64,000 nt of DNA from Robiginitomaculum sp. (GTDB lineage Bacteria > Pseudomonadota > Alphaproteobacteria > Caulobacterales > Maricaulaceae). Location: NCBI GenBank assembly GCA_021776565.1, contig JAJFFQ010000059.1:1-64000 (forward strand), given 5' to 3'. Below are positions 1 to 64,000 of the stretch, one piece after another (position 1 is the first letter of the stretch; every line of letters begins with the position of its first letter). Both the position numbers and the translations under genes were made by a program. The notes beneath the pieces were generated by a model, which worked only from the letters and a program-made list of their open reading frames with translations, was not told where the DNA came from and made no database searches.

Positions 1-266
1 ATTAAGGGTTTGGAGCGTGGTATGAGAGAAAATTATACAGTTTCAGGAGTAAAGCCGCAGGAAGGGCGATCCCTTTCAAGGTTTTATGACGCAAAAATGG
101 ATAATTTAATCCATATCCCCCCAATAGCTAAAGAAGGGGGATGCGACGCATTTACCCACCAAAGGCGTCAAAACCGGCTTGTGAAGATCACTGCACGGCA
201 CCGCCTTTTCCTGTCTGGCGACCAAATTCGACCGCGCCACGCCCGAAATCTTAATGTCCACAGACC
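1..266. other. Left edge, no supported gene
   Basis: I see no convincing gene between the window edge and the stop of the leftward lipoprotein gene. An open frame runs rightward from about position 10 to 360, but it overlaps the lipoprotein gene antisense, has no recognisable domain and no clear ribosome binding site. A C-run and G-run at about 117-140 could form a short hairpin; it lacks a clear T-run, so I do not call a terminator. Confidence 0.4.
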
Positions 267-989
267 CTATCTTCCGGCTGGCGGCACCTGGCTGTCTTTC
301 CAGCGTTTGTTGGGTGCGTTTGGATCAACCTGTTTTTCCTGCCCCCAGTTTGGCGCATAGGTAACAAGCGGGGCCGATGGCGGTTTGCAACCCTTGGCAA
401 GACCATAACCTTTTAGGAAAGCCCGCCGTCTGCGACCATTGTCAAAGCGTTCGTCGTAATGCTTTTTGGCTTTTCGTGCGCCCGTTATGGTTCGCACGAC
501 GGGGCGTAGCGGTATGATGGAACTGGCGATACCACCAATAACATCAAGGGTGGTTTCACTTGCGCTATCGTTTTTGTGAGCGATTTGCTCAGCCGCAAGA
601 ATATCCGTGTCCATCTCGATCAAAGCTTCATCAAGGTCAGCGATCTGATAAGCGATCTGTTCGCACGTCAGACGCGGTTTCATGGTGTAAACATAGCCCA
701 GGTTTTCCAGAAAGTCCGGTGGAACGGGTGTTCTCAAATTCAGATCGTGCAAGGGTGATGAGGCGGCACCGGGCAGACCTTCTCGTGTCCTCTCTATGGT
801 ACCCTTCTCTGTGTCAGGCCTCGTGCTATCTGGTTTTGTTTTTTGAGTGCCATCATGACGCACCACAACCGGCCCGGCTTTTTGCGTGACCTGTGCCGGG
901 GTGTTTGAGGTGGCACAGCCGACAAACACCAAAAATGCACTGCACAGCAGGGCGGTTGTTAAATAATACAGGTTAACGGGAACGGTCAT
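267..989 (-). CDS. Predicted lipoprotein of unknown function
   Basis: The 240-residue product starts with a hydrophobic segment ending in a lipobox (FVGC, Cys about residue 25), so it is probably an exported lipoprotein. After the Cys comes a low-complexity stretch rich in Pro, Thr and Lys (about residues 28-75), then a predicted helical region (about 105-160) rich in Asp, Glu and Ala, and a basic segment with KAKKHYDERF and RRRRAFL near residues 170-195. I recognise no family. It is divergent from the carboxylase gene, with about 130 bp between the two start codons, so both promoters probably lie there. Function unknown; the gene call is supported by the signal sequence and open length. Confidence 0.7.
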   Translation of the reverse strand: MTVPVNLYYLTTALLCSAFLVFVGCATSNTPAQVTQKAGPVVVRHDGTQKTKPDSTRPDTEKGTIERTREGLPGAASSPLHDLNLRTPVPPDFLENLGYVYTMKPRLTCEQIAYQIADLDEALIEMDTDILAAEQIAHKNDSASETTLDVIGGIASSIIPLRPVVRTITGARKAKKHYDERFDNGRRRRAFLKGYGLAKGCKPPSAPLVTYAPNWGQEKQVDPNAPNKRWKDSQVPPAGR

Positions 990-1120
990 GGCAAAGACTC
1001 CGGTATTGATAACAATAAAATACCGTGCCAGCGAGAAAATGCAAAGCCATGAGTTACATCCATACTCTGGTTGCCGCGCAGGGGTGTGCGATGCTATGGC
1101 AGGGCAAAAGGAATTTGGTC

Positions 1121-2653
1121 ATGAAGCATATTCTGGACGAGCTGGAAAACCGGCGCGAGGCGGCACTAATGGGCGGCGGCGGGGCGCGCATAAAAAAGCA
1201 ACATGCCAAGGGCAAGCTGACGGCGCGTGAACGCCTTGAAATTCTCCTCGATGAGGAAAGCTTCGAAGAATATGATATGTTCGTTGAGCATCGTTGCCAT
1301 GATTTTGACATGGCAGATAAAACCGTGCCGGGTGATGGCGTGGTCACGGGGCAAGGCACCATCAATGGCCGTCTGGTTTATGTGTTTGCCAAGGATTTTA
1401 CCGTCATGGGCGGCTCACTCTCATTGGCTCATGCACAAAAAATTTGCAAAGTGCAGGATATGGCGCTGAAAAACGGCGCGCCCATTATTGGCCTTTTTGA
1501 TGCGGGCGGGGCGCGTATTCAGGAAGGCGTTGATGCTTTGGGAGGCTATGCGGAAGTATTTCAGCGCAATGTGCTGGCCTCCGGGGTCATCCCGCAAATC
1601 TCTGTCATTATGGGGCCGTGCGCGGGCGGTGATGTGTATTCCCCGGCCATGACTGATTTCATTTTTATGGTGCGTGATACATCCTATCTTTACGTTACTG
1701 GCCCCGATGTGGTCAAAACCGTGACCAATGAAGTGGTCAGCCATGAGGAACTTGGCGGTGCCAAAATGCACGCCAAGGTTTCCGGTGTTGCCGAAGGTGC
1801 CTTTGACAATGATTTTGAGGCACTGACCCAGGTGCGCCGTCTGACTGATTTTTTGCCGTCCAGTAATCGCGAAAGTGCCCCCGACTGGCCCAGTTTTGAT
1901 GAGGCAGATCGGCAGGTTCCTGTTTTGGATACCCTGATCCCGGCCAATCCCAACATGCCTTACGACATGAAAGAACTGGTCGCGGCGGTGGCTGATGAAG
2001 GCGATTTTTTCGAGATCATGCCCGAGTTTGGTGCCAACATTATTACTGCCTTTGGCCGCCTTGAGGGGCGCACGGTGGGGTTTGTCGCCAATCAACCCAT
2101 GGTTCTGGCCGGGGTGCTGGACATTGATGCCAGCAAAAAGGCGGCACGGTTTGTGCGCTTTTGCGATGCCTTTGAAATACCATTGATAACATTTGTTGAT
2201 GTGCCGGGTTTTTTGCCGGGAACCAGGCAGGAATCCGGTGGTCTTATCAAGCATGGTGCCAAGCTGCTGTTTGCCTATGCCGAAGCCACGGTGCCCAAAA
2301 TTACGGTCATCACCCGCAAGGCCTATGGCGGTGCCTATGATGTTATGGCGTCCAAACATTTACGCGGTGATGTGAACTATGCCTGGCCCAGTGCCGAAAT
2401 CGCCGTTATGGGGGCCAAGGGGGCGGTTGAGATCATTTTTCGAGGTGAAGCAGGTGACCCGGAAAAAATTGCCAAACGCACCAAAGAATATGAAGATAAT
2501 TTTGCCAATCCGTTCATTGCCGCCCAGCGCGGCTATATTGATGATGTTATCATGCCGCACTCTACCCGCAAACGCGTGGTCAGGGCGCTGCGCACTTTGC
2601 GCAACAAGGACTTAAGCAATCCCTGGAAAAAACACGATAACATTCCACTTTAG
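1121..2653 (+). CDS. pccB: Propionyl-CoA carboxylase beta subunit (carboxyltransferase)
   Basis: This 510-residue protein is the biotin-dependent carboxyltransferase subunit that moves a carboxyl group from carboxybiotin to an acyl-CoA, most likely propionyl-CoA to give methylmalonyl-CoA. The N-terminal half has [11 protein letters not shown] (about 97), GGARIQEG (about 129) and [12 protein letters not shown] (about 163), which form the oxyanion and CoA sites. The C-terminal half has [10 protein letters not shown] and [10 protein letters not shown]. An Asp in RGDVNYAW (about 417) aligns with the residue known in actinobacterial homologues to favour propionyl-CoA; that specificity is inference. 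The ATG at 1121 fits family length (about 510) and follows GGAAT-like AGGAATTT; earlier in-frame ATGs at 1025 and 1091 only add unconserved residues. The biotin-carrying alpha subunit is not in the window. It could feed on products of the valine operon at the right end. Confidence 0.93.
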
Positions 2654-2674
2654 AGATTTTGTGGCCTCACACCC

Positions 2675-2723
2675 CATGCTTCGTCCTTCGACAGGCTCAG
2701 GATGAAGAAGCTCAGCATGAGGT
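2675..2723. repeat. Dispersed TTCGACAGGCTCAG palindrome, copy 1
   Basis: The stretch contains CCTTCGACAGGCTCAGGATGA followed by AAGCTCAGCATGAGG. The same core, TTCGACA(A/G)GCTCAG, recurs at 31551-31629 (both orientations) and 55493-55558 (both orientations). Motifs of this type are widespread intergenic repeats in alphaproteobacterial genomes; this is a family-level recollection, not a search result. Confidence 0.7.
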
Positions 2724-2850
2724 GTTGTCACACTATTTTCTTCCTCACCCTGCGTCTGTCAACGGGTGAATGACTCCACTGGTCATAACTATACCCCATC
2801 AGCGTCTCCGGTTGGATAAGTATGGGGAATTTTGTGATTTCCAACGCGGC

Positions 2851-2938
2851 GTCATTGCGGCGCAGGCCGCAACCTATTGTGATGCGTCAAGATGGATTGC
2901 GGCCAGTTTATTCTTACGAAAGTGAGGGCCGCAATGAC
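2851..2938. repeat. Inverted repeat with GTCATTGCGGC arms
   Basis: GTCATTGCGGC near 2851 is matched by GCCGCAATGAC near 2928-2938, with further GCCGCAA and TTGCGGCC blocks between. The ~88-bp unit could fold into a long imperfect hairpin. It resembles the common intergenic CGTCATTGCG palindromes of proteobacteria. Confidence 0.65.
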
Positions 2939-2995
2939 GGTGAATGGTGAATCGGGCATAACCACCAACTTATCCCCGCTCACCCTCCCAAGGGT

Positions 2996-3080
2996 CGTTT
3001 AAGGGACACGACCTGACCCTTGGCTGACCTTCATCTGTCCCTTAACTGACCCTTGAGTGCGCTAATTTGTCCCTTAAACG
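2996..3080. repeat. 13-bp inverted repeat enclosing CCCTT(A/G) array
   Basis: CGTTTAAGGGACA (2996-3008) is matched exactly by TGTCCCTTAAACG (3068-3080). Between and just beyond the arms the motif GACCCTTG / TGTCCCTTAA / GTCCCTCAA / GCCCCTTA recurs at least six times. No protein is encoded. Confidence 0.6.
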
Positions 3081-3115
3081 TCCCTCAAATGCCCCTTATT
3101 GTCTCTTACTTACTG

Positions 3116-3194
3116 GTGCTATCGCGACGGTAAACCGTGGCTATGAGCACGTGATTCTTGTGCTATCGCGACGGTAAACCGTGGCTATGAGCAC
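3116..3194. repeat. Two identical 35-bp palindromic repeats
   Basis: A 35-bp unit starting GTGCTATCGCGACGGT and ending GGCTATGAGCAC occurs twice without a mismatch, at 3116-3150 and 3160-3194, separated by 9 bp. Each unit is an imperfect palindrome centred on ACGGTAAACCGT with GTGCT/AGCAC ends. The 9-bp gap and two copies argue against a CRISPR array. Confidence 0.8.
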
Positions 3195-3283
3195 ACTTTA
3201 TCCCCACCCTCTCAAGACCAGTTATAATCGTGCAATTTGGATAATGATATTACTGCAAAATCCGGGTTGCCGAGCTGGAATCA

Positions 3284-4216
3284 TTACAATCCCGGTTCGC
3301 CCTTGTGTTCGGGGTGGCGGGTAACATAGTCGGTCTTGATCTGGCGCGAGGATTTGCGCCCATCGTCATGGCACCAGCCGGGTTCAGCAAAAATATACCA
3401 GAGGCGTTGTTTCAGGCTAAGGCCTTTTTGCCCGGCGTCCTTGATTATGCCCACATATTCGTGAGTGGCAACGCGCAAGGGATTAAACGTACCCAGATCA
3501 CTGACCAGGCCATAGCGCGGTGCATCACTGTTACGCTCGGCCACGAAAGTGCCGAACATCTTGTCCCAAGTGATGAAAACGCCCGCATAGTTGGCGTCCA
3601 GATATCGCGGATTGTTGGCATGGTGTACCCGATGGTGCGAGGGGGTATTCATAATGGCCTCGAACCAGCGCGGGCATTTGTTGATAACTTCGGTATGGAA
3701 CCAGAACTGGTAAATCAGGTTTAGTCCATAACAAAACCCCAGCAATGCCGGGTGAAAACCCATTAACGTTATCGGGATAAAAAAGAAAACCCCGCCTGAG
3801 ATCAATCCCGTCCAGGTTTGGCGAAGCGCAGTGGTCAGATTATAATGCTGTGAGGAATGGTGGATAACATGCGACGCCCAGCCCCAGCGACAGCGATGCA
3901 TGTATCGGTGAATCCAGTAATAGGTAAAATCAACCAATACAAAACAGGTTAATAAAGTGAACCAGTTAAACGGCATTTTATAAGGGGCGAGCAAATAGGC
4001 CAGAAGCAAGAGCGCCCCGGACGCCAGCCCGGTAATTCCATTGATGACGGAGCTACCTAGGCCCATAAATACACTGGTGGCGGCATCCTTGCTCTCATAC
4101 TCACCGCCTGTACCCCGCACACGGATGAGAATGATCTCGGCCAGAATTAACACTATAAAAAAAGGCGCAGCCAATATGGTCACAGGGGTGCCTTGCAAAA
4201 ACTCAGGCATGTGCAT
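3284..4216 (-). CDS. Sterol desaturase / fatty acid hydroxylase superfamily membrane protein
   Basis: A 310-residue integral membrane di-iron protein of the fatty acid hydroxylase superfamily. The three His clusters are visible: HRYMH (about 104-108), HVIHH (about 116-120) and HRVHH (about 196-200), followed by WDKMFGTF. Members hydroxylate or desaturate sterols, carotenoids or lipids; the substrate cannot be told. Several hydrophobic segments precede and separate the His boxes. The start overlaps the end of the upstream small membrane protein gene by 14 bp, so the two are probably translationally coupled; an ATG two codons later (4210) is also possible. The leftward group with the aldehyde dehydrogenase may reflect lipid or aldehyde metabolism, which is inference. 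Confidence 0.85.
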   Translation of the reverse strand: MHMPEFLQGTPVTILAAPFFIVLILAEIILIRVRGTGGEYESKDAATSVFMGLGSSVINGITGLASGALLLLAYLLAPYKMPFNWFTLLTCFVLVDFTYYWIHRYMHRCRWGWASHVIHHSSQHYNLTTALRQTWTGLISGGVFFFIPITLMGFHPALLGFCYGLNLIYQFWFHTEVINKCPRWFEAIMNTPSHHRVHHANNPRYLDANYAGVFITWDKMFGTFVAERNSDAPRYGLVSDLGTFNPLRVATHEYVGIIKDAGQKGLSLKQRLWYIFAEPGWCHDDGRKSSRQIKTDYVTRHPEHKGEPGL

Positions 4217-4634
4217 GTTCCTTTATGGCGGCATGTATGGCACTTTCTTCGGCCACGCGCACAGCCTCATCGGTAAAATCAAGATGCATTTTGGGCCAGG
4301 TGAAATCATGCAAGCTGATGCCAAGGCTCATCCCGTCACCTTCAAGTGATTTGATTGTGGATGCGTTTAGCGCACGTACGGCCATGCGATCACCTATGGC
4401 GCGAACCAGTACCAGCCCTGGTGCATTGTTTAGGTAAACCAAAGCCCCGAACTTGTCTGCGCTGCGAATGATGCGATCAATACGTGCACCTTCAAAATGC
4501 TCGGCAATTGTCTTTTCTACCGGCACGTCAGTTTCCAGAACAACCGGATGGGCAATGCCGGTCATCCGGATGAGCAATACAATCAAGACGATAGCAAAAA
4601 GCGAAGGCAAAACAACGAGTAACAAATCCGGCAT
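4203..4634 (-). CDS. Small membrane-anchored protein of unknown function
   Basis: The ATG at 4634 gives 143 residues beginning with one strong transmembrane helix (about residues 3-25). A soluble domain follows that contains FEGARIDRIIRSAD and LVRAIGDRMAVRAL. The frame stays open further upstream, but that part overlaps the end of the aldehyde dehydrogenase gene and lacks family-like sequence, so I choose the start followed directly by the membrane helix. It lies between the aldehyde dehydrogenase (16 bp away) and the desaturase-like gene (14 bp overlap), so it is probably co-transcribed with both. I do not recognise a family. Confidence 0.65.
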   Translation of the reverse strand: MPDLLLVVLPSLFAIVLIVLLIRMTGIAHPVVLETDVPVEKTIAEHFEGARIDRIIRSADKFGALVYLNNAPGLVLVRAIGDRMAVRALNASTIKSLEGDGMSLGISLHDFTWPKMHLDFTDEAVRVAEESAIHAAIKEHAHA

Positions 4635-4650
4635 GATGATAACCCCTCTT

Positions 4651-6039
4651 TCAGGACATGAAACCCAATATGCGTTCAATGGTTTTCCCATAGGGCGGGA
4701 ACAGCATTTTCCGGCCATTGATTTTTGACTGGCGAAACACGGCTTTGGCATGGGAGAAAGTGAGAAATCCGTCATGGCCGTGATAAGCGCCAATCCCACT
4801 ATCGCCTACACCGCCAAAGGGCAAATCATTCTGGGCTATGTGCATTATGGTATCGTTGACCGCCATACCGCCCGCCAGTATTTCATTGCTCATGCGCTCG
4901 ACGACAATTTTATTGTCCGAGAACACATAGAGCGCCAGAGGATGCGGACGTTCGCCGATAAAATCTATGGCATCATCTATGCTGTCATAGGGAACCAGGG
5001 GCAGAAGCGGCCCGAAAATTTCCTCACTCATAATGGTCATATCCGGTGTGACGTTGGTCACCAGTTTGGGCGGCATTTTGCGCAAGTTGGAACTGGTTTC
5101 TGCCTCATCCGGGTAGATTTCAATAATGTTGGCACCTTTTTTACGGGCGTCATCCAGCAGACCTTTCAGGCGAGCAAAATGTTGCTCAGAGATGATCGCG
5201 GTATAGTCATCATTTTCATGGATTCCGGGATAAAATCGTCGGCAGGTTTGCATCAGTTCATCTGCTGTTGCCTCAACTTTGTCGCGCGGTGTTAGAACAT
5301 AATCCGGCGCAATGCACGTCTGGCCGGAATTGAGCAGCTTGCCAGATAAAATACGCTCTGCAGCTGTTTTCAGAGAATAGTCATGGTCTATCACCGTTGG
5401 CGATTTACCCCCCAGCTCCAGCGTTACCGGGGTCAGGTTTTTGGCTGCCGCCTCCATGACATACCGGCCAACCCTGGTCGATCCGGTAAACAACATATGG
5501 TCAAAATTCAGGGTGGAAAATTCCTGCGCGACTGATGCATCACCGGTGATGACCGCAACCAGATCCTCATCGAAAATTTTGCCTAGTAATTGTTTGGTCA
5601 AATCTGATGTGCGCGGCGTTAATTCGGATGGTTTTATCATGGCGCGATTGCCCGCACTTAGCGCGGCAATCAGCGGCGAGATAGCCAACTGAAACGGGTA
5701 ATTCCACGGACTTATAATGCCGACAACGCCTTTGGGCATATAACGGATTTCATTATGGGCGGGTTTGAATTGCAAGGCCACCGGGCGGCGCCCAATCCCC
5801 ATCCATTTGCGCAAATGGCTTCGTGTGTGTTTAATCTCGGTAATCAGCGCCGCAATATCGGCTAGTCGGGTTTCAACCGTTGAGCGATGACCAAAATCCT
5901 CAGAGATCGTTGCGGCAATTTCATCCGCGTTGTCCATAATGAGTTTCATCAATTGCGCCAGGCGCTGATCGCGGACTTCAAAAGACGGGTTGACTTGGGC
6001 GCGAAAGGCATCGCGCTGTTTTTGCAAGATCGAGTGCAT
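4651..6039 (-). CDS. NAD(P)-dependent aldehyde dehydrogenase, coniferyl-aldehyde-like
   Basis: A 462-residue aldehyde dehydrogenase oxidising an aldehyde to the acid with NAD(P). Conserved elements include PKGVVGIISPWNYPF for the cofactor site, FTGSTRVGR, the general-base Glu in LELGGKSP (about 208) and the nucleophilic Cys in NSGQTCIAP (about 242), then EEIFGPLLP and LPFGGVGDSG. Length and the C-terminal FPPYGK segment resemble coniferyl aldehyde and class 3 fatty aldehyde dehydrogenases, which often have membrane-directed C-termini. Substrate is not determined. It sits upstream of two membrane protein genes on the same strand with short gaps, and 30 bp downstream of the phosphodiesterase gene, so a leftward operon is likely. 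Confidence 0.9.
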   Translation of the reverse strand: MHSILQKQRDAFRAQVNPSFEVRDQRLAQLMKLIMDNADEIAATISEDFGHRSTVETRLADIAALITEIKHTRSHLRKWMGIGRRPVALQFKPAHNEIRYMPKGVVGIISPWNYPFQLAISPLIAALSAGNRAMIKPSELTPRTSDLTKQLLGKIFDEDLVAVITGDASVAQEFSTLNFDHMLFTGSTRVGRYVMEAAAKNLTPVTLELGGKSPTVIDHDYSLKTAAERILSGKLLNSGQTCIAPDYVLTPRDKVEATADELMQTCRRFYPGIHENDDYTAIISEQHFARLKGLLDDARKKGANIIEIYPDEAETSSNLRKMPPKLVTNVTPDMTIMSEEIFGPLLPLVPYDSIDDAIDFIGERPHPLALYVFSDNKIVVERMSNEILAGGMAVNDTIMHIAQNDLPFGGVGDSGIGAYHGHDGFLTFSHAKAVFRQSKINGRKMLFPPYGKTIERILGFMS

Positions 6040-6069
6040 GGGGTCTCCAAAAAAGTGAACAGCGTTTAG

Positions 6070-7092
6070 TTAATCAGATCGAGCGCCTCTCGCCAAGAGG
6101 GAAGCGCGGGCATCGTTGGCAAAATCGCTAAACACACCATCGACACCCAGGTCGAAAAAGAAATCATATTCTGCCTGGGCATTGGGGAACACATCAGGCA
6201 ATTGGTCAGAGCGAAACGTCCAGGGGTGAACTTTCAGGCCTACCCTGTGAGCGGCCTCGATCCAGCCAGAAGAGCGTCCATCCTTACCCACCAGCAACGC
6301 CTTGGACGGGCCAATGCCGTCTGCGTAATTGGCAATGTCAGCCAAGTCCACGCCCTTACTTTCTGCCAGCAACAGGATAAGAGGCAGCGCGGTCTTGTTC
6401 CGCAAAGAGCGTAAAATGCTATCCTCGAATGACTGGATAAATACCGGTGAACCGGGCCTATCCCATCCAGTTTTTTGTAATTGCGCCAAAACGCCCACTT
6501 CAAAATCATAGCCCAATGATTTGAAATAAGAGGGTAATTTTGTTTCAGGGTATATGCCAACCGGATTACCCTGCATGGAAATGCGCCCCTGAGCGACGGC
6601 AATGACCTCGGCAAAGGTGAGGATTTCAAATTGCCCGTCGGCGCTATGGCTGCGCGTTGCGAAAGCCTGTGTGGCGCGTAAAGTCTTGATCTCCGCAAGA
6701 GTGAAATCCTCGGAGAACCAGTCCGCTCCTTCATGGCCGTTTTTTTGTGTTTTGCGATCCGCAAATTCCGGGTGGTCGGCCACATTGGTGGTGGTGGACA
6801 GATAATGATCGTGGCGGGCGATCAGGTGGCCGTCTTTGGTAAATACCAGATCCGGCTCAATATAATCCGCCCCCAGTTTTATCGCCAGGTCATAACCTTG
6901 CGCTGTGTGCTCGGGCAAATAACCTGGCGCGCCTCTATGGGCGATAACCAGAGGTTGCACATTGTGCGGATCAGACATGGCAATATCCTTGTGTTCGGCA
7001 GAGGTTTTGGGCAGGCAGGCAGCGAGACTGGTGCTTGCCAACAGGCTGGGTGCTACGGTCAATACGCGCCGCCGTGTTATCAGTGACTTCAT
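6070..7092 (-). CDS. glpQ: Glycerophosphodiester phosphodiesterase, exported
   Basis: This 340-residue enzyme hydrolyses glycerophosphodiesters to glycerol-3-phosphate and an alcohol. It carries the GDPD signatures HRGAPGYLPEHT (His52, Arg53, Glu61), YIEPDLV (Glu79, Asp81) and ARHDHYL (His94), which bind metal and substrate. The N-terminus has TRRRVL, a hydrophobic stretch and LAAC with Cys26, so it could be a Tat- or Sec-exported lipoprotein; periplasmic action matches GlpQ. The C-terminal half contains VHPWTFR and DLGVDGVFSDF, also typical. It is the first gene of the leftward group. No glycerol-3-phosphate transporter is adjacent. Confidence 0.9.
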   Translation of the reverse strand: MKSLITRRRVLTVAPSLLASTSLAACLPKTSAEHKDIAMSDPHNVQPLVIAHRGAPGYLPEHTAQGYDLAIKLGADYIEPDLVFTKDGHLIARHDHYLSTTTNVADHPEFADRKTQKNGHEGADWFSEDFTLAEIKTLRATQAFATRSHSADGQFEILTFAEVIAVAQGRISMQGNPVGIYPETKLPSYFKSLGYDFEVGVLAQLQKTGWDRPGSPVFIQSFEDSILRSLRNKTALPLILLLAESKGVDLADIANYADGIGPSKALLVGKDGRSSGWIEAAHRVGLKVHPWTFRSDQLPDVFPNAQAEYDFFFDLGVDGVFSDFANDARASLLARGARSD

Positions 7093-7555
7093 GCGTCTTG
7101 CTCCCCTTGACCTGCACGCTAGGCAGTTTGCAGCTTATTCGCAAGCAAGAGGTTATGGATGAATGGGTTTTGATTACCCAAGCGAGTTTGCGCGGCCTTA
7201 CGAAACCACTTGCGGTTATGGCCCGTGGTCGGTAAAGAATTTGGACGGTAACCAGGGTCTGAACTCAATTGGATTACACAATTCTGTTTGGCGAGGAAGG
7301 CTAAGATGCAAGCAAGGTGGACGATGGACAGGTTTACCCCTATTTCAAGGACACTTTGCGCCGCAGATTGGCCTTCCTCGCCAAACCCTAAGGGCGAAAT
7401 GAATTTGCGTCCTGAGTGTGTCGAAAGGTGTTGAAAATGCACCACATTTCCTGCCCCCTTCCTCCTGTTCAGGGCGCAAATGCACCAGAGCAGAATGGGC
7501 AATCGAATTGGGTTCAGACCCTAATAAGCGGCGTTTGGCCGTTGGAGTATAAGGG
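7093..7555. other. 463-bp divergent intergenic region
   Basis: This gap separates the leftward glpQ group from the rightward oxidoreductase operon and must hold both promoters. Most of it (7254-7522) is a nested inverted repeat listed separately. Antisense open frames of 77 and 127 codons cross it but have no ribosome binding sites or domains. The sequence ...GGAGTATAAGGG just before 7556 supplies the Shine-Dalgarno for the oxidoreductase gene. Confidence 0.6.
7254..7522. mobile_element. MITE-like nested inverted-repeat element
   Basis: The outer arms are 22 bp, start AGGGTCTGAAC and end GGATT or CGATT; they occupy 7254-7275 and, inverted, 7501-7522, matching at 20 of 22 positions. Inside, TTTGGCGAGGAAGGC (7287-7301) is matched perfectly by GCCTTCCTCGCCAAA (7371-7385). 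The unit is about 269 bp, has no transposase and ends 33 bp before the oxidoreductase start codon. I could not identify a clear target-site duplication, so mobility is inferred only from the arms and size. Confidence 0.5.
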
Positions 7556-9382
7556 ATGAACGCCCCAGACGGGTTCAAACGTCAAGACACAGCGTCACCA
7601 ACTGACACAACTGATCCAGATTATTTTCATAAAGTTGTTGATTGCCAATGGGCCTGTCCAGCGCATACGCCGGTACCGGGTTATATTCGCTTGATTGCGC
7701 AAGGGCGGTTTTCAGACGCGTACATCATGAACCGCGAATCCAACGTGTTTCCGGGCATTTTAGGCCGGGTGTGTGATCGCCCGTGCGAGCCGGCCTGTCG
7801 CCGCGATCGGGTTGAGGATGAAGCGGTGGCCATATGCCGCCTGAAACGTGTGGCCGCAGACCACAAGGATGATATTACCGACCGATTGCCCAAAAAACCG
7901 GCCCAGACCAATGGCAAGCGCATTGCGCTGATCGGTGCCGGCCCGGCCAGCTTTACCGTAGCCAATGATCTGGCGCCTCTGGGCTATGAATGTGTCATAA
8001 TCGAGCGTTATGGGGTTCCGGGCGGATTGATGCGCTCTAACATTCCGGCGTTTCGTCTGCCAGAGAACATTTTGACCGAGGAACTTGGGTATATTCTGGA
8101 CATGGGGGTGGAACTGCGCCTGAACTCACCCGTGAGCAGTATGAAGGCGCTGCTGGATGAGGGCTATGATGCGGTGTTTGTTGGCACCGGCGCGCCCAAG
8201 GGCAAGGAGTTGAACCTGCCGGGTCGTCAGGATAGCGACAACATCCATATCGGTATTGACTGGCTGGAGTCGGTGGCGTTTGAGCACACAAAATCCATAG
8301 GCAAAAAGGTGCTGATTATTGGTGTTGGCAATACAGCCATGGATTGTTGCAGAACATCCCTGCGCCTCGGTGCAGATGACGTGAAGGTGATGGCGCGTAA
8401 ACCGCGTTCATTTTTCAAGGCCTCGGCCTGGGAGCTTGAAGACGCCGAGGCGGAAAACGTCGATATTATTGTCAATCATTCGCCCAAGGCCTTTATCATC
8501 AAAAACGGGGTGCTGACCGGCATGTTGTTTGAAATGATGAACTATGAGCTGGATGAGGCGGGCGCGATCAAGAGTCAGAAGGTTACCGGCGAAGTGGAAA
8601 TTGCGTGCGATGATGTGATCCTTGCCATTGGTCAGGAAAACAGTTTTCCGTGGATTGAGCGCGACGCCGGGCTGGATTTTGGCAAATGGGATATGCCGGT
8701 GGTCGACGAGGTGACGTTTCAGTCCACCCTGTCCAATGTGTTCTTTGGCGGCGACAGCGCCTTTGGCCCAAAAAATATTATCTGGGCGGTAGAGCACGGC
8801 CATCAGGCAGCCATATCCATTCATCAGCATTGCCAGGGCAAGCCGGTGAGCGAGCGATTGACCAATGGCGTAAAACTGTCCAGCACCAAAATGGGCATGT
8901 TTGAATGGCGCTATTCCAACAGCTTTGACGGGGCAGAGCGCCGGGTAATGCCTCATGTGGAACTGACCAAACGTTTCAAGGATCTGGGCACCGAGGTTGA
9001 ACTGGGGTTTACCGCCGAGCAAGCCGCCACCGAGGTACAACGGTGCCTGAATTGCGATATTCAAACGGTTTTCGATGCGCCATTATGTACTGAATGTGAT
9101 GCCTGTATTGATATTTGCCCGGTGGATTGCCTGAGCATGACGCCGGATGCGGATGAGGCAGTTTTGCGTAATGTGCTGGAAAACCCAGCACTGAATGAAG
9201 AGCAGGCGCTTTATGTTTCTGCGGGGTTGCCATTAACCGGTCGGGTGATGATTAAAGATGAAAACATTTGTTTGCATTGCGGTCTGTGCGCCGAGCGTTG
9301 CCCGACGGCGGCATGGGATATGCAAGAATCAGAAATTATAATTCACCATGTTGAAGACATGGTACCCGGAGCCTCCACATGA
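7556..9382 (+). CDS. FAD/Fe-S NAD(P)-dependent oxidoreductase (GltD-like) partner of 2-oxoacid oxidoreductase
   Basis: A 608-residue flavoprotein resembling the glutamate synthase small subunit with an added C-terminal ferredoxin domain. The N-terminal Fe-S region has CQWACPAHTPV (about 30-40) and GRVCDRPCEPACRR. FAD binding is at ALIGAGPASF (about 125) and NAD(P) binding at IIGVGNTAMDCCR (about 257). The C-terminus carries two 4Fe-4S motifs, CTECDACIDICPVDC and CLHCGLCAERCPTA. It overlaps the next gene by 4 bp (ATGA), so it is translationally coupled to the 2-oxoacid oxidoreductase subunits. The likely role is passing electrons between the 2-oxoacid enzyme (or ferredoxin) and NAD(P); this is inference from context. 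Confidence 0.88.
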   Translation: MNAPDGFKRQDTASPTDTTDPDYFHKVVDCQWACPAHTPVPGYIRLIAQGRFSDAYIMNRESNVFPGILGRVCDRPCEPACRRDRVEDEAVAICRLKRVAADHKDDITDRLPKKPAQTNGKRIALIGAGPASFTVANDLAPLGYECVIIERYGVPGGLMRSNIPAFRLPENILTEELGYILDMGVELRLNSPVSSMKALLDEGYDAVFVGTGAPKGKELNLPGRQDSDNIHIGIDWLESVAFEHTKSIGKKVLIIGVGNTAMDCCRTSLRLGADDVKVMARKPRSFFKASAWELEDAEAENVDIIVNHSPKAFIIKNGVLTGMLFEMMNYELDEAGAIKSQKVTGEVEIACDDVILAIGQENSFPWIERDAGLDFGKWDMPVVDEVTFQSTLSNVFFGGDSAFGPKNIIWAVEHGHQAAISIHQHCQGKPVSERLTNGVKLSSTKMGMFEWRYSNSFDGAERRVMPHVELTKRFKDLGTEVELGFTAEQAATEVQRCLNCDIQTVFDAPLCTECDACIDICPVDCLSMTPDADEAVLRNVLENPALNEEQALYVSAGLPLTGRVMIKDENICLHCGLCAERCPTAAWDMQESEIIIHHVEDMVPGAST

Positions 9383-11208
9383 GTAATGCCCCAAACATCA
9401 ATGATTTTGTCATCAAGGTTGGCAATGTAAACGGTACCGGTTCATCCAGTGCCAATGGTCTGCTGATGAAATCCATTTTTCGTATGGGCGTGCCGGTTGT
9501 GGGCAAGAATGTTTTTCCTTCCAATATTCAAGGTTTGCCAACCTGGTATGAAATAAGGGTAACCGGCGAAGGTTATGGCGCACGCTCTGGCGTTGTGGAC
9601 ATGATGGTGGCGATGAATTCTAACACCTATGCCCGCGATATTGCCGAACTGCGCCCCGGCGGCGTACTGATTTATGATAGCACCTGGCCGCGCCAGCATG
9701 TTTTATCTCGTAAAGATGTTACGGTGCTTGGCGCGCCGTTTGCGCAAATGTGTAATGCCACATTTTCTGCGGCGCGTTCGCGCGTGCTGATGAAAAACAT
9801 GGCCTATATCGGCGCCGTGGCAGCTTTGCTGGATATTGATCCTGATATCATACGTGGTCTTGTCCGCGAGATGTTTGCCAAAAAACCCAAGCTGGTTGAT
9901 CTGAATATGCAGGCCATTGCTCTGGGTTATGATTATGCCAAAGAGCATTTTGATTGTCCGTTGGCGTTTCGCGTCGAAAAAATGGACAAGACGGCTGGTA
10001 AAATCATGATCGATGGCAATACCGCCGCCGGGCTTGGCTGTGTTTATGCCGGGGCCACGGTGGGGGCGTGGTATCCAATAACGCCATCAACCTCGTTAAT
10101 GGATGCGTTCAAGTCCTGGTGCGAAAAATTTCGCATTGATCCCAAAACCGGCGAGCACAATTATTGTATTATTCAGGCCGAAGATGAACTTTCCGCCATT
10201 GGCATGGTGCTGGGGGCAAGCTGGAACGGCGCCCGCTCGTTCACACCTACATCTGGCCCGGGAATATCGCTGATGAGCGAATTTATCGGCTATGCCTATT
10301 ATGCTGAAATTCCACTGGTGTTGTTTGATGTTCAACGTGTCGGGCCATCAACCGGTATGCCAACCCGAACCCAGCAAGGCGATGTACAACTTTGTGCCTA
10401 TGCCTCCCATGGCGATACCCGCCATATTCTTTTGTTCCCCGCTCACCCGGGTGAATGTTTCACCATGGCCGCCGATGCGTTTGATCTGGCCGAACGCTAT
10501 CAAACACCTGTGTTTGTGCTCTCTGATATTGATATTGGCATGAATGACTGGATGGTTGATGAGTTGCATTGGGATGATGCGCGCCAACCTGATCGTGGCA
10601 AAGTGTTGAACGCGCAAGAGATTGAAAAACTGGATAAATTTTATCGCTATCGCGATCCTGATGGTGATGGAATTGCCTGGCGAACCTTGCCCGGCACCCA
10701 TCCAAAAGGCGCGTACTTTACGCGCGGCTCAGGCCATAATGCCGATGGCGGTTACACGGAAAATGAAACTGAATATCAGGAAATTCTGGATCGCCTGCAT
10801 CGCAAATGGCAGGGCGCGGCAGTGCATGTCCCTGCACCCATCGTCAGGCCAGCCAGCGGCGGTAAGGCGCGCTGGGGCATTATCGCCTATGGCAGTTCCG
10901 ATTGCGCAGTTCTTGAGGCTTGCGATGCTTTGGCCAAAGAGGGCTTGCATCTTGATTACATGCGTATTCGCGGCTTTCCCTTTAACGATGATGTTGCCCG
11001 CTTTACAGAGGCCCATGAGCAAGTGTTTGTGGTCGAGCAAAACCGTGATGCGCAAATGCGTGGCTTGATGCTTTTGGAAACTGAAATTCCACGGGCAAAG
11101 CTTGTGTCATTGTTGCATTATAGTGGTGAACCGCTGACCTCGCATTTTGTACAGAACTTTGTTGAGGCACACGTGCGCAAAGCAGCCAAGACGGAGGCAA
11201 GCGCATGA
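9379..11208 (+). CDS. korA: 2-oxoacid:acceptor oxidoreductase, fused gamma-alpha subunit
   Basis: This 609-residue subunit belongs to CoA-dependent 2-oxoacid:ferredoxin oxidoreductases. The N-terminal gamma domain (about 1-190) begins VIKVGNVNGTGSSSANGLL and includes GEGYGARSG. The alpha domain (about 205-590) has GNTAAGLGCVYAGATVGAWYPITPSTSL, split here only as a description of one conserved block, and PTRTQQGDVQ. The YPITPST motif is typical of the 2-oxoglutarate/2-oxoacid branch, but the substrate cannot be settled. The stop overlaps the start of the beta subunit by 4 bp. Together with KorB it would make an alpha2beta2-type enzyme, cytoplasmic and probably oxygen-exposed given the aerobic genes elsewhere. 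Confidence 0.9.
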   Translation: MSNAPNINDFVIKVGNVNGTGSSSANGLLMKSIFRMGVPVVGKNVFPSNIQGLPTWYEIRVTGEGYGARSGVVDMMVAMNSNTYARDIAELRPGGVLIYDSTWPRQHVLSRKDVTVLGAPFAQMCNATFSAARSRVLMKNMAYIGAVAALLDIDPDIIRGLVREMFAKKPKLVDLNMQAIALGYDYAKEHFDCPLAFRVEKMDKTAGKIMIDGNTAAGLGCVYAGATVGAWYPITPSTSLMDAFKSWCEKFRIDPKTGEHNYCIIQAEDELSAIGMVLGASWNGARSFTPTSGPGISLMSEFIGYAYYAEIPLVLFDVQRVGPSTGMPTRTQQGDVQLCAYASHGDTRHILLFPAHPGECFTMAADAFDLAERYQTPVFVLSDIDIGMNDWMVDELHWDDARQPDRGKVLNAQEIEKLDKFYRYRDPDGDGIAWRTLPGTHPKGAYFTRGSGHNADGGYTENETEYQEILDRLHRKWQGAAVHVPAPIVRPASGGKARWGIIAYGSSDCAVLEACDALAKEGLHLDYMRIRGFPFNDDVARFTEAHEQVFVVEQNRDAQMRGLMLLETEIPRAKLVSLLHYSGEPLTSHFVQNFVEAHVRKAAKTEASA

Positions 11209-12260
11209 CATCCTTTGTCAAACCCAACATAAATCTGAAAAATGCCAAGCGTAACGCTCTGGGCCTGACCCGGCACGATTATGAAGGGGCCATGTCGACA
11301 CTGTGCGCCGGTTGTGGTCATGACAGTGTGACAGCCTGTATGGCCAAGGCCTTTTTTGAATTATCTATCGAACCTCACAATGCGGTCAAAATCTCCGGCA
11401 TTGGCTGCTCGTCCAAAACTACTGCATATTTTTTGCGCGAGGCCCACGGCATAAATACGGTTCACGGTCGGATGCCCTCGGTGGCCACCGGTGCGGCGGC
11501 GGCCAATGCCGGGCTGACCTATATTGGCGTGAGCGGCGACGGGGATTCCTTGTCCATCGGTATGGGGCAATTTGCCCATGCCATAAGGCGTAACGTCAAT
11601 ATGTTATATGTGTTGGAAAACAATGGAGTTTATGGCTTGACCAAGGGGCAGTTCTCGGCCTCGGCTGATGTTGGCAGCAAGAGTAAAAAAGGCGAAGTCA
11701 ATCTTTCACCCCCCATTGATCCGGTGACCCTGGCTCTGTCGCTGGGCGCAACTTTTGTGGCGCGTGCCTTTTCCGGTGATCGTGAACAACTGGTGCCGCT
11801 TATCAAGGCCGGACTGAAACATAATGGCTTTGGTCTGATTGATATTATTTCGCCATGCGTCAGCTTTAATGACCATGTTGGCTCGACCAAGAGTTATGCG
11901 CATACCTATAAATATTATCACCCGGCCGTTCATGCGGATTATGTTCCCATGAACGAGGAGATTAAAACCTCCTATCAGGCTGGTGAGGCGATGCCGGTGG
12001 AGCTTCATGATGGCGGCAGCATAATATTGCGCAAAATTGATGAAGACTATAATCCGCGTGATCGTGGTGCGGCTTATGCGCAAATAACAGAGCGCGCCAG
12101 CAAGGGCGAAATTGTCACCGGGCTTTTATACATTGACGAAACGCAAGACGACATGGCGGCAATGAACAGGTTGACCTCGCGCCCGCTGAACACCTTGCCG
12201 TATGATGAGCTTTGCCCCGGTGAAGCTGCGCTGGCCGATTTGCAAACCCTCTATCGATAA
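11205..12260 (+). CDS. korB: 2-oxoacid:acceptor oxidoreductase beta subunit (TPP-binding)
   Basis: The 351-residue beta subunit binds thiamine diphosphate and an Fe-S cluster. It has LCAGCGHDSV (about 30-40), GIGCSSKT (about 65), HGRMPSVATGAAAANAG and the TPP motif GVSGDGDSLSIG ending near LENNGVYGLTKGQ. Cys residues in CAGCGH and GIGCS plus ISPCVSF are those expected to ligate the 4Fe-4S cluster. Length is typical for KorB (280-350), with a C-terminal extension (about 300-351) of unclear role. It is the last gene of the three-gene operon, followed after about 27 bp by a hairpin. Confidence 0.92.
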   Translation: MTSFVKPNINLKNAKRNALGLTRHDYEGAMSTLCAGCGHDSVTACMAKAFFELSIEPHNAVKISGIGCSSKTTAYFLREAHGINTVHGRMPSVATGAAAANAGLTYIGVSGDGDSLSIGMGQFAHAIRRNVNMLYVLENNGVYGLTKGQFSASADVGSKSKKGEVNLSPPIDPVTLALSLGATFVARAFSGDREQLVPLIKAGLKHNGFGLIDIISPCVSFNDHVGSTKSYAHTYKYYHPAVHADYVPMNEEIKTSYQAGEAMPVELHDGGSIILRKIDEDYNPRDRGAAYAQITERASKGEIVTGLLYIDETQDDMAAMNRLTSRPLNTLPYDELCPGEAALADLQTLYR

Positions 12261-12287
12261 GGTCTGCCTTTGGGCAATCCAGTGCCA

Positions 12288-12311
12288 AAATTTGGGCTTT
12301 GCCGCAAATTT
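12288..12311 (+). terminator. Possible terminator hairpin after korB
   Basis: AAATTTG and CAAATTT flank GGCTTTGCCG, giving a stem of about 7-10 bp with GGC/GCC inside. A run ending in five Ts follows only about 20 bp later, so this is a weak intrinsic terminator or an unrelated hairpin between korB and clpS. Confidence 0.35.
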
Positions 12312-12398
12312 GCCAGCATTTACCCTTTTTATCCTTTGCATAGTGCCTATTTTTTAGTGAAGATGAAAAAGTAATTGTTTGCCCGTAAGGTTTTGGTT

Positions 12399-12752
12399 GT
12401 GAGTGACAAGAAAGATATTTTTGCCGGTGACCGTGATGGTCGTGATGAGGATGACGGGCCGCAGACAGGCGTTGCCCAAAAAACACGCACGCGTACCAAA
12501 CGTCCCTCCATGTACCGGGTTTTGTTGATGAATGATGACTACACGCCTATGGAGTTTGTTGTCGAACTGCTGGAGCAGATTTTTCATAAATCCCGTGAAG
12601 AGGCTGTCGCCGTTATGCTGAATGTACATCAAAGCGGCGTAGGCGTATGCGGGGTTTATTCCTTCGAGATTGCCGAAACCAAGGTGGCGCAAGTTGCCTC
12701 TATCGCCCGCCAGCACGAACACCCGTTGCAATGCACAATGGAAAAAGCCTGA
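12399..12752 (+). CDS. clpS: ATP-dependent Clp protease adaptor ClpS
   Basis: ClpS binds N-degron substrates and the N-domain of ClpA. The conserved part is [19 protein letters not shown], with the NDD/Asp pocket residues, then [12 protein letters not shown] and a [14 protein letters not shown] segment. I choose the GTG at 12399, giving 117 residues starting with SDKKDIF, which fits the usual 105-120. A TTG at 12375 would add eight residues. The N-terminal ~35 residues are charged and disordered-looking, as usual. It lies 16 bp upstream of clpA, consistent with co-expression of adaptor and unfoldase. Confidence 0.92.
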
Positions 12753-12768
12753 AACAAGAGAAAAATTT

Positions 12769-15099
12769 ATGCCCTCGTTTACACCCGCACTGGAAGAAAG
12801 TCTGCAACGCGCCGTTGCCTATGCCAATGACCGCAATCATGAGTTTGTCACTCTGGAGCATTTGCTGCTGGGGCTTCTGGATGATGAGGATGCCATAGAG
12901 GTTTTTAAATCCTGCGAAACCAATATGGAGGCTTTGCGCGAAAGTGTAGTCGATTACATAGATGAAGATTTGCAGGTTCTCGTTGTAGAAAATCATGATG
13001 GTGATGCTCGCCCGACCGCAGGGTTTCAAAAGGTTGTGCAACGCGCCGTCATCCATGTGCAGTCTGCAAACCAGGATGAAGTTTCCGGGGCCAATGTCCT
13101 GGTCGCTATCTATGCGGCCCGTGAAAGCCATGCGGTTTTTTTCCTGCACGAGGAGGACGTTACACGCTTTGATGTGGTGCGTTATCTTTCTCATGGCGTG
13201 CCTAAAGGGCAGGAGAGCGCGCCCATACCTCTTTTTGGTGATGACAATGAGGATGACGAAGCTCCTGCTCCAAAAGAGCCGACCGCTCTTCAAAGTTACT
13301 GCATTAACCTGAACGAAAAGGCCAAAAACGGGGATATTGATCCCCTGATTGGCCGAGATGCAGAGGTCGAGCGTTGTATCCAAATCCTCTGCCGTCGCCG
13401 CAAGAACAACCCGCTTCTGGTGGGTGATCCGGGGGTCGGTAAAACCGCCATTGCCGAAGGTCTGGCTCGTAAAATCACCGAAGGCAAAACCCCTGATGTG
13501 CTAAGTGACTGTACCATCTTCTCGCTGGATATGGGGGCGCTGCTGGCGGGAACGCGCTATCGCGGTGATTTTGAAGAACGCTTGAAAAATGTCGTCAAAG
13601 AGCTGGAAAAAACCGAAGGTGCTATCCTTTTCATTGATGAAATACATACGGTTATCGGTGCTGGTGCGACGTCTGGCGGGGCCATGGATGCCTCCAATTT
13701 GCTAAAGCCGGCACTGCAATCTGGCACGCTTCGGTGCATGGGATCGACCAGCTATAAAGAACATCGCCAGCATTTTGAAAAAGACCGGGCGCTGGCGCGA
13801 CGGTTTCAGAAAATTGATGTGGTCGAGCCTTCCGAGGACGATACAGTTAAAATTCTGGTGGGCCTGAAACCCTATTTCGAGAAATTCCATGATGTGCGCT
13901 ATACCCTTGATGCGATCAAGGCTGCGGTGACACTGTCATCGCGTTACATCAATGACCGAAAACTGCCGGACAAGGCCATTGATGTCATCGATGAAGTGGG
14001 GGCCGGGCAGAGACTTTTACCTGCTTCGCGCCGCAAAAAAATAATTGGTGTCAAAGACATAGAGACGATTATCGCAAAAATTGCGCGCATACCCGCTAAA
14101 TCGGTTTCAAAAACCGACGAAAAGGCATTGCGTAATCTTGAGGCTGATCTTGCTCGCGTTGTTTTTGGCCAGGATGAGGCCATAGGCCAGGTGGCTTCGG
14201 CGATTAAAATGGCCCGTGCCGGGCTGCGTGAACCGCTAAAGCCCATCGGGTGTTATCTTTTCTCTGGCCCGACCGGGGTTGGCAAAACCGAAGTAGCTCG
14301 TCAGCTGTCGTCGGTTTTGGGTGTGGAACTGCTGCGGTTTGATATGTCTGAATATATGGAGCGACACAGTGTTGCGCGCCTGATTGGTGCGCCGCCTGGT
14401 TATGTCGGCTTTGACCAGGGCGGGCTACTCACCCAACAGGTCGATCAGCATCCTCATTGTGTTTTATTGCTTGATGAGATCGAAAAGGCCCATGCGGACG
14501 TGTTCAATATCCTGCTTCAGGTGATGGATAACGGTACCTTGACTGATTCCAACGGCAAACGCGTTGATTTCCGCAATGTGATCCTCATCATGACCACCAA
14601 TGCGGGTGCGGTTGATGCGGCCAAAAATGCCATTGGCTTTGGACGGGCCAAACGTGAAGGCGAGGATGAAGCGGCCATCAAACGCCTGTTTGCGCCCGAG
14701 TTTCGCAATCGCCTTGATGCGACAATACCGTTTATCTCCCTTGGCCCGGACATCATTGGCAAGGTGGTGGAGAAATTCATGTTGCAACTTGAATTTCAGC
14801 TTGAAGAACGCAACATCAATTTCGAGTTAAGCGATGCGGCCCGTGACTGGCTTGGCACCCGGGGCTATGATGAAGCCTTCGGTGCGCGGCCTTTGGCGCG
14901 AACCATACAGAAGCATATCAAAAAACCATTATCTGATGCGATTCTGTTTGGTGAGTTGAAAAATGGTGGGCTGGTGAAAGTTGATACTGACCCCAAGGAT
15001 GCTGACAAGTTAAAATTTGAAATTTTCCCAGAAGAACCAAAACGCAAGACGTCCAGCAAACCCCGCAAAAAATCCCGTGCCAAAAGCAAAACCCGCTGA
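12769..15099 (+). CDS. clpA: ATP-dependent Clp protease ATP-binding subunit ClpA
   Basis: A 776-residue AAA+ unfoldase that feeds substrates to ClpP. The N-domain (about 1-145) has two repeats including VTLEHLLLGLLDDEDA. The first AAA module has GDPGVGKT (about 218) and FIDEIHTVIGAG; the second has GPTGVGKT (about 500) and LLDEIEKAH. The ATG at 12769 gives the classic MPSFTPALEESLQRA start and is preceded by GAGA-rich sequence. The C-terminus ends in a Lys/Arg-rich tail (about 755-776), longer than in enterobacteria. clpP is not present here. The next gene starts inside its 3' end. Confidence 0.96.
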   Translation: MPSFTPALEESLQRAVAYANDRNHEFVTLEHLLLGLLDDEDAIEVFKSCETNMEALRESVVDYIDEDLQVLVVENHDGDARPTAGFQKVVQRAVIHVQSANQDEVSGANVLVAIYAARESHAVFFLHEEDVTRFDVVRYLSHGVPKGQESAPIPLFGDDNEDDEAPAPKEPTALQSYCINLNEKAKNGDIDPLIGRDAEVERCIQILCRRRKNNPLLVGDPGVGKTAIAEGLARKITEGKTPDVLSDCTIFSLDMGALLAGTRYRGDFEERLKNVVKELEKTEGAILFIDEIHTVIGAGATSGGAMDASNLLKPALQSGTLRCMGSTSYKEHRQHFEKDRALARRFQKIDVVEPSEDDTVKILVGLKPYFEKFHDVRYTLDAIKAAVTLSSRYINDRKLPDKAIDVIDEVGAGQRLLPASRRKKIIGVKDIETIIAKIARIPAKSVSKTDEKALRNLEADLARVVFGQDEAIGQVASAIKMARAGLREPLKPIGCYLFSGPTGVGKTEVARQLSSVLGVELLRFDMSEYMERHSVARLIGAPPGYVGFDQGGLLTQQVDQHPHCVLLLDEIEKAHADVFNILLQVMDNGTLTDSNGKRVDFRNVILIMTTNAGAVDAAKNAIGFGRAKREGEDEAAIKRLFAPEFRNRLDATIPFISLGPDIIGKVVEKFMLQLEFQLEERNINFELSDAARDWLGTRGYDEAFGARPLARTIQKHIKKPLSDAILFGELKNGGLVKVDTDPKDADKLKFEIFPEEPKRKTSSKPRKKSRAKSKTR

Positions 15100-15481
15100 G
15101 ACGTCGCTTGTCTTGCGACTAATGGCGGGGCGCTATTGCGTTGCCCGCCTGGCTGCAGATGTAGCTATTCCGCCTGACTTCTTCACTGGCGAAGGATTTG
15201 TTTCGGCAACGCGAACGAATGATGAATTATCGCTTGTCTATCCGGCGGAGTGCAGTTTTGAGGTGCAAAAACAAGAGCCAGACTGGGTTGGTTTTATGGT
15301 TGCCGGGCCACTGGAATTTTCTGAAACAGGTATTTTGTCCCGGTTAAGTGGTGCGTTGGCCGATGCGGGGGTCAGCTTGTTCGCCATATCCACATTTGAT
15401 ACTGACTATTTGTTTATCAAAATGGATCAAAAAGAGATGGCCTTGGCAGCATTGGCAAAAGTGGCACAGATTCCTGATTAA
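15077..15481 (+). CDS. ACT-domain-like small protein
   Basis: The conserved part begins LVLRLMAGRYCVARL and continues to GPLEFSETGILSRLSGALADAG and AISTFDTDYLFIK, the pattern of the small ACT-like (CASTOR/ACT_7) family, which may sense amino acids. The start is uncertain: GTG at 15077 gives 134 residues and overlaps clpA by 23 bp; TTG at 15113 or ATG at 15122 would shorten it, but the ATG would cut into the conserved first strand. It converges with the DUF3089 gene, sharing 4 bp at the stops. Function is not established; co-location with clpSA may simply be operon read-through. Confidence 0.7.
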   Translation: MPKAKPAETSLVLRLMAGRYCVARLAADVAIPPDFFTGEGFVSATRTNDELSLVYPAECSFEVQKQEPDWVGFMVAGPLEFSETGILSRLSGALADAGVSLFAISTFDTDYLFIKMDQKEMALAALAKVAQIPD

Positions 15482-16659
15482 CCACCAGGCACACCGCGTA
15501 TCGGGCTGTCAATAATCTCCAGCGTGTTTTCAAAAGGCGGTGCCAGACGTCCTTCTGTCTCAAAGCGTTTGTGTAAATGTACCACTCTTGCTTTGGCATC
15601 ACGGGCGATATCCACATAAAACAGGTTAAACGGCTGAGGTTTGAAGCGTTGCCCAAAGCCGAACTTTTTACGCAAGGCACTCGATTTGGGCCGATCCACC
15701 AGCAATATACCATCCACGCACTGTGTTGATGTTTGCTCCGGGATCGGGGCAGGGGATATACCCCATTCTATTCCCGATGCGGCCACGGCACCATTGTGCA
15801 GGTTTTTGGAGGCGTAATTGTTGGTGGTACCACCAAAGATGGGGTTCACGCACGTGAGTGCGCGCCCTTTGGTCTGGCGTAAATTGCCTTGTTCATCCCA
15901 GACCATGGTGCGCTCAGCAAAGCGTTTAATCTCGGTACTTTGGGTTTTCTGAAACGCGCCATAAGTCACCAGACAGCGTGTATCCTCTACTGATTGGCAG
16001 GGTGTAAGTTCTTTCAATCCTCCATTAAAAAGATCAAGAGGAACAGCAAAGTTCAGAACATAGGCGGCCACCAGGCGCTCACGTAGATAGGGATCACCAA
16101 GGCGATCCTGTAATAGTCCGAGCACATGCAACCCGCCTTGTTCAGCACCAACCAGAATGATCGGCCCCTTGCTCTTGGTTTGCGCAAGAAAGGCATCAAA
16201 TGCTTTTAGAACGTCGCTGTAGGCCAGTTTGCGAGCCTCCAGTGCATCATTGCGTACCGTCAGAAAAGAAAACAACGAGGCAGAGCGATAATAGGGAATG
16301 GAAACCTGTCCCAGTTTTTGAAACGGCCCGGCCCAATTGGGAATGGCGTCGCGCCATAAACGCTCCAACGGGCGCGGCGCGCCAAGGGGGGTGTTCCAGT
16401 CCTTGCCCCCCCAATAAATAGTGGGAGTGACCACAAAGATGCTCACGCCATCTGTCTGCACCGGTGCCATCGCCCATGCCGAATTCTCTGCGTAATCTGG
16501 TGGTGGTGGCGGGGTGTAGGTTTGAAACGGAATGCGCGGGTCATTGATGAATCGAAACAAATTGTCGCGAGAAACAACCGCAAAAATTGCCAGCAGTATA
16601 AAAAAACCCAACCCGCCAAACAGGCCAAGGCGGATAAATTCTTGTCTGGATATGTTCAT
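15478..16659 (-). CDS. DUF3089 alpha/beta-hydrolase-like protein lacking the usual nucleophile
   Basis: A 393-residue membrane-anchored protein of the DUF3089 family. The ATG at 16659 follows AGGAAATC and precedes one transmembrane segment (about 10-33). The family's DVxxAFDxxL...ILAGHSQGS elbow appears here as ILVGAEQGGLHVLGLL (about 168-180), so the expected Ser of GHSQGS is Glu (about 173) and the final Ser is Gly. Other family parts are kept: FVVTPTIYWGGKDWNTPL, RLVAAYVLNFAVP and CVNPIFGG. It may therefore be a non-catalytic relative. An earlier ATG at 16710 adds 17 unconserved residues. Confidence 0.78.
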   Translation of the reverse strand: MNISRQEFIRLGLFGGLGFFILLAIFAVVSRDNLFRFINDPRIPFQTYTPPPPPDYAENSAWAMAPVQTDGVSIFVVTPTIYWGGKDWNTPLGAPRPLERLWRDAIPNWAGPFQKLGQVSIPYYRSASLFSFLTVRNDALEARKLAYSDVLKAFDAFLAQTKSKGPIILVGAEQGGLHVLGLLQDRLGDPYLRERLVAAYVLNFAVPLDLFNGGLKELTPCQSVEDTRCLVTYGAFQKTQSTEIKRFAERTMVWDEQGNLRQTKGRALTCVNPIFGGTTNNYASKNLHNGAVAASGIEWGISPAPIPEQTSTQCVDGILLVDRPKSSALRKKFGFGQRFKPQPFNLFYVDIARDAKARVVHLHKRFETEGRLAPPFENTLEIIDSPIRGVPGG

Positions 16660-16790
16660 GACGATTTCCTGGGTCTTGTTCCTGCCCGAATCAGAGCATA
16701 ATTGTGTCACAGGGTCTAGGCATATGAGGTAGGCAATGGACTTGCAGTACGTTGTACGCCTCCCATTTATAGATCATAATAAAACCGTCG

Positions 16791-17507
16791 GTGAAGATGA
16801 TGAAAATCAACAATGAAGATGAAAAAGATCAGGAGATACTGGTCAAACCGGCCCGTCACAAAGGTTTGCTCTTGTGGCTGCGTAACAGTTTTCTAACCGG
16901 TATTGTGGTTTCTGCGCCCATTGGGGCAACCTTGTGGCTGGTCTGGAGTTTTTTGCGCTGGGTGGATGGGCGTGTTGTCCCGCTTATACCGGAAGAATAT
17001 AATCCAGAAACTTATCTGCCTGTTGCCGTGCCGGGGCTGGGTCTTTTGATCGCGGTGGTGGCCCTTACATTGCTTGGTGCACTCACCGCCAACATTTTCG
17101 GGCGCTCATTGCTCAGGTTTGGTGAACGTCTGGTTGAGCGTGTCCCCTTGGTCAGCAGCATTTACGGTACGGTAAAACAAATTGTTCAAACCGTTTTGTC
17201 GCAACAAGATCGCTCATTCGACAAGGTTGTCCTCATCGAATATCCGCGTCACGGCAGCTATGCTGTGGGGTTTGTTTCCGCACCGGCACAAGGGGAAATT
17301 GCCAAGGCGCTGGGTGAGGATATTCTGGGCGTGTTCATCCCCACGGCGCCAAATCCGACCTCCGGGTTTTTAATCTATGAAAAGCGTAAAAATCTGGTCT
17401 TTCTCGACATGCAGGTCGAGGCCGGGGCCAAACTGATTATTTCTGCCGGGCTGGTTTATCCAGGTAGTAATGGCACTCAGCCAGAGGACAGTAAACGCAC
17501 CGCCTGA
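16791..17507 (+). CDS. DUF502 family integral membrane protein
   Basis: This protein of about 236-238 residues is a DUF502 (COG2928) member of unknown function. It has two transmembrane helices (about 35-57 and 75-100), then the conserved ERLVERVPLVSSIYGTVKQ and GVFIPTAPNPTSGFL and a C-terminal segment MQVEAGAKLIISAGLVYPG. Possible starts are GTG 16791 and ATG 16797 or 16800; none has a strong ribosome binding site. Its 3' end overlaps the 3' end of recG by 31 bp in convergent orientation, a tight arrangement. Confidence 0.85.
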   Translation: MKMMKINNEDEKDQEILVKPARHKGLLLWLRNSFLTGIVVSAPIGATLWLVWSFLRWVDGRVVPLIPEEYNPETYLPVAVPGLGLLIAVVALTLLGALTANIFGRSLLRFGERLVERVPLVSSIYGTVKQIVQTVLSQQDRSFDKVVLIEYPRHGSYAVGFVSAPAQGEIAKALGEDILGVFIPTAPNPTSGFLIYEKRKNLVFLDMQVEAGAKLIISAGLVYPGSNGTQPEDSKRTA

Positions 17508-19558
17508 TCCTGCTCAAAAAGATAGAGAAGCTGGCGCAAGGCTTTGCCTCGCTTGCCCACCAGATCCGGGTCAGCTTGTGCAATCATGCGGGCCTGGGTG
17601 TTGGCGATCTCAAGAAGTTCCGTATCACTTTCCAGGCGGGCAAAATGGTTGTGTGGCAGACCGCTTTGGCGCACGCCCAGAAGGTCGCCCATGCCGCGCA
17701 GTTTCCAGTCAGTTTCGGCGATGACAAAACCATCATCAGTGTTGCGCAAGGTTTCCAGTCGCTTTCGTGCCGTTTCACCAAGCGGAGACTTATAAAGGAG
17801 CAGACACGAGGATGCCCGTTCCGAGCGGCCAACACGGCCCCGCAACTGGTGCAATTGTGCCAGGCCAAAGCGTTCCGCCTGTTCGATCACCATGACACTG
17901 GCTTCGGGAACATCCATGCCCACTTCAACAACGGTCGTTGCCACCAGAATTTGTATGTCCCCCGCCTTGAAGGCCAGTGACAGTCGTTCTTTTTCTTTCG
18001 CGGGCATACGCCCGTGGATTAGCCCAATGCAATCACCAAACCGGGCCTTGAGATCGGCATAACGTTCCTCTGCGGCGGCAAGATCAACCTTGTCGCTTTC
18101 CTCTACAAGTGGGCAAACCCAATAACCACGCCCCCCATCCTTTATAAGTTGCCCTAGGCGGGTAATCACGTCCTCCAGCCGGACAAGCGGCAATACCCGC
18201 GTTGTTACCGGCGTGCGCCCGGGTGGTTTTTCATCAAGCTTGGAAATATCCATATCTCCATAAACCGCCAGCGCCAGTGAGCGCGGTATGGGGGTTGCGG
18301 TCATCACCAGAAGGTCAGGACGCGCCCCTTTGGCGGTGAGTTTTAACCGATCCGAAACGCCAAAACGATGTTGTTCATCAATGATAACCAGCGCCAGGCT
18401 CTTGAATTCCACACCTTCCTGAAACAGCGCATGGGTGCCGCAAATAACGTCTGTTTCTCCTCTGCCCAGCTTTGCGAGAATATCGGCGCGTGTCTGTCCC
18501 TTGTCTCGCCCGGTCAGAATATCCAGCCTAAGCCCTGCGCTTTTTAGCAAGGGTTTTAGCGAGGCGGCGTGTTGTCGCGCCAGAATTTCCGTCGGGGCCA
18601 TCAGGGCGCATTGCCCTCCGGCCTCGATGGCCCGTGCCGCCGCCAGTGCTGCAACGAAGGTTTTGCCGGCTCCCACATCACCTTGAAGCAAGCGGGTCAT
18701 GCGTTCCGGCGTCGCCATATCGGCCTCTATCTCGGTAAATACGCGGGTTTGTGCGCCTGTCGGGGTGAAGGGTGCGCTGTCCAGTATAGCTCGAACTTTA
18801 CTGCCATCCCCCACCAGCGCCATGCCAGGTTTGGAGCGCCTGTGTATACGCACCAGTGCCAGTGCCAGTTGTCGCGAGAGCAATTCATCATAGGCAAGAC
18901 GGCACCGTATCGGGCTTTCCTGTTCCAGGGTCATCAAATCGGTGGGTTGGTGTAATGCGGTCAGTGCCGCGCGCCATGAGGGCCAGCCTAGCTTGGCCAA
19001 AAGACCGGGGTCTATCCATTCGCTTAATTCAGGTGCACGATCCAGTGCTCCGGCAATGGCCTTGTGCAGGGTTTTGGACGCCAACCCCTGGGTCATGGGA
19101 TAGACCGCTTCGATTGCGGGAATATCGTCTGCATCTTGAAATTTAACGATATAGTCCGGGTGCAGCATCTGGATTTCGCCGTTAAAATGCTCCACTTTGC
19201 CACAAACAATACGGGTTTCACCGGGCGGTAACTGCCGCATCAAATAATCAGGCCGGGCATGGAACCAGCTTAACGTCAAAAACCCGGTATCGTCTTGGCC
19301 TCGCACGCGGTATGGCAACCCGCGTCTTGGGGCCGGAATATGCTTTTCTATCTCGATCTTAAAACTGGCAATCTGGCCATCAACGGCATGGGCGACGCCG
19401 GGGCTGGCGCGCCGATCTATCAGGCTGACGGGCATCATGAACAACAGATCAAGAACACGGCTGGCGTTCAGTTTTTGTAAATTTTCCGCAACCTTTGGGC
19501 CAACGCCGGGCAGGGCACTGGTGTCGGCAAACAGGGGAAAAAGAATTTGTGGCCGCAT
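17477..19558 (-). CDS. recG: ATP-dependent DNA helicase RecG
   Basis: RecG (693 residues) remodels stalled replication forks and branched DNA. The N-terminal wedge/OB region (about 1-260) contains RVRGQDDTGFLTLSWFHARPDYL. The helicase core has GDVGAGKT (about 293), ALMAPTEILARQHA, DEQHRFGV (about 393), TATPIPRSLAL, VVEVGMDVPEA and QLHQLRGRVGRSE. Length is normal. The position near sdhE-mfd is typical for alphaproteobacteria, although three unrelated genes intervene here. The stop lies within the end of the DUF502 gene. Confidence 0.97.
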   Translation of the reverse strand: MRPQILFPLFADTSALPGVGPKVAENLQKLNASRVLDLLFMMPVSLIDRRASPGVAHAVDGQIASFKIEIEKHIPAPRRGLPYRVRGQDDTGFLTLSWFHARPDYLMRQLPPGETRIVCGKVEHFNGEIQMLHPDYIVKFQDADDIPAIEAVYPMTQGLASKTLHKAIAGALDRAPELSEWIDPGLLAKLGWPSWRAALTALHQPTDLMTLEQESPIRCRLAYDELLSRQLALALVRIHRRSKPGMALVGDGSKVRAILDSAPFTPTGAQTRVFTEIEADMATPERMTRLLQGDVGAGKTFVAALAAARAIEAGGQCALMAPTEILARQHAASLKPLLKSAGLRLDILTGRDKGQTRADILAKLGRGETDVICGTHALFQEGVEFKSLALVIIDEQHRFGVSDRLKLTAKGARPDLLVMTATPIPRSLALAVYGDMDISKLDEKPPGRTPVTTRVLPLVRLEDVITRLGQLIKDGGRGYWVCPLVEESDKVDLAAAEERYADLKARFGDCIGLIHGRMPAKEKERLSLAFKAGDIQILVATTVVEVGMDVPEASVMVIEQAERFGLAQLHQLRGRVGRSERASSCLLLYKSPLGETARKRLETLRNTDDGFVIAETDWKLRGMGDLLGVRQSGLPHNHFARLESDTELLEIANTQARMIAQADPDLVGKRGKALRQLLYLFEQDQAVRLLSSG

Positions 19559-19590
19559 TCTTGGATTATAGCGTCAGTTTGGTTCTGCGC

Positions 19591-20685
19591 CTAATAGAGT
19601 TTCTGGAGTGCGGCTGCGTCATAATTTTCCAACTCATCAACGCGATCCTCTTTGATCTTCTGCGCCCAGTTTGGGTCTTGCAGCAAGGCCCGGCCAACTG
19701 CGACCAGATCAAATTCTTGCCTGTCCAGACGCTCAATAATATCATCCAGTGATGACATTGCAGAGCCTTCGCCCATAAAAGCGCCAAAAAAATCACTGGA
19801 TAAACCAACCGAACCAACGGTAATGGTTGGCAAACCGGTCAGTTTTTTTGCCCACCCGGCAAGGTTCAGGTCTGATCCGTCAAATTCCGCTTCCCAATAC
19901 CGTCGTTGCGAGCAATGCAAAATATCGACACCCGCATCTACAAATACTTTGAGGAAGGCCTCCAGTTCTTGTGGAGTTTGCGCCAGTCGAGCATTGTATT
20001 CCTGCTGCTTCCATTGCGAAAACCGCAAAATGATCGGCATGTCATTGCCAACAGCCTTGCGACATTCACCAATGATTTCTGCGGCAAAGCGTGCGCGATC
20101 TGCTAAATCGCCACCATATTTGTCTTCGCGCACGTTCATCACATTCCAGAAAAATTCATCAATCAAATAACCATGAGCGCCATGAATTTCTATGGCATCA
20201 AACCCAAGTTTGGCCGCATGCGCGGCAGAGCGTGCAAAGGAGGATACCATATCCTCAACATCCGATTCTGTTGGCACCTGTGCGACCAACTTACCTTTAT
20301 GGGTCAGGCCAGACGGGCTGTCTGTGCTCCCATCAGGGTTATGGCCGGTGCCGGGCTTTCGAGTCATGCCCGTATGCCAAAGTTGCGGGGCAATTTTGCC
20401 TCCAGCCTGATGCACCTGTTCACAAACCCTGGCCCACCCGTTTAGCGAAGCTTCACCGTGGAACACGGGTACTTTGGTGTCGCTGGATGCGCCGGGCCGA
20501 TCTACTGTTGTGCCTTCGGTCACAATTAACCCAACGCCTGCCGCGCCGCGACGCGCATAATAAGCGGCAACATTTTCGCCCGGTACACCATTTGGTGAAA
20601 AACTGCGTGTCATCGGGGCCATGACAATACGGTTTGGTAAATGCAAACCCCGGCAGAAAAAGGGTCGAAAAAGTGAACTGGTCAT
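19591..20685 (-). CDS. NADH:flavin oxidoreductase, Old Yellow Enzyme family
   Basis: A 364-residue FMN-dependent ene-reductase. Typical features are NRIVMAPMTRSFS near residue 20, an active-site loop QLWHTG (about 102), the substrate-binding region IEIHGAHGYLIDEFFWN (about 165-181) with DKYGGDL, and C-terminal VAVGRALLQDPNW. Reduction of activated C=C bonds with NAD(P)H is the family activity; the physiological substrate is unknown. It lies 32 bp downstream of... (on its own strand upstream) recG in the same orientation, so the two could share a transcript. The start ATG is followed by the conserved FRP. Confidence 0.9.
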   Translation of the reverse strand: MTSSLFRPFFCRGLHLPNRIVMAPMTRSFSPNGVPGENVAAYYARRGAAGVGLIVTEGTTVDRPGASSDTKVPVFHGEASLNGWARVCEQVHQAGGKIAPQLWHTGMTRKPGTGHNPDGSTDSPSGLTHKGKLVAQVPTESDVEDMVSSFARSAAHAAKLGFDAIEIHGAHGYLIDEFFWNVMNVREDKYGGDLADRARFAAEIIGECRKAVGNDMPIILRFSQWKQQEYNARLAQTPQELEAFLKVFVDAGVDILHCSQRRYWEAEFDGSDLNLAGWAKKLTGLPTITVGSVGLSSDFFGAFMGEGSAMSSLDDIIERLDRQEFDLVAVGRALLQDPNWAQKIKEDRVDELENYDAAALQKLY

Positions 20686-20787
20686 TGGTTTCCAATCTTG
20701 TCAAAAAAAATGCCCGTAGGCATTGAGGAGACAGGAAAATCCTATTCATTTGCTGGTGTCAACACGATCAACGTTCAAGGCGTGCTA

Positions 20788-21642
20788 TTAAAATGTTTTC
20801 AATAGTTTTGCCCGCAAGGTGATTTGCTCCCGGGCACCATATTGGCTCCTGGTTAGTGGGCTATCCGCAGCAGAACCATTCAGAAGGCCGAGGTTTGCAC
20901 TGGCGTTAAAGCGCCAGTTTTTATTCAGATGATTTTCAAAAATCATACCTATTGAACTTTCATGCATGCTGGCCCGGGCAGTAAATCGGGCTAGTCCTGT
21001 GCTCGCGGCCTGATCGGTGGTAACGCCAAAAAATGCTTGCAGGTGTCTCGCTGACCCCCATTTGAGCCGGATATAGGGCACCAGCCTGGCCTGGCGGCTC
21101 AATTCCATAGTGTAACCGGCCTCAAGGTTGAACGTTTCGCCTTTGGTGACACCGGAAATATCGGTAAAAAGTTCGGCAGTCAGATAGGATTTATATAGAG
21201 ATGCACCCAGAAAAATACCGCCATCCAGTCGGGTTTCAATTTTACCAAGTCCCTTGATCGGCTTTGGTATATTGGCGAGCCGTCGGCCTTGCACACCGCG
21301 CACCAGCGCCCCGGCTCGCCAAATTCTGTTATTAAAGGCAATAACGCCCAATGTGCCGTTTTCAAAGAAAACCGTGTTTTTCCAAAATAGCTTGAGATCC
21401 AGATCCAGATTAAAGGCATAATCCTCTGAGCCAACAAAATCTGGTGCCAGCACAAGACCAGCACCATAACGTCCATGCCATGGGTTTTTGCTGTCTGTTA
21501 AATCAAATTCTACGGCCTTGAGATATATTGGTGGCCCGGCTGTATTGGTGCGAACGTCCGCAGCGCGTGCATGGGTAGGATAAAGCGCCCATAAAAGCAG
21601 TATGAGCAGCCAAATTCTAAAAACCGTAGATAAGGAAAGCAC
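20788..21642 (-). CDS. MipA/OmpV family outer membrane protein
   Basis: A 284-residue secreted beta-barrel candidate with a signal peptide (cleavage after ARA, about residue 28). The family start GRYGAGLVLAPDFVGSEDY follows, then alternating-hydrophobicity strands and a final aromatic residue (LLKTF), as for outer membrane proteins. MipA/OmpV members include scaffolds of murein enzymes and osmoregulated porin-like proteins. It starts 2 bp after the stop of the endonuclease/phosphatase gene and is probably translated from the same message. Confidence 0.82.
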   Translation of the reverse strand: MLSLSTVFRIWLLILLLWALYPTHARAADVRTNTAGPPIYLKAVEFDLTDSKNPWHGRYGAGLVLAPDFVGSEDYAFNLDLDLKLFWKNTVFFENGTLGVIAFNNRIWRAGALVRGVQGRRLANIPKPIKGLGKIETRLDGGIFLGASLYKSYLTAELFTDISGVTKGETFNLEAGYTMELSRQARLVPYIRLKWGSARHLQAFFGVTTDQAASTGLARFTARASMHESSIGMIFENHLNKNWRFNASANLGLLNGSAADSPLTRSQYGAREQITLRAKLLKTF

Positions 21643-21644
21643 GT

Positions 21645-22652
21645 TCAGTTTCCGGTATTCTTTCTCACATCATATTCATAATGGACTTCATATCCTGTGT
21701 GGTCGGAAAGAGGGCGACCCTGCACAGTTTCGCGAAAATTACGCTCGATATATATCGGTGTCAGCAATATTGCGCTACCGGAGCGGTAAAACTGCTTGTC
21801 ATTGGTCAGATAAAGTATCTCTGATATTTCGGTATTGGTGTCCAGTATGCAGACTTCGCCCCGTTCAAGGCAGACTTCGGCCACGTCAAGAGTATCAATT
21901 TTTTCTCGAAAATACTGATAGCGCCGTGGCGGTTTGGTGTTGAAGTCCCCGGCCAGGATCAATGGTGCCTTGATGCTGGAGGTGCGTGCCAGAAACTTTG
22001 CCAAAATGTCTGTCTGTTTCTGGTGGGCACGCAGACGCACTGCCCCCGGCGCTTTGGATGAGCGGTTGGAATTGAAATGCGACGTAACCAGATGCACCGG
22101 TGTATCCATGCCGGGTACGGAAATTTCAATCATGACAATTGACTTGTTGGCCAGGCAATCAAGACCGGCGCAGGCATCAGCGCCAAAGGTGGTAAAGACC
22201 GGGTTTGTGATCTCAAAATCGCTAAGAATAATCAGGCCGCTATTCATAAATTTTTGTATTTTCTGACCTTTGGCGTAAGAATGCCCACCTTCAACATTCC
22301 AGCTTGTGCCTATTTGTTTTTTACCGGATTTTCGCCCAGGCCCGCGAACAACGTATTTGTAGCCGCTTTGCTCAATGATGACGTTGCTGCGATCGACAAA
22401 GGCTTCCTGCAAAACAACAATATCAGGTTGTGTCCCGTTCTCTCTGCGCTCTTTTAGTATCTCTGCAATTCGGTTGAGGCGAGAGGTTTTATGCCGTTTC
22501 ACCGGACTGGGCAGGGCATTGATATTGTAGGTCAGGATGCTCAGTATGTCTGGCGTGGATTCTGCGGCTTGTGCTTGCAGCGTGGATAAGGCAATCAAGC
22601 CACTAACAAACGCAGTACCGATCAGAGCAAAAGGGTAGCGAATCATCTTCAT
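21645..22652 (-). CDS. Secreted endonuclease/exonuclease/phosphatase family protein
   Basis: A 335-residue protein with a signal peptide (about 1-29) and the DNase I-like metallophosphoesterase fold. Visible motifs are TYNINALPSP, VVLQEAFVD (catalytic Glu), VTSHFNSN, LAGDFNTKPP and the closing LSDHTGYEV (SDH). The mix of secretion, size and a hydrophobic-loop region resembles bacterial sphingomyelinase C-type enzymes, so a phospholipid or sphingolipid headgroup is a plausible substrate, but nucleic acid or other phosphoesters cannot be excluded. Co-transcribed with the MipA/OmpV-like gene. Confidence 0.83.
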   Translation of the reverse strand: MKMIRYPFALIGTAFVSGLIALSTLQAQAAESTPDILSILTYNINALPSPVKRHKTSRLNRIAEILKERRENGTQPDIVVLQEAFVDRSNVIIEQSGYKYVVRGPGRKSGKKQIGTSWNVEGGHSYAKGQKIQKFMNSGLIILSDFEITNPVFTTFGADACAGLDCLANKSIVMIEISVPGMDTPVHLVTSHFNSNRSSKAPGAVRLRAHQKQTDILAKFLARTSSIKAPLILAGDFNTKPPRRYQYFREKIDTLDVAEVCLERGEVCILDTNTEISEILYLTNDKQFYRSGSAILLTPIYIERNFRETVQGRPLSDHTGYEVHYEYDVRKNTGN

Positions 22653-22826
22653 TGCACAGTCACTTTATAATCGGTGTCCTTAAAATTTGTGTATATATGA
22701 ATGCTGGAAAATATCCAGACAATTATGATAAAGTAAAGATTGCAGTTATGTGAAAAGTGAGATCAAAACAGCAGTTATTGTCAATGACCGTTTGTTTTGC
22801 ATCATTTCTGACCTATAGCGTGCGCT

Positions 22827-23111
22827 ATGGATACCAAGCACAGAAAAAAACGGATGTTGTTTCGGGCCTGGCATCGGGGCTTTAAGGAAATGGATCTGAT
22901 TTTGGGCTGCTTTGCTGATCGGCGGTTAACGGATATGACGCCTGACGAACTGGATCAGTTTGAAGCGATCCTCGATGCAGAAGATACCCCGCTTTATCAA
23001 TGGATAACCGGTAAAGACAAGATGCCGCCGGAATTTGATAACCCGATTATGGCCGAAATATGCAATTTCAAACCTCTGGCAAATATGCTTAAAGCTGGCC
23101 GAAGCGGGTAA
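22827..23111 (+). CDS. sdhE: FAD assembly factor SdhE (succinate dehydrogenase)
   Basis: SdhE promotes covalent FAD attachment to SdhA. The 94-residue product has the conserved RGFKEMD (RGxxE motif, about 18-24), LGCFADRRL and a DTPLYQWITG segment. Size matches the family (85-100). It is separated from mfd by 2 bp; sdhE-mfd is a frequent alphaproteobacterial pair. The A/T-rich ~170 bp upstream is divergent from the phosphatase gene and should contain the promoters. Confidence 0.93.
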   Translation: MDTKHRKKRMLFRAWHRGFKEMDLILGCFADRRLTDMTPDELDQFEAILDAEDTPLYQWITGKDKMPPEFDNPIMAEICNFKPLANMLKAGRSG

Positions 23112-23113
23112 GC

Positions 23114-26100
23114 ATGGCTAACCTTTCTTATGTTCTCGCACAAATTGCCAATGCGCCTGGCACGCTTGTTGTTGGTAATGCACCGGAAGGGTTTGACGCA
23201 CTACTGCTTTGCGATGCGGTGCGCGCACGCGGAGGTCTTGGGGTCTTTGTTGCCCGTGATGACGCACGGGCGGCGGCGTTTGCGGGGGCCTGCAATTTTT
23301 TTGCCCCGGATATGGATATATTGCGTCTGCCGGCCTGGGATTGCCTGCCCTATGACCGGGTATCTCCGGCGGTAGATCTGGCGGCCAATCGTGCCGGGAC
23401 GTTATGGGCGCTGGCGCAAGACAAACAACCTGCAACGAGGTTAGTAGTCACCACCATCAATGCGTTATGCCAACGTGTGCCGCCACGACATGAGCTTGGC
23501 AAAGCCGGATTTGAAGCCCGTATCGGGGCACGCATCGGCATGGATGTGCTGACAAAACACTTGCAAATCAATGGTTATGCCAGGGCCGGAACGGTGATGG
23601 AGCCTGGTGATTATGCGGTGCGCGGCGGTGTGGTGGATGTTTTCCCGCCGGGTAGTGCCATTCCGGTGCGGCTTGATTTTTTTGGTGACACACTGGAAAG
23701 CGTGCGCAGTTTTGACCCGCAAACGCAGCGTTCAATTGCTAACCTTAAAATGATTGAATTGGCACCGGTTAGTGAAGTTCTGCTAACCCCACAAAGCATT
23801 TCGCGGTTTCGCACTGGGTTTGTGCGTGAGTTTGGCGCTGCACATGATGATGCACTTTATGATGCGGTTAGCGCTGGTGCGCGGCCACAAGGTGTCGAGC
23901 ACTGGCTACCGTTGTTTTATGAGCAAACCGAAACTGTTTTTGATTATTTGGGTGCCTCGGTACTTTTCGCTCTGGATCATTTGGCCAGTGAAGCCCTGGG
24001 CGAGCGGGCGCAGATGGTCGCTGATTATTACGAGGCACGGCGCGAGGGCGCTGCACAGGTTTCTTCGGTGGCATTATCTGCCCCGGCTTATCGGGCTTTG
24101 CCCCCAGAGGCGTTTTATTTAACCGAGGAGGATTTTGAGCAACAAACGAAGGTGCTGGACACCCGCCAGTTCTCTCCGTTCAGTTTGCCCCCTGGTGGCG
24201 CAATGGTGGACGCAGGTGGCAAGACAGGCCGGGTGTTTACCGCTGAACGAACCACCACCAACACTAATGTATATGATGCAGTGCGCGGGCATATTCATGA
24301 CCGATGCGCGCAGGGCAAGAAGGTGTTGATTGCCGGTTGGTCAACAGGTTCAACCGAGCGCACCGCAGGTGTGCTGGAAGACCATGGTGTTACGGGCATC
24401 AAGGATGTCGCGGCATTTGTTGATTTTGGTGCTCTACCAGCCAAGGTGATCGCCCGTGCCGTTTTGCCGCTGGAACATGGCTTTGAGACAGCAGATTTTG
24501 CGGTCATTGCCGAGCAGGATATTCTGGGCGATCGGCTGGCGCGCACAAGGCGCAAAAAACGCGCGGCCAATTTTATTGCCGAAGCGGGTAGTCTGCATAG
24601 TGATGATCTGGTGGTGCATGTGGATCATGGCATTGGTCGTTATGCGGGCTTAAGAACTCTGGACATAAATGGTGCGCCCCATGATTGCCTGGAATTGCAC
24701 TATGCGGGCGGTGACAAGTTGTTTCTGCCCGTAGAGAATATCGAACTTTTATCGCGTTATGGTTCTGAATCGGCGCAAGCCAATCTGGACAAGCTTGGCG
24801 GCGTTGCCTGGCAAGCACGCAAAGCCAAGGCAAAAAAACGCCTGCGCGATATGGCTGGTGAGCTTATCAAAATTGCTGCAGCGCGTGAAATGCGAACAGC
24901 GGAGGCTATTACACCACCGCAAGGCGCGTGGGACGAGTTTTGCGCCAGATTTCCTTTTATTGAAACAGAGGATCAGCTCTCTACGATTGCCGATGTACTG
25001 GAGGATTTGGGCAAGGGCCGTCCGATGGATCGACTGGTTTGCGGCGATGTGGGATTTGGCAAGACCGAAATTGCCCTGCGTGCTGCTTTTGTCGTCGCCA
25101 TGAGCGGGCGGCAAGTGGCTATCGTCGCGCCCACCACATTACTGGCCCGACAGCATTATAGTACCTTTACGGATCGGTTTTCCGGCTGGCCGGTGAAGGT
25201 GCGGCGCTTGTCACGTCTGGTGCCAGCCAAAGAGGCCAGGGCCACACGCGAGGGACTGGCATCCGGACAGGTCGATATTGTTATCGGCACCCATGCATTA
25301 CTGGGCAAGCAGGTGAAATTTCGCGATCTTGCCCTGATGATTATTGACGAGGAGCAGCATTTTGGTGTGCGCCATAAAGAACGTCTGAAATCACTGCGTG
25401 CCGATGTGCATGTGTTGACATTAACCGCGACGCCCATACCGCGTACCTTGCAAATGGCGCTTAGTGGTATTCGCGAGCTATCCCTCATCGCCACACCACC
25501 CGTGGATCGGTTGACAGTGCGCACCTATGTGGCACCGTTTGATACGGTGACGGTGCGCGAAGCCCTGTTGCGTGAGCGGTTTCGCGGCGGGCAAAGTTTT
25601 TTTGTGGTGCCGCGTATTCTTGATCTTGAAGAAATTGAGACGTTTTTACGTGATGCCGTGCCGGAGGTCAGTTATGTTGTCGCCCACGGGCGTATGACGC
25701 CGGTGGAGCTTGAGGATATTATGACGGCCTTTTATGATGGTCGTTATGACGTGCTGCTATCGACCACAATCATTGAATCCGGCCTTGATATTCCCACCGC
25801 CAATACCCTGATTGTTCATCGGGCTGATCGCTTTGGCCTATCGCAACTATACCAGTTACGTGGCCGGGTGGGTCGCTCGAAAGTGCGCGGCTATGCCTAC
25901 CTGACCATTCCGGCAAGGTTCAAAATCACCAAAACTGCCGAGGCGCGCTTAAAAGTGCTTTCGTCTTTGGATACGCTGGGCGCGGGCTTCACCCTGGCCA
26001 GCCATGATCTGGATTTGCGCGGTGGTGGCAATCTTCTGGGTGAGGAACAATCAGGTCAAATCCGCGATGTGGGGGTGGAATTGTATCAGGCAATGCTGGA

Positions 26101-26596
26101 AGAAGCCGTGGCGGAGATGAAAACCGGCACGAAAGAGAGCGACCATGATTGGTCACCGCAAATCAATACCGGTGTCAGTGTATTGATCCCCGAACACTAT
26201 GTGCCTGATCTGGATGTACGGCTACAGCTTTATCGCCGTCTGGCTAGCGCCGATAGTCATGAGGAGCGCGAGGCCTTTGCCGCTGAACTGATCGACCGGT
26301 TCGGGCCTTTGCCCATCGAGGCAGAACATTTGCTGGTCACCATGAAAATCAAGGCGCTATGCAAAAAATCCGGTATTGAAAAGGCTGATGCTGGCCCCAA
26401 AGGCGTGGTGATGACGTTTCGTGGGTCTGCTTTTGCTAATCCGTTAGGTCTGGTGGAACTGATGAACCGCCCCGGCAATGCCTATAAATTGCGCCCGGAT
26501 CAAAAACTGGTCATGCGCGGCAATTGGCCCGAACCGGTGCATCGCTTGCGCGGGGTTGAAAACGCTGTACGGGAAATCGCCGCTTTGGTGGATTAG
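23114..26596 (+). CDS. mfd: Transcription-repair coupling factor Mfd
   Basis: Mfd (1160 residues) removes stalled RNA polymerase and recruits UvrA. The UvrB-homology region (about 1-330), RNA-polymerase interaction domain (DLVVHVDHGIGRYAGL, about 500) and RecG-like translocase (GDVGFGKTEIALRAAF about 643; DEEQHFGV about 744; TATPIPRTLQMAL; QLYQLRGRVGRSKVRGYAYL) are in order, followed by the C-terminal TRCF domain. The gene is full length. Its last codons, encoding REIAALVD, have a diverged duplicate about 4.9 kb downstream (31489-31545), which bounds an accessory gene block. Confidence 0.97.
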   Translation: MANLSYVLAQIANAPGTLVVGNAPEGFDALLLCDAVRARGGLGVFVARDDARAAAFAGACNFFAPDMDILRLPAWDCLPYDRVSPAVDLAANRAGTLWALAQDKQPATRLVVTTINALCQRVPPRHELGKAGFEARIGARIGMDVLTKHLQINGYARAGTVMEPGDYAVRGGVVDVFPPGSAIPVRLDFFGDTLESVRSFDPQTQRSIANLKMIELAPVSEVLLTPQSISRFRTGFVREFGAAHDDALYDAVSAGARPQGVEHWLPLFYEQTETVFDYLGASVLFALDHLASEALGERAQMVADYYEARREGAAQVSSVALSAPAYRALPPEAFYLTEEDFEQQTKVLDTRQFSPFSLPPGGAMVDAGGKTGRVFTAERTTTNTNVYDAVRGHIHDRCAQGKKVLIAGWSTGSTERTAGVLEDHGVTGIKDVAAFVDFGALPAKVIARAVLPLEHGFETADFAVIAEQDILGDRLARTRRKKRAANFIAEAGSLHSDDLVVHVDHGIGRYAGLRTLDINGAPHDCLELHYAGGDKLFLPVENIELLSRYGSESAQANLDKLGGVAWQARKAKAKKRLRDMAGELIKIAAAREMRTAEAITPPQGAWDEFCARFPFIETEDQLSTIADVLEDLGKGRPMDRLVCGDVGFGKTEIALRAAFVVAMSGRQVAIVAPTTLLARQHYSTFTDRFSGWPVKVRRLSRLVPAKEARATREGLASGQVDIVIGTHALLGKQVKFRDLALMIIDEEQHFGVRHKERLKSLRADVHVLTLTATPIPRTLQMALSGIRELSLIATPPVDRLTVRTYVAPFDTVTVREALLRERFRGGQSFFVVPRILDLEEIETFLRDAVPEVSYVVAHGRMTPVELEDIMTAFYDGRYDVLLSTTIIESGLDIPTANTLIVHRADRFGLSQLYQLRGRVGRSKVRGYAYLTIPARFKITKTAEARLKVLSSLDTLGAGFTLASHDLDLRGGGNLLGEEQSGQIRDVGVELYQAMLEEAVAEMKTGTKESDHDWSPQINTGVSVLIPEHYVPDLDVRLQLYRRLASADSHEEREAFAAELIDRFGPLPIEAEHLLVTMKIKALCKKSGIEKADAGPKGVVMTFRGSAFANPLGLVELMNRPGNAYKLRPDQKLVMRGNWPEPVHRLRGVENAVREIAALVD

Positions 26597-26724
26597 GGAG
26601 CAGGAAATGCTCTGGTTTGTACGTATACTGGTTGGCGGTGAACACCCGTTATACCCTGCATTACCGACTTACCGCTTGTCCTATTTTCATTTGTCTTTAC
26701 AACATAGTGAGGGGGCGCACGAAT

Positions 26725-28593
26725 TTGGGTACAGGGGACGTCGGCAAGGTCTTGAAAATAGGTGCGTTTAATGTTGACGGGCCGCGCAATCATCTTGTGC
26801 GAAGCGATAAGACCTATTCGCTAGAACCTCAAGTTATGAATTTACTTTATGTTCTGGCCGAGAGTCCCGGCGAAGTGTTATCCCGGGACACCCTTATAGA
26901 CCGTCTTTGGAAGGTGGAATTCGGCGGGGATGAAAGCCTGACCCGCGCCATCTCGATTTTAAGAAAAACTTTCAAAAAAGCAGGAGAAGATGACCCTTAT
27001 ATCGAAACAATTTACAAGCGCGGTTACCGGCTAAAAGCACCCGTCTCGAAAACGACCTCCAGGATCGAGAAAAAGGCAAAAGATATAATAACGGAGAAAG
27101 AATTATCCATTGCCGTATTGGCCTTTGAGGATATGAGCCGCAATAAAGACCAGCAATACTTTTCTGACGGCATATCTGAAGAAATAATCAATACACTGGT
27201 AAAGCTTCCATTTTTGCGCGTTACAGGGCGAACTTCGTCATTTTCCTTCAAGGGGGAAAGCACTTCAATTCGCGAAATTGCAACCACATTGAATGTGACC
27301 CATATACTGGAAGGCTCGGTACGCAAGCATGGCGACCAATTGCGCATAACGGTACAGCTTATTGACGGGATCAAAGATGAGCATATCTGGTCGGAAACAT
27401 TTGATGGGGTGCGTGATGATATTTTTGATCTACAAGAAAAAATCGCCTGTGCTGTCGAGCGTGAACTAAATTTTATATTTAGTGTGACTGACAGGGATCA
27501 ACCAGAACACCTGACAAATTCGATGACAAAAAGCACGCCAGCGTATGATTTTTTTATACATGGACGCGGACTAACCCAGCAACAGGATGGCCCTGACATA
27601 CTGCCCAGAGCCATAGAAATGCTGGAAAAAGCGGTATCAATTGATCCAGAATTTGCCGAAGCCTGGGCTTATCTGGCCCGGGCTAATTTCTATAGTCTAG
27701 AACATACGAAAGCGCCAAATTGGGCCGGTAATATTGTTGCCGGCAGACGGGCGTTAGGACGTGCGCTGAGTTTAAACCCTGATCTGGATTTAGCACACTC
27801 TACCCAAGCTTATCTTGCGTTATTGGATCTCAAAATTGATGAGCGGCTTGTTGCGTGTGAGAAAGCCCATAAACTAAATCCAAATTCTCCAATCTTTACC
27901 TACACATTTGGCAGTTCTCTTGCCTCAATCGGGCAATCAGAACGGGGGTTGGCGTTGATGGAAATCGCGATGAGCCAGGAACCATTATCGGCAAGCTGGA
28001 TAAATGGTTTGGGTCATCCAAAATTTGCGATGGGCGATTATGAAGGTGCAGCGGCTGATTACCAGCATAGCCTTGATTTGGGATTTGATGGTGCAATGTT
28101 CATGAAGGCAATCTTGTTGGGTCATTTGCATGGTTTAAAATCAGCTATTGATTTTTTAAAAGTGAATTTCAGACATATGGGTTCGCTTTCAAAGTCGATG
28201 GCACCGACCTCTTTGCTCCTCAGGTTGTATATCCATGCGTGCTATGGCAAGAACCAGCTTGCCCGCTGGCTGGTCTGTGTTGCCCAAAAAAACAAAATAA
28301 TGAACAAGAATACACAGCCCTCCGCCGGTCTTACATTCGTATCCTATGCGTTAGGGTATCCACAATTGTTTATGGATAGTGTGCAAAATCACCCGCACCC
28401 CTATTTGGGCGCGGCTTTGGCGCAATTATGGACGCCAACCGAAGACGCAAAGCGCATCCGCACCCACAATGATTTTCCACAATTCGCGCAGGACATTGGC
28501 CTCGTGCGCGCCTGGCAAACTTATGGCTGGCCAAAAAAAATACAGCCCATTGAAGGCACAAATGGTTCGGATGGACAGTTTATCTGCTCCTGA
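26725..28593 (+). CDS. Winged-helix DNA-binding protein with TolB-like and TPR regions
   Basis: A cytoplasmic regulator of 622 residues. The N-terminus (about 1-100) is an OmpR/CadC-type winged helix: SLEPQVMNLLYVLAESPGEV, LWKVEFGGDESLTRAIS and YIETIYKRGYRL. A TolB/FlgO-like domain follows (about 125-255; IAVLAFEDMS, YFSDGISEEI, YILEGSVRKHG), then a series of TPR-like repeats to about 560. No transmembrane helix is seen between the DNA-binding and sensor parts, unlike CadC. I choose TTG 26725, preceded 9 bp upstream by AGGGGG; the open frame extends to 26617 and GTG 26707 is an alternative. It is the first gene after mfd and may control the secreted proteins behind it, which is inference. Confidence 0.82.
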   Translation: MGTGDVGKVLKIGAFNVDGPRNHLVRSDKTYSLEPQVMNLLYVLAESPGEVLSRDTLIDRLWKVEFGGDESLTRAISILRKTFKKAGEDDPYIETIYKRGYRLKAPVSKTTSRIEKKAKDIITEKELSIAVLAFEDMSRNKDQQYFSDGISEEIINTLVKLPFLRVTGRTSSFSFKGESTSIREIATTLNVTHILEGSVRKHGDQLRITVQLIDGIKDEHIWSETFDGVRDDIFDLQEKIACAVERELNFIFSVTDRDQPEHLTNSMTKSTPAYDFFIHGRGLTQQQDGPDILPRAIEMLEKAVSIDPEFAEAWAYLARANFYSLEHTKAPNWAGNIVAGRRALGRALSLNPDLDLAHSTQAYLALLDLKIDERLVACEKAHKLNPNSPIFTYTFGSSLASIGQSERGLALMEIAMSQEPLSASWINGLGHPKFAMGDYEGAAADYQHSLDLGFDGAMFMKAILLGHLHGLKSAIDFLKVNFRHMGSLSKSMAPTSLLLRLYIHACYGKNQLARWLVCVAQKNKIMNKNTQPSAGLTFVSYALGYPQLFMDSVQNHPHPYLGAALAQLWTPTEDAKRIRTHNDFPQFAQDIGLVRAWQTYGWPKKIQPIEGTNGSDGQFICS

Positions 28594-28701
28594 TTGCAAA
28601 ACCGGGCGCGACCAAACCATCAGAAAACCATCAGGATTTGTTTTTTGTGCATGTCCATAAAAACCCTGCGAGTGCGACTAAATCTCAAGTGGAGCTAAAT
28701 T

Positions 28702-30477
28702 ATGCCTTTTCCGAATCCCAAAATGCGGCACAAACCGAAACTTCTCATCTTGAAATTCCTTATCTTGCTAATTGGCGCACTGTGTACCAGTGGCGCGGCC
28801 TATGCCGCTTACCCCTACGCCCGGGTGACCAACAATACACCCTACACCGTAACCGGCGAGGTTCAGTATGTCTCGCTAGCGTGTAGTGATGACAGCTACA
28901 CGGTCGCACCGGGACAGACCTGGACGGCATCCAGCCGGGGCGTTTGCCTGATTGATGACATTACCGGAACCATGGTCGGCGCGGTTGGGGAATTCGGTGA
29001 AAAAACCACGATCGTCAATTACAACGCGTCACCAGCCACCTCCTATTCCCGGTTTCAAATCAATGCGTGGAGCGGCTCCTACAGGATTTTTTCTGAAGAC
29101 GAGTGGAATGATGTCAGCGATATAAAACATGGTAAAAGCCCCGGATTTTACTTTGTCAACAAAACCGCCTGGCCGCTCACCTATTCACTGGATCAGGTTG
29201 GTTGCCTGCATCATGGTATTATCCCGACCGGCGAGGGAGAAGGCGGTAAATTGAAAGTTGATACCGGTGCGGTCTGGTTTACCTTGAAAATTGCCATCCA
29301 GCCGGACGGCGTTGATCCGGTATCAAACTGGGATTGTGTGAAACCTGTGGCCGAACTGGTTGCAGACGTGGCCATGGCAGCGGTTACGGGCGGCGGAACC
29401 GCAGTGGCCAAAGCCGGCGGCAAGGTTGTGGTCAAAACTGTGGTCAAGGAGGTCGTGAAATCCGGGGTCAAAAAGGCGATAAAGTCTGCGGCCAAAAAAG
29501 TAATCAAGGACTTGGCGAAAGACGAATTGGGCAAATTACTCACCGGAGCCGGCAGCGTTGAGCTGTATGGGCAATATGCAGGTTATGAATGGCCGTTTCG
29601 TTGTGACGAAATGCCGGAATATCATATTATTGGCGGCCCTGAACCTGAACGCGATGAAGATGGCGTTATCTATTTGAAGCGCGGCGCGCCTTTCAAGGTC
29701 ATGAAAGTCAATGATTGCGGTGATGATATGATGCTCGCTTCAAAGCGATCCATGGAATCAGATCAAAGCTCGTTTAGTGACTGGCCTGGCGGCGGGGCAA
29801 ATAATCTGCAAGAAACTGGCGATCCATCTTGCGTCACTTTTTATAAAGGTACAAATGGCGGCGGCGCATCTCTACAGCTTTGTGGTGCTGCCAATAACTG
29901 GTCGAAATATATTAACCTTGGCGGTGCGGGAACTAACTTCCACGGTCAGGTTCAGAGCTTCAAATGTAATTCCGGCATAAAGTCCGTGCAGTTCATTAAT
30001 GGCAACGCTAACCCCATGGGCCGTCATAATGAGTCTTGCAAAGGGGGCAATGTCGTTAACCCTAATCCGTGGGTGAAAGCGCAAGCCACGGGAGTCAGTA
30101 TATGGCAAGGTTATTGTTGCGGCGAAGGACCGAACGCAGCAGCGGCTCGTATGGCTGACGCTAAAAAAGCCGCTGAACGAGAGCCCACATGCGCCACGTT
30201 CTCATCTGAACCATGGGGTAAAGGGACCTCCCTTAAACTTTGCGGTCAAGATAATTGGAATAAATATACAAACCTTGGAGGTCCTGGTATTGATCTTCAT
30301 GGTAAAGTAAAAAGTGTTTTTTGTAATTCCGGAATAGGAACGCTCCAGTTCTTGAATGGCAATGCAAACCCGATGACTGTGCATAGTGTGTCTTGCACAG
30401 ATGGGCCTTGGCTCCACCCGAAGGCATTCATTACAAGCAGTGCCACGGGCGTTAAGTTTCACCCGAGCTATAAGTAG
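28702..30477 (+). CDS. Secreted Cys-rich protein with two crystallin-like repeats
   Basis: The 591-residue product has a signal peptide (about 1-36, cleavage after AYA) and a GGAG ribosome binding site. An N-terminal Cys-containing domain (about 37-210) is followed by an Ala/Val/Lys-rich amphipathic stretch (about 213-286) with KVVVKTVVKEVVKSG and KKAIKSAAKKVIKD. Two homologous repeats begin at Cys377 and Cys497; shared residues include LCG, NW-KY-NLGG, HG-V-S, CNSGI, QF-NGNANPM and SC. Their CxxF...G-SL-LCG pattern recalls beta/gamma-crystallin or peptidase-inhibitor I36 domains, but I cannot prove this. The amphipathic part could be membrane-active. Role unknown. Confidence 0.72.
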   Translation: MPFPNPKMRHKPKLLILKFLILLIGALCTSGAAYAAYPYARVTNNTPYTVTGEVQYVSLACSDDSYTVAPGQTWTASSRGVCLIDDITGTMVGAVGEFGEKTTIVNYNASPATSYSRFQINAWSGSYRIFSEDEWNDVSDIKHGKSPGFYFVNKTAWPLTYSLDQVGCLHHGIIPTGEGEGGKLKVDTGAVWFTLKIAIQPDGVDPVSNWDCVKPVAELVADVAMAAVTGGGTAVAKAGGKVVVKTVVKEVVKSGVKKAIKSAAKKVIKDLAKDELGKLLTGAGSVELYGQYAGYEWPFRCDEMPEYHIIGGPEPERDEDGVIYLKRGAPFKVMKVNDCGDDMMLASKRSMESDQSSFSDWPGGGANNLQETGDPSCVTFYKGTNGGGASLQLCGAANNWSKYINLGGAGTNFHGQVQSFKCNSGIKSVQFINGNANPMGRHNESCKGGNVVNPNPWVKAQATGVSIWQGYCCGEGPNAAAARMADAKKAAEREPTCATFSSEPWGKGTSLKLCGQDNWNKYTNLGGPGIDLHGKVKSVFCNSGIGTLQFLNGNANPMTVHSVSCTDGPWLHPKAFITSSATGVKFHPSYK

Positions 30478-30590
30478 TTATGAGGGAATAAAGCCGTGAA
30501 ATATTGCGGTAAATAAGTTTCCACAGCCCCGCCATTTCACATTGATGGTGGCGGGGATTGTACCAAGGCGTATGCTCGCCTCTACAGTAA

Positions 30591-30974
30591 ATGCAGGTCT
30601 TTTTGAAAAATGGACAAAGCTCAAAGGACATAATATGGAACAATATTTCAAACGCGCAGGCGCAATTTTCCAATTTTTCAGGTGCCAACCTCCTCTTTGC
30701 CAATTTACACGGGGTTGACCTCGAAGGGTCAGATTTGGGTGAAGCCATTCTCACCGGAACCAATTTGGCGGAATCGAACTTGATGAAAGCTGTCCTTGCA
30801 AATGTTGTCTTATCCGACACTATTTTAACCGGAGTTTGGATGCCAAATACTAATCTGACAGGGGCCGTTTTGGATGGGACGGACTTGACGAATTCTGATA
30901 TGACAGATGCTATTGTGGATAATGGTGCTTTGGATAACGCCAAGCTTTGCGCGACTTTTCTGCCAAATGGTTGA
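30591..30974 (+). CDS. Pentapeptide-repeat protein
   Basis: A 127-residue protein whose middle (about 25-120) follows the A(N/D)LxX five-residue rhythm: GANLLFANLHGVDLEGSDLG, then TGTNLAESNLMKAVLANV and LDGTDLTNSDMTDA. Such repeats fold into a right-handed quadrilateral beta-helix. No signal peptide is seen. Some members protect DNA gyrase, most have unknown roles. The start ATG at 30591 has only a weak ribosome binding site. It sits between two genes for Cys-rich exported proteins on the same strand. Confidence 0.75.
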   Translation: MQVFLKNGQSSKDIIWNNISNAQAQFSNFSGANLLFANLHGVDLEGSDLGEAILTGTNLAESNLMKAVLANVVLSDTILTGVWMPNTNLTGAVLDGTDLTNSDMTDAIVDNGALDNAKLCATFLPNG

Positions 30975-31019
30975 CCAAACACGCGCGATTGCACCACTCG
31001 AAACAGGAGTATCCAGAAG

Positions 31020-31433
31020 ATGATTAGAAGCCATAAAAAATATCTTATTTCACTAAGTCTAGTCACCATATTGGCGGGGTGCACATCCCCGCCAACCCCG
31101 CCTATGCAATGGTCATGCCGGAATACTGCGGTCGAAATTTCTTGCCAGGGCGACACTTGTGATGTGACCCAGGTCGGTGAATTTACGCCCATGGAATTGA
31201 CTTTAGATGCGGATGGCGGATTGTCTCTATGCGCCTATTCGGGCTGCTGGAGCGGCAAAGCGGAAAATATCTCTACCGCCGGAAACTATTTTTCCGTCAT
31301 AGGTATTGGATTGCCTTGGTCTGGTACAAGCGGTGCTTCAGCAGACATCTCTGCAACACTGAATATGAAAACCATGTTCGCAACACTCCTGACAGATGAT
31401 TATGCCCACCCTATGACCTGCAAAGTATCATAA
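31020..31433 (+). CDS. Small Cys-rich lipoprotein of unknown function
   Basis: A 137-residue lipoprotein: positively charged start, hydrophobic helix and lipobox LAGC (Cys about residue 21), followed by a Pro-rich linker. Six further Cys residues occur in the mature part (WSC, ISC, DTC, SLC, SGC, MTC), suggesting three disulfides. CAGGAG lies about 10 bp before the ATG. I recognise no family. With the 591-residue Cys-rich secreted protein it makes an exported pair in the block after mfd. Confidence 0.72.
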   Translation: MIRSHKKYLISLSLVTILAGCTSPPTPPMQWSCRNTAVEISCQGDTCDVTQVGEFTPMELTLDADGGLSLCAYSGCWSGKAENISTAGNYFSVIGIGLPWSGTSGASADISATLNMKTMFATLLTDDYAHPMTCKVS

Positions 31434-31488
31434 TCCTGCCATGCAAGGTCGCGCGGTAATCAAGTGATTTAATAAATGCTCAGGCGCT

Positions 31489-31545
31489 ATGCAACAAGCG
31501 ATGCGGGAAATAGTGGCGCTGGTGGATTAGGGGCAGGGATTGCTT
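31489..31545 (+). pseudogene. Diverged relic of the mfd 3' end
   Basis: Reading in frame from about 31489 gives AMQQAMREIVALVD and a TAG at 31528-31530, close to the Mfd ending ENAVREIAALVD plus TAG. At the DNA level CGGGAAAT and TGGTGGATTAGGG are identical to 26570-26596 and the next bases (GCAGG...TGCT) also align. No other part of mfd is present here. I read this as a leftover of an mfd C-terminus, making the interval 26.6-31.5 kb an insertion or replacement. Confidence 0.6.
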
Positions 31546-31550
31546 TTTTC

Positions 31551-31629
31551 CATGCTTCGACAAGCTCAGCATGAGGGTTTTATTTTATCCACTAATCCTC
31601 ATGCTGAGCTTGTCGAAGTATCAGGGTGA
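31551..31629. repeat. Dispersed TTCGACAAGCTCAGCATGAGG palindrome, copy 2
   Basis: CATGCTTCGACAAGCTCAGC near 31551 is matched by the inverse GCTGAGCTTGTCGAAGTATC near 31602-31622; the loop is about 20 bp of A/T-rich sequence. The long stem could act as a terminator or mRNA stabiliser between the relic mfd end and the nitronate-monooxygenase-like gene. Same family as copies at 2675 and 55493. Confidence 0.8.
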
Positions 31630-31686
31630 GTTTATGTCAGTGTGATATAGTAAACAGTGTCCAAATTTTTTTTGGGAGTTTGTATT

Positions 31687-32649
31687 TTGTCATTACCGTC
31701 TGTTTTGAAGGATCGTCTGCGTTTGCCTCTTATCGGTGCGCCGATGTTTATTCTCTCCGGCCCGGAGCTGGTTATTGCCCAGTGCAAAACCGGTATCGTT
31801 GGTGCGTTTCCTTCTCTTAATGCGCGCCCTATTGAACAGCTTGATGACTGGCTGGTACAGATCAGGGAAGAGCTGGCAAACCATGACGCAGCAAACCCGG
31901 ATGCGCCCTCTGCCCCCTTTGCCGTGAACCAGATTGTGCATCGCTCCAACGCCCGGCTGGAAGAAGACGTAGCCCTGTGTGTCAAGCACAAGGTACCGAT
32001 TGTGATTACGTCATTGGGCGCACGCGGGGAAGTTTTTGAGGCGGTACATTCCTATGGTGGGCTTTGTCTGCACGATATTATCAACAATCGCTTTGCCCAT
32101 AAAGCTATTGAGAAAGGTGCCGACGGCCTGATTGCGGTTGCAGCCGGGGCAGGGGGCCATGCCGGGCCTCTTTCGCCGTTTGCGTTAATTCAGGAAATAC
32201 GCGACTGGTTTGATGGGCCACTATTGCTGTCCGGCTCCATTGCCACCGGCGGTGCCATATTGGCCGCACAAGCCATGGGTGCAGATATGGCCTATGCCGG
32301 TTCCCTGTTTATCGCCACAAGGGAAGCCCGTGCGCAAGAGGCTTATAAACAGATGGTGGTAGATTCAGGGGCAGAAGACATTGTCAATTCGTCGCTCTTT
32401 ACCGGCATCCATGGTAATTATCTGGCCCCCTCAATCCGTGCTGCCGGTCTTGATCCCACCAACTTGCCTGAGGCCGACCCCAGCGCGATGAGTTTTGGTT
32501 CTGGCGGTAAATCCGACGCCAAGGCCTGGCGCGATATTTGGGGCTGTGGGCAGGGTATTGGCGCCATTCATGATGTGCCGCCAGTTGCGGATTTGGTTGC
32601 GCGTCTGAGAGAACAATATGAAGCGGCCAAAGCCCGGGTATGTGGGTAG
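31687..32649 (+). CDS. Nitronate monooxygenase-like FMN protein
   Basis: A 320-residue TIM-barrel flavoprotein of the nitronate monooxygenase/2-nitropropane dioxygenase family. Typical parts are LIGAPMFILSGPELVIAQCK, GIVGAFPSLNARP, the FMN loop AAGAGGHAGPLSPFAL and SGSIATGGAILAAQAMGADMAYAGSLFIAT. It may detoxify nitronates such as propionate-3-nitronate. I pick TTG 31687, with GGGAG about 9 bp upstream; a GTG at 31657 is also open but adds residues not seen in the family. Convergent with the DUF465 gene, 8 bp apart. Confidence 0.9.
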   Translation: MSLPSVLKDRLRLPLIGAPMFILSGPELVIAQCKTGIVGAFPSLNARPIEQLDDWLVQIREELANHDAANPDAPSAPFAVNQIVHRSNARLEEDVALCVKHKVPIVITSLGARGEVFEAVHSYGGLCLHDIINNRFAHKAIEKGADGLIAVAAGAGGHAGPLSPFALIQEIRDWFDGPLLLSGSIATGGAILAAQAMGADMAYAGSLFIATREARAQEAYKQMVVDSGAEDIVNSSLFTGIHGNYLAPSIRAAGLDPTNLPEADPSAMSFGSGGKSDAKAWRDIWGCGQGIGAIHDVPPVADLVARLREQYEAAKARVCG

Positions 32650-32657
32650 GTCTGACC

Positions 32658-32894
32658 CTAAGCCTCAATCATTGTTGTCAGCTCGTCCAGCAAGGTAATG
32701 CGATGTAGTTTCAATTCTTTCATCATTGCATGACTGCGATCTGTACCGCGAGTTTCAATACGGTGAACGCGCCTGTTTAACTCATGGTATTCGTCAAAAA
32801 GCCGTGCAAAATGAGTGTTGCCCAGTTTTAATTCGTGTATACGATCCGCTTTATCCGGAAATTTCTGGGCCAGTTCGTGCTGGACGTGTGTCAT
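32658..32894 (-). CDS. DUF465 (YdcH-like) small coiled-coil protein
   Basis: The ATG at 32894 follows GGGAGGAAACGC and gives 78 residues: HELAQKFPDKADRIHELK, then FARLFDEYHELNRRVHRIE and LKLHRITLLDELTTMI. That is the DUF465/YdcH pattern, a short two-helix protein of unknown role common in proteobacteria. A longer open frame to 32963 has no family support. Confidence 0.88.
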   Translation of the reverse strand: MTHVQHELAQKFPDKADRIHELKLGNTHFARLFDEYHELNRRVHRIETRGTDRSHAMMKELKLHRITLLDELTTMIEA

Positions 32895-32997
32895 GCGTTT
32901 CCTCCCTGTTACATAAGGGTAGGTTATTGCAGGATTGAGCTTTGTGGCATGTGACAAAAGCACTCTTGACGTGAGATGGAAACGTACCTAAGGCAAT

Positions 32998-34221
32998 TTA
33001 TTCATCAGCAGCAGGGCGTGTACAGCCTTCCTCAACACCAGCCTCTATGATCCAGGCCTGGCTGCCAGATTTGTGCTCAAATGTGCGTTTTGCGCAAATA
33101 CTTATCTCCTGAGGCCGGGTTTCTCCATCAGCAGTTTTTAGCCAGCTTTTATTGTTGGTTATGACAAACACTTTTGCAGGATCATCGCTCTCTTCAGTTT
33201 CCTGTTCTTCTTTGGATTGCAATTCAACAACCTGGCTTCCGTTGGGCTTAATGTTACATTTTCCCTTGGTCTGGTTTTCCCGATAAATACAGAGAATTTG
33301 GTCTGTGTTATTGATGATGCCAATGCGTGCTGTCGTTGTTGCTTTGCGACGCTCTACATAGGCATCTGCCACTAGGCGCATGTTTATTATGCTAATTTTA
33401 CTGCCTGAAATTTCCTTGAGAACCTCAGTGGTATTTTTTTCAAATGCAATTTTATCGGCGTCACTCATTTGGATACAACCATTGTCAAATCCCTTTTTCA
33501 CCGGATCAAAAGTTGCGCTTATGACTTTGCGATATGTGTCGATGCCAGGCATGGCTGCGCGTCGTGCCAGCAGCAAGGTTTCCCATTCTGTGGTAAAGTC
33601 CTGTTCCAGGTCGATCGCCAGATTTACCGCAAGTCTGGCTTTGTTATAGGCCGCAATATTGTCATCATGTTTCAGGCTGTGGGCTTTGGCCTTGGCATCG
33701 GCTTCTTTATGGGCGCTGTCTAATGCCATACACGTGGCAGGATCAGGGTTTTTGCTCATTTCAGCATAGCGTATGTTCCAGTTGTCTTGCATTGAGTTTA
33801 GCATTTTGATGCCATCTTCGTAATGGCTGGCACCAGCGATACGTCTTTGTTCAACCTCAGCAGCAGTCATAGTCGTGCAACCCGCCTGAACGTAATTTTG
33901 CATGAGAGCAAAGCCGGTATTGAGCGTTTTCAAGGCGTCTTGGGCAAGGGGCAAAACATTATCGCGGGCAAGCAGAACATTAGCCCAAAGCGTATCTAGG
34001 TTCTCACCGTTCTGTGCCGCTTCATTGGCTAACCCGATGCGGGCATCAATGTCTGTGGCACTACGCTCATAAGCCACGCGTGAGACGTCAATCTGTTCCT
34101 GAGCGCCTTCGACTTCGGCGGTTAGCTGATTGCATAGATCAGTGTCAACCTGTGCAATGGCGGCGGGGGCGCTGAAGATCATTAACAGGCATAATGAGGC
34201 GAGGTGATAAGTTTTGAACAT
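32998..34221 (-). CDS. Secreted protein of unknown function
   Basis: The ATG at 34221 gives 407 residues with a signal peptide (about 1-22, cleavage after AIA). The mature part is largely helical with repeated LA/ARD-rich segments and several isolated Cys; two internal stretches, EQIDVSRVAYERSATDIDAR and ...KAHSLKHDDNIAAYNKARL..., look like a duplicated helical unit, both followed by a line of LLARR/LLARD and DAL/DTY. The last ~100 residues are more mixed and contain NNTDQILCIYREN and CAKRTFEHKSGSQAWIIEAG, perhaps a beta domain. No family recognised. It starts 24 bp after the end of the broken thymidine kinase gene. Confidence 0.7.
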   Translation of the reverse strand: MFKTYHLASLCLLMIFSAPAAIAQVDTDLCNQLTAEVEGAQEQIDVSRVAYERSATDIDARIGLANEAAQNGENLDTLWANVLLARDNVLPLAQDALKTLNTGFALMQNYVQAGCTTMTAAEVEQRRIAGASHYEDGIKMLNSMQDNWNIRYAEMSKNPDPATCMALDSAHKEADAKAKAHSLKHDDNIAAYNKARLAVNLAIDLEQDFTTEWETLLLARRAAMPGIDTYRKVISATFDPVKKGFDNGCIQMSDADKIAFEKNTTEVLKEISGSKISIINMRLVADAYVERRKATTTARIGIINNTDQILCIYRENQTKGKCNIKPNGSQVVELQSKEEQETEESDDPAKVFVITNNKSWLKTADGETRPQEISICAKRTFEHKSGSQAWIIEAGVEEGCTRPAADE

Positions 34222-34244
34222 GATGAACTCCGTACTGAATACTC

Positions 34245-34829
34245 TTATATTTTTGCAAGTTGTTGTGTTTTCCAGTGGCGGCGGCACAGGGAAATATACT
34301 GCTCATTGCCGCCAATATGAACTTGCGCACCTGTTTGCACGGGATGGCCATGTTCATCAAGGCGCAACACCATAATCGCCTTGGCCCCACACCAGCAAAT
34401 GGTGCGAATTTCTCGCAATTGATCGGCGATGGCCAACAGGGTTTCACTACCGGGAAACAGTTTGCCCTGAAAATCGGTGCGCAAGCCATAACATAAAACC
34501 GGTATACCAAGGTCGTCGGCAATGCCGGCCAGTTGCCAGACCTGTGTGGGTGTCAAAAATTGCGCTTCATCAACGAGAACGCAATCAAGTGGTGCCTCTG
34601 TGTGCAGGGTTTGCACTTTATCGTGCAAGTCATCCGCATCCTCAAAAGAAAAGGCATCCTTGGCAATACCAATGCGAGAGGCGATACGCCCTGTTCCGGC
34701 ACGACCGTCAATGGCTGCGGTCAGCAGACAGGTCAACATGCCGCGTTCTTCATAATTGTGAGCGGCCTACAGTAACACTGTGGACTTGCCCGCATTCATG
34801 GCGGCATAGCTAAAATAGAGCTTGGACAT
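34245..34829 (-). pseudogene. tdk: Thymidine kinase interrupted by an in-frame amber codon
   Basis: Read through, the frame from ATG 34829 to the TAA at 34245 encodes 194 residues of a type II thymidine kinase: MSKLYFSYAAMNAGKST (P-loop), DCVLVDEAQFLT, GLRTDFQGKLFPGS, a zinc region TICWCGAKA and SLCRRHW, and the lasso VHIGGNEQYIS. Codon 21 is TAG (34767-34769) where homologues of the segment VLLQAAHNYEERGM have Gln (CAG), a one-base C-to-T change. No other lesion is seen, and downstream of the stop the sequence is intact. The next in-frame ATG (34739) would lose the P-loop, so a reinitiated product should be inactive. A sequencing error, recent loss or amber read-through are the options. Confidence 0.9.
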
Positions 34830-34868
34830 GCTTTCCCCGATTAACAGACCCTAGTTTAGGTCGGCACG

Positions 34869-37800
34869 TCAATCATTGGAAGCCAGCTTGTCCTTTGGCA
34901 GTGTTTTTACATTATCTTTAATATTACGCTCCATCAGCAACCGGCGAGGGTCGAGAAGCACAAAGGCGGGCCGTTCATCCAGGTCAAAAGATAGCGCCGT
35001 TGTTGCATCGGTAATGCGCACACGCTCCAGCTTGAGCCATTCATCACCCAGGGTTTTTTTCGGGTCTTCCTTGTAAAACCCTATCTCGATCCACTCGTTC
35101 AGCGACTCGCCATCAATCTCGCTGACGGACGTTTCTTTTCCGTCTTCTTCAGAGGCGATCTTTTTGTCCACGATGGCTGTCAGATCGACGGTATAGCCGC
35201 CGTCAGTATTGGGCTTGACGGTAATATCATCATCAAATTTCAAATCCCAGAATGTGATCCTGTCCCAATAATCGGTGATTAAACCCTGCATGTTTGCAGG
35301 TGCTGCCGCACGAAGAGCGGCAACAAGTTCTTTGGTGGTCGGGTAGGGCGGGCCTTTGGAGCCATATTCGTCCAGGAAACCACGAATGGCACCCTGCATC
35401 AGGTCTTTGCCCATATATTGTTTCAAACCCCAGAACACCCAGCTAGCCTTGTTATAAACCAGATATTGCTGGTTTCCGGCCTTGGCCAGTGGTGGTTCAT
35501 CTTCGCGGTCACCGCCGCGCCGTGTCAGGTAGGTTTGAATTGACCTTTGTTCCAGAACACGCCTGGCCTTTTGCCAGCCAAGGGCATCTTCATAAGCGGT
35601 CATGGCAGCGTTTTCGGTCAGACCTTCCGAGAGCACATTAAACCCCTTGGTGTTTGCCGGAACAATCTGGTGAGCAAACCATTGGTGACCAATCTCGTGC
35701 ATGACCACATAGGTGGCCAAATCAACGTTTTCGATGTCGTCCGGGTCGCCCGGATCCATGACAAAGCCGATGTTTTCTGAAAACGGAATAGTGCCGGCAA
35801 AGGATTGTGCAAAACTGGCATAGGGGAATTCCATAATCCTGATCTGGTTATACTGGTATGGCCCAAAGGTTGTGGTAAATGTGGTCAGCGAGTTTTTCAT
35901 CGCCTCAATCATCAGATCAACGTTATAGCCATGGGTTTTATGGTAATAAATGGCCAGATCAACGTTATCCCCGTTGGGGTTTTCCCATAGGTCTTTTTTG
36001 ACCTCAAAATCGGCAGAGAGAAAAGAGAAAAAATTCAAAATTGGATTTATCGCCTGATAATCCCGGCAGGCTTTGCCATTTTCCTCATACTCACGAACCA
36101 GCTTGCCCGGGGTGATCGGGATTTGGCCCTTGTCCGTGCAAATTTTGGATTTGAAATCAACATAGTCCGCTGAGCGTGTGATAAAATTATTTTGCCGGGC
36201 ATTTGTGTTTGTGCGATCAGCGCGTTTTTCACGTTTGGGCAAATCATTCTTGCGGCGCCTGTCAGGATTGACCATCCGTCTGTCCTGTATGCCAATTTGG
36301 GGCATCACAGCGAAGTTATTGACGAAGGTTCCGTTGCGCTGAATCGGGCTTCGGTCACCCAGTTCCGGCGCACGAATGAATGTTTCAAACGCCATTTGCG
36401 TTTTTTCGCCGGGGGCGAGCGGTGGATCAAAGCGATAAATCCGGGTGCCGAAATTCTCGATTTGTGTAATGTTTTCATCATCCGTTACACGGGTGGCGCC
36501 CTTGATGGTCAGGCTCCGGTTGTCCTCGACATGCTGGGCAGGCATATTGATATAGAGATCACGAAGATTGGCGTTTGTTGTATTTTCAATAACATAGCGC
36601 CCTTTGATCGTTGCGGTTTGCGCGGACGGGTTAAAGGTAATGTCAGCCTCAACAGAGCGCACTTTTGGTATGGGTTTTTTCAAAGCCTTGCCCAGCAAGT
36701 TTTCCCATTTTACTTGTCGCAACTCGTTTTGCTTTGTCGTGCGAAAATTATTGTTGATATTATAGCCCTTATAAATATAGGCGCCTGAACCGACAAATCC
36801 TGCCAATAACAATGTTGCGATTGCCATTGAGGGCAGGGTGAGGCGGTTACCGAGAGTTTTAAGCCGGACGAGCAGCGAGCTTTGCAGCCCGCGACGCCAG
36901 AGCCAGATACTCAGCACCACAAACAGCGCGCCAAGTGAGCCCCAATACAGCCCAAACCATTTAAGATTAGTCAGGTCGGCATAACCGTTTAGCTCGGAAA
37001 GGCCACCATTGTTAAAGGCGCCGTATCGCATTAGCGGGTGCGCAAAGGGCAAATTACCAATGATGAACAAGAAAAAGATTATCAAGGCGCCGGCGGTGAG
37101 CATCCCCACAACCCGGTTGGGCATAAAGTTCTGAATGAATAATACCAGCAGGCAAAAGAGAAAAATGCGTGGTGCAAACGTAACAAAAGTAAATTGCAGA
37201 TAAGACATGGGGTTGATAGGAATATCGCCAATCACGGTTTGCGTAATCATGCCAAATACAATGCCGACAGCAAACAAGGTGGTGACCACACCGATCAGCG
37301 CCAGCCATTTGCCCGCCATAAGCGGCCAGTTGGCCACCGGGCTGGCATCCAGAATTTCTGTAATTTGCGCTGTCTTGTCGCGCCAGACCATTTCACCGCT
37401 AAAGAACACAATGATAATCAGCAATGGTATCAGCAAAGTACCAATAACGGTTTGTGCCATTAACAAGCTGGTTGGCAGAGCTGGATTGGGGATAAATTCC
37501 ATTTGAAAATAAATCGTTATACCAAACAGGGCAATAGCCAGAAGGGTCAGGATGATAAACGGGATACTTCTGACCGTGGTAAGGTATTCGTATTTCAGGC
37601 GTGTCCAGAATGTCCCAAAGCCAGACTGTCGTGTTGGCGCACCGTGCAGGATTATGCGCCCTGTATCCTGTTCCTCGTCCTGAGCAAGTTTTTTGGTTTT
37701 GCCGCCAATGAGGCCACGTCTGAACAGGCCAAATGTTGCCAGATACAGCGCCAGACCAACCCCACCCCAGACCAGCCGGTTAATACCAATAAGACCGGTA

Positions 37801-38507
37801 ATGGGTGACATACGGGTGTTTTGCTCTGCCGCTGGCCAAAACTCTGTGGTCAGGGCAAGGGCGTTGGAGCCAAACGGATCAATAATCGAGGTTAGCCAAT
37901 CCGGGGCATCTTCGCCAACGAAAAGACCGCTGGTGGTAAAGAGGATAAAAAGCGCAACGGCACTGACATAAACCAGGGCACGATCGCGGGTGATCGCGGC
38001 AATTGTGGTAAAAATACCACTGATAAGCAGGGTGTTTACGGCAACATAGATCAACGCTGGCTGTAGAAAATAAAGCGGGTTAATCGTCCCTAATGATTCC
38101 TTGTCAATCCAGGGGGCAAACTGTCCCGCAAACAGGCCGATGAGTGCGCCAAAAATACACAAAAAGGTTGCAACATATACCCCGACCATGCGCGATAAGG
38201 TCATGTCCCGCGTGGTCACAGGCGTGGCGTGAACCATTTCAAGGGCTTTATAGACCTGGTCACGCATTACGCCGCTAACCACAAAAACAGCGCCGAAAAA
38301 CATGGAAAACAGGCTAAAAATAGATGTTTGCAGGGCAAGAGTGATGGCGCCATTGGCCTTTACACGCTCGCCCGTGGCCGATGATATGTTGATCGCATCA
38401 GTGGAAATGACCAACAGGCCAACCAGAAACATTATGCCAACCGTAATCCAGAACCCGACCTGGCGAGTGTGGAACCTGATCTCAAAACCTATAAGTTTGC
38501 CAAGCAT
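34869..38507 (-). CDS. ABC-2-type permease fused to M1 family aminopeptidase
   Basis: A 1212-residue fusion. The N-terminal ~570 residues hold two sets of ABC-2-like transmembrane helices (about 15-245 and 315-560) plus a single further helix near 580. The C-terminal part, presumably periplasmic, has the M1 zinc site HEIGHQWFAHQ with the third ligand Glu in LSEGLTENAAM 18 residues later (around residue 935-960). Membrane permease-peptidase fusions of this type are known in several Gram-negative groups; the transported or cleaved substrate is not. The ATP-binding partner gene is 11 bp upstream. Confidence 0.9.
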   Translation of the reverse strand: MLGKLIGFEIRFHTRQVGFWITVGIMFLVGLLVISTDAINISSATGERVKANGAITLALQTSIFSLFSMFFGAVFVVSGVMRDQVYKALEMVHATPVTTRDMTLSRMVGVYVATFLCIFGALIGLFAGQFAPWIDKESLGTINPLYFLQPALIYVAVNTLLISGIFTTIAAITRDRALVYVSAVALFILFTTSGLFVGEDAPDWLTSIIDPFGSNALALTTEFWPAAEQNTRMSPITGLIGINRLVWGGVGLALYLATFGLFRRGLIGGKTKKLAQDEEQDTGRIILHGAPTRQSGFGTFWTRLKYEYLTTVRSIPFIILTLLAIALFGITIYFQMEFIPNPALPTSLLMAQTVIGTLLIPLLIIIVFFSGEMVWRDKTAQITEILDASPVANWPLMAGKWLALIGVVTTLFAVGIVFGMITQTVIGDIPINPMSYLQFTFVTFAPRIFLFCLLVLFIQNFMPNRVVGMLTAGALIIFFLFIIGNLPFAHPLMRYGAFNNGGLSELNGYADLTNLKWFGLYWGSLGALFVVLSIWLWRRGLQSSLLVRLKTLGNRLTLPSMAIATLLLAGFVGSGAYIYKGYNINNNFRTTKQNELRQVKWENLLGKALKKPIPKVRSVEADITFNPSAQTATIKGRYVIENTTNANLRDLYINMPAQHVEDNRSLTIKGATRVTDDENITQIENFGTRIYRFDPPLAPGEKTQMAFETFIRAPELGDRSPIQRNGTFVNNFAVMPQIGIQDRRMVNPDRRRKNDLPKREKRADRTNTNARQNNFITRSADYVDFKSKICTDKGQIPITPGKLVREYEENGKACRDYQAINPILNFFSFLSADFEVKKDLWENPNGDNVDLAIYYHKTHGYNVDLMIEAMKNSLTTFTTTFGPYQYNQIRIMEFPYASFAQSFAGTIPFSENIGFVMDPGDPDDIENVDLATYVVMHEIGHQWFAHQIVPANTKGFNVLSEGLTENAAMTAYEDALGWQKARRVLEQRSIQTYLTRRGGDREDEPPLAKAGNQQYLVYNKASWVFWGLKQYMGKDLMQGAIRGFLDEYGSKGPPYPTTKELVAALRAAAPANMQGLITDYWDRITFWDLKFDDDITVKPNTDGGYTVDLTAIVDKKIASEEDGKETSVSEIDGESLNEWIEIGFYKEDPKKTLGDEWLKLERVRITDATTALSFDLDERPAFVLLDPRRLLMERNIKDNVKTLPKDKLASND

Positions 38508-38518
38508 GTCTACAGCCC

Positions 38519-39385
38519 CTAAACCAGACGATAAAGGTGGGCGAAATAGGCGTCTTCAAGGTTTGGCTCATCCGCTTCAAAGCCAGCCTCGGGTGCAGCA
38601 TCTGCCAGCACACTGACAATGACGCCGCCCATGAGCAGGCGGGTGGAGAGCACTTTGTATTTTTCCTTGAGGCCATCAACATCGGCCTTCTCGACTTTTT
38701 TACGCCAGACCTTGTTTTTGATTTTTGCGATCAAATCCTCCGGTGCGCCGCGCGCAACGATCTCGCCATCGCCCATTATGGCCATGTCCGGGCATAAATC
38801 GCGCACATCATCAACGATGTGGGTTGAGAGAATAATGGTTTTGTCTTCGCCAGCTTCGCTTAAGAGGTCAAGAAAGCGTTGGCGCTCAAACGGATCAAGC
38901 CCGGCGGTGGGTTCATCCACGATCAGAACCTTGGGATCACCCAGCAAGGCCTGGGCAACGCCAAAACGTTGTTTCATGCCGCCCGAATAAGTGGCCACTG
39001 CCACGCCGCGCATTTTCCACAAATTAACTGCACGAAGCAGGCTTTCCACCTGTTTGCGGCGTGCCTTGGCGTTGGAAACACCCTTGAGTATGGCAAGGTG
39101 ATCCAGAAGCGCCAGTGCGCTCATGCGCGGATAAACGCCAAAATCCTGTGGTAAATAACCAAGGGTCTGGCGCATGACCTGTGGGTCTTTGGATATGTTG
39201 GTGCCATTCAGGGTGATGGTGCCCTTGTCAGGTTCCAGCAGGGTGGCAATGGCGCGCATCAGGGTTGATTTGCCGGCACCATTTGGCCCCAAAAGGCCAA
39301 ACATGCCCGGTTTGAGATCAAGAGATACATTATTTAGTGCCTGAAGTTTACCAAACGCCTTGGAAATATTTTTAATACTTAACAC
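38519..39385 (-). CDS. ABC transporter ATP-binding protein
   Basis: A 288-residue ABC ATPase with Walker A GPNGAGKST (about 33-41), Q-loop YLPQDFGVYP, signature YSGGMKQR (about 134-141), Walker B VLIVDEPTAGLD and the H-loop STHIVDD. The C-terminal ~80 residues form the extra domain of drug/antibiotic-type exporters. It lies immediately upstream of the permease-peptidase gene, forming a two-gene leftward operon, and is preceded by an unusual operator. Confidence 0.94.
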   Translation of the reverse strand: MLSIKNISKAFGKLQALNNVSLDLKPGMFGLLGPNGAGKSTLMRAIATLLEPDKGTITLNGTNISKDPQVMRQTLGYLPQDFGVYPRMSALALLDHLAILKGVSNAKARRKQVESLLRAVNLWKMRGVAVATYSGGMKQRFGVAQALLGDPKVLIVDEPTAGLDPFERQRFLDLLSEAGEDKTIILSTHIVDDVRDLCPDMAIMGDGEIVARGAPEDLIAKIKNKVWRKKVEKADVDGLKEKYKVLSTRLLMGGVIVSVLADAAPEAGFEADEPNLEDAYFAHLYRLV

Positions 39386-39426
39386 GCGGTCGCCCCGTTC
39401 TTGTTTTGTGAGAGATGCTCAGTAAA

Positions 39427-39465
39427 TTATTGATAGACGATAAGAAGTTTATCGACAAGCGATAA
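39427..39465 (-). promoter_or_regulatory. Four phased half-sites upstream of the ABC-peptidase operon
   Basis: Half-sites TTATTG (39427), CGATAA (39438), TTATCG (39449) and CGATAA (39460) alternate in orientation and start exactly 11 bp apart, so all face the same side of the DNA. Three match TTATCG/CGATAA exactly, one has a single mismatch. The array ends about 42 bp before the ATPase start codon. The geometry suggests cooperative binding of a dimeric regulator, possibly of the PadR or GntR type; the regulator gene is not in the window. Confidence 0.65.
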
Positions 39466-39511
39466 TTTGAATAAATGTCATGTTTTGGTAATAATTCGCA
39501 CCTGAAGTGAC

Positions 39512-40639
39512 CTAGCCCAGCAATCCAGCGACCCCGACTCCCAGGAATGTGCCAATGGCATAACCCAATACGCCAACCAGAACGCCGGGGGTGACAAGGC
39601 CGCGCCAACCCTGCGCTGCGGCCAGTGCCGGGGCGGTTGTTGCGCCCAGAATGGCTGCGTTTGAGGCAATGATAAGCTCGGGCAAGGACAGCTTGAATAA
39701 TGAGCCAAGCCCAAAAGTAACCAGGCTGTGGACGCTAAGCAAAATAAGCACAAACACCAATAGCATAGGCGCGACGGCAATTAGCTGGCCAATATCTGCC
39801 CCCGCAGCAATCGCCCCGAAAAACACAAATGCCAGCACTGTGCCGACCTCGAACGCGCCGCTCAACCGGGCCATAAGCTGCGGCGCAAAGGTTGCGGGAA
39901 TAACAGTCAATACTGTTATCACCAGATATTTCATCGATGGCGCGCCCAGGGCATCGGCGATCATGGTGCCAAGCGCAGCGATTACCAGAGCCACAGTGAT
40001 CGCCCAGGCCAATGAGGCACTGGTTATTGATTCCGAATGCATGGATGCGTCCCTGGTATCATCGATTTGGGTGTGATCCATGGCAACAAAACGACTGGCA
40101 AGCCACCGCCATGCGGGCAGGACGGCGAGCATGGCCAAAAACAGTGCACTGGCCAGATTATCTACCGCCGTGGCGGCGGAAATCATTGACGCATTGGTAT
40201 AGCCAAGGGTTTCAATGGCGCCGGCATAGTTCACCGACCCGCCAATATAAGTGGCGGTAAATATGCCCGCCAGGTCTGCGCTTTGCGGGCCAAGATCAAC
40301 AAGATAAAATGCCAGTATTGCCCCAAGCACAGTGCCCAGGCTGGCGATAAGGAATGCCAGCGCCATGCGGCTGGTTTCAAAAAATATCTTGCGCAAATTG
40401 GCCTGAAATAAAAATAGCGGGATGAGAATTGCCACCAGATAGCCAAAAACAAAGTCATAGGCCGGAGAGGTTTTGGGGATAATGTTGAGATTGGAGAGAA
40501 GTATGGCCCCAAGGATTGTCCACACTGCGCCGGTCAGGGTCTTGCCCCATCTGGTTTTTTCTGCGGCAAAGCCCAAAGAGGCCACAACAAACAGGGCAGC
40601 AATAACGGCAAGTGAATTTTCTGCGGGGATGAGTGACAT
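39512..40639 (-). CDS. DUF819 family integral membrane protein
   Basis: A 375-residue protein with about ten transmembrane helices. The DUF819 (YjcL-like) features are TYIGGSVNYAGAIETLGY (about 128-146), SAATAVDNLASALFLA, and a C-terminal ASNAAILGATTAPALAAAQGWRGLVTPGVLVG. Function is not known; some relatives have been proposed as keto-acid transporters. It is a single leftward gene, with its own upstream region of about 470 bp shared with rpmF and not clearly linked to the ABC operon behind it. Confidence 0.88.
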   Translation of the reverse strand: MSLIPAENSLAVIAALFVVASLGFAAEKTRWGKTLTGAVWTILGAILLSNLNIIPKTSPAYDFVFGYLVAILIPLFLFQANLRKIFFETSRMALAFLIASLGTVLGAILAFYLVDLGPQSADLAGIFTATYIGGSVNYAGAIETLGYTNASMISAATAVDNLASALFLAMLAVLPAWRWLASRFVAMDHTQIDDTRDASMHSESITSASLAWAITVALVIAALGTMIADALGAPSMKYLVITVLTVIPATFAPQLMARLSGAFEVGTVLAFVFFGAIAAGADIGQLIAVAPMLLVFVLILLSVHSLVTFGLGSLFKLSLPELIIASNAAILGATTAPALAAAQGWRGLVTPGVLVGVLGYAIGTFLGVGVAGLLG

Positions 40640-41113
40640 GGGCGATGATCCTTTGTGCGAGTCTCTACTGTGCAGTAAATTTTACCAGTGTCAAAAAAAT
40701 CAAATATATGGTGTTTGTATAAATGAAAAAAATAATCCCAGGCTGTCATCACACGGCTTGTCCGGGTGATCCAGTCAATCCTGTGCATTGCACTGGATTG
40801 CCCGAATGAATCGGGCAATGACACCCTGAGAACATAAATGAAATGGCTTTTTACCAATGGAAAGGTCGTCTTCTCTGAATCGCGACAATTCCATTTTCCT
40901 GGCATTGGCCAGTAGATTGTTTGCGATTGTGCGTCAGATGGGACGACCTTGCCCCCCTTATAACACAAAATGCGCATCAATGCACGTTTGCCCTTACTGG
41001 CTGCAAAACATGCGGCTAGACGCTTGTGAAATGCCGGGCTTTGCGCTATGTCCCCGCGCTTGGCGGAAACTATTTGCGCCTCAAGGATTCTCATAGATAC
41101 AAGGCTAGGTCAG
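40640..41113. other. Divergent intergenic region before rpmF
   Basis: About 470 bp separate the DUF819 gene from rpmF. It contains a compound palindrome (listed separately), then about 290 bp without recognisable structure. A leftward open frame of 186 codons and a rightward one of about 80 codons cover part of it; neither shows a domain, ribosome binding site or natural start, so I do not call genes here. Confidence 0.6.
40742..40826. repeat. Compound palindromic repeat
   Basis: CCGGGTGATCCAGT and its neighbour TGTCATCACACGG precede CTGGATTGCCCGA, with TCGGGCAATGACA at the right end; TGTCAT and ATGACA frame the whole. Inner arms CCAGT and ACTGG enclose a T/G-rich loop. The unit looks like the 'gtcat-cacccgg' dispersed palindromes common in alphaproteobacteria; only this copy is in the window. 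Confidence 0.65.
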
Positions 41114-41293
41114 ATGGCTGTCCCCAAAAGTAAAATCACCAAATCCCGCCGTGGCATGCGCCGCAGTCATGATCGTCTGCCTGCCGCCACCTATATTGAA
41201 GATGCTGATTCGGGTGAATTGCGCCGCCCGCACCATATCGATTTGAAAACCGGCATGTATCGCGGCAAGCAAATTTTAGAGCCTAAGGATTAG
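41114..41293 (+). CDS. rpmF: 50S ribosomal protein L32
   Basis: The 59-residue product begins [20 protein letters not shown], the L32 hallmark, and continues with [16 protein letters not shown]. It has no Cys pair, so it is the zinc-free form. The ATG at 41114 gives normal length. The usual rpmF neighbour gene for DUF177 is not upstream; a fatty acid plsX-fabH follow-on is also absent here. Confidence 0.96.
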
Positions 41294-41321
41294 TTCCCAG
41301 GTTGAAGATCAACAAAACTGA

Positions 41322-41933
41322 CTAAACGTTTTCGTTGGCGATTGTTTTTACAATCTCATCACGTCCGTTTGTGAGCGCACTCGCAGATGGGCAATTCTGG
41401 TCACAAAAAGTTATCTGTCTGTCGAGCCAGGATAATTGCTCTTGCGCTTTTATAGTGTTGCCGTTTTTCGCATGAACAAGACCAAGTTCGCGGTGCGCCA
41501 GAATAAAATCCGGTTTTAGGGTTATTGCTTCTTCCAGATATGTTTGCGCAATGCCCTTTTCGTCTTTTTCGATATTCACCAGAGCCAAAACGTAAATAGT
41601 GTTGTGGTTGTTGGCTCTCTTTATCAATGAGCAATTCAAATAGTTTTCAGCCTTTGCGTAATTACCCTTTTCAAGAAATGACACGCCGATGCGATAATTA
41701 CGACTCGCACTTTTTCGGCAGTTATATCCCGTACCAATGTATCTGTCAGATATACCTGTTACATAAGGATTTCGTGGCCTCCCATAAAGATGTATGCCGC
41801 TACCATTATGGTTTGTATTGACGTGTTCGTTTTCAAGGTCATGCGCAATAACGGGCATGGTTACGCCAAAGGCAGTCGCTATGACAGCCGTAAATATCAG
41901 ACTTTTCCCATGTTTATGTATAGCATTACGCAT
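41322..41933 (-). CDS. Secreted TPR protein, short paralogue
   Basis: A 203-residue exported protein (signal peptide about 1-30, after VIA) with TPR-like helices: NYRIGVSFLEKGNYAKAENYL, then ALVNIEKDEKGIAQTYLEEA and PDFILAHRELGLVHAKNG. Its end, LSWLDRQITFCDQNCPSASALTNG, is clearly related to residues about 145-170 of the TPR protein at 43002-43937 (LTWFENKLSECAQTCAQADALTQG), with the two Cys conserved. The two flank the cytochrome gene, suggesting duplication. Convergent with rpmF. Confidence 0.8.
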   Translation of the reverse strand: MRNAIHKHGKSLIFTAVIATAFGVTMPVIAHDLENEHVNTNHNGSGIHLYGRPRNPYVTGISDRYIGTGYNCRKSASRNYRIGVSFLEKGNYAKAENYLNCSLIKRANNHNTIYVLALVNIEKDEKGIAQTYLEEAITLKPDFILAHRELGLVHAKNGNTIKAQEQLSWLDRQITFCDQNCPSASALTNGRDEIVKTIANENV

Positions 41934-42042
41934 TTATATGCTCTCACTGTTAAGTTCAGTTCAGTGCCTAACCTAAATTGAGCCATGTCAATATGTCAAT
42001 AAAAAAGCTATTTCAGTTTATCAAAATCATGTGATGTAGTAT

Positions 42043-43026
42043 TCAAGGTTCATCTTGCAGATAGTTTTGTAATTGTGATAGGTCAAACAACGAGGCGTGT
42101 TCCTGCGCCCGTAAACGCTTTTGTATACCTGTCCATTCTTCGCGCCATTTTTGTAACGCCCTGTCGGCATGGGCGTCTGGTATATTTTCGCGCAGCACCC
42201 GCAAATTTTCACTGGCAGAGGCAAGGTCTCGTCTAATTCTGGCGTGGACGGGTTTGTTATAGCGTGCGCTGATGCGGCCAATTTGCACTTGTGCTGCGGC
42301 CAGCAAAAACTGCGTGCTCTGGGTCTGGTTATCCAGAAGCATTGCGTATTCAATTGCCCTTGTGGCGCTGTCCATGCGCTCAAGCGCCCGTTCAAGGCTC
42401 TGTGGGCGGACAGGTATGGGGCTATCACAGGCCGTATTATCCAATGCCCGCAAATAGCTCAGCACACTGTCGAATATAAGAGGTTCAGGCTCAAACCCGG
42501 CAAATTCCTCCTCGATCAGGCCATGAAGGAAATCAGCTAGTTCAGGGGAGGCAGGATCGCGGGTTCTGGTGTGTGCATTTTTATCTGAAAGTGATGGAAT
42601 GGGTTTGGGGTTAAAAACACCATCGCCGCGACTGGTTGAAAAAATGGAACTGGTAACATCGGCAGTGCCAGGCGCGTCTGACAGGCCATCCAGAAAGAAA
42701 TTTTTGTTGGAATGGCCATTGCTATGGCAGGTCTGACAACTCATGCCGCTTTTGGCCGCCTGACCACCCAGCAATAACGGGCTGGCAAATGCCGTTCGCC
42801 CAATCAGGATGAGGGCCGCAGTATGTTTATCATCCGGGTTCACCAGGCATTCCGTCGGCGCGGTGCCAAGTGCCTTGAGCGCATCGGCATCCAGCGTCAG
42901 CCAGCGAAGCTCAGCAAGGCCCTGGGGGTCGGGATCGCGCTGTGCCTGCTGCTTGCAGGCAATAACGGCCATGCCCGCCAGTGCTATGGCTGCGTAAAAC
43001 CTTATTGCGCGGATGCTAATAACCAA
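42043..43026 (-). CDS. Monohaem c-type cytochrome lipoprotein
   Basis: TTG 43026, preceded by AGAAGAGC, gives 327 residues with a lipoprotein-type signal (AVIAC, Cys about 23). One haem-binding site CQTCH (about 96-100) follows, with SGM before it and a distant Met/His possible as axial ligand. The region SSIFSTSRGDGVFNPKPIPSL recalls cytochrome c peroxidase/MauG-like proteins, but only one CxxCH is present. The C-terminal half is helical. It overlaps the TPR gene upstream by 25 bp. Electron transfer in the periplasm is the likely role; the partner is unknown. Confidence 0.8.
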   Translation of the reverse strand: MVISIRAIRFYAAIALAGMAVIACKQQAQRDPDPQGLAELRWLTLDADALKALGTAPTECLVNPDDKHTAALILIGRTAFASPLLLGGQAAKSGMSCQTCHSNGHSNKNFFLDGLSDAPGTADVTSSIFSTSRGDGVFNPKPIPSLSDKNAHTRTRDPASPELADFLHGLIEEEFAGFEPEPLIFDSVLSYLRALDNTACDSPIPVRPQSLERALERMDSATRAIEYAMLLDNQTQSTQFLLAAAQVQIGRISARYNKPVHARIRRDLASASENLRVLRENIPDAHADRALQKWREEWTGIQKRLRAQEHASLFDLSQLQNYLQDEP

Positions 43027-43937
43027 CGCTTCAGCTCTTCTTCCTCGGCGCAGGCAAAGGTGCATAACCGCCCTATTTTGGCAAGTTGGCGTTTTGCCTT
43101 TTTAAGCTCGCCGGTTTCGATATACAGCTCTCCCAGATATTCATTGGCACCAAGATGATCCGGGTTTAACCGCAATGCGGTCATGTAATAACGTTTTGCT
43201 ATGTTAAAGCGCCCAAGTTTGCGATTGCCAAAGCCCTGATAATTCAAAATGTCAGGGTGGGGGCCGATAATGCGGGCTGCTTTTTCCAGGTCAAGCAATG
43301 CCTCATCATATCGCTTTTCGTTAATCAGGCGGATGGCTTTCAGATAGGCATTGTCGCCTTGTTGTGTGGGTAGGGCGAGTGCGCCGCTTTTCTTTTCCTG
43401 GTTATCTTCTCCCGCCATGGCCCTGGTCACAGCCGCGCTGCCTTGTGTAAGCGCATCAGCCTGTGCGCAAGTTTGTGCACACTCGCTGAGTTTATTCTCA
43501 AACCAGGTAAGCTCTTCTTGTGCCTTTTCTGGCTTTCCGGTCAGGGCATAGGCGCGGCCCAGTTCCTTGTGTGCATCGACAAAGTCCGGCTTGTACTTGA
43601 TTGCCTTTTCAAAATACCGCCTTGAGGCTTTTGTTTTACCACGGCCCTTTTTTGCCAAGCCCATCAAATGATTTGTGTTGGCATCTTTTGGTAATACCGA
43701 AAGAACCTTGGCAAATGACCGTTCTGCATCACGGAATTTCCCGGCTTGTAGCGAGTCTATACCTGCACGATATTCAGTCGCCGGATCAAAATTGATCGCT
43801 GGCGCAGAACCGGATGCTGACGGCATGCCGGAGCCACTACTGCCACCACCACCAGCAGCGATTGCTGGGTGTATGCCAAGTGAAAGCCCTGTCACCAAAA
43901 TGGCTATGGTTGTCAGTTTTTTATAATTATTGCCCAT
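43002..43937 (-). CDS. Secreted TPR protein, long paralogue
   Basis: A 311-residue exported protein with a signal peptide (about 1-27), a Gly/Ser linker and at least five TPR motifs (for example YRAGIDSLQAGKFRDAERSFAKV, split as description; YFEKAIKYKPDFVDAHKELG; KRYYMTALRLNPDHLGANEYL). Paired Cys in CAQTC and CTFAC may form disulfides. It is translated just ahead of the cytochrome gene with a 25-bp overlap, so it may be a scaffold for the cytochrome or a maturation partner. Divergent from enolase. Confidence 0.82.
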   Translation of the reverse strand: MGNNYKKLTTIAILVTGLSLGIHPAIAAGGGGSSGSGMPSASGSAPAINFDPATEYRAGIDSLQAGKFRDAERSFAKVLSVLPKDANTNHLMGLAKKGRGKTKASRRYFEKAIKYKPDFVDAHKELGRAYALTGKPEKAQEELTWFENKLSECAQTCAQADALTQGSAAVTRAMAGEDNQEKKSGALALPTQQGDNAYLKAIRLINEKRYDEALLDLEKAARIIGPHPDILNYQGFGNRKLGRFNIAKRYYMTALRLNPDHLGANEYLGELYIETGELKKAKRQLAKIGRLCTFACAEEEELKRWLLASAQ

Positions 43938-44008
43938 GATGGTTTTCCTCTTGATCGATCATGTATCTTTAATTACCACATTTTGCACAGGATGGCGATC
44001 TCATTTAA

Positions 44009-45346
<1,338 letters not shown>

Positions 45347-45419
45347 ACTCTTGATTGTGCCTTGAAGTAACGCCTCATTTTCTTTAGATGAGCAGGGTAT
45401 AACTTGCCGCGAGGTGAAA

Positions 45420-46577
45420 ATGGACGAAGAAGACCTTGTCAGTCCTGTGAGTGATGCAGTGGTGGCGGATAGCCTGTCCGCAAAAACCAATGACCGGCAT
45501 TCGGAATTTGCATCGGCTACAAAAATTGGAGAATGTTCCAATTGTCATGCCGTGCTTCAGGGGCGACATTGTCATACATGCGGGCAGATTGCCAATACGT
45601 GGCATCGCCCGGCCTGGGCTTTGCTTGCCGATATTTTTGATGGATTGTTTGGTCTGGATGGCCGTATCTGGCGCACGGTAAAACCACTCGTGATTTATCC
45701 GGGGCAGCTCACATATCGTTATTTGAGTGGTGAGCGTGAGCCATTCATTCAACCATTCAGACTGTTTTTACTGACTTCGTTATTGTTCTTTTTGGTTTTT
45801 GAACTGGCCATTAACAATCAAGGACAAATTGGCCCACCAAGCCGTATTGATGTGATTGAAGATGTGAGTAAAACAACCAGCAACACATTGAATGACAGCC
45901 AAAAGCAAGTGGTTGGGGATGATGCTGGAACAATCAGTGTCGATCTGGAAACCTTTATTTGCGGAATGCGCTTATGGCTTGTGCCGGAAGATTTGAATGC
46001 GAACTGCAAGCAAAAGCTGGATTCTGTCACGAAGGATATGGATGAACCGCCTGAAAAGTTGTTCACCAGCACGCCCAATGGCGGTCAAATGGATATCCGT
46101 TTTAATCAAGAGGCGCGTTCGCCGTTAAAAATAAATCAAAACAGCCGTCGCTTTTTGGCCAATAATGTTGAAACAGCGATCCGAAACCCCCAGCAATATA
46201 CCAGGACGCTTGCGCGATGGGCGCCTCGACTGGTCTTTATTCTTGCTCCGGTATTTGGGTTGTTGCTGGCAGCCAGCCTTTTTTGGCGAAAACAATTGTA
46301 CATTTATGACCACATGATTGTGGCATTGCATTTCCATTCGTTCCTGTTTTTGCTTCTTGCCGCATTGATCCTGGTTGGCAAGATAACAGGTATGGCAGTT
46401 GTTGCTGCTGTCTTTGTTTTGTGGAGCAATTATTATCTTTTTTCTCTGCAACGCAGGGTTTATAAAACCGGCAGGCTTGTTACTGTTATCCGCACACTGG
46501 CGCTGGATATTTCATATCTATTTGTTTTGATTGCAGCTTTGGTATTGTTGCTGGTTCTGGGCGTGCTGTTTGTGTGA
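45420..46577 (+). CDS. DUF3667 membrane protein with zinc-ribbon start
   Basis: A 385-residue protein with an N-terminal CSNCHAVLQGRHCHTCGQ zinc-ribbon (about 40-58), the family segment RTVKPLVIYPGQLTYRYLSGERE and FIQPFRLFLLTSLLFFLVF as the first transmembrane helix. Three or four more helices follow at the C-terminus (about 270-380). The loop between (about 140-265) is polar. Function is unknown. ATG 45420 follows GAGGTG; a GTG at 45414 is part of that ribosome binding site. Converges with the first lipoprotein gene 15 bp away. Confidence 0.85.
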   Translation: MDEEDLVSPVSDAVVADSLSAKTNDRHSEFASATKIGECSNCHAVLQGRHCHTCGQIANTWHRPAWALLADIFDGLFGLDGRIWRTVKPLVIYPGQLTYRYLSGEREPFIQPFRLFLLTSLLFFLVFELAINNQGQIGPPSRIDVIEDVSKTTSNTLNDSQKQVVGDDAGTISVDLETFICGMRLWLVPEDLNANCKQKLDSVTKDMDEPPEKLFTSTPNGGQMDIRFNQEARSPLKINQNSRRFLANNVETAIRNPQQYTRTLARWAPRLVFILAPVFGLLLAASLFWRKQLYIYDHMIVALHFHSFLFLLLAALILVGKITGMAVVAAVFVLWSNYYLFSLQRRVYKTGRLVTVIRTLALDISYLFVLIAALVLLLVLGVLFV

Positions 46578-46592
46578 CCCAGATTATCCATA

Positions 46593-48104
46593 TTACGGAT
46601 TGGGTGAGAACTGCACGGCGACCGAGGTTGAACCACGAATTTTACCGGCACTATCAACAAAATCGACAAATACGCGTTTACCAGCCGGATCAAGCGCGAT
46701 GGCCTGGCCGGAACTTCCGAAAACTGAAAGTGTTCTGGCAACATCTTTTTCAAACACCACAACAACGTTGCTTGCTGGCGGATTGATACAGGCACCGCCC
46801 GCCTGTCCGGTGGTGTCACAAATATTGAGAACCAGCGGTGAAGTAAAGTTTGTGCGCGGCGTTACTGTTATGGTGTCCTGCGCGCCTATATTAACCCCGG
46901 CAAGGGCAAATGCGCCTGCTCCTGTGTCCGGTGCAAGGGTGAGAATGCCATTGTTTTGCACTGTGGCCGCATTGGTGATGATGTCTGGAACAGGCACTGT
47001 TGAGGCCGAAAATCCAAGCGTGTTGATGCCCACAAAAACACTGGCCGGGCTGGTGTTGTCACAATCAAACAAAAACTCCACGTCCTGATCCGGGAATGGT
47101 CTTTGGCTTGTGTTGAAAAATTCGGGCCGGGCGGTCAGGGACAGGATAAAGCTCTGAAATCCGCCAGATGCTATGTTAATGGTGGTATTGGCGTTGCCAA
47201 TGGGCTGGTTGGTGGCTGGATTGGTGGTTTGAAAGGTAAAATCAGCCGGCAGCGGGCTGGCCAGTGAAACCCCGCAATTGCTGGCTTCTGTTGTCGCAGC
47301 ATTGGCGATGATGGCAAAAAATGTGGCAACAGTGTCAAATAATACGGATCGCGTGCCAGGCAAAACCGAGGCAGAGAGCGTGTCAAACTGTATAACAGGC
47401 TGAAAATTACCGACAATGGTGATCGGGGCAAACCCGGCCTTGTCATCGGCATCATCAGTATCAGGATCAATGGAAGTAAAGGTCATGCCAACCGTTTGCA
47501 CCCCTGCGGTATTACCATGAGTGAACAGGCCAGTGCGCAGACCAAAGGTGATATTGCTGTTAAACCCGGCTGTGGCTGTGGTTTGATCTCCATCACCGCC
47601 AAATGGTGCGGTTACACGCACCAAATGTACCTCGCCATTGCCGCCGGTATGTACGATTTTTGGTTCAAGTGCTTCTTGAAAAATACCGTTCAAATTGCTG
47701 TCAACGAAGGCATTGTTCTGGTCAATGGCAAAAATTGGCAAATAACGATCTATGGCTGTTGTACCTGTAAAATCAAACCCGTATGCCCCGATCAGCGTGC
47801 CCGCACCAAAGCGGTCAAAACCGTTGAATACAATATCAGTGGGCAGGGTGTTGCCTGCGCTGAAAATTTCGCGCTGCCCGGTAGTAAACTGTGACTGAAC
47901 AATGAAACCAAAATCAGCACCGGGTGCCAGACTGCTCAGGCGTATGTCAAAAACGGCTGGTGTATCAAAAGGAGCGTTTTCACCGTTTTGTGGTTTGCCA
48001 AAAACGATAGGAGCGTCCTCAGTACTCTTTCCTTCCAGGCAAGACGCAAGCAGGGTTGTTGCAAGTAGTGCGAGGGTAATGGTTGTTTTTGGTCGTGTTG
48101 CCAT
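46593..48104 (-). CDS. Predicted lipoprotein, paralogue B of a tandem pair
   Basis: A 503-residue exported lipoprotein (lipobox LASC, Cys about 22) rich in Thr, Asn, Gly and Asp and probably all-beta. It shares with the next gene upstream blocks such as FNGFDRFGAG, GAYGFDF, DRYLPIFA, DSNLNG, APFGGD-DQTTAT, TSIDPD and ICDTTGQAGGACI-PP, and ends KIRGSTSVAVQFSPNP. The two have equal length, so they arose by tandem duplication. CTTGQAGG-type motif is seen in secreted proteins of other alphaproteobacteria, but I know no function. Acidic DPDTDDADD could bind Ca. Confidence 0.78.
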   Translation of the reverse strand: MATRPKTTITLALLATTLLASCLEGKSTEDAPIVFGKPQNGENAPFDTPAVFDIRLSSLAPGADFGFIVQSQFTTGQREIFSAGNTLPTDIVFNGFDRFGAGTLIGAYGFDFTGTTAIDRYLPIFAIDQNNAFVDSNLNGIFQEALEPKIVHTGGNGEVHLVRVTAPFGGDGDQTTATAGFNSNITFGLRTGLFTHGNTAGVQTVGMTFTSIDPDTDDADDKAGFAPITIVGNFQPVIQFDTLSASVLPGTRSVLFDTVATFFAIIANAATTEASNCGVSLASPLPADFTFQTTNPATNQPIGNANTTINIASGGFQSFILSLTARPEFFNTSQRPFPDQDVEFLFDCDNTSPASVFVGINTLGFSASTVPVPDIITNAATVQNNGILTLAPDTGAGAFALAGVNIGAQDTITVTPRTNFTSPLVLNICDTTGQAGGACINPPASNVVVVFEKDVARTLSVFGSSGQAIALDPAGKRVFVDFVDSAGKIRGSTSVAVQFSPNP

Positions 48105-48113
48105 TTTTCTTGG

Positions 48114-49625
48114 TTAAAATCCAGGATTGTAAGTCAAGGCAACCGAGGTTGAGCCACGTATCTTGCCCAGATCATCGGTGAAATCAAGAAAAACGCGACT
48201 GTTCAACGGATCCAGCGGGATGGCTGGTTGATCCGCATCGGCCACGAAGAAAATCGAATAGGTGCTCGATTGACCGGCACCATAAGGCATCATAATTTGG
48301 GGTGCTGGTGGATCAATGCAGGCACCGCCCGCCTGTCCGGTGGTGTCACAAATTGACAGGGTTAATTTCGAGTATGCCATGGATAGGCGTGGTTTTACAG
48401 TGATATGCGGGTCAGCGGCCCCAATGTTTACCGCAGCAGCAGCCATGGCGGCGGTACGGGTATTCGGGTCGATGGTCAAGATGGCAGTTCCTGACGGTTC
48501 TTGCAGGGTCGGAATTATATCTGTTTGTGGGTCGTTGGCATATGACAGACCAAATGTGTTGATACCAGGGAATGCACTGGCGGCAACATTGTTGTCACAT
48601 TCATACAGAAATTCCACCTGACCATCAGGAAATGATTGTTGGGCAGCGCCCAGGAATTCCTTTTGTCCCTTGATAGCAACAACGAATGACTGGGATGTTC
48701 CCGGTGCAATGTCCACTGGTGTATTCATCGGGCCGTTGGGCAGGTTGGTGGCCGGATCTGTGGGAGTATAGTCAAGGTGTGCGGGCAAGGGCGATGCCAG
48801 CATAATCTGGCAATTGGTTGCGCTCAGTGTGCCAGCATTCAGGATTGAGGCAAAATGGGTACTGGTTGTGTCAAAGGAAAGATTGCGAAACAGTGGCAGG
48901 GCAGAAGCAAAAACTGTATCGGGTCTAATCGGCACATTGGTTATGGCATTGAGAACAATAGGTGGGTCGCCGGCATTGTCATTTTCATTGTCATTGTCAG
49001 GATCGATTGAGGTAATATCGCTGGTTATGACGTGATTTCCTGCGGTAGTAGGGTTGGTTAAAATTCCGGTACGAAATCCGGCAGCGATGTTGGAACTAAA
49101 CTGGGCTGTGGCCGTGGTTTGGTCTGCATCGCCGCCAAAGGGCGCAGTAATAGCAATCCAGATACCGCCTCCAGACCCCATTTGGTGTTCAATTCTTGGC
49201 TCTATATCCGACTCGTATGTTCCATTAAGATTGCTATCGACATAGGCAAGGTCACGATTCACAGCGAAAATAGGCAAGTAGCGATCAATCGAATCATCAC
49301 CCGAAAAATCAAAGCCATATGCGCCTATCTTGGCACCAGCGCCAAATTTATCAAACCCGTTGAAGGTATATTCTCCGGGTATTGATATTTCGGCAGAATG
49401 GATTTCGCGCTGACCAGCGGTCATTTTTGTTTTTAGCGTGTATCCGGTGTCAGCACCGAGTGCATAACTTGTAAAATTTATCAGATAAATCAGTGGGGCC
49501 AGAAAGGGCGCGGCAGCACCGCCAATGGGTGTTCCCGTTTTTAATGCACCAATAATTTCAGAACATGAGGATAACGAAATTGTTGCAAAAATGGTAATCA
49601 GAAATATTCGCAATGACTTTATCAT
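48114..49625 (-). CDS. Predicted lipoprotein, paralogue A of a tandem pair
   Basis: A 503-residue lipoprotein (lipobox LSSC, Cys about 21) paralogous to the gene 9 bp downstream on the same strand. It keeps FNGFDKFGAGAKIGAYGFDFSG, described here as the most conserved block, and ICDTTGQAGGACIDPP and the ending KIRGSTSVALTYNPG. Acidic DPDNDNENDNAG could bind Ca. About 36 bp around the ICDTTGQAGGACI codons are identical in both copies although flanking sequence has diverged, hinting at strong constraint or gene conversion. It is the first gene of the pair, and its promoter should be in the 287-bp gap before ftsB. Confidence 0.78.
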   Translation of the reverse strand: MIKSLRIFLITIFATISLSSCSEIIGALKTGTPIGGAAAPFLAPLIYLINFTSYALGADTGYTLKTKMTAGQREIHSAEISIPGEYTFNGFDKFGAGAKIGAYGFDFSGDDSIDRYLPIFAVNRDLAYVDSNLNGTYESDIEPRIEHQMGSGGGIWIAITAPFGGDADQTTATAQFSSNIAAGFRTGILTNPTTAGNHVITSDITSIDPDNDNENDNAGDPPIVLNAITNVPIRPDTVFASALPLFRNLSFDTTSTHFASILNAGTLSATNCQIMLASPLPAHLDYTPTDPATNLPNGPMNTPVDIAPGTSQSFVVAIKGQKEFLGAAQQSFPDGQVEFLYECDNNVAASAFPGINTFGLSYANDPQTDIIPTLQEPSGTAILTIDPNTRTAAMAAAAVNIGAADPHITVKPRLSMAYSKLTLSICDTTGQAGGACIDPPAPQIMMPYGAGQSSTYSIFFVADADQPAIPLDPLNSRVFLDFTDDLGKIRGSTSVALTYNPGF

Positions 49626-49912
49626 CTATCGTCTCTCCAAATTACAAATATTTTGTCTTGCCAACGCTATGGCTGCAAAGCAACGCCCGTACATGTTTAG
49701 TGCTCTTGTATCACATCTTGGCAATTCTGCAAAAACACACACGTTTGATAATATTGATACCCGTTCATCAATTCTATGTGACGATAATGTTTTCAGCAAC
49801 ATACTGGATAATAACCACTTTTTTACCTTTTGAACACACTCTGCTCCAAGCGACAGAATTGACGCATTACAAAGCCGGATTACGCAGAATGCGAGGCGGT
49901 GAATGGTTGGAA

Positions 49913-50248
49913 ATGACACGCTTCAAACGTATGTTGCCAGTGGCCGGGTTTGTCTGGGTAATGATATACTTTGCCTATCATGCCTTCACCGGCGATCAGG
50001 GCTTGCCCAGTTTAACGATCTATCATCAGCGCGAACAGGTTCTTGTTGGGCGGCTTGCCCAATTGCAAAACTGCCGCGCATCATTTGAAAAACGAATTCA
50101 GCTATTAAATGACCACAGCCTGGATCTGGATTATCTGGAAGAACGTGCACATACGGTTCTTTATCTTGCCGATGTCAGGGATGTTATCTTGCCCTTGAAG
50201 GCGACAACAGAGCCAGAGCAGCAAAACGGCCAAAACTGCTCACAGTAA
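49913..50248 (+). CDS. ftsB: Cell division protein FtsB (septum formation initiator)
   Basis: The 111-residue product has one transmembrane helix (about 8-24, FVWVMIYFAYHAF), a coiled coil (REQVLVGRLAQLQNCRASFEKR) and the conserved LDLDYLEERAHTVLYLADVRDVI. FtsB forms the FtsQBL divisome complex. ATG 49913 fits; ATG 49889 (119 residues) is also open with GAGGCGG just behind it. An open frame reaching 49613 overlaps the lipoprotein gene and is not needed. Position before pdhA is typical. Confidence 0.9.
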   Translation: MTRFKRMLPVAGFVWVMIYFAYHAFTGDQGLPSLTIYHQREQVLVGRLAQLQNCRASFEKRIQLLNDHSLDLDYLEERAHTVLYLADVRDVILPLKATTEPEQQNGQNCSQ

Positions 50249-50367
50249 GACTGTTCGATCCGGCTTTTTTGCAAGACAGCCCTGCACACATTATCATGGT
50301 GACTTGTAGAGGCAAAATCCCTGCGCTAGAACCATAGTCATGCTTAATTTAATTCACGTGTGAAATA

Positions 50368-51390
50368 ATGGCGAATAGACCCAAAAATAAAACCCCATCA
50401 AAGAGCCGGGTACCCGGCAAAACCAAAAAGGAAGAAATGCTGGATTATTACCGGCAAATGCTGCTGATCCGGCGCTTTGAAGAAAAGGCGGGCCAGCTAT
50501 ATGGCATGGGCCTGATTGCCGGATTTTGCCATCTGTATATCGGCCAGGAGGCCGTGGTCACGGGCATGAAAGCGGCGCTCAAGGACGGTGACCAGATGAT
50601 AACCGGGTATCGGGATCATGGTCATATGCTGGCGCTGGGCATGGATGCTGCGGGCGTGATGGCCGAACTGACGGGTCGGGCCGGGGGCTATTCAAATGGC
50701 AAGGGCGGCAGTATGCACATGTTCTCTGTCGAGAAAAATTTCTATGGTGGTCATGGCATTGTCGGGGCGCAGGTGCCGCTTGGCACAGGATTGGCTTTTG
50801 CCAACCAGTATAAGGAAAACAACGCGGTTAGCCTGACGTTTTTTGGTGATGGGGCGGCCAATCAGGGTCAGGTTTATGAAAGTTTCAACATGGCCAAGCT
50901 GTGGGATTTGCCCGTAGTGTTTGTCATTGAAAACAATCAATATGCCATGGGAACATCTATCGAGCGTTCATCATCAGAAACCCATTTATACAAACGCGGG
51001 GCCAGCTTTGGTATTCCCGGTATAGAGGTGGATGGCATGGATGTTTTGGCGGTGCGCGATGCCGGTCTTAAGGCCGTAAAACATGCGCGTTCCGGCAAGG
51101 GGCCAATGATTCTTGAGATGAAAACCTATCGATACCGGGGCCATTCCATGTCTGATCCGGCCAAATATCGCACCCGTGAGGAGGTAGATGGCGTAAGGCA
51201 GCATCATGACCCGATCGATCATGCCAAGGCGCGGCTGCTCACGGAGAAATGGGCAGATGAGGCGACCTTGAAGGATATAGACAAGGCCGTTCGCGGTGTG
51301 GTCAGTGATGCGGCAGATTTTGCACAAACCAGTCCGCTGCCGCCGGATAGTGACTTGATGACTGATATTCTGGCTCCGGGAGTAGTGTAA
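50368..51390 (+). CDS. pdhA: Pyruvate dehydrogenase E1 component alpha subunit
   Basis: The 340-residue E1-alpha decarboxylates pyruvate with E1-beta using thiamine diphosphate. It has QMLLIRRFEEKAGQLYGMG, the HMFS region GSMHMFSVEKNFYGGHGIVG, the TPP motif GDGAANQGQVYESFNMA-LW-LP-V-V-ENN and the phosphorylation-loop-like YRGHSMSDPAKYRTREE. The ATG at 50368 is preceded by a weak ribosome binding site. The start of the hypothetical gene overlaps the stop by one base (TAATG). Confidence 0.97.
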   Translation: MANRPKNKTPSKSRVPGKTKKEEMLDYYRQMLLIRRFEEKAGQLYGMGLIAGFCHLYIGQEAVVTGMKAALKDGDQMITGYRDHGHMLALGMDAAGVMAELTGRAGGYSNGKGGSMHMFSVEKNFYGGHGIVGAQVPLGTGLAFANQYKENNAVSLTFFGDGAANQGQVYESFNMAKLWDLPVVFVIENNQYAMGTSIERSSSETHLYKRGASFGIPGIEVDGMDVLAVRDAGLKAVKHARSGKGPMILEMKTYRYRGHSMSDPAKYRTREEVDGVRQHHDPIDHAKARLLTEKWADEATLKDIDKAVRGVVSDAADFAQTSPLPPDSDLMTDILAPGVV

Positions 51391-51788
51391 TGCGTGTGAC
51401 CTATCAAAAAACCATAATGGCGGTTTGCGGCTTTATTATGCTGTTTTGCGCGCCTGCGAGGGCAGTTGCCGGCAAAGTGAGCGGCGAAAAAGTCAAACCG
51501 GAGATGAAATATAAAATCAGCGAATGTGAAAGGCCGGATAATCCCAAAATCAAGGGCGATACCCTTGAAGAGTATAATGCCTCGGTAAAGGCCTATGAGG
51601 TCTATATGTCCGCGCAAAATGTTTTTGCAGACTGTGTTGAGCGCGAAGTAGGCACAGATATGAAGGCATTGCAGGAAATAGTTTTTGTTGGCGGTCAAAG
51701 CGCCATTGCCGAATCACAACGCGATATAGACAAGATCAAACATGAGCTGGATTTTCTGCGCTCGCACCTGGTAAAGGCCGGACAATGA
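51390..51788 (+). CDS. Small exported helical protein within the pdh operon
   Basis: A 132-residue protein with a signal peptide (about 1-27) and a helical mature part containing two Cys (ISECERP and FADCVER) and a coiled-coil C-terminus (ESQRDIDKIKHELDFLRSHL). It overlaps pdhA by one base and lies 43 bp before pdhB, so it is co-transcribed. No family recognised, and nothing ties it to the cytoplasmic pyruvate dehydrogenase complex. Confidence 0.7.
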   Translation: MRVTYQKTIMAVCGFIMLFCAPARAVAGKVSGEKVKPEMKYKISECERPDNPKIKGDTLEEYNASVKAYEVYMSAQNVFADCVEREVGTDMKALQEIVFVGGQSAIAESQRDIDKIKHELDFLRSHLVKAGQ

Positions 51789-51831
51789 CCAGTTGTGGTT
51801 GCCCTATAGTTGGAATGAAAGTTAACTAACA

Positions 51832-53205
51832 ATGCCAACGCAAATACTCATGCCCGCACTCTCCCCAACCATGGAGGAGGGTACCCTGGCCAAATGGCTG
51901 GTGGCTGAGGGCGACACGATCCGTTCGGGTGATGTGATAGCAGAGATTGAAACCGACAAGGCGACCATGGAGGTTGAAGCGGTTGATGAAGGCATAATGG
52001 CAAAAATTCTTGTGCCGGGCGGCAGTGAGAATGTGGCGGTAAATGCCCTGATTGCCATTCTGGCCGAGGAGGGCGAGGATGTGTCTGCACTGGAGAGTTT
52101 TGATGTAGTGGCTTTTCCTCCCCTGCTTGCGGGGGAGGTGACCGCGAAGCGGTCGGAGGGGGGAGATTCTCCTGAGCTACAAATCATCCAATCTGATCCA
52201 GACCTTCCCCAAGGCACAGGCATGGTTCAGGTTACACTGCGCGATGCCTTGCGTGACGCCATGGCCGAGGAAATGCGCCGCGATGACAAGGTATTTCTTA
52301 TGGGTGAGGAGGTGGCCCAGTATCAGGGTGCCTATAAAGTCAGTCGTGGGTTATTGGAAGAATTTGGCCCCAGAAGGGTGATTGATACACCGATTACCGA
52401 ATACGGTTTTGCCGGGCTTGGGGTAGGGGCTGCCTTTGGTGGTTTGCGCCCGATTGTCGAGTTCATGACCTTTAACTTTGCCATGCAAGCCATTGACCAC
52501 ATTATAAATTCAGCTGCCAAGACACGGTATATGTCGGGTGGACAAATGTCCTGCCCGATTGTGTTTCGAGGCCCCAATGCAGCGGCCAGCCGGGTGGGCG
52601 CACAACACAGTCAGGATTATGCCCCCTGGTATGGCCATGTGCCGGGACTGATCGTGATTGCGCCCTATAATGCCTCGGATGCCAAGGGATTGCTCAAAGC
52701 AGCCATTCGTGATCCCAACCCCGTTGTGTTTCTGGAACACGAACTGATTTACGGCGAAACATTTGACGTGCCGGATGTGGATGACTGGGTGTTGCCCATT
52801 GGCAAGGCGCGTATTGTGCGCTCCGGCGCTGATGTAACCATCGTCACCTATTCGCGCATGGTTGGCTTTGCCCTGAAAGCGGCTGAAAAGCTGGCGGCAG
52901 AGGGCATTGACGCGGAAATTGTTGATTTGCGCACTATCCGGCCACTGGATATGGAAACGGTACTGCAATCGGTGCGTAAAACCAACCGTCTGGTTACGGC
53001 AGAGGAATCCTGGGGGTGTATGGGCGTGGGGGCAGAGATCGCCGCTGCCGTTACCATTGGTGCCTTTGATTATCTGGATGCCCCGCCGGCCCGCGTGCAT
53101 CAGGTTGAAGCGCCATTGGCCTATGCGGAAAATCTGGAAGCTCTGGCCTTGCCGGGCGCAGACGATATTGTCCGCGCCGCCAAGGGTGTGTGTTATGCCC
53201 GATAA
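51832..53205 (+). CDS. pdhB: Pyruvate dehydrogenase E1 beta subunit with N-terminal lipoyl domain
   Basis: The 457-residue subunit has a lipoyl domain (about 1-80; lipoyl-Lys in [12 protein letters not shown], about 44), a linker (about 90-125) and the E1-beta transketolase domain from [21 protein letters not shown] partner motifs include [38 protein letters not shown] and [14 protein letters not shown] lipoyl domain on E1-beta is an alphaproteobacterial trait. Residues 96-112 ([17 protein letters not shown]) are the translation of a palindromic repeat found also in pdhC and between genes, see repeat entries. GFA gene overlaps the stop by 11 bp. Confidence 0.97.
52117..52163 (+). repeat. CCTCCCCTGCTTGCGGGGGAGG palindrome inside pdhB
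   Basis: The unit begins CCTCCCCTGCTTGCGGGGGA and continues with ACCGCGAAGCGGT and GGAGGGGG, so it contains two nested hairpins. It shares its first 24 bases with copies at 53976 (pdhC) and 59671 (intergenic). It is in frame with no stop, encoding 16-17 linker residues. Confidence 0.9.
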
Positions 53206-53596
53206 GGCCTCTGTATATGAGTGGCACGATGGTGCTTGCCATTGCGGTGCAGTGCGTTTTGCGGTCGCCCTTCCGGATGATATTACGGCCCATGAATGTA
53301 ATTGTTCACTGTGCAAAAAAGTTGGTTTTTTACACCTGATTATTCCCAAAGACCGCTTCACAATCAAAGAGGGCGAAGACCATCTAACCGATTATCGGTT
53401 TAATTCTGGCGTCGCGAAGCACTATTTTTGTAAAACCTGCGGCGTGAAGGCATTTTATGTGCCGCGTTCAAATCCCAATGGGTGGTCAGTCAATTTGCGC
53501 TGTCTTGACCGCACAGAATTCACCAAAATTACCATAGAGCCGTTTGACGGTCAGAACTGGGAAGCCAACGCAGATACATTGGCCCATCTGGCATAA
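53195..53596 (+). CDS. GFA family zinc protein (CENP-V/GFA)
   Basis: A 133-residue protein of the glutathione-dependent formaldehyde-activating (GFA/CENP-V) superfamily, with the zinc Cys motifs CHCGAVRF (about 15), [10 protein letters not shown] (about 36) and [11 protein letters not shown] (about 80). Members bind zinc and some react with glutathione adducts, but most are uncharacterised. ATG 53195 overlaps pdhB by 11 bp and follows AAGGGTG. The gene is inserted between pdhB and pdhC, an unusual place. Confidence 0.88.
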
Positions 53597-53606
53597 GGAA
53601 CAAGCC

Positions 53607-54881
53607 ATGCCGATCAAGATACTCATGCCCGCTCTTTCGCCCACCATGGAAGAGGGAACCCTGGCCAAATGGCTGGTGAAAGAGGGCGATACCATCCGTT
53701 CCGGCGATGTCATCGCCGAGATTGAAACCGACAAGGCGACCATGGAAGTTGAGGCGGTTGAAGAAGGTGTGTTGGCTAAAATCATGGTTCCCGGCAATAG
53801 TGAAAACGTCGCCATCAATACGGTCATTGCGCTTTTACTGGAAGACGGCGAAGATGCGTCTGCACTGGATGGCTTTGATGTTAGTGCAAGTTCCAAAGAC
53901 AATAGCCCCTCACCCCAACCCTCTCCCTCCCCAAAGCAAAGAGGGGCAGAGGGAGAAAAAGAAGATGTCCCTGTTCCTCCCCTGCTTGCGGGGGAGGTGT
54001 CAGCAGAGCTGACGGAGGGGGGAAATCGCATCAAGGCCTCACCGTTGGCCAGGCGTCTTGCCAAAGAGGCCGACCTTGATCTTGCCAGTATTACCGGCAC
54101 TGGCCCCAATGGCCGTATTATCAAACGCGATATTGAAAGCGCCCCGGCCAGAGGTGCTGCTCCTCCTGGCGCACAGCCACCGCAAGTCCCGGGTGGTTAT
54201 GATCTCGTTCCACTTGATGGGATGCGCAAGGTAATTGCGGCGCGCATGACAGAATCATTTCGTGATGTGCCTCATTTTCCATTGACCATTGACTGCCACC
54301 TTGATGCGCTGCTCAGCGCACGCAAAGCCATCAATGAAGCCGCCGCAGATGACGGGATAAAAATCTCGGTCAATGATTTCATTATCCGCGCTTGTGCGCT
54401 GGCATTAAAGAAAGAACCCGCCGCCAATGCCAGCTATACGCCCGAGGGTTTTAGAAGCTGGCATGATGCAGACATTGCCGTTGCTGTTGCCATTGATGGC
54501 GGCCTGATTACCCCGGTGGTCAGGCAGGCGCAGCATAAAGGCCTTGCGGCCATATCTGCTGAGGTCAAAGATCTGGCAGTTCGTGCCAAGGCTCGCAAAC
54601 TCATGCCCGAAGAATACCAGGGCGGCACCTTCACGGTGTCCAATATGGGGATGATGGGTATTAAATCCTTTGCCTCGATCATCAATCAGCCTCAAGGCTG
54701 TATCATGTCAGTTGGTGCTGGCGAAAAACGCCCCGTGGTCATCGGTGATGAGTTGGGCATTGCCACCCTGATGAGCGTAACGCTAACCTGCGACCACCGG
54801 GTTGTGGATGGGGCCATCGGCGCGTCATTCCTTAAATACTTCAAACAGTTTATCGAAAACCCGGCGATGATGTTGCTGTGA
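53607..54881 (+). CDS. pdhC: Pyruvate dehydrogenase E2 (dihydrolipoamide acetyltransferase)
   Basis: The 424-residue E2 has one lipoyl domain (about 1-80, [12 protein letters not shown]), a linker (about 95-150), the peripheral-subunit-binding domain (SPLARRLAKEADLDLASITGTGPNGRI, about 147-173) and the catalytic domain ending with CDHRVVDGAIGASFL (catalytic His in DHRVVDG). The lipoyl domain is nearly the same as that of E1-beta. The linker contains two translated palindromic repeats: residues about 100-117 (SPSPQPSPSPKQRGAEGE) and 124-140 ([17 protein letters not shown]). The ATG at 53607 follows AAGGAAC. Confidence 0.97.
   Translation: MPIKILMPALSPTMEEGTLAKWLVKEGDTIRSGDVIAEIETDKATMEVEAVEEGVLAKIMVPGNSENVAINTVIALLLEDGEDASALDGFDVSASSKDNSPSPQPSPSPKQRGAEGEKEDVPVPPLLAGEVSAELTEGGNRIKASPLARRLAKEADLDLASITGTGPNGRIIKRDIESAPARGAAPPGAQPPQVPGGYDLVPLDGMRKVIAARMTESFRDVPHFPLTIDCHLDALLSARKAINEAAADDGIKISVNDFIIRACALALKKEPAANASYTPEGFRSWHDADIAVAVAIDGGLITPVVRQAQHKGLAAISAEVKDLAVRAKARKLMPEEYQGGTFTVSNMGMMGIKSFASIINQPQGCIMSVGAGEKRPVVIGDELGIATLMSVTLTCDHRVVDGAIGASFLKYFKQFIENPAMMLL
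53906..53955 (+). repeat. CCCTCACCCCAACCCTCTCCC palindrome inside pdhC
   Basis: CCCCTCACCCCAACCCTCTC followed by CCTCCCC and, after AAAGCAAA, GAGGGGCAGAGGGAG. The two sides can pair. It is in frame and codes for a Ser/Pro-rich linker. A related unit lies after lpdA at 58425-58471, and motifs of this type are common intergenic repeats. Confidence 0.8.
53976..54022 (+). repeat. CCTCCCCTGCTTGCGGGGGAGG palindrome inside pdhC
   Basis: Same orientation and frame as the pdhB copy. The second inner hairpin differs: TCAGCAGAGCTGA here against ACCGCGAAGCGGT in pdhB, so arms have changed together and pairing is kept. The intergenic copy at 59671 has TCAGCGAAGCTGA. Confidence 0.9.
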
Positions 54882-55387
54882 AAGATAAAGCTACAGAAAA
54901 AATATTTATATCCTTGATTGGATTTTTTATTTTAGCGTTTCTCAGCATAAGTTTAACCTTCTTCTTAAACGATATGCTTGACGCGTATCACGGCATCACA
55001 ATACCGGGTGGTGACGTTGAGGAACCTTATATTTTTCTCTTTCTGTGTGCGCTTTACGTATTGGCATTTTTTGGGTTCCTTATCGGTTATAATGGGTGGT
55101 TCAGTAGAACTGAGAATGATAAAAAAAGATGGTATCTAATAGTGGTTTTCGGCTCTTTATTGCCTGCCTACTACATATCAGCATCGTGGGTGCATGAGGG
55201 ATTGTCACTATCAACAATATCAGAGTTGGGGAGTAAGTTTTCTCAAGAAACTGCCAAGCAAGCCGCATTACGGTCACAGGCAATATTATTCTGTTTTTTC
55301 GTATTTCAGGCAACTTTTGGTATTTGGGTAGATGCGATGTTTAGAGTATTCAAGCCTATTGATACCGGGAAAAATGAGGCAAGATAA
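54878..55387 (+). CDS. Small integral membrane protein, unknown
   Basis: GTG 54878 overlaps the E2 stop codon by 4 bp (GTGA). The 169-residue product has four predicted transmembrane helices (about 10-30, 52-72, 86-105, 135-155). Base composition is more A/T-rich than the pdh genes around it, and it is followed by a repeat, so it may be a later acquisition. I recognise no family. Confidence 0.65.
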   Translation: MKDKATEKIFISLIGFFILAFLSISLTFFLNDMLDAYHGITIPGGDVEEPYIFLFLCALYVLAFFGFLIGYNGWFSRTENDKKRWYLIVVFGSLLPAYYISASWVHEGLSLSTISELGSKFSQETAKQAALRSQAILFCFFVFQATFGIWVDAMFRVFKPIDTGKNEAR

Positions 55388-55492
55388 AATGGGCATGGCA
55401 AATTTGCATAGCTATCCCGCACGCAGTCGCACTTGTGCGCCCGCATTAGGTACTTATGGTTTCTCACTTCTTCAATATGGTGAACCATTCCG

Positions 55493-55558
55493 CCCTCATG
55501 GTGAGCCTGTCGAACCATGTGGCCTTGTGCCCACCCTTCGACAAGCTCAGGGTGAGGG
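55493..55558. repeat. Dispersed TTCGACAAGCTCAG palindrome, copy 3
   Basis: CTCATGGTGAGCCTGTCGAA is followed after about 24 bp by the inverse TTCGACAAGCTCAGGGTGAG. It separates the A/T-rich membrane protein gene from marC. The ~185-bp gap holds nothing else recognisable. Confidence 0.8.
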
Positions 55559-55573
55559 AAGGGGGTTTTTCTG

Positions 55574-56215
55574 ATGGATATGGCCATGCTTGATCTTTTT
55601 ATCGCAACTTTTGTCACCCTGTTTGTAGTGATTGACGCGCTGGGCGTGGCGCCCATCTTTGCCACCCTGACCGCCGGTGCCAGTGCCGCGCACAGCCGAT
55701 CCATGGCCATTCGCGGAACGATTTATGCCAGTTTACTGTTGTTGGCCTTTGCCTTTGGTGGGGAATGGTTGCTCACCCGTATGGGGGTTAGTCTGGATGC
55801 CTTTCGCACGGCGGGCGGGCTTTTACTGCTTTTGATGTCTATTGAGATGCTTTTTGAAAAACGCCAGGCCCGACGTGAAACCCGCGCCGAAACCATGCTG
55901 GAAGATGATGACGGGCCAGAGGATATTTCCGTGTTTCCTTTGGCTATTCCGTTGCTTGCCGGGCCAGGCTCCATTGCGGCGGTGATGATTTTTATGTCGC
56001 AACAGCATGACCATCCCATGGCCCAGCTTGTGGTTGTCGGGGCTATGCTGGCAAATCTTCTGATTGCGCTGATACTGCTGCTGATCGCCCCCTGGCTGCT
56101 GCGGGTCATGGGACACACGGTTGGGGCGCTGATTACCCGGGTGTTCGGGGTCATTCTGGCAGCACTTTCGGTGCAATTGATTTTTGATGGCGTGAAAAAC
56201 GTCTTTTTTGCCTGA
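55574..56215 (+). CDS. MarC family integral membrane protein
   Basis: A 213-residue MarC/UPF0056 protein with six transmembrane helices. Family features include FVVIDALGVAPIFATLT, RTAGGLLLLLMSIEML and FPLAIPLLAGPGSIAAVM. Function unknown despite the historical link to multiple antibiotic resistance. Its stop overlaps the beginning of the open frame of the thioesterase, but with the GTG start used below there is a 10-bp gap. Confidence 0.92.
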   Translation: MDMAMLDLFIATFVTLFVVIDALGVAPIFATLTAGASAAHSRSMAIRGTIYASLLLLAFAFGGEWLLTRMGVSLDAFRTAGGLLLLLMSIEMLFEKRQARRETRAETMLEDDDGPEDISVFPLAIPLLAGPGSIAAVMIFMSQQHDHPMAQLVVVGAMLANLLIALILLLIAPWLLRVMGHTVGALITRVFGVILAALSVQLIFDGVKNVFFA

Positions 56216-56225
56216 TGGAAACTTT

Positions 56226-56999
56226 GTGAGCGAGATACACCATAAAGTCAGACTGGTTGATCTGGTGTTTCCGGATCAGACCAATCATCAAGGCGATATG
56301 TTTGGCGGTGCGGCGCTGGCCTTTATGGACAAGGTGGCCTTTCTGGCCGCCGCGCGTCTGGCCCGGCGCGGGTTTGTTACCGCCGCGGTTGAACGGATGG
56401 ATTTCAAAAGCCCGGTTCTGGTCGGCGAACTGGTTGACCTGACAGGTGAAGTACGCAGTGTCGGGCGAACCTCGATGAATGTCCGCGTTAGCCTGATGGC
56501 CGAGAACCTGCTCACCGGTGAACGCCGTCTGACCACCCAGGGTGATTTCATCATGGTGGCCAGTGATCGCAAAACCAACAAAACCCCCTTGCCACCGGTG
56601 CCGGATTATGCACCAGAGCCAAAGGGTGTGACCCGCACGGCGGAGCTGGTATTTCCAGGCGATACAGATCATCGCGGGCTATTGTTCGGGGGCCGGGCGC
56701 TGAACCTGATGGAAAAGGCCGCCTTTGTTGCCGCGTCTCGCCATGCCCGCACATCGGTGGTGATGGCGGCCTTGAAAGAGATAGACTTTGCTACCGCCAT
56801 CCATGTGGGCGAGATGATAGAGATCATCGCAAAAGTGGTCAGCGTTGGCCGCACCTCCATGCGTGTTGCTGTGCGGCTCTGCGCCGAGGATTTGCAAACC
56901 GGGGAGCGTCGCCAGGCCACAATAGGCGAATTTATTATGGTGGCGCTTGGGGGTGATGGTAAACCGGCCCCCGCACCATCGTTAAACGAGGAACAATGA
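56226..56999 (+). CDS. Acyl-CoA thioesterase with two hotdog domains
   Basis: The 257-residue protein has two tandem hotdog domains of the acyl-CoA thioesterase (YciA/BFIT) group: VFPDQTNHQGDMFGGAALAFMD in the first, described as the key region, and VFPGDTDHRGLLFGGRALNLME in the second, each followed by V(G)RTSM. It would hydrolyse fatty acyl-CoA to free acid. GTG 56226 follows GGAAACTTT; TTG 56208 overlaps marC. It lies 1 bp before lpdA and is probably co-transcribed with it. Confidence 0.88.
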   Translation: MSEIHHKVRLVDLVFPDQTNHQGDMFGGAALAFMDKVAFLAAARLARRGFVTAAVERMDFKSPVLVGELVDLTGEVRSVGRTSMNVRVSLMAENLLTGERRLTTQGDFIMVASDRKTNKTPLPPVPDYAPEPKGVTRTAELVFPGDTDHRGLLFGGRALNLMEKAAFVAASRHARTSVVMAALKEIDFATAIHVGEMIEIIAKVVSVGRTSMRVAVRLCAEDLQTGERRQATIGEFIMVALGGDGKPAPAPSLNEEQ

Positions 57000-57000
57000 T

Positions 57001-58416
57001 ATGAGTGTGCAAAATTTTGATCTTGTCATTATCGGTGCTGGCCCCGGCGGCTATGTGGCGGCAATCCGGGCCTCGCAACTGGGTCTAAAAACCGCAATTG
57101 TCGAGCGCGAACACCTGGGCGGCGTTTGCCTCAATTGGGGCTGTATTCCCACCAAGGCGCTGTTGCGCTCTGCCGAAGTGTTTGAACTGATGGAAAATGC
57201 CAGTGCCTACGGCCTTAGCTGTTCAAAGCCCGATTTTGATCTGGGTAAAGTGGTAAAACGCTCGCGCCAGATCGCCGGGCAACTATCCGGCGGTGTCAAA
57301 TATCTGCTCAAAAAGCATAAAGTGACCGTCCTGGATGGCGAAGCGCGGCTGGAGAAAGGTACCAAAGCCCCAACAGTCATCGTGCGGGATAACGCTGGCA
57401 AAGACAGCACGTTCACCGCCGCACATGTTATTCTGGCCACCGGGGCGCGGGCGCGCACCATACCGGCGGCTGGTCTGGCCCCCGAAGGCAAGTTTATCTG
57501 GACGGCCAAAGAGGCCATGGTGCCGGACGTGATGCCCAAATCTCTGCTGGTTATCGGCTCTGGTGCCATCGGCATTGAATTTGCGTCGTTTTATAACGCT
57601 CTTGGTGCCGAGGTAACTGTGGTGGAGATGCTGGACCGGGTATTACCGGTCGAGGACGCTGAAATCAGCGCACTGGCACAAAAAGCGTTTGAAAAATCCG
57701 GGATGAACATCCTCACCTCTGCGCAGGTGAAGAGCGTAAAGCCCGGAAAAGATACCATCACCGCCAGCATCAAGACCAAGGACGGCAAGGTGCAAAGCAT
57801 AGTGGCGGAGCGCATCATTCTGGCCATTGGCATTGTCGGTAATGTCGAAGACCTCGGCCTTGAAAGTTTGGGCGTTAAAACCGACCGCAGCCACGTGGTC
57901 ACAGATGAATTTTCGCGCACCAATGTGGTCGGGCTTTATGCCATTGGTGATCTGACCGCGCCGCCCTGGTTGGCCCACAAGGCCAGTCATGAAGGGGTGA
58001 TTTGCGTTGAAAAAATCGCCGGTAATAACCCGCACGCGCTTGACCATGGCAATATACCCGGCTGCACTTATTGTCGCCCGCAAGTGGCCTCGGTCGGCCT
58101 CACCGAAGCCGCCGCCATCGATGCCGGGCATAGCGTCAAAGTGGGCCGCTTCCCGTTCATGGGCAATGGCAAGGCCATTGCGCTGGGTGAACCCGAAGGC
58201 CTCATCAAGACGGTATTTGACGCCAAAACCGGTGAGCTGCTGGGCGCGCACATGATCGGCACCGAAGTGACCGAGCTTATTCAGGGTTATACCGTCGCCA
58301 GAACGCTGGAAACCACCGAAGCCGAACTGATGGAGACCGTGTTCCCGCATCCGACGCTCTCGGAAATGATGCACGAAAGCGTGCTGGACGCCTATGGCAA
58401 GGTGATCCATGTTTAG
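57001..58416 (+). CDS. lpdA: Dihydrolipoyl dehydrogenase (E3)
   Basis: The 471-residue flavoprotein reoxidises dihydrolipoamide with NAD, completing the pyruvate dehydrogenase complex. FAD motif DLVIIGAGPGGYVAAIRAS, redox disulfide GGVCLNWGCIPTK (about 39-51), NAD motif VIGSGAIGIEFASF and the catalytic HPTLSEMMHE dyad are all present. Other complexes (2-oxoglutarate, branched-chain) could also use it. A palindromic repeat follows and may end the transcript. Confidence 0.97.
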   Translation: MSVQNFDLVIIGAGPGGYVAAIRASQLGLKTAIVEREHLGGVCLNWGCIPTKALLRSAEVFELMENASAYGLSCSKPDFDLGKVVKRSRQIAGQLSGGVKYLLKKHKVTVLDGEARLEKGTKAPTVIVRDNAGKDSTFTAAHVILATGARARTIPAAGLAPEGKFIWTAKEAMVPDVMPKSLLVIGSGAIGIEFASFYNALGAEVTVVEMLDRVLPVEDAEISALAQKAFEKSGMNILTSAQVKSVKPGKDTITASIKTKDGKVQSIVAERIILAIGIVGNVEDLGLESLGVKTDRSHVVTDEFSRTNVVGLYAIGDLTAPPWLAHKASHEGVICVEKIAGNNPHALDHGNIPGCTYCRPQVASVGLTEAAAIDAGHSVKVGRFPFMGNGKAIALGEPEGLIKTVFDAKTGELLGAHMIGTEVTELIQGYTVARTLETTEAELMETVFPHPTLSEMMHESVLDAYGKVIHV

Positions 58417-58424
58417 GGTTTCTT

Positions 58425-58471
58425 CCTCTCCCCTTCTTTGCTTTAGGAAGGGAGAGGATCGAGGTGAGGGG
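58425..58471. repeat. CTCTCCCCTTCTTTGCT palindrome after lpdA
   Basis: CCTCTCCCCTTC and GAAGGGAGAGG pair across TTTGCTTTAG, followed by ATCGAGGTGAGGGG. Related in sequence to the repeat at 53906 inside pdhC. A stem of about 11 bp just after lpdA could serve as a terminator or message stabiliser. Confidence 0.7.
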
Positions 58472-58557
58472 ATATGGCATAGCAAAATTAACTGCTGACC
58501 CGTCAAATTTTGTTGTTTTCAATAGACAAGTAATAAGTGATTATCTATAGCTTTACT

Positions 58558-58860
58558 ATGACGGAGCGTATCTCAACTATAAAATTTCTCGACCTTGGTT
58601 TTGGCGGCCTGTTCAAGATTGTATTTTGGGCATCCATACTACCATGGTTATTCGTAGTAATGCTTTGGGTTCTTTTTGCTTTTCTTGATCCAGAAAGAAT
58701 AACAATGTTCGGGGTCAAATTAAAAACAACGGCTGACGCCTTAAAAAACTTGCCGATTGCCTTTGCCTTTGTATTGGGACAAGCAGCATTTACAGGCTTT
58801 GCAGGGGCAGGAATGCTTAGAATATTTGGTAAATATCTGCCGTTAGGCAATTTGAATTAA
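58558..58860 (+). CDS. Small two-helix membrane protein, unknown
   Basis: ATG 58558 gives 100 residues with transmembrane helices at about 15-40 and 68-88. It contains FKIVFWASILPWLFVVMLW and AFTGFAGAGMLRIF. A GTG at 58537 is also open. It is A/T-rich for the window and sits directly before the next lipoprotein gene (3 bp), so they are probably a pair. No family recognised. Confidence 0.6.
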   Translation: MTERISTIKFLDLGFGGLFKIVFWASILPWLFVVMLWVLFAFLDPERITMFGVKLKTTADALKNLPIAFAFVLGQAAFTGFAGAGMLRIFGKYLPLGNLN

Positions 58861-58863
58861 GGT

Positions 58864-59568
58864 ATGCGTTGCCTCATCGTCATGGCCTTGAGCTTTATCC
58901 TTTATGGCTGTTCTTCATCAGATGAACAGACACGCTCGTGCTTTTTAGCTTTGCCCCGCACCTATGATGAAGGTACGGCCTGTCATGCCTTGATGGAAGA
59001 TTACGCGAGCCTGGTGGACTACGAAAAACTGGAAACATCGAAAGCCGCAGGTATAGACGTGCTTTTCTTATATATAGGAAAAATCAGTGTACAGACGCGG
59101 AGCCTACGCGCTAATTTTGAGGCTGTGCACGATGTGTGCGGCGTCTTGGTCACGACGTCTATGCTGAATGAATATCAGTATTTTCAACAAACCAACCAGA
59201 ATAAGAGCGAGAGCCTGCCTCAGTATGATGAAGTTGTCTATCAAGCCTCAAAACACGCAACATGCCGCTATTCGGGCTCAGAAATATCAATAATTTTGAC
59301 AAACTCGGCAATTTTGCTGCGTCCGCGCATAAATGATAAGCGCCTGTTTGCAGCATTGACAGAACACTACCAGTCCATGGCAGACATGCAGCAGGGTATT
59401 CTGTCCTGTCCTGTGATTTTCATGTTTGTTTATATGAACGTGTCGGTGGTTAAGTCATCCAATCTTGGCGGCGTCATCGCGCAAAAAATTCATTCCTGCC
59501 TGTCGGATGAGCCGGATCCATTGAAAAGGAAAGCGATGATATCTGTGCTTGATAACATGACGTTATAA
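58864..59568 (+). CDS. Predicted lipoprotein of unknown function
   Basis: A 234-residue lipoprotein with a short signal and lipobox LYGC (Cys16), then CSSSDEQT. The mature part has six or seven Cys and no recognised domain. It is probably co-transcribed with the small membrane protein upstream. Composition is less G/C-rich than the flanking core genes. Confidence 0.65.
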   Translation: MRCLIVMALSFILYGCSSSDEQTRSCFLALPRTYDEGTACHALMEDYASLVDYEKLETSKAAGIDVLFLYIGKISVQTRSLRANFEAVHDVCGVLVTTSMLNEYQYFQQTNQNKSESLPQYDEVVYQASKHATCRYSGSEISIILTNSAILLRPRINDKRLFAALTEHYQSMADMQQGILSCPVIFMFVYMNVSVVKSSNLGGVIAQKIHSCLSDEPDPLKRKAMISVLDNMTL

Positions 59569-59606
59569 GGTGACCTTACGCCTGTGGCAGGGTGATTCAT
59601 GTTTAG

Positions 59607-59718
59607 GAAGCCCCCCTCAGACCGCTACGCGGCCAGCTCCCCCGTGTACTGAGGAGCAAAACAAGTCTTTCCTCCCCTGCTTGCGGGGGAGGTGTCAGCG
59701 AAGCTGACGGAGGGGGCT
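59607..59718. repeat. Full-length CCTCCCCTGCTTGCGGGGGAGG element between genes
   Basis: AAGCCCCCCTCAG at the left is matched by the right end GGAGGGGGCTTT; inner blocks ACCGCTACGCGG, then TCCTCCCCTGCTTGCGGGGGA and TCAGCGAAGCTGACGG form further hairpins. The core at 59671-59716 is the same repeat that is translated in pdhB and pdhC. It touches the hemB stop codon and may terminate transcription from either side. Confidence 0.85.
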
Positions 59719-60738
<1,020 letters not shown>

Positions 60739-60751
60739 CTATCAGGGTAAA

Positions 60752-60805
60752 GTACAATCCGAAAAGTGGAAACCGGTTTTCGGTTAAATTGCCGGTTTAT
60801 TGTAC
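60752..60805. repeat. Nested palindrome in the hemB-acd promoter region
   Basis: CCGAAAAGTGGAAACCGGTTTTCGG (60759-60783) has inverted arms CCGAAAA/TTTTCGG; sequence of this kind is a frequent dispersed palindrome in Rhizobiales and relatives. It sits inside larger arms GTACAAT (60752-60758) and ATTGTAC (60799-60805). Either could also be an operator for one of the divergent genes. Confidence 0.6.
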
Positions 60806-60848
60806 AACAGAAAAAGCTAATTCCATCAAGCATGAAAGGGCAAGAAGC

Positions 60849-61988
60849 ATGGACTTCACCCTTAGCGAAGAACAAAGACTGATAAAGGACATGGCGGCGG
60901 GGTTTGCCACCGATAAATTGCGCCCAAATGCTGCCAAATGGGATGAGGAGAAAGTTTTCCCGGTCGAGGTCATGCGCGAAGCAGCGGCCCTTGGCTTTGC
61001 CGGCATTTATGTGGGCGAGGAACATGGTGGCTCTAACCTTAGCCGTCTTGATGCGGCATTGATCTTCGAGCAATTGTCCATGGGCTGTGTGGCAACGGCG
61101 GCCTATCTGTCCATTCATAACATGGCTTCCTGGATGATCGACACCTATGGTAATGAGGATCAGCGTAACCGTTGGCTGCCGGGCCTGATGAGTATGAAGT
61201 TTGTTGCCAGTTATTGCCTGACCGAACCCGGTTCCGGCTCTGACGCGGCGGCCTTGCGCACCAAAGCGGTGCGCAACGGCGACCATTATGTGCTTAATGG
61301 CACCAAGGCGTTTATTTCTGGCGCAGGGGTATCAGACATTTATGTGGTGATGGTGCGCACCGGCGAGGCTGGCCCCGGCGGTATTTCAACATTTGTGGTG
61401 GAAAAGGGAACACCAGGGCTTTCTTTTGGGGCCAATGAGCGCAAAATGGGCTGGAATTCCCAGCCCACTGCGTCGGTAATTTTTGAAGACTGCAAGGTGC
61501 CGGTAGGCAATCGCCTTTCTGAGGAAGGGGTGGGTTTCAAAATTGCCATGTCGGGCCTTGATGGTGGACGTATCAATATCGGTTCTTGCTCACTGGGCGG
61601 AGCGTCCGAGGCACTGTCACTGGCTAAGGATTATATCGCCACCCGCACCCAGTTTGGTAAACCCATCGGGGCATTTCAGGCCAGTCAGTTCAAAATCGCC
61701 GACATGGCTACCGAGTTGGAGGCCGCCCGCATGATGCTCTATCGCGGCGCAGCGGCGATCGATGCCAATGACCCGCAAAAAGGAAAATACGCTGCCATGG
61801 CCAAACGCTTTGCCACCGATGTTGGCTTTAAGGTGGCCAATGACGCGCTGCAATTACATGGCGGGTATGGCTATTTGAAGGATTATCCGCTGGAGCGCAT
61901 TGTGCGCGATCTGCGGGTGCATCAAATTCTTGAAGGCACCAATGAAATTATGCGTGTTATTATCGCCCGTCATGAATTGGGTAGGTAG
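60849..61988 (+). CDS. Isobutyryl-CoA dehydrogenase-like acyl-CoA dehydrogenase
   Basis: A 379-residue FAD enzyme. ATG 60849 starts MDFTLSEEQR. Features are YCLTEPGSGSDAAAL, WNSQPTASVIFEDC, GGYGYLKDYPLERIVRDLRVHQI and the catalytic-base Glu in LEGTNEIMR, the pattern of short-branched/isobutyryl-CoA dehydrogenase. It would convert isobutyryl-CoA to methacrylyl-CoA in valine breakdown, supported by the next two genes. It abuts the following gene with no gap. Confidence 0.93.
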   Translation: MDFTLSEEQRLIKDMAAGFATDKLRPNAAKWDEEKVFPVEVMREAAALGFAGIYVGEEHGGSNLSRLDAALIFEQLSMGCVATAAYLSIHNMASWMIDTYGNEDQRNRWLPGLMSMKFVASYCLTEPGSGSDAAALRTKAVRNGDHYVLNGTKAFISGAGVSDIYVVMVRTGEAGPGGISTFVVEKGTPGLSFGANERKMGWNSQPTASVIFEDCKVPVGNRLSEEGVGFKIAMSGLDGGRINIGSCSLGGASEALSLAKDYIATRTQFGKPIGAFQASQFKIADMATELEAARMMLYRGAAAIDANDPQKGKYAAMAKRFATDVGFKVANDALQLHGGYGYLKDYPLERIVRDLRVHQILEGTNEIMRVIIARHELGR

Positions 61989-63050
61989 ATGACCAATACA
62001 GACTCTGTAATTGTCCGCGATGAGGGCCGCATTGGTCGCTTGACGCTCAACCGGCCAAAGGCGTTAAACGCGCTTGATCTGGATATGATCCGGATCATGA
62101 CCAAGGCTCTGTTGGACTGGCGTAATGATGACAATATCGCCGGAATTGTGGTGGATGGAGCCGGGGAAAAAGCATTTTGTGCGGGCGGCGATATTCTGGC
62201 GCTGACCGGGGATCGCACGGACGATCAAGCCTATCCACGCATGTTCTACGCCGAAGAATATCGCCTGAATACACTGATAAAAGAATACCCCAAGCCTTAT
62301 GTTGCCATGATTGATGGTATTGTCATGGGCGGCGGCGTTGGCATTTCTATGCATGGTGCGCGCCGCATTTGTGGTGATCGCACATTGTTTGCCATGCCAG
62401 AAACCGGGATCGGGTTTTATCCTGATGTTGGGGGAACGTATTTTCTGCCTCGCCTTGAGGGTAAACTTGGCATCTGGTTGGCCCTGACGGGTGCACGACT
62501 GAAAGCGGCAGACGTTTTTTCGCTTGGCATTGCCACAGATTACGCCCCGTCCGATCAGCATGAGCAGATCATTGCCCGCCTGGTCGAGGATACGCGAACG
62601 CCAGCAGATATGGGTGAAATTATCGATAGCCTGACCGGTCGCCCGGGTGCGGGCCGTGTTCCGCTTGATCTGGTTAATCAGACCTTTGCCGCCGATACCG
62701 TGGAAGAGATTATAGAAGCTCTTGAATATGATGATGGAGAGTGGGCCAGGGCACAAAAAAAATTCCTGATGACGAAATCCCCTATGGCTTTGAAAGTCAC
62801 CTTGCGCCAAATGTACGAAGGGGGAAATATGAGTTTTCGAGCCTGTATGTCTATGGAACTGGGTCTTAGCCTGAAATTTGTATCCGGGGATGATTTTGCC
62901 GAAGGCGTGCGCGCTTTGCTGGTTGATCGTGATAACGCACCATTGTGGAAGCCTGCAAAACTTGGGGATATAAGCGAGATGAATGTTGCCACCTATTTTG
63001 TGCCATTGGTGCAGGAACAGCGCCTGACATTTTTTGACGAGGAAAATTGA
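61989..63050 (+). CDS. 3-hydroxyisobutyryl-CoA hydrolase
   Basis: A 353-residue enoyl-CoA hydratase-superfamily member. GAGEKAFCAGGDI, MIDGIVMGGGVGISMHG and MPETGIGFYPDVGGTYFLPRL identify the hydrolase branch (HIBCH), which frees 3-hydroxyisobutyrate from its CoA ester. Length is as expected. ATG begins directly after the dehydrogenase stop, and the stop is 1 bp before mmsB, so translation is coupled. Confidence 0.94.
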   Translation: MTNTDSVIVRDEGRIGRLTLNRPKALNALDLDMIRIMTKALLDWRNDDNIAGIVVDGAGEKAFCAGGDILALTGDRTDDQAYPRMFYAEEYRLNTLIKEYPKPYVAMIDGIVMGGGVGISMHGARRICGDRTLFAMPETGIGFYPDVGGTYFLPRLEGKLGIWLALTGARLKAADVFSLGIATDYAPSDQHEQIIARLVEDTRTPADMGEIIDSLTGRPGAGRVPLDLVNQTFAADTVEEIIEALEYDDGEWARAQKKFLMTKSPMALKVTLRQMYEGGNMSFRACMSMELGLSLKFVSGDDFAEGVRALLVDRDNAPLWKPAKLGDISEMNVATYFVPLVQEQRLTFFDEEN

Positions 63051-63051
63051 C

Positions 63052-63972
63052 ATGAGCACTATCAAAACCATTGCCTTTATCGGGCTTGGCAATATGGGTG
63101 GGCCGATGGCGGCCAATCTGGTCAAGGCCGAATTTGAAGTCACAGCCTTTGACCTTAGTGAAGATGCACTGGCTCTGGCAAAAAAGAACGGCTGCGCCAC
63201 GGCGCAAAGTGTGGCCGAGGCAGTTAATGCCAAAGATGCCGTTGTCACCATGCTGCCCGCAGGCAAGCATGTGCGCGGCGTTTATGGCGGCGGCGATGGT
63301 ATATTTGCCAGCGCCCGGGCTGGTGCTTTATTTTGCGATTGTTCAACCATTGATGTGCAAAGTGCCCGCGATGTGGCTGGCGAGGCAGAAAAAATGGGCT
63401 TCAACATGGTCGATAGTCCGGTTTCTGGCGGCGTGGCGGCGGCCAGTGCGGGTACGCTGGCCTTTATGGTGGGCGGCACAGATGCTGCCTTTGGTGCGGC
63501 GCAAGGCGTGTTGGATCCCATGGCCAAGGCGGTGATCCATGCGGGCGGTGCCGGGGCCGGACAGGCGGCCAAAATATGCAATAACATGCTGCTGGGCATT
63601 ACCATGATCGGGACTGCCGAGGCGTTTGTGCTGGCTAAAAAACTGGGACTGGATCCCCAGAGATTTTTCGATATTTCCTCGAATGCTTCGGGCCAAAACT
63701 GGTCGATGACCTCGTATTGCCCGGAACCTGGCCCAGTGCCGGCTTCCCCGGCCAATTCGGGCTATAAACCCGGATTTTCTGCGGCAATGATGCTCAAGGA
63801 CTTGCGTTTGGCGCAGGATGCGGCACAAGCATCCGGCACGGCAACGCCTTTAGGAGCCGAGGCTCAGGCGCTTTATGCCATGTTTGATAGCCTTGGCGGT
63901 GGCGGCACTGATTTTTCCGGCATTATTCAAATGTTGAACGGGGATTTGACAAAAACTGAGAACCATTCCTGA
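63052..63972 (+). CDS. mmsB: 3-hydroxyisobutyrate dehydrogenase
   Basis: A 306-residue NAD-dependent dehydrogenase giving methylmalonate semialdehyde. NAD motif FIGLGNMGGPMAANL, substrate loop DSPVSGGVAAASAGTLAFM, catalytic Lys in GAGQAAKICNNMLLG and C-terminal PGFSAAMMLKDLRLAQDAA. ATG 63052 follows GAGGAAAATT. The last step to propionyl-CoA (MmsA) is not in the window, but propionyl-CoA carboxylase is at the left end. Confidence 0.95.
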   Translation: MSTIKTIAFIGLGNMGGPMAANLVKAEFEVTAFDLSEDALALAKKNGCATAQSVAEAVNAKDAVVTMLPAGKHVRGVYGGGDGIFASARAGALFCDCSTIDVQSARDVAGEAEKMGFNMVDSPVSGGVAAASAGTLAFMVGGTDAAFGAAQGVLDPMAKAVIHAGGAGAGQAAKICNNMLLGITMIGTAEAFVLAKKLGLDPQRFFDISSNASGQNWSMTSYCPEPGPVPASPANSGYKPGFSAAMMLKDLRLAQDAAQASGTATPLGAEAQALYAMFDSLGGGGTDFSGIIQMLNGDLTKTENHS

Positions 63973-63974
63973 AT

Positions 63975-64000
63975 ATGTCTGAAGTCCTGTCATCCATATT
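63975..64000 (+). CDS. Start of a further gene of the valine operon (partial)
   Basis: ATG 63975 opens MSEVLSSI before the window ends, 2 bp after the mmsB stop. In related operons an enoyl-CoA hydratase often follows mmsB, but eight residues cannot confirm it. Confidence 0.4.

Follow-up and report, generated by a model that had tools for sequence, protein, structure and literature searches.

Short palindromic repeats are found in frame within the coding DNA of the flexible arms of the pyruvate dehydrogenase subunits E1-beta and E2 encoded in the 64,000-nucleotide window (the whole stretch of DNA analysed). The families to which they belong are dispersed over the genome, are present in some relatives and absent from others, are restricted to linkers in the arm genes scanned, and use one codon phase for each family and orientation. 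The explanation that we consider probable is that mobile palindromes of the REP/MITE kind insert at many places and are retained in disordered linkers between domains if the frame stays open. Family A, the repeat common to both genes, would then be a short palindrome of this kind behaving as mobile DNA; frame-preserving insertions would be tolerated in disordered linkers between domains, and most of all in the swinging arms of 2-oxoacid dehydrogenases, and insertions in other frames and places would be purged. Transposition would supply the palindromes, purifying selection would act as the filter on insertions, and the same arms would be filled repeatedly with different families because linkers tolerate open-frame insertions and others are removed. 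A bolder and more tentative reading, possible at best, is that the E1-beta and E2 swinging arms are capture sites largely rebuilt from successive palindromes in one preferred frame in several alphaproteobacterial lineages, with selfish DNA supplying the turnover and perhaps tuning the arm.

Palindromes in the arms of PdhB and PdhC

The 20-bp core CCTCCCCTGCTTGCGGGGGA has three exact matches in the window, at 52117 in pdhB, at 53976 in pdhC and at 59671, exactly where the original prediction had reported them, and it occurred in 0 of 100 shuffles of the sequence. The three copies can be aligned across 56 nt, with 86% and 80% identity to the pdhB copy. A common frame had been claimed for the two genic copies and was confirmed, both encoding PPLLAGEV-(T/S)A---EGG.

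The pdhB ORF (51832..53205, plus strand) encodes a 457-aa E1-beta subunit with an N-terminal lipoyl domain (PF00364, residues 4-77), followed from residue 133 by the transketolase domains (PF02779, 133-307; PF02780, 324-446). Its family A palindrome, with two hairpins, lies at 52114..52165 on the plus strand (model E 3.9e-17) and forms residues 95-112 in frame. Lipoyl-bearing E1-beta subunits are normal in alphaproteobacteria, and our linker survey agrees with this. The pdhC gene (53607..54881, plus strand), separated from pdhB by a GFA-family ORF (53195..53596, plus strand; PF04828, E 4.5e-17), encodes a 424-aa E2 subunit with lipoyl (PF00364, 5-76), E3-binding (PF02817, 142-177) and acyltransferase (PF00198, 198-424) domains. 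The PdhC linker contains two unrelated palindromes. The first is a family C palindrome (53905..53958, plus strand; CCCCTCACCCCAACCCTCTCCC..., exact match at 53906, phase 2) that is read in frame as SPSPQPSPSPKQRGAEGE, and the second is a family A palindrome (53973..54024, plus strand; E 5.8e-16) forming residues 123-140 in frame. The repeat had been described as lying just after the lipoyl domain in both proteins. For PdhC this was incorrect, since the element adjoins the E3-binding domain behind the other palindrome, and the placement is not equal in the two proteins (residues 95-112 in PdhB, 123-140 in PdhC).

Full domain sets are present in both proteins, and judged from the sequence the repeat DNA appears now to be part of working proteins, with the palindromes presumably translated, as their open frames suggest. 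E2 arms are flexible, and the low confidence of the PdhC linker in an AlphaFold2 model (mean pLDDT 77.3; 12 sequences) agrees with this: residues 91-139, which take in most of both elements, have pLDDT values below 50, and with this very low confidence the stretch is predicted as a disordered one would be. The third window copy, which had been called intergenic, was found to be one of two family A units in inverted orientation (59609..59719, with 59609-59660 on the minus and 59668-59719 on the plus strand), a pair that ends at the stop codon of hemB (ALAD; 59719-60708, minus strand). A search of window positions 50000-62000 against Rfam at the gathering score gave no match.

Dispersal of the palindromes in the genome

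Family A proved to be dispersed: a model built on 12 copies gave at least 74 matches at E<=0.1 in the 2.9-Mb genome, many of them as inverted pairs, a number that is a lower bound because 150 of the 1417 first-look candidates were scored. The unit is about 50 bp long, with two hairpins and the consensus TTTCCTCCCCTGCTTGCGGGGGAGGTG..., and in the 12 copies 97.9% of the hairpin cells are paired, compared with 90.9 in shuffles. A joint change of both arms of the second hairpin had been proposed, and this was borne out in part. Two-sided changes occur in 14 cells, compared with 4.1 in shuffles, and 0 of 500 shuffles reached as many; however, they are carried by 3 pairs, a number reached by 131 of the 500.

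Spanning ORFs (at least 150 aa, with 30 aa on either side) were sought for 67 of the 74 matches, the other seven being short or overlapping. Eight of the 67 lie in five clear genes, two further candidate ORFs span matches, and 57 have no qualifying ORF. Single units are found in pdhB and pdhC, and inverted pairs, two units each, in carB and in the genes for the glycyl-tRNA synthetase beta subunit and a DNA methylase. Clear intragenic copies are few and in frame, and most copies lie outside genes.

Two further families were examined in the same genome. Family C has 14 matches at <=3 mismatches. The family B palindrome CCTTCGACARGCTCAGGATGAG was sampled at 30 loci of 85 matches, representing 29 distinct copies (L260 and L261 are identical), with 3 candidate short ORFs among the 30 loci. 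Many of its copies sit inside a family A unit, within the loop of the first hairpin (12 of 27 distinct sampled copies in a flank count), as if palindromes insert into palindromes. Scanning 4501 bp at the one Y1 transposase gene (Y1_Tnp) found, with <=6 mismatches allowed, gave no match to A, B or C. With no copy of the three families within 4.5 kb of the gene, mobilisation by this enzyme was set aside. The linkers of relatives are too diverged for insertion junctions (terminal inverted repeats, target-site duplication) to be read.

Occupancy of the arms within the genus

The pdhB-pdhC region was compared among 16 relatives of the same genus and three family members, and the key scan covered whole ORFs of four arm genes in 18 genus genomes, all split over several contigs, for families A, B and C at <=4 of 22 mismatches. 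It included pdhB (16 genomes; G001 has no full copy), pdhC (18, two of them partial, with G009 read in part), bkdB (branched-chain E2; 17) and odhB (17, with the G004 copy a fragment lacking the first linker). All 37 matches (37/37) fell within the linkers of pdhB, pdhC and bkdB, in 10 of the 18 genomes (G000, G017, G001, G009, G003, G010, G006, G004, G002 and G012). No match to families A-C at <=4 mismatches was obtained in odhB, which encodes the 2-oxoglutarate E2, in its 17 genomes; its arms are also Ala/Pro-rich, so that disorder alone does not explain the choice of arms.

The ten genomes have 743 copies at <=3 mismatches, a total that includes only forward-strand copies of family A, and 35 of these lay within the 4638 bp of the three linkers, compared with 0.128 expected under uniform, independent landing (Poisson). 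When copies were assumed to be confined to 12% of the genome, single-genome P values ranged from 4.7e-3 to 2.7e-8. These enrichment figures overstate the surprise because the matches share ancestry, and by eye the 37 matches reduce to roughly 14 separate events.

Presence and absence differ even between close relatives. The sister genome G017, whose PdhB is 89% identical, has a plain pdhB linker with no element, which suggests that the window pdhB insertion either followed the split from G017 or was lost there. In pdhC, the position of family A is shared by G000, G001 and G009, and from this common place the insertion may be older; G017 pdhC has family B there, and the sequence behind it resembles an eroded end of A. 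The four-gene tree groups the ten element-bearing genomes (support 59), and the smaller PdhB tree places the element-free G007 beside G000 and G017, a position that makes element losses possible. The arm copies of G002 and G012 have more mismatches. The original prediction of mobile palindromes tolerated in flexible arms is well supported by the empty G017 pdhB linker, the dispersed family and the other families in the linkers of relatives, with their one phase per family and orientation.

Linkers of CarB and of other lineages

A parallel was found in the linker between the two halves of CarB, which was compared without G012, where it is unreadable. An A pair is present in G000, G004 and G001 (<=4 mismatches), a D pair was recognised by eye in G010, G003 and G017, and neither pair occurs in G006, G002, G007 and G009, whose linkers are 44-45 aa long, so that different palindrome families occupy one linker site. 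Horizontal transfer of carB was rejected as the cause of this patchiness: the identities of the carB flanks broadly follow the species tree, which indicates that occupancy changes at the linker site itself.

Beyond the genus, 120 linkers were obtained from 75 of 80 named loci, and 8 of the 120 looked palindrome-bearing by eye or by pattern (L018, L021, L027, L028, L042, L043, L045 and L079); pattern flags in L081 and L088 were set aside as short matches. The genomes of seven of the eight loci (that of L042 was left out) were searched with two patterns. The family D pattern gave 22 matches in the L018 genome and 26 in the L043 genome, one in each being identical to the linker copy. An A-like pattern gave 14 forward and 11 reverse matches in the L028 genome, some at the same place on both strands, and two of these are identical to L028 linker copies. 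Among the remaining candidates, the L045 genome had 2 pattern matches, its own linker copy having diverged beyond what the pattern detects. Folding relative to 20 codon shuffles per linker, a separate measure, puts L045, L018 and L043 within the top six of 159 linkers, and the values for L028 (-2.05) and L021 (-1.28) are weak. Family D is present in the arms of L018 (Parvularculaceae), L043 (Pseudolabrys) and L045 (a Hyphomicrobiales MAG) and in G012 pdhC, with one phase in these 4/4 arms and another in the 3/3 CarB copies.

Codon phase and choice of frame

Each family in each orientation uses a single codon phase in the arms: A+ in 4/4, B+ in 9/9, B- in 13/13, C+ in 8/8 and C- in 3/3 cases. 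Hydropathy, as read from the possible translations, explains the choice of frame for family B and not for A and C. Family B has a stop in one frame of each strand, and another reverse frame gives the hydrophobic LILSLSK; the arms contain LRQAQDE and HPELVEG only, and the open FDKLRMR is never used. Family C is read as PSPQPSPQGEG, and the more hydrophilic PHPNPLPRERG, also an open frame, is passed over. The unused open frames of family A are overall no less hydrophilic or disorder-prone than the used one. Copying between paralogous arms could also carry a common phase.

The arms may be viewed as a natural repeated experiment on mobile DNA becoming protein. With arms that have no elements, fresh elements or worn elements, and with one phase per family, selection on disordered linkers becomes directly measurable, which may help explain how linkers change fast in sequence at constant length and character.

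Alternative explanations

Adaptive recruitment, in which the palindromes are linker cassettes kept for tuning arm length, charge or flexibility, would fit several findings: palindromes recur in three arm genes across ten genomes, distant lineages also have them in their arms, and each family has a single phase. It is the strongest of the alternatives, though unlikely. Linkers with elements are longer by about 11 aa in pdhC (mean 62.3 vs 51.6 aa; 9 vs 8 genomes, p 0.006) and about 9 aa in pdhB (57.8 vs 48.7 aa; 5 vs 11 genomes, p 0.052), so that the suggested use of palindromes to lengthen the arms has weak support; the contrast between filled and empty linkers is confounded by ancestry, and the lengths are within the range of other alphaproteobacteria (medians 63 for pdhC and 54 for pdhB under a looser linker definition). 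Moreover, bkdB lengths overlap (44-70 aa with elements, 43-67 without), odhB arms do without elements, the mismatched copies of G002 and G012 look as if decaying, and CarB is also hit.

A second alternative, somewhat less probable still, is gene conversion between the paralogous arms, which would have copied a single insertion from either of pdhC and pdhB into the other. In relatives, some sequence features suggest such conversion: the lipoyl DNA of G003 pdhB groups with pdhC in the tree (supports 97 and 85), and the C elements of G004 pdhB and pdhC have a common 11-bp flank, CAAAGCCCCAG, that was found in 0/11 other G004 stretches (one copy, in L292, has the similar CAAAGCCCGAT) and is also present in G002 pdhC. 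The CAT that precedes family B copies was discarded as a mark of copying, as the sampled genomic copies have the same ending in 10 of 28 rows. Against conversion in the window, the nearest sequence to either lipoyl domain is the G017 ortholog (the tree gives no strong support for the pairs), the two A copies have different flanks and different second-hairpin arms, and the pdhC copy is closer to the copy at 59671 than to that in pdhB. A recent pdhC-to-pdhB conversion in the window lineage is unsupported for the first of these reasons. Both shared ancestry by conversion and two separate insertions had been proposed; independent insertion is favoured for the window pdhB copy because G017 has no copy (unless lost), the lipoyl DNA of each gene is nearest to its G017 counterpart and the second-hairpin arms differ, and conversion is suggested in G003 and G004.

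It is also conceivable, with a very low probability, that the hairpins are kept for a role in the mRNA, such as inter-domain pausing of ribosomes that helps the protein to fold. Compared with codon-shuffled versions, several arm mRNAs have much stronger folding (z to -7.3; 20 shuffles each). However, any palindrome gives strong folding, the same arms are occupied by different families with different structures, and many relatives have no elements. Some element-bearing arms, for example G017 pdhC, are outside the 40 best-folding arms listed.

An assembly artefact at repeats, for which the presence of family A near several contig ends might argue (the repeat breaks assemblies), is highly improbable given that pdhB and pdhC keep open frames and all domains, that similar insertions occur in ten genomes and that, at ~50 bp, the elements offer little sequence for a misjoin. 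That the Pro/Ala-rich linkers match by chance or through convergent codon use can practically be dismissed despite their biased composition: the similarly biased odhB has no match, and a chance match is ruled out by the shuffles of the core and by reversed-pattern controls, which gave zero matches in two pattern scans; in the third, three genomes had a single match each.

Relation to known palindromic repeats

Translated palindromes are already known from the Rickettsia palindromic elements (RPEs) and from intragenic REPs. The RPEs, named as Rickettsia-specific, are 105-146 bp long with terminal inverted repeats and occur both between genes and in frame in conserved protein genes, with 19 reading frames reported; one RPE-bearing product, guanylate kinase, was reported to be translated and active (PMC2229807). 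Family A resembles the elements described there in being palindromic and in frame within conserved protein genes, but its unit is ~50 bp and, in the genes scanned, lies in swinging arms. The host genus falls beside Maricaulis and Caulobacterales rather than Rickettsia in the PdhB tree (drawn without supports and without Rickettsia), and the Rickettsia precedent that had been cited holds as an analogy and not as family membership. A literature search for palindromes in swinging arms found no report within its coverage, outside which most subscription journals lie, and within the literature searched the arms appear to be new as a recurrent, phase-restricted sink of palindromes.

The GTAG/CGTC REPs (Di Nocera 2013) are described as small dispersed palindromes that frequently form inverted dimers close to the 3' ends of genes, with some copies intragenic, including in tRNA synthetases; different REPs are located at about the same recB site in two Xanthomonas, and neutral insertion in flexible linkers was suggested (PMC3733652). 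The words dehydrogenase and acetyltransferase are absent from the main text of that paper. The MITEs with open frames (ERIC, RU-2, Correia) are small non-autonomous repeats of about 100-200 bp, some fused in frame to genes and several with terminal inverted repeats and target duplications, according to the account in PMC2229807; family A, at about 50 bp, is shorter. Compared with the REPs as characterised in PMC3733652, family A has two hairpins, and its consensus, by eye against the description, contains neither the CGTC-type tag nor the AT pairs at the stem base nor the CCA-like tail of the CGTC REP. The GTAG tag is likewise lacking, as are copies near the Y1_Tnp gene, unlike in GTAG REPs, in which the cognate RAYT is flanked by copies. 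Family A is nevertheless short, dispersed, mainly outside genes and often in inverted pairs, like the elements of that description, and is in the broad sense a REP-like dispersed palindrome.

Lipoyl domains of the dehydrogenase complexes

Signs of conversion between the lipoyl domains of pdhB (pyruvate dehydrogenase E1-beta) and pdhC (its E2) were found within the genus, as suggested by the tree of lipoyl-domain DNA from both genes and by the pdhB of genome G003 (locus L162). In the window, a GFA-family gene (53195-53596) has pdhB on one side and pdhC on the other. When the odhB loci L214 and L218 were read by eye, OdhB, the 2-oxoglutarate E2, did not have a constant count of lipoyl domains in the genus, with one in the window's own genome, G000, and two in its sister genome, G017.

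Palindromes within genes and within one another

In-frame inverted pairs of family A, the palindrome of two hairpins and about 50 bp, were present in genes for glycyl-tRNA synthetase beta (L002, 627-2825, minus strand) and a DNA methylase (L011, 467-3022, minus strand). CarB consists of two halves, and the linker joining them also carries a palindrome, whose family differs from species to species within the genus: an A pair occupies it in L001 (1431-1549), L297, and L299, and family D, as judged by eye, in L298, L300, and L301. In four other species of the genus, this linker showed neither a palindrome of families A-C nor added length. Composite palindromes were also observed, in which family B is nested inside family A, within the loop of A's first hairpin (L197, 701-774; L184, L186, and L189).

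Ahead of the sole Y1 transposase gene found (L203, about 2340-2800) stands an inverted repeat particular to that gene and, by eye, unrelated to families A, B, and C.

Other repeats of the window

Two copies of a 51-nt repeat (46773-46823 and 48303-48353) are 92% identical, and one of them is contained in an ORF (48114-49625). A 38-nt repeat occurs in near-tandem arrangement at 3113-3150 and 3157-3194.
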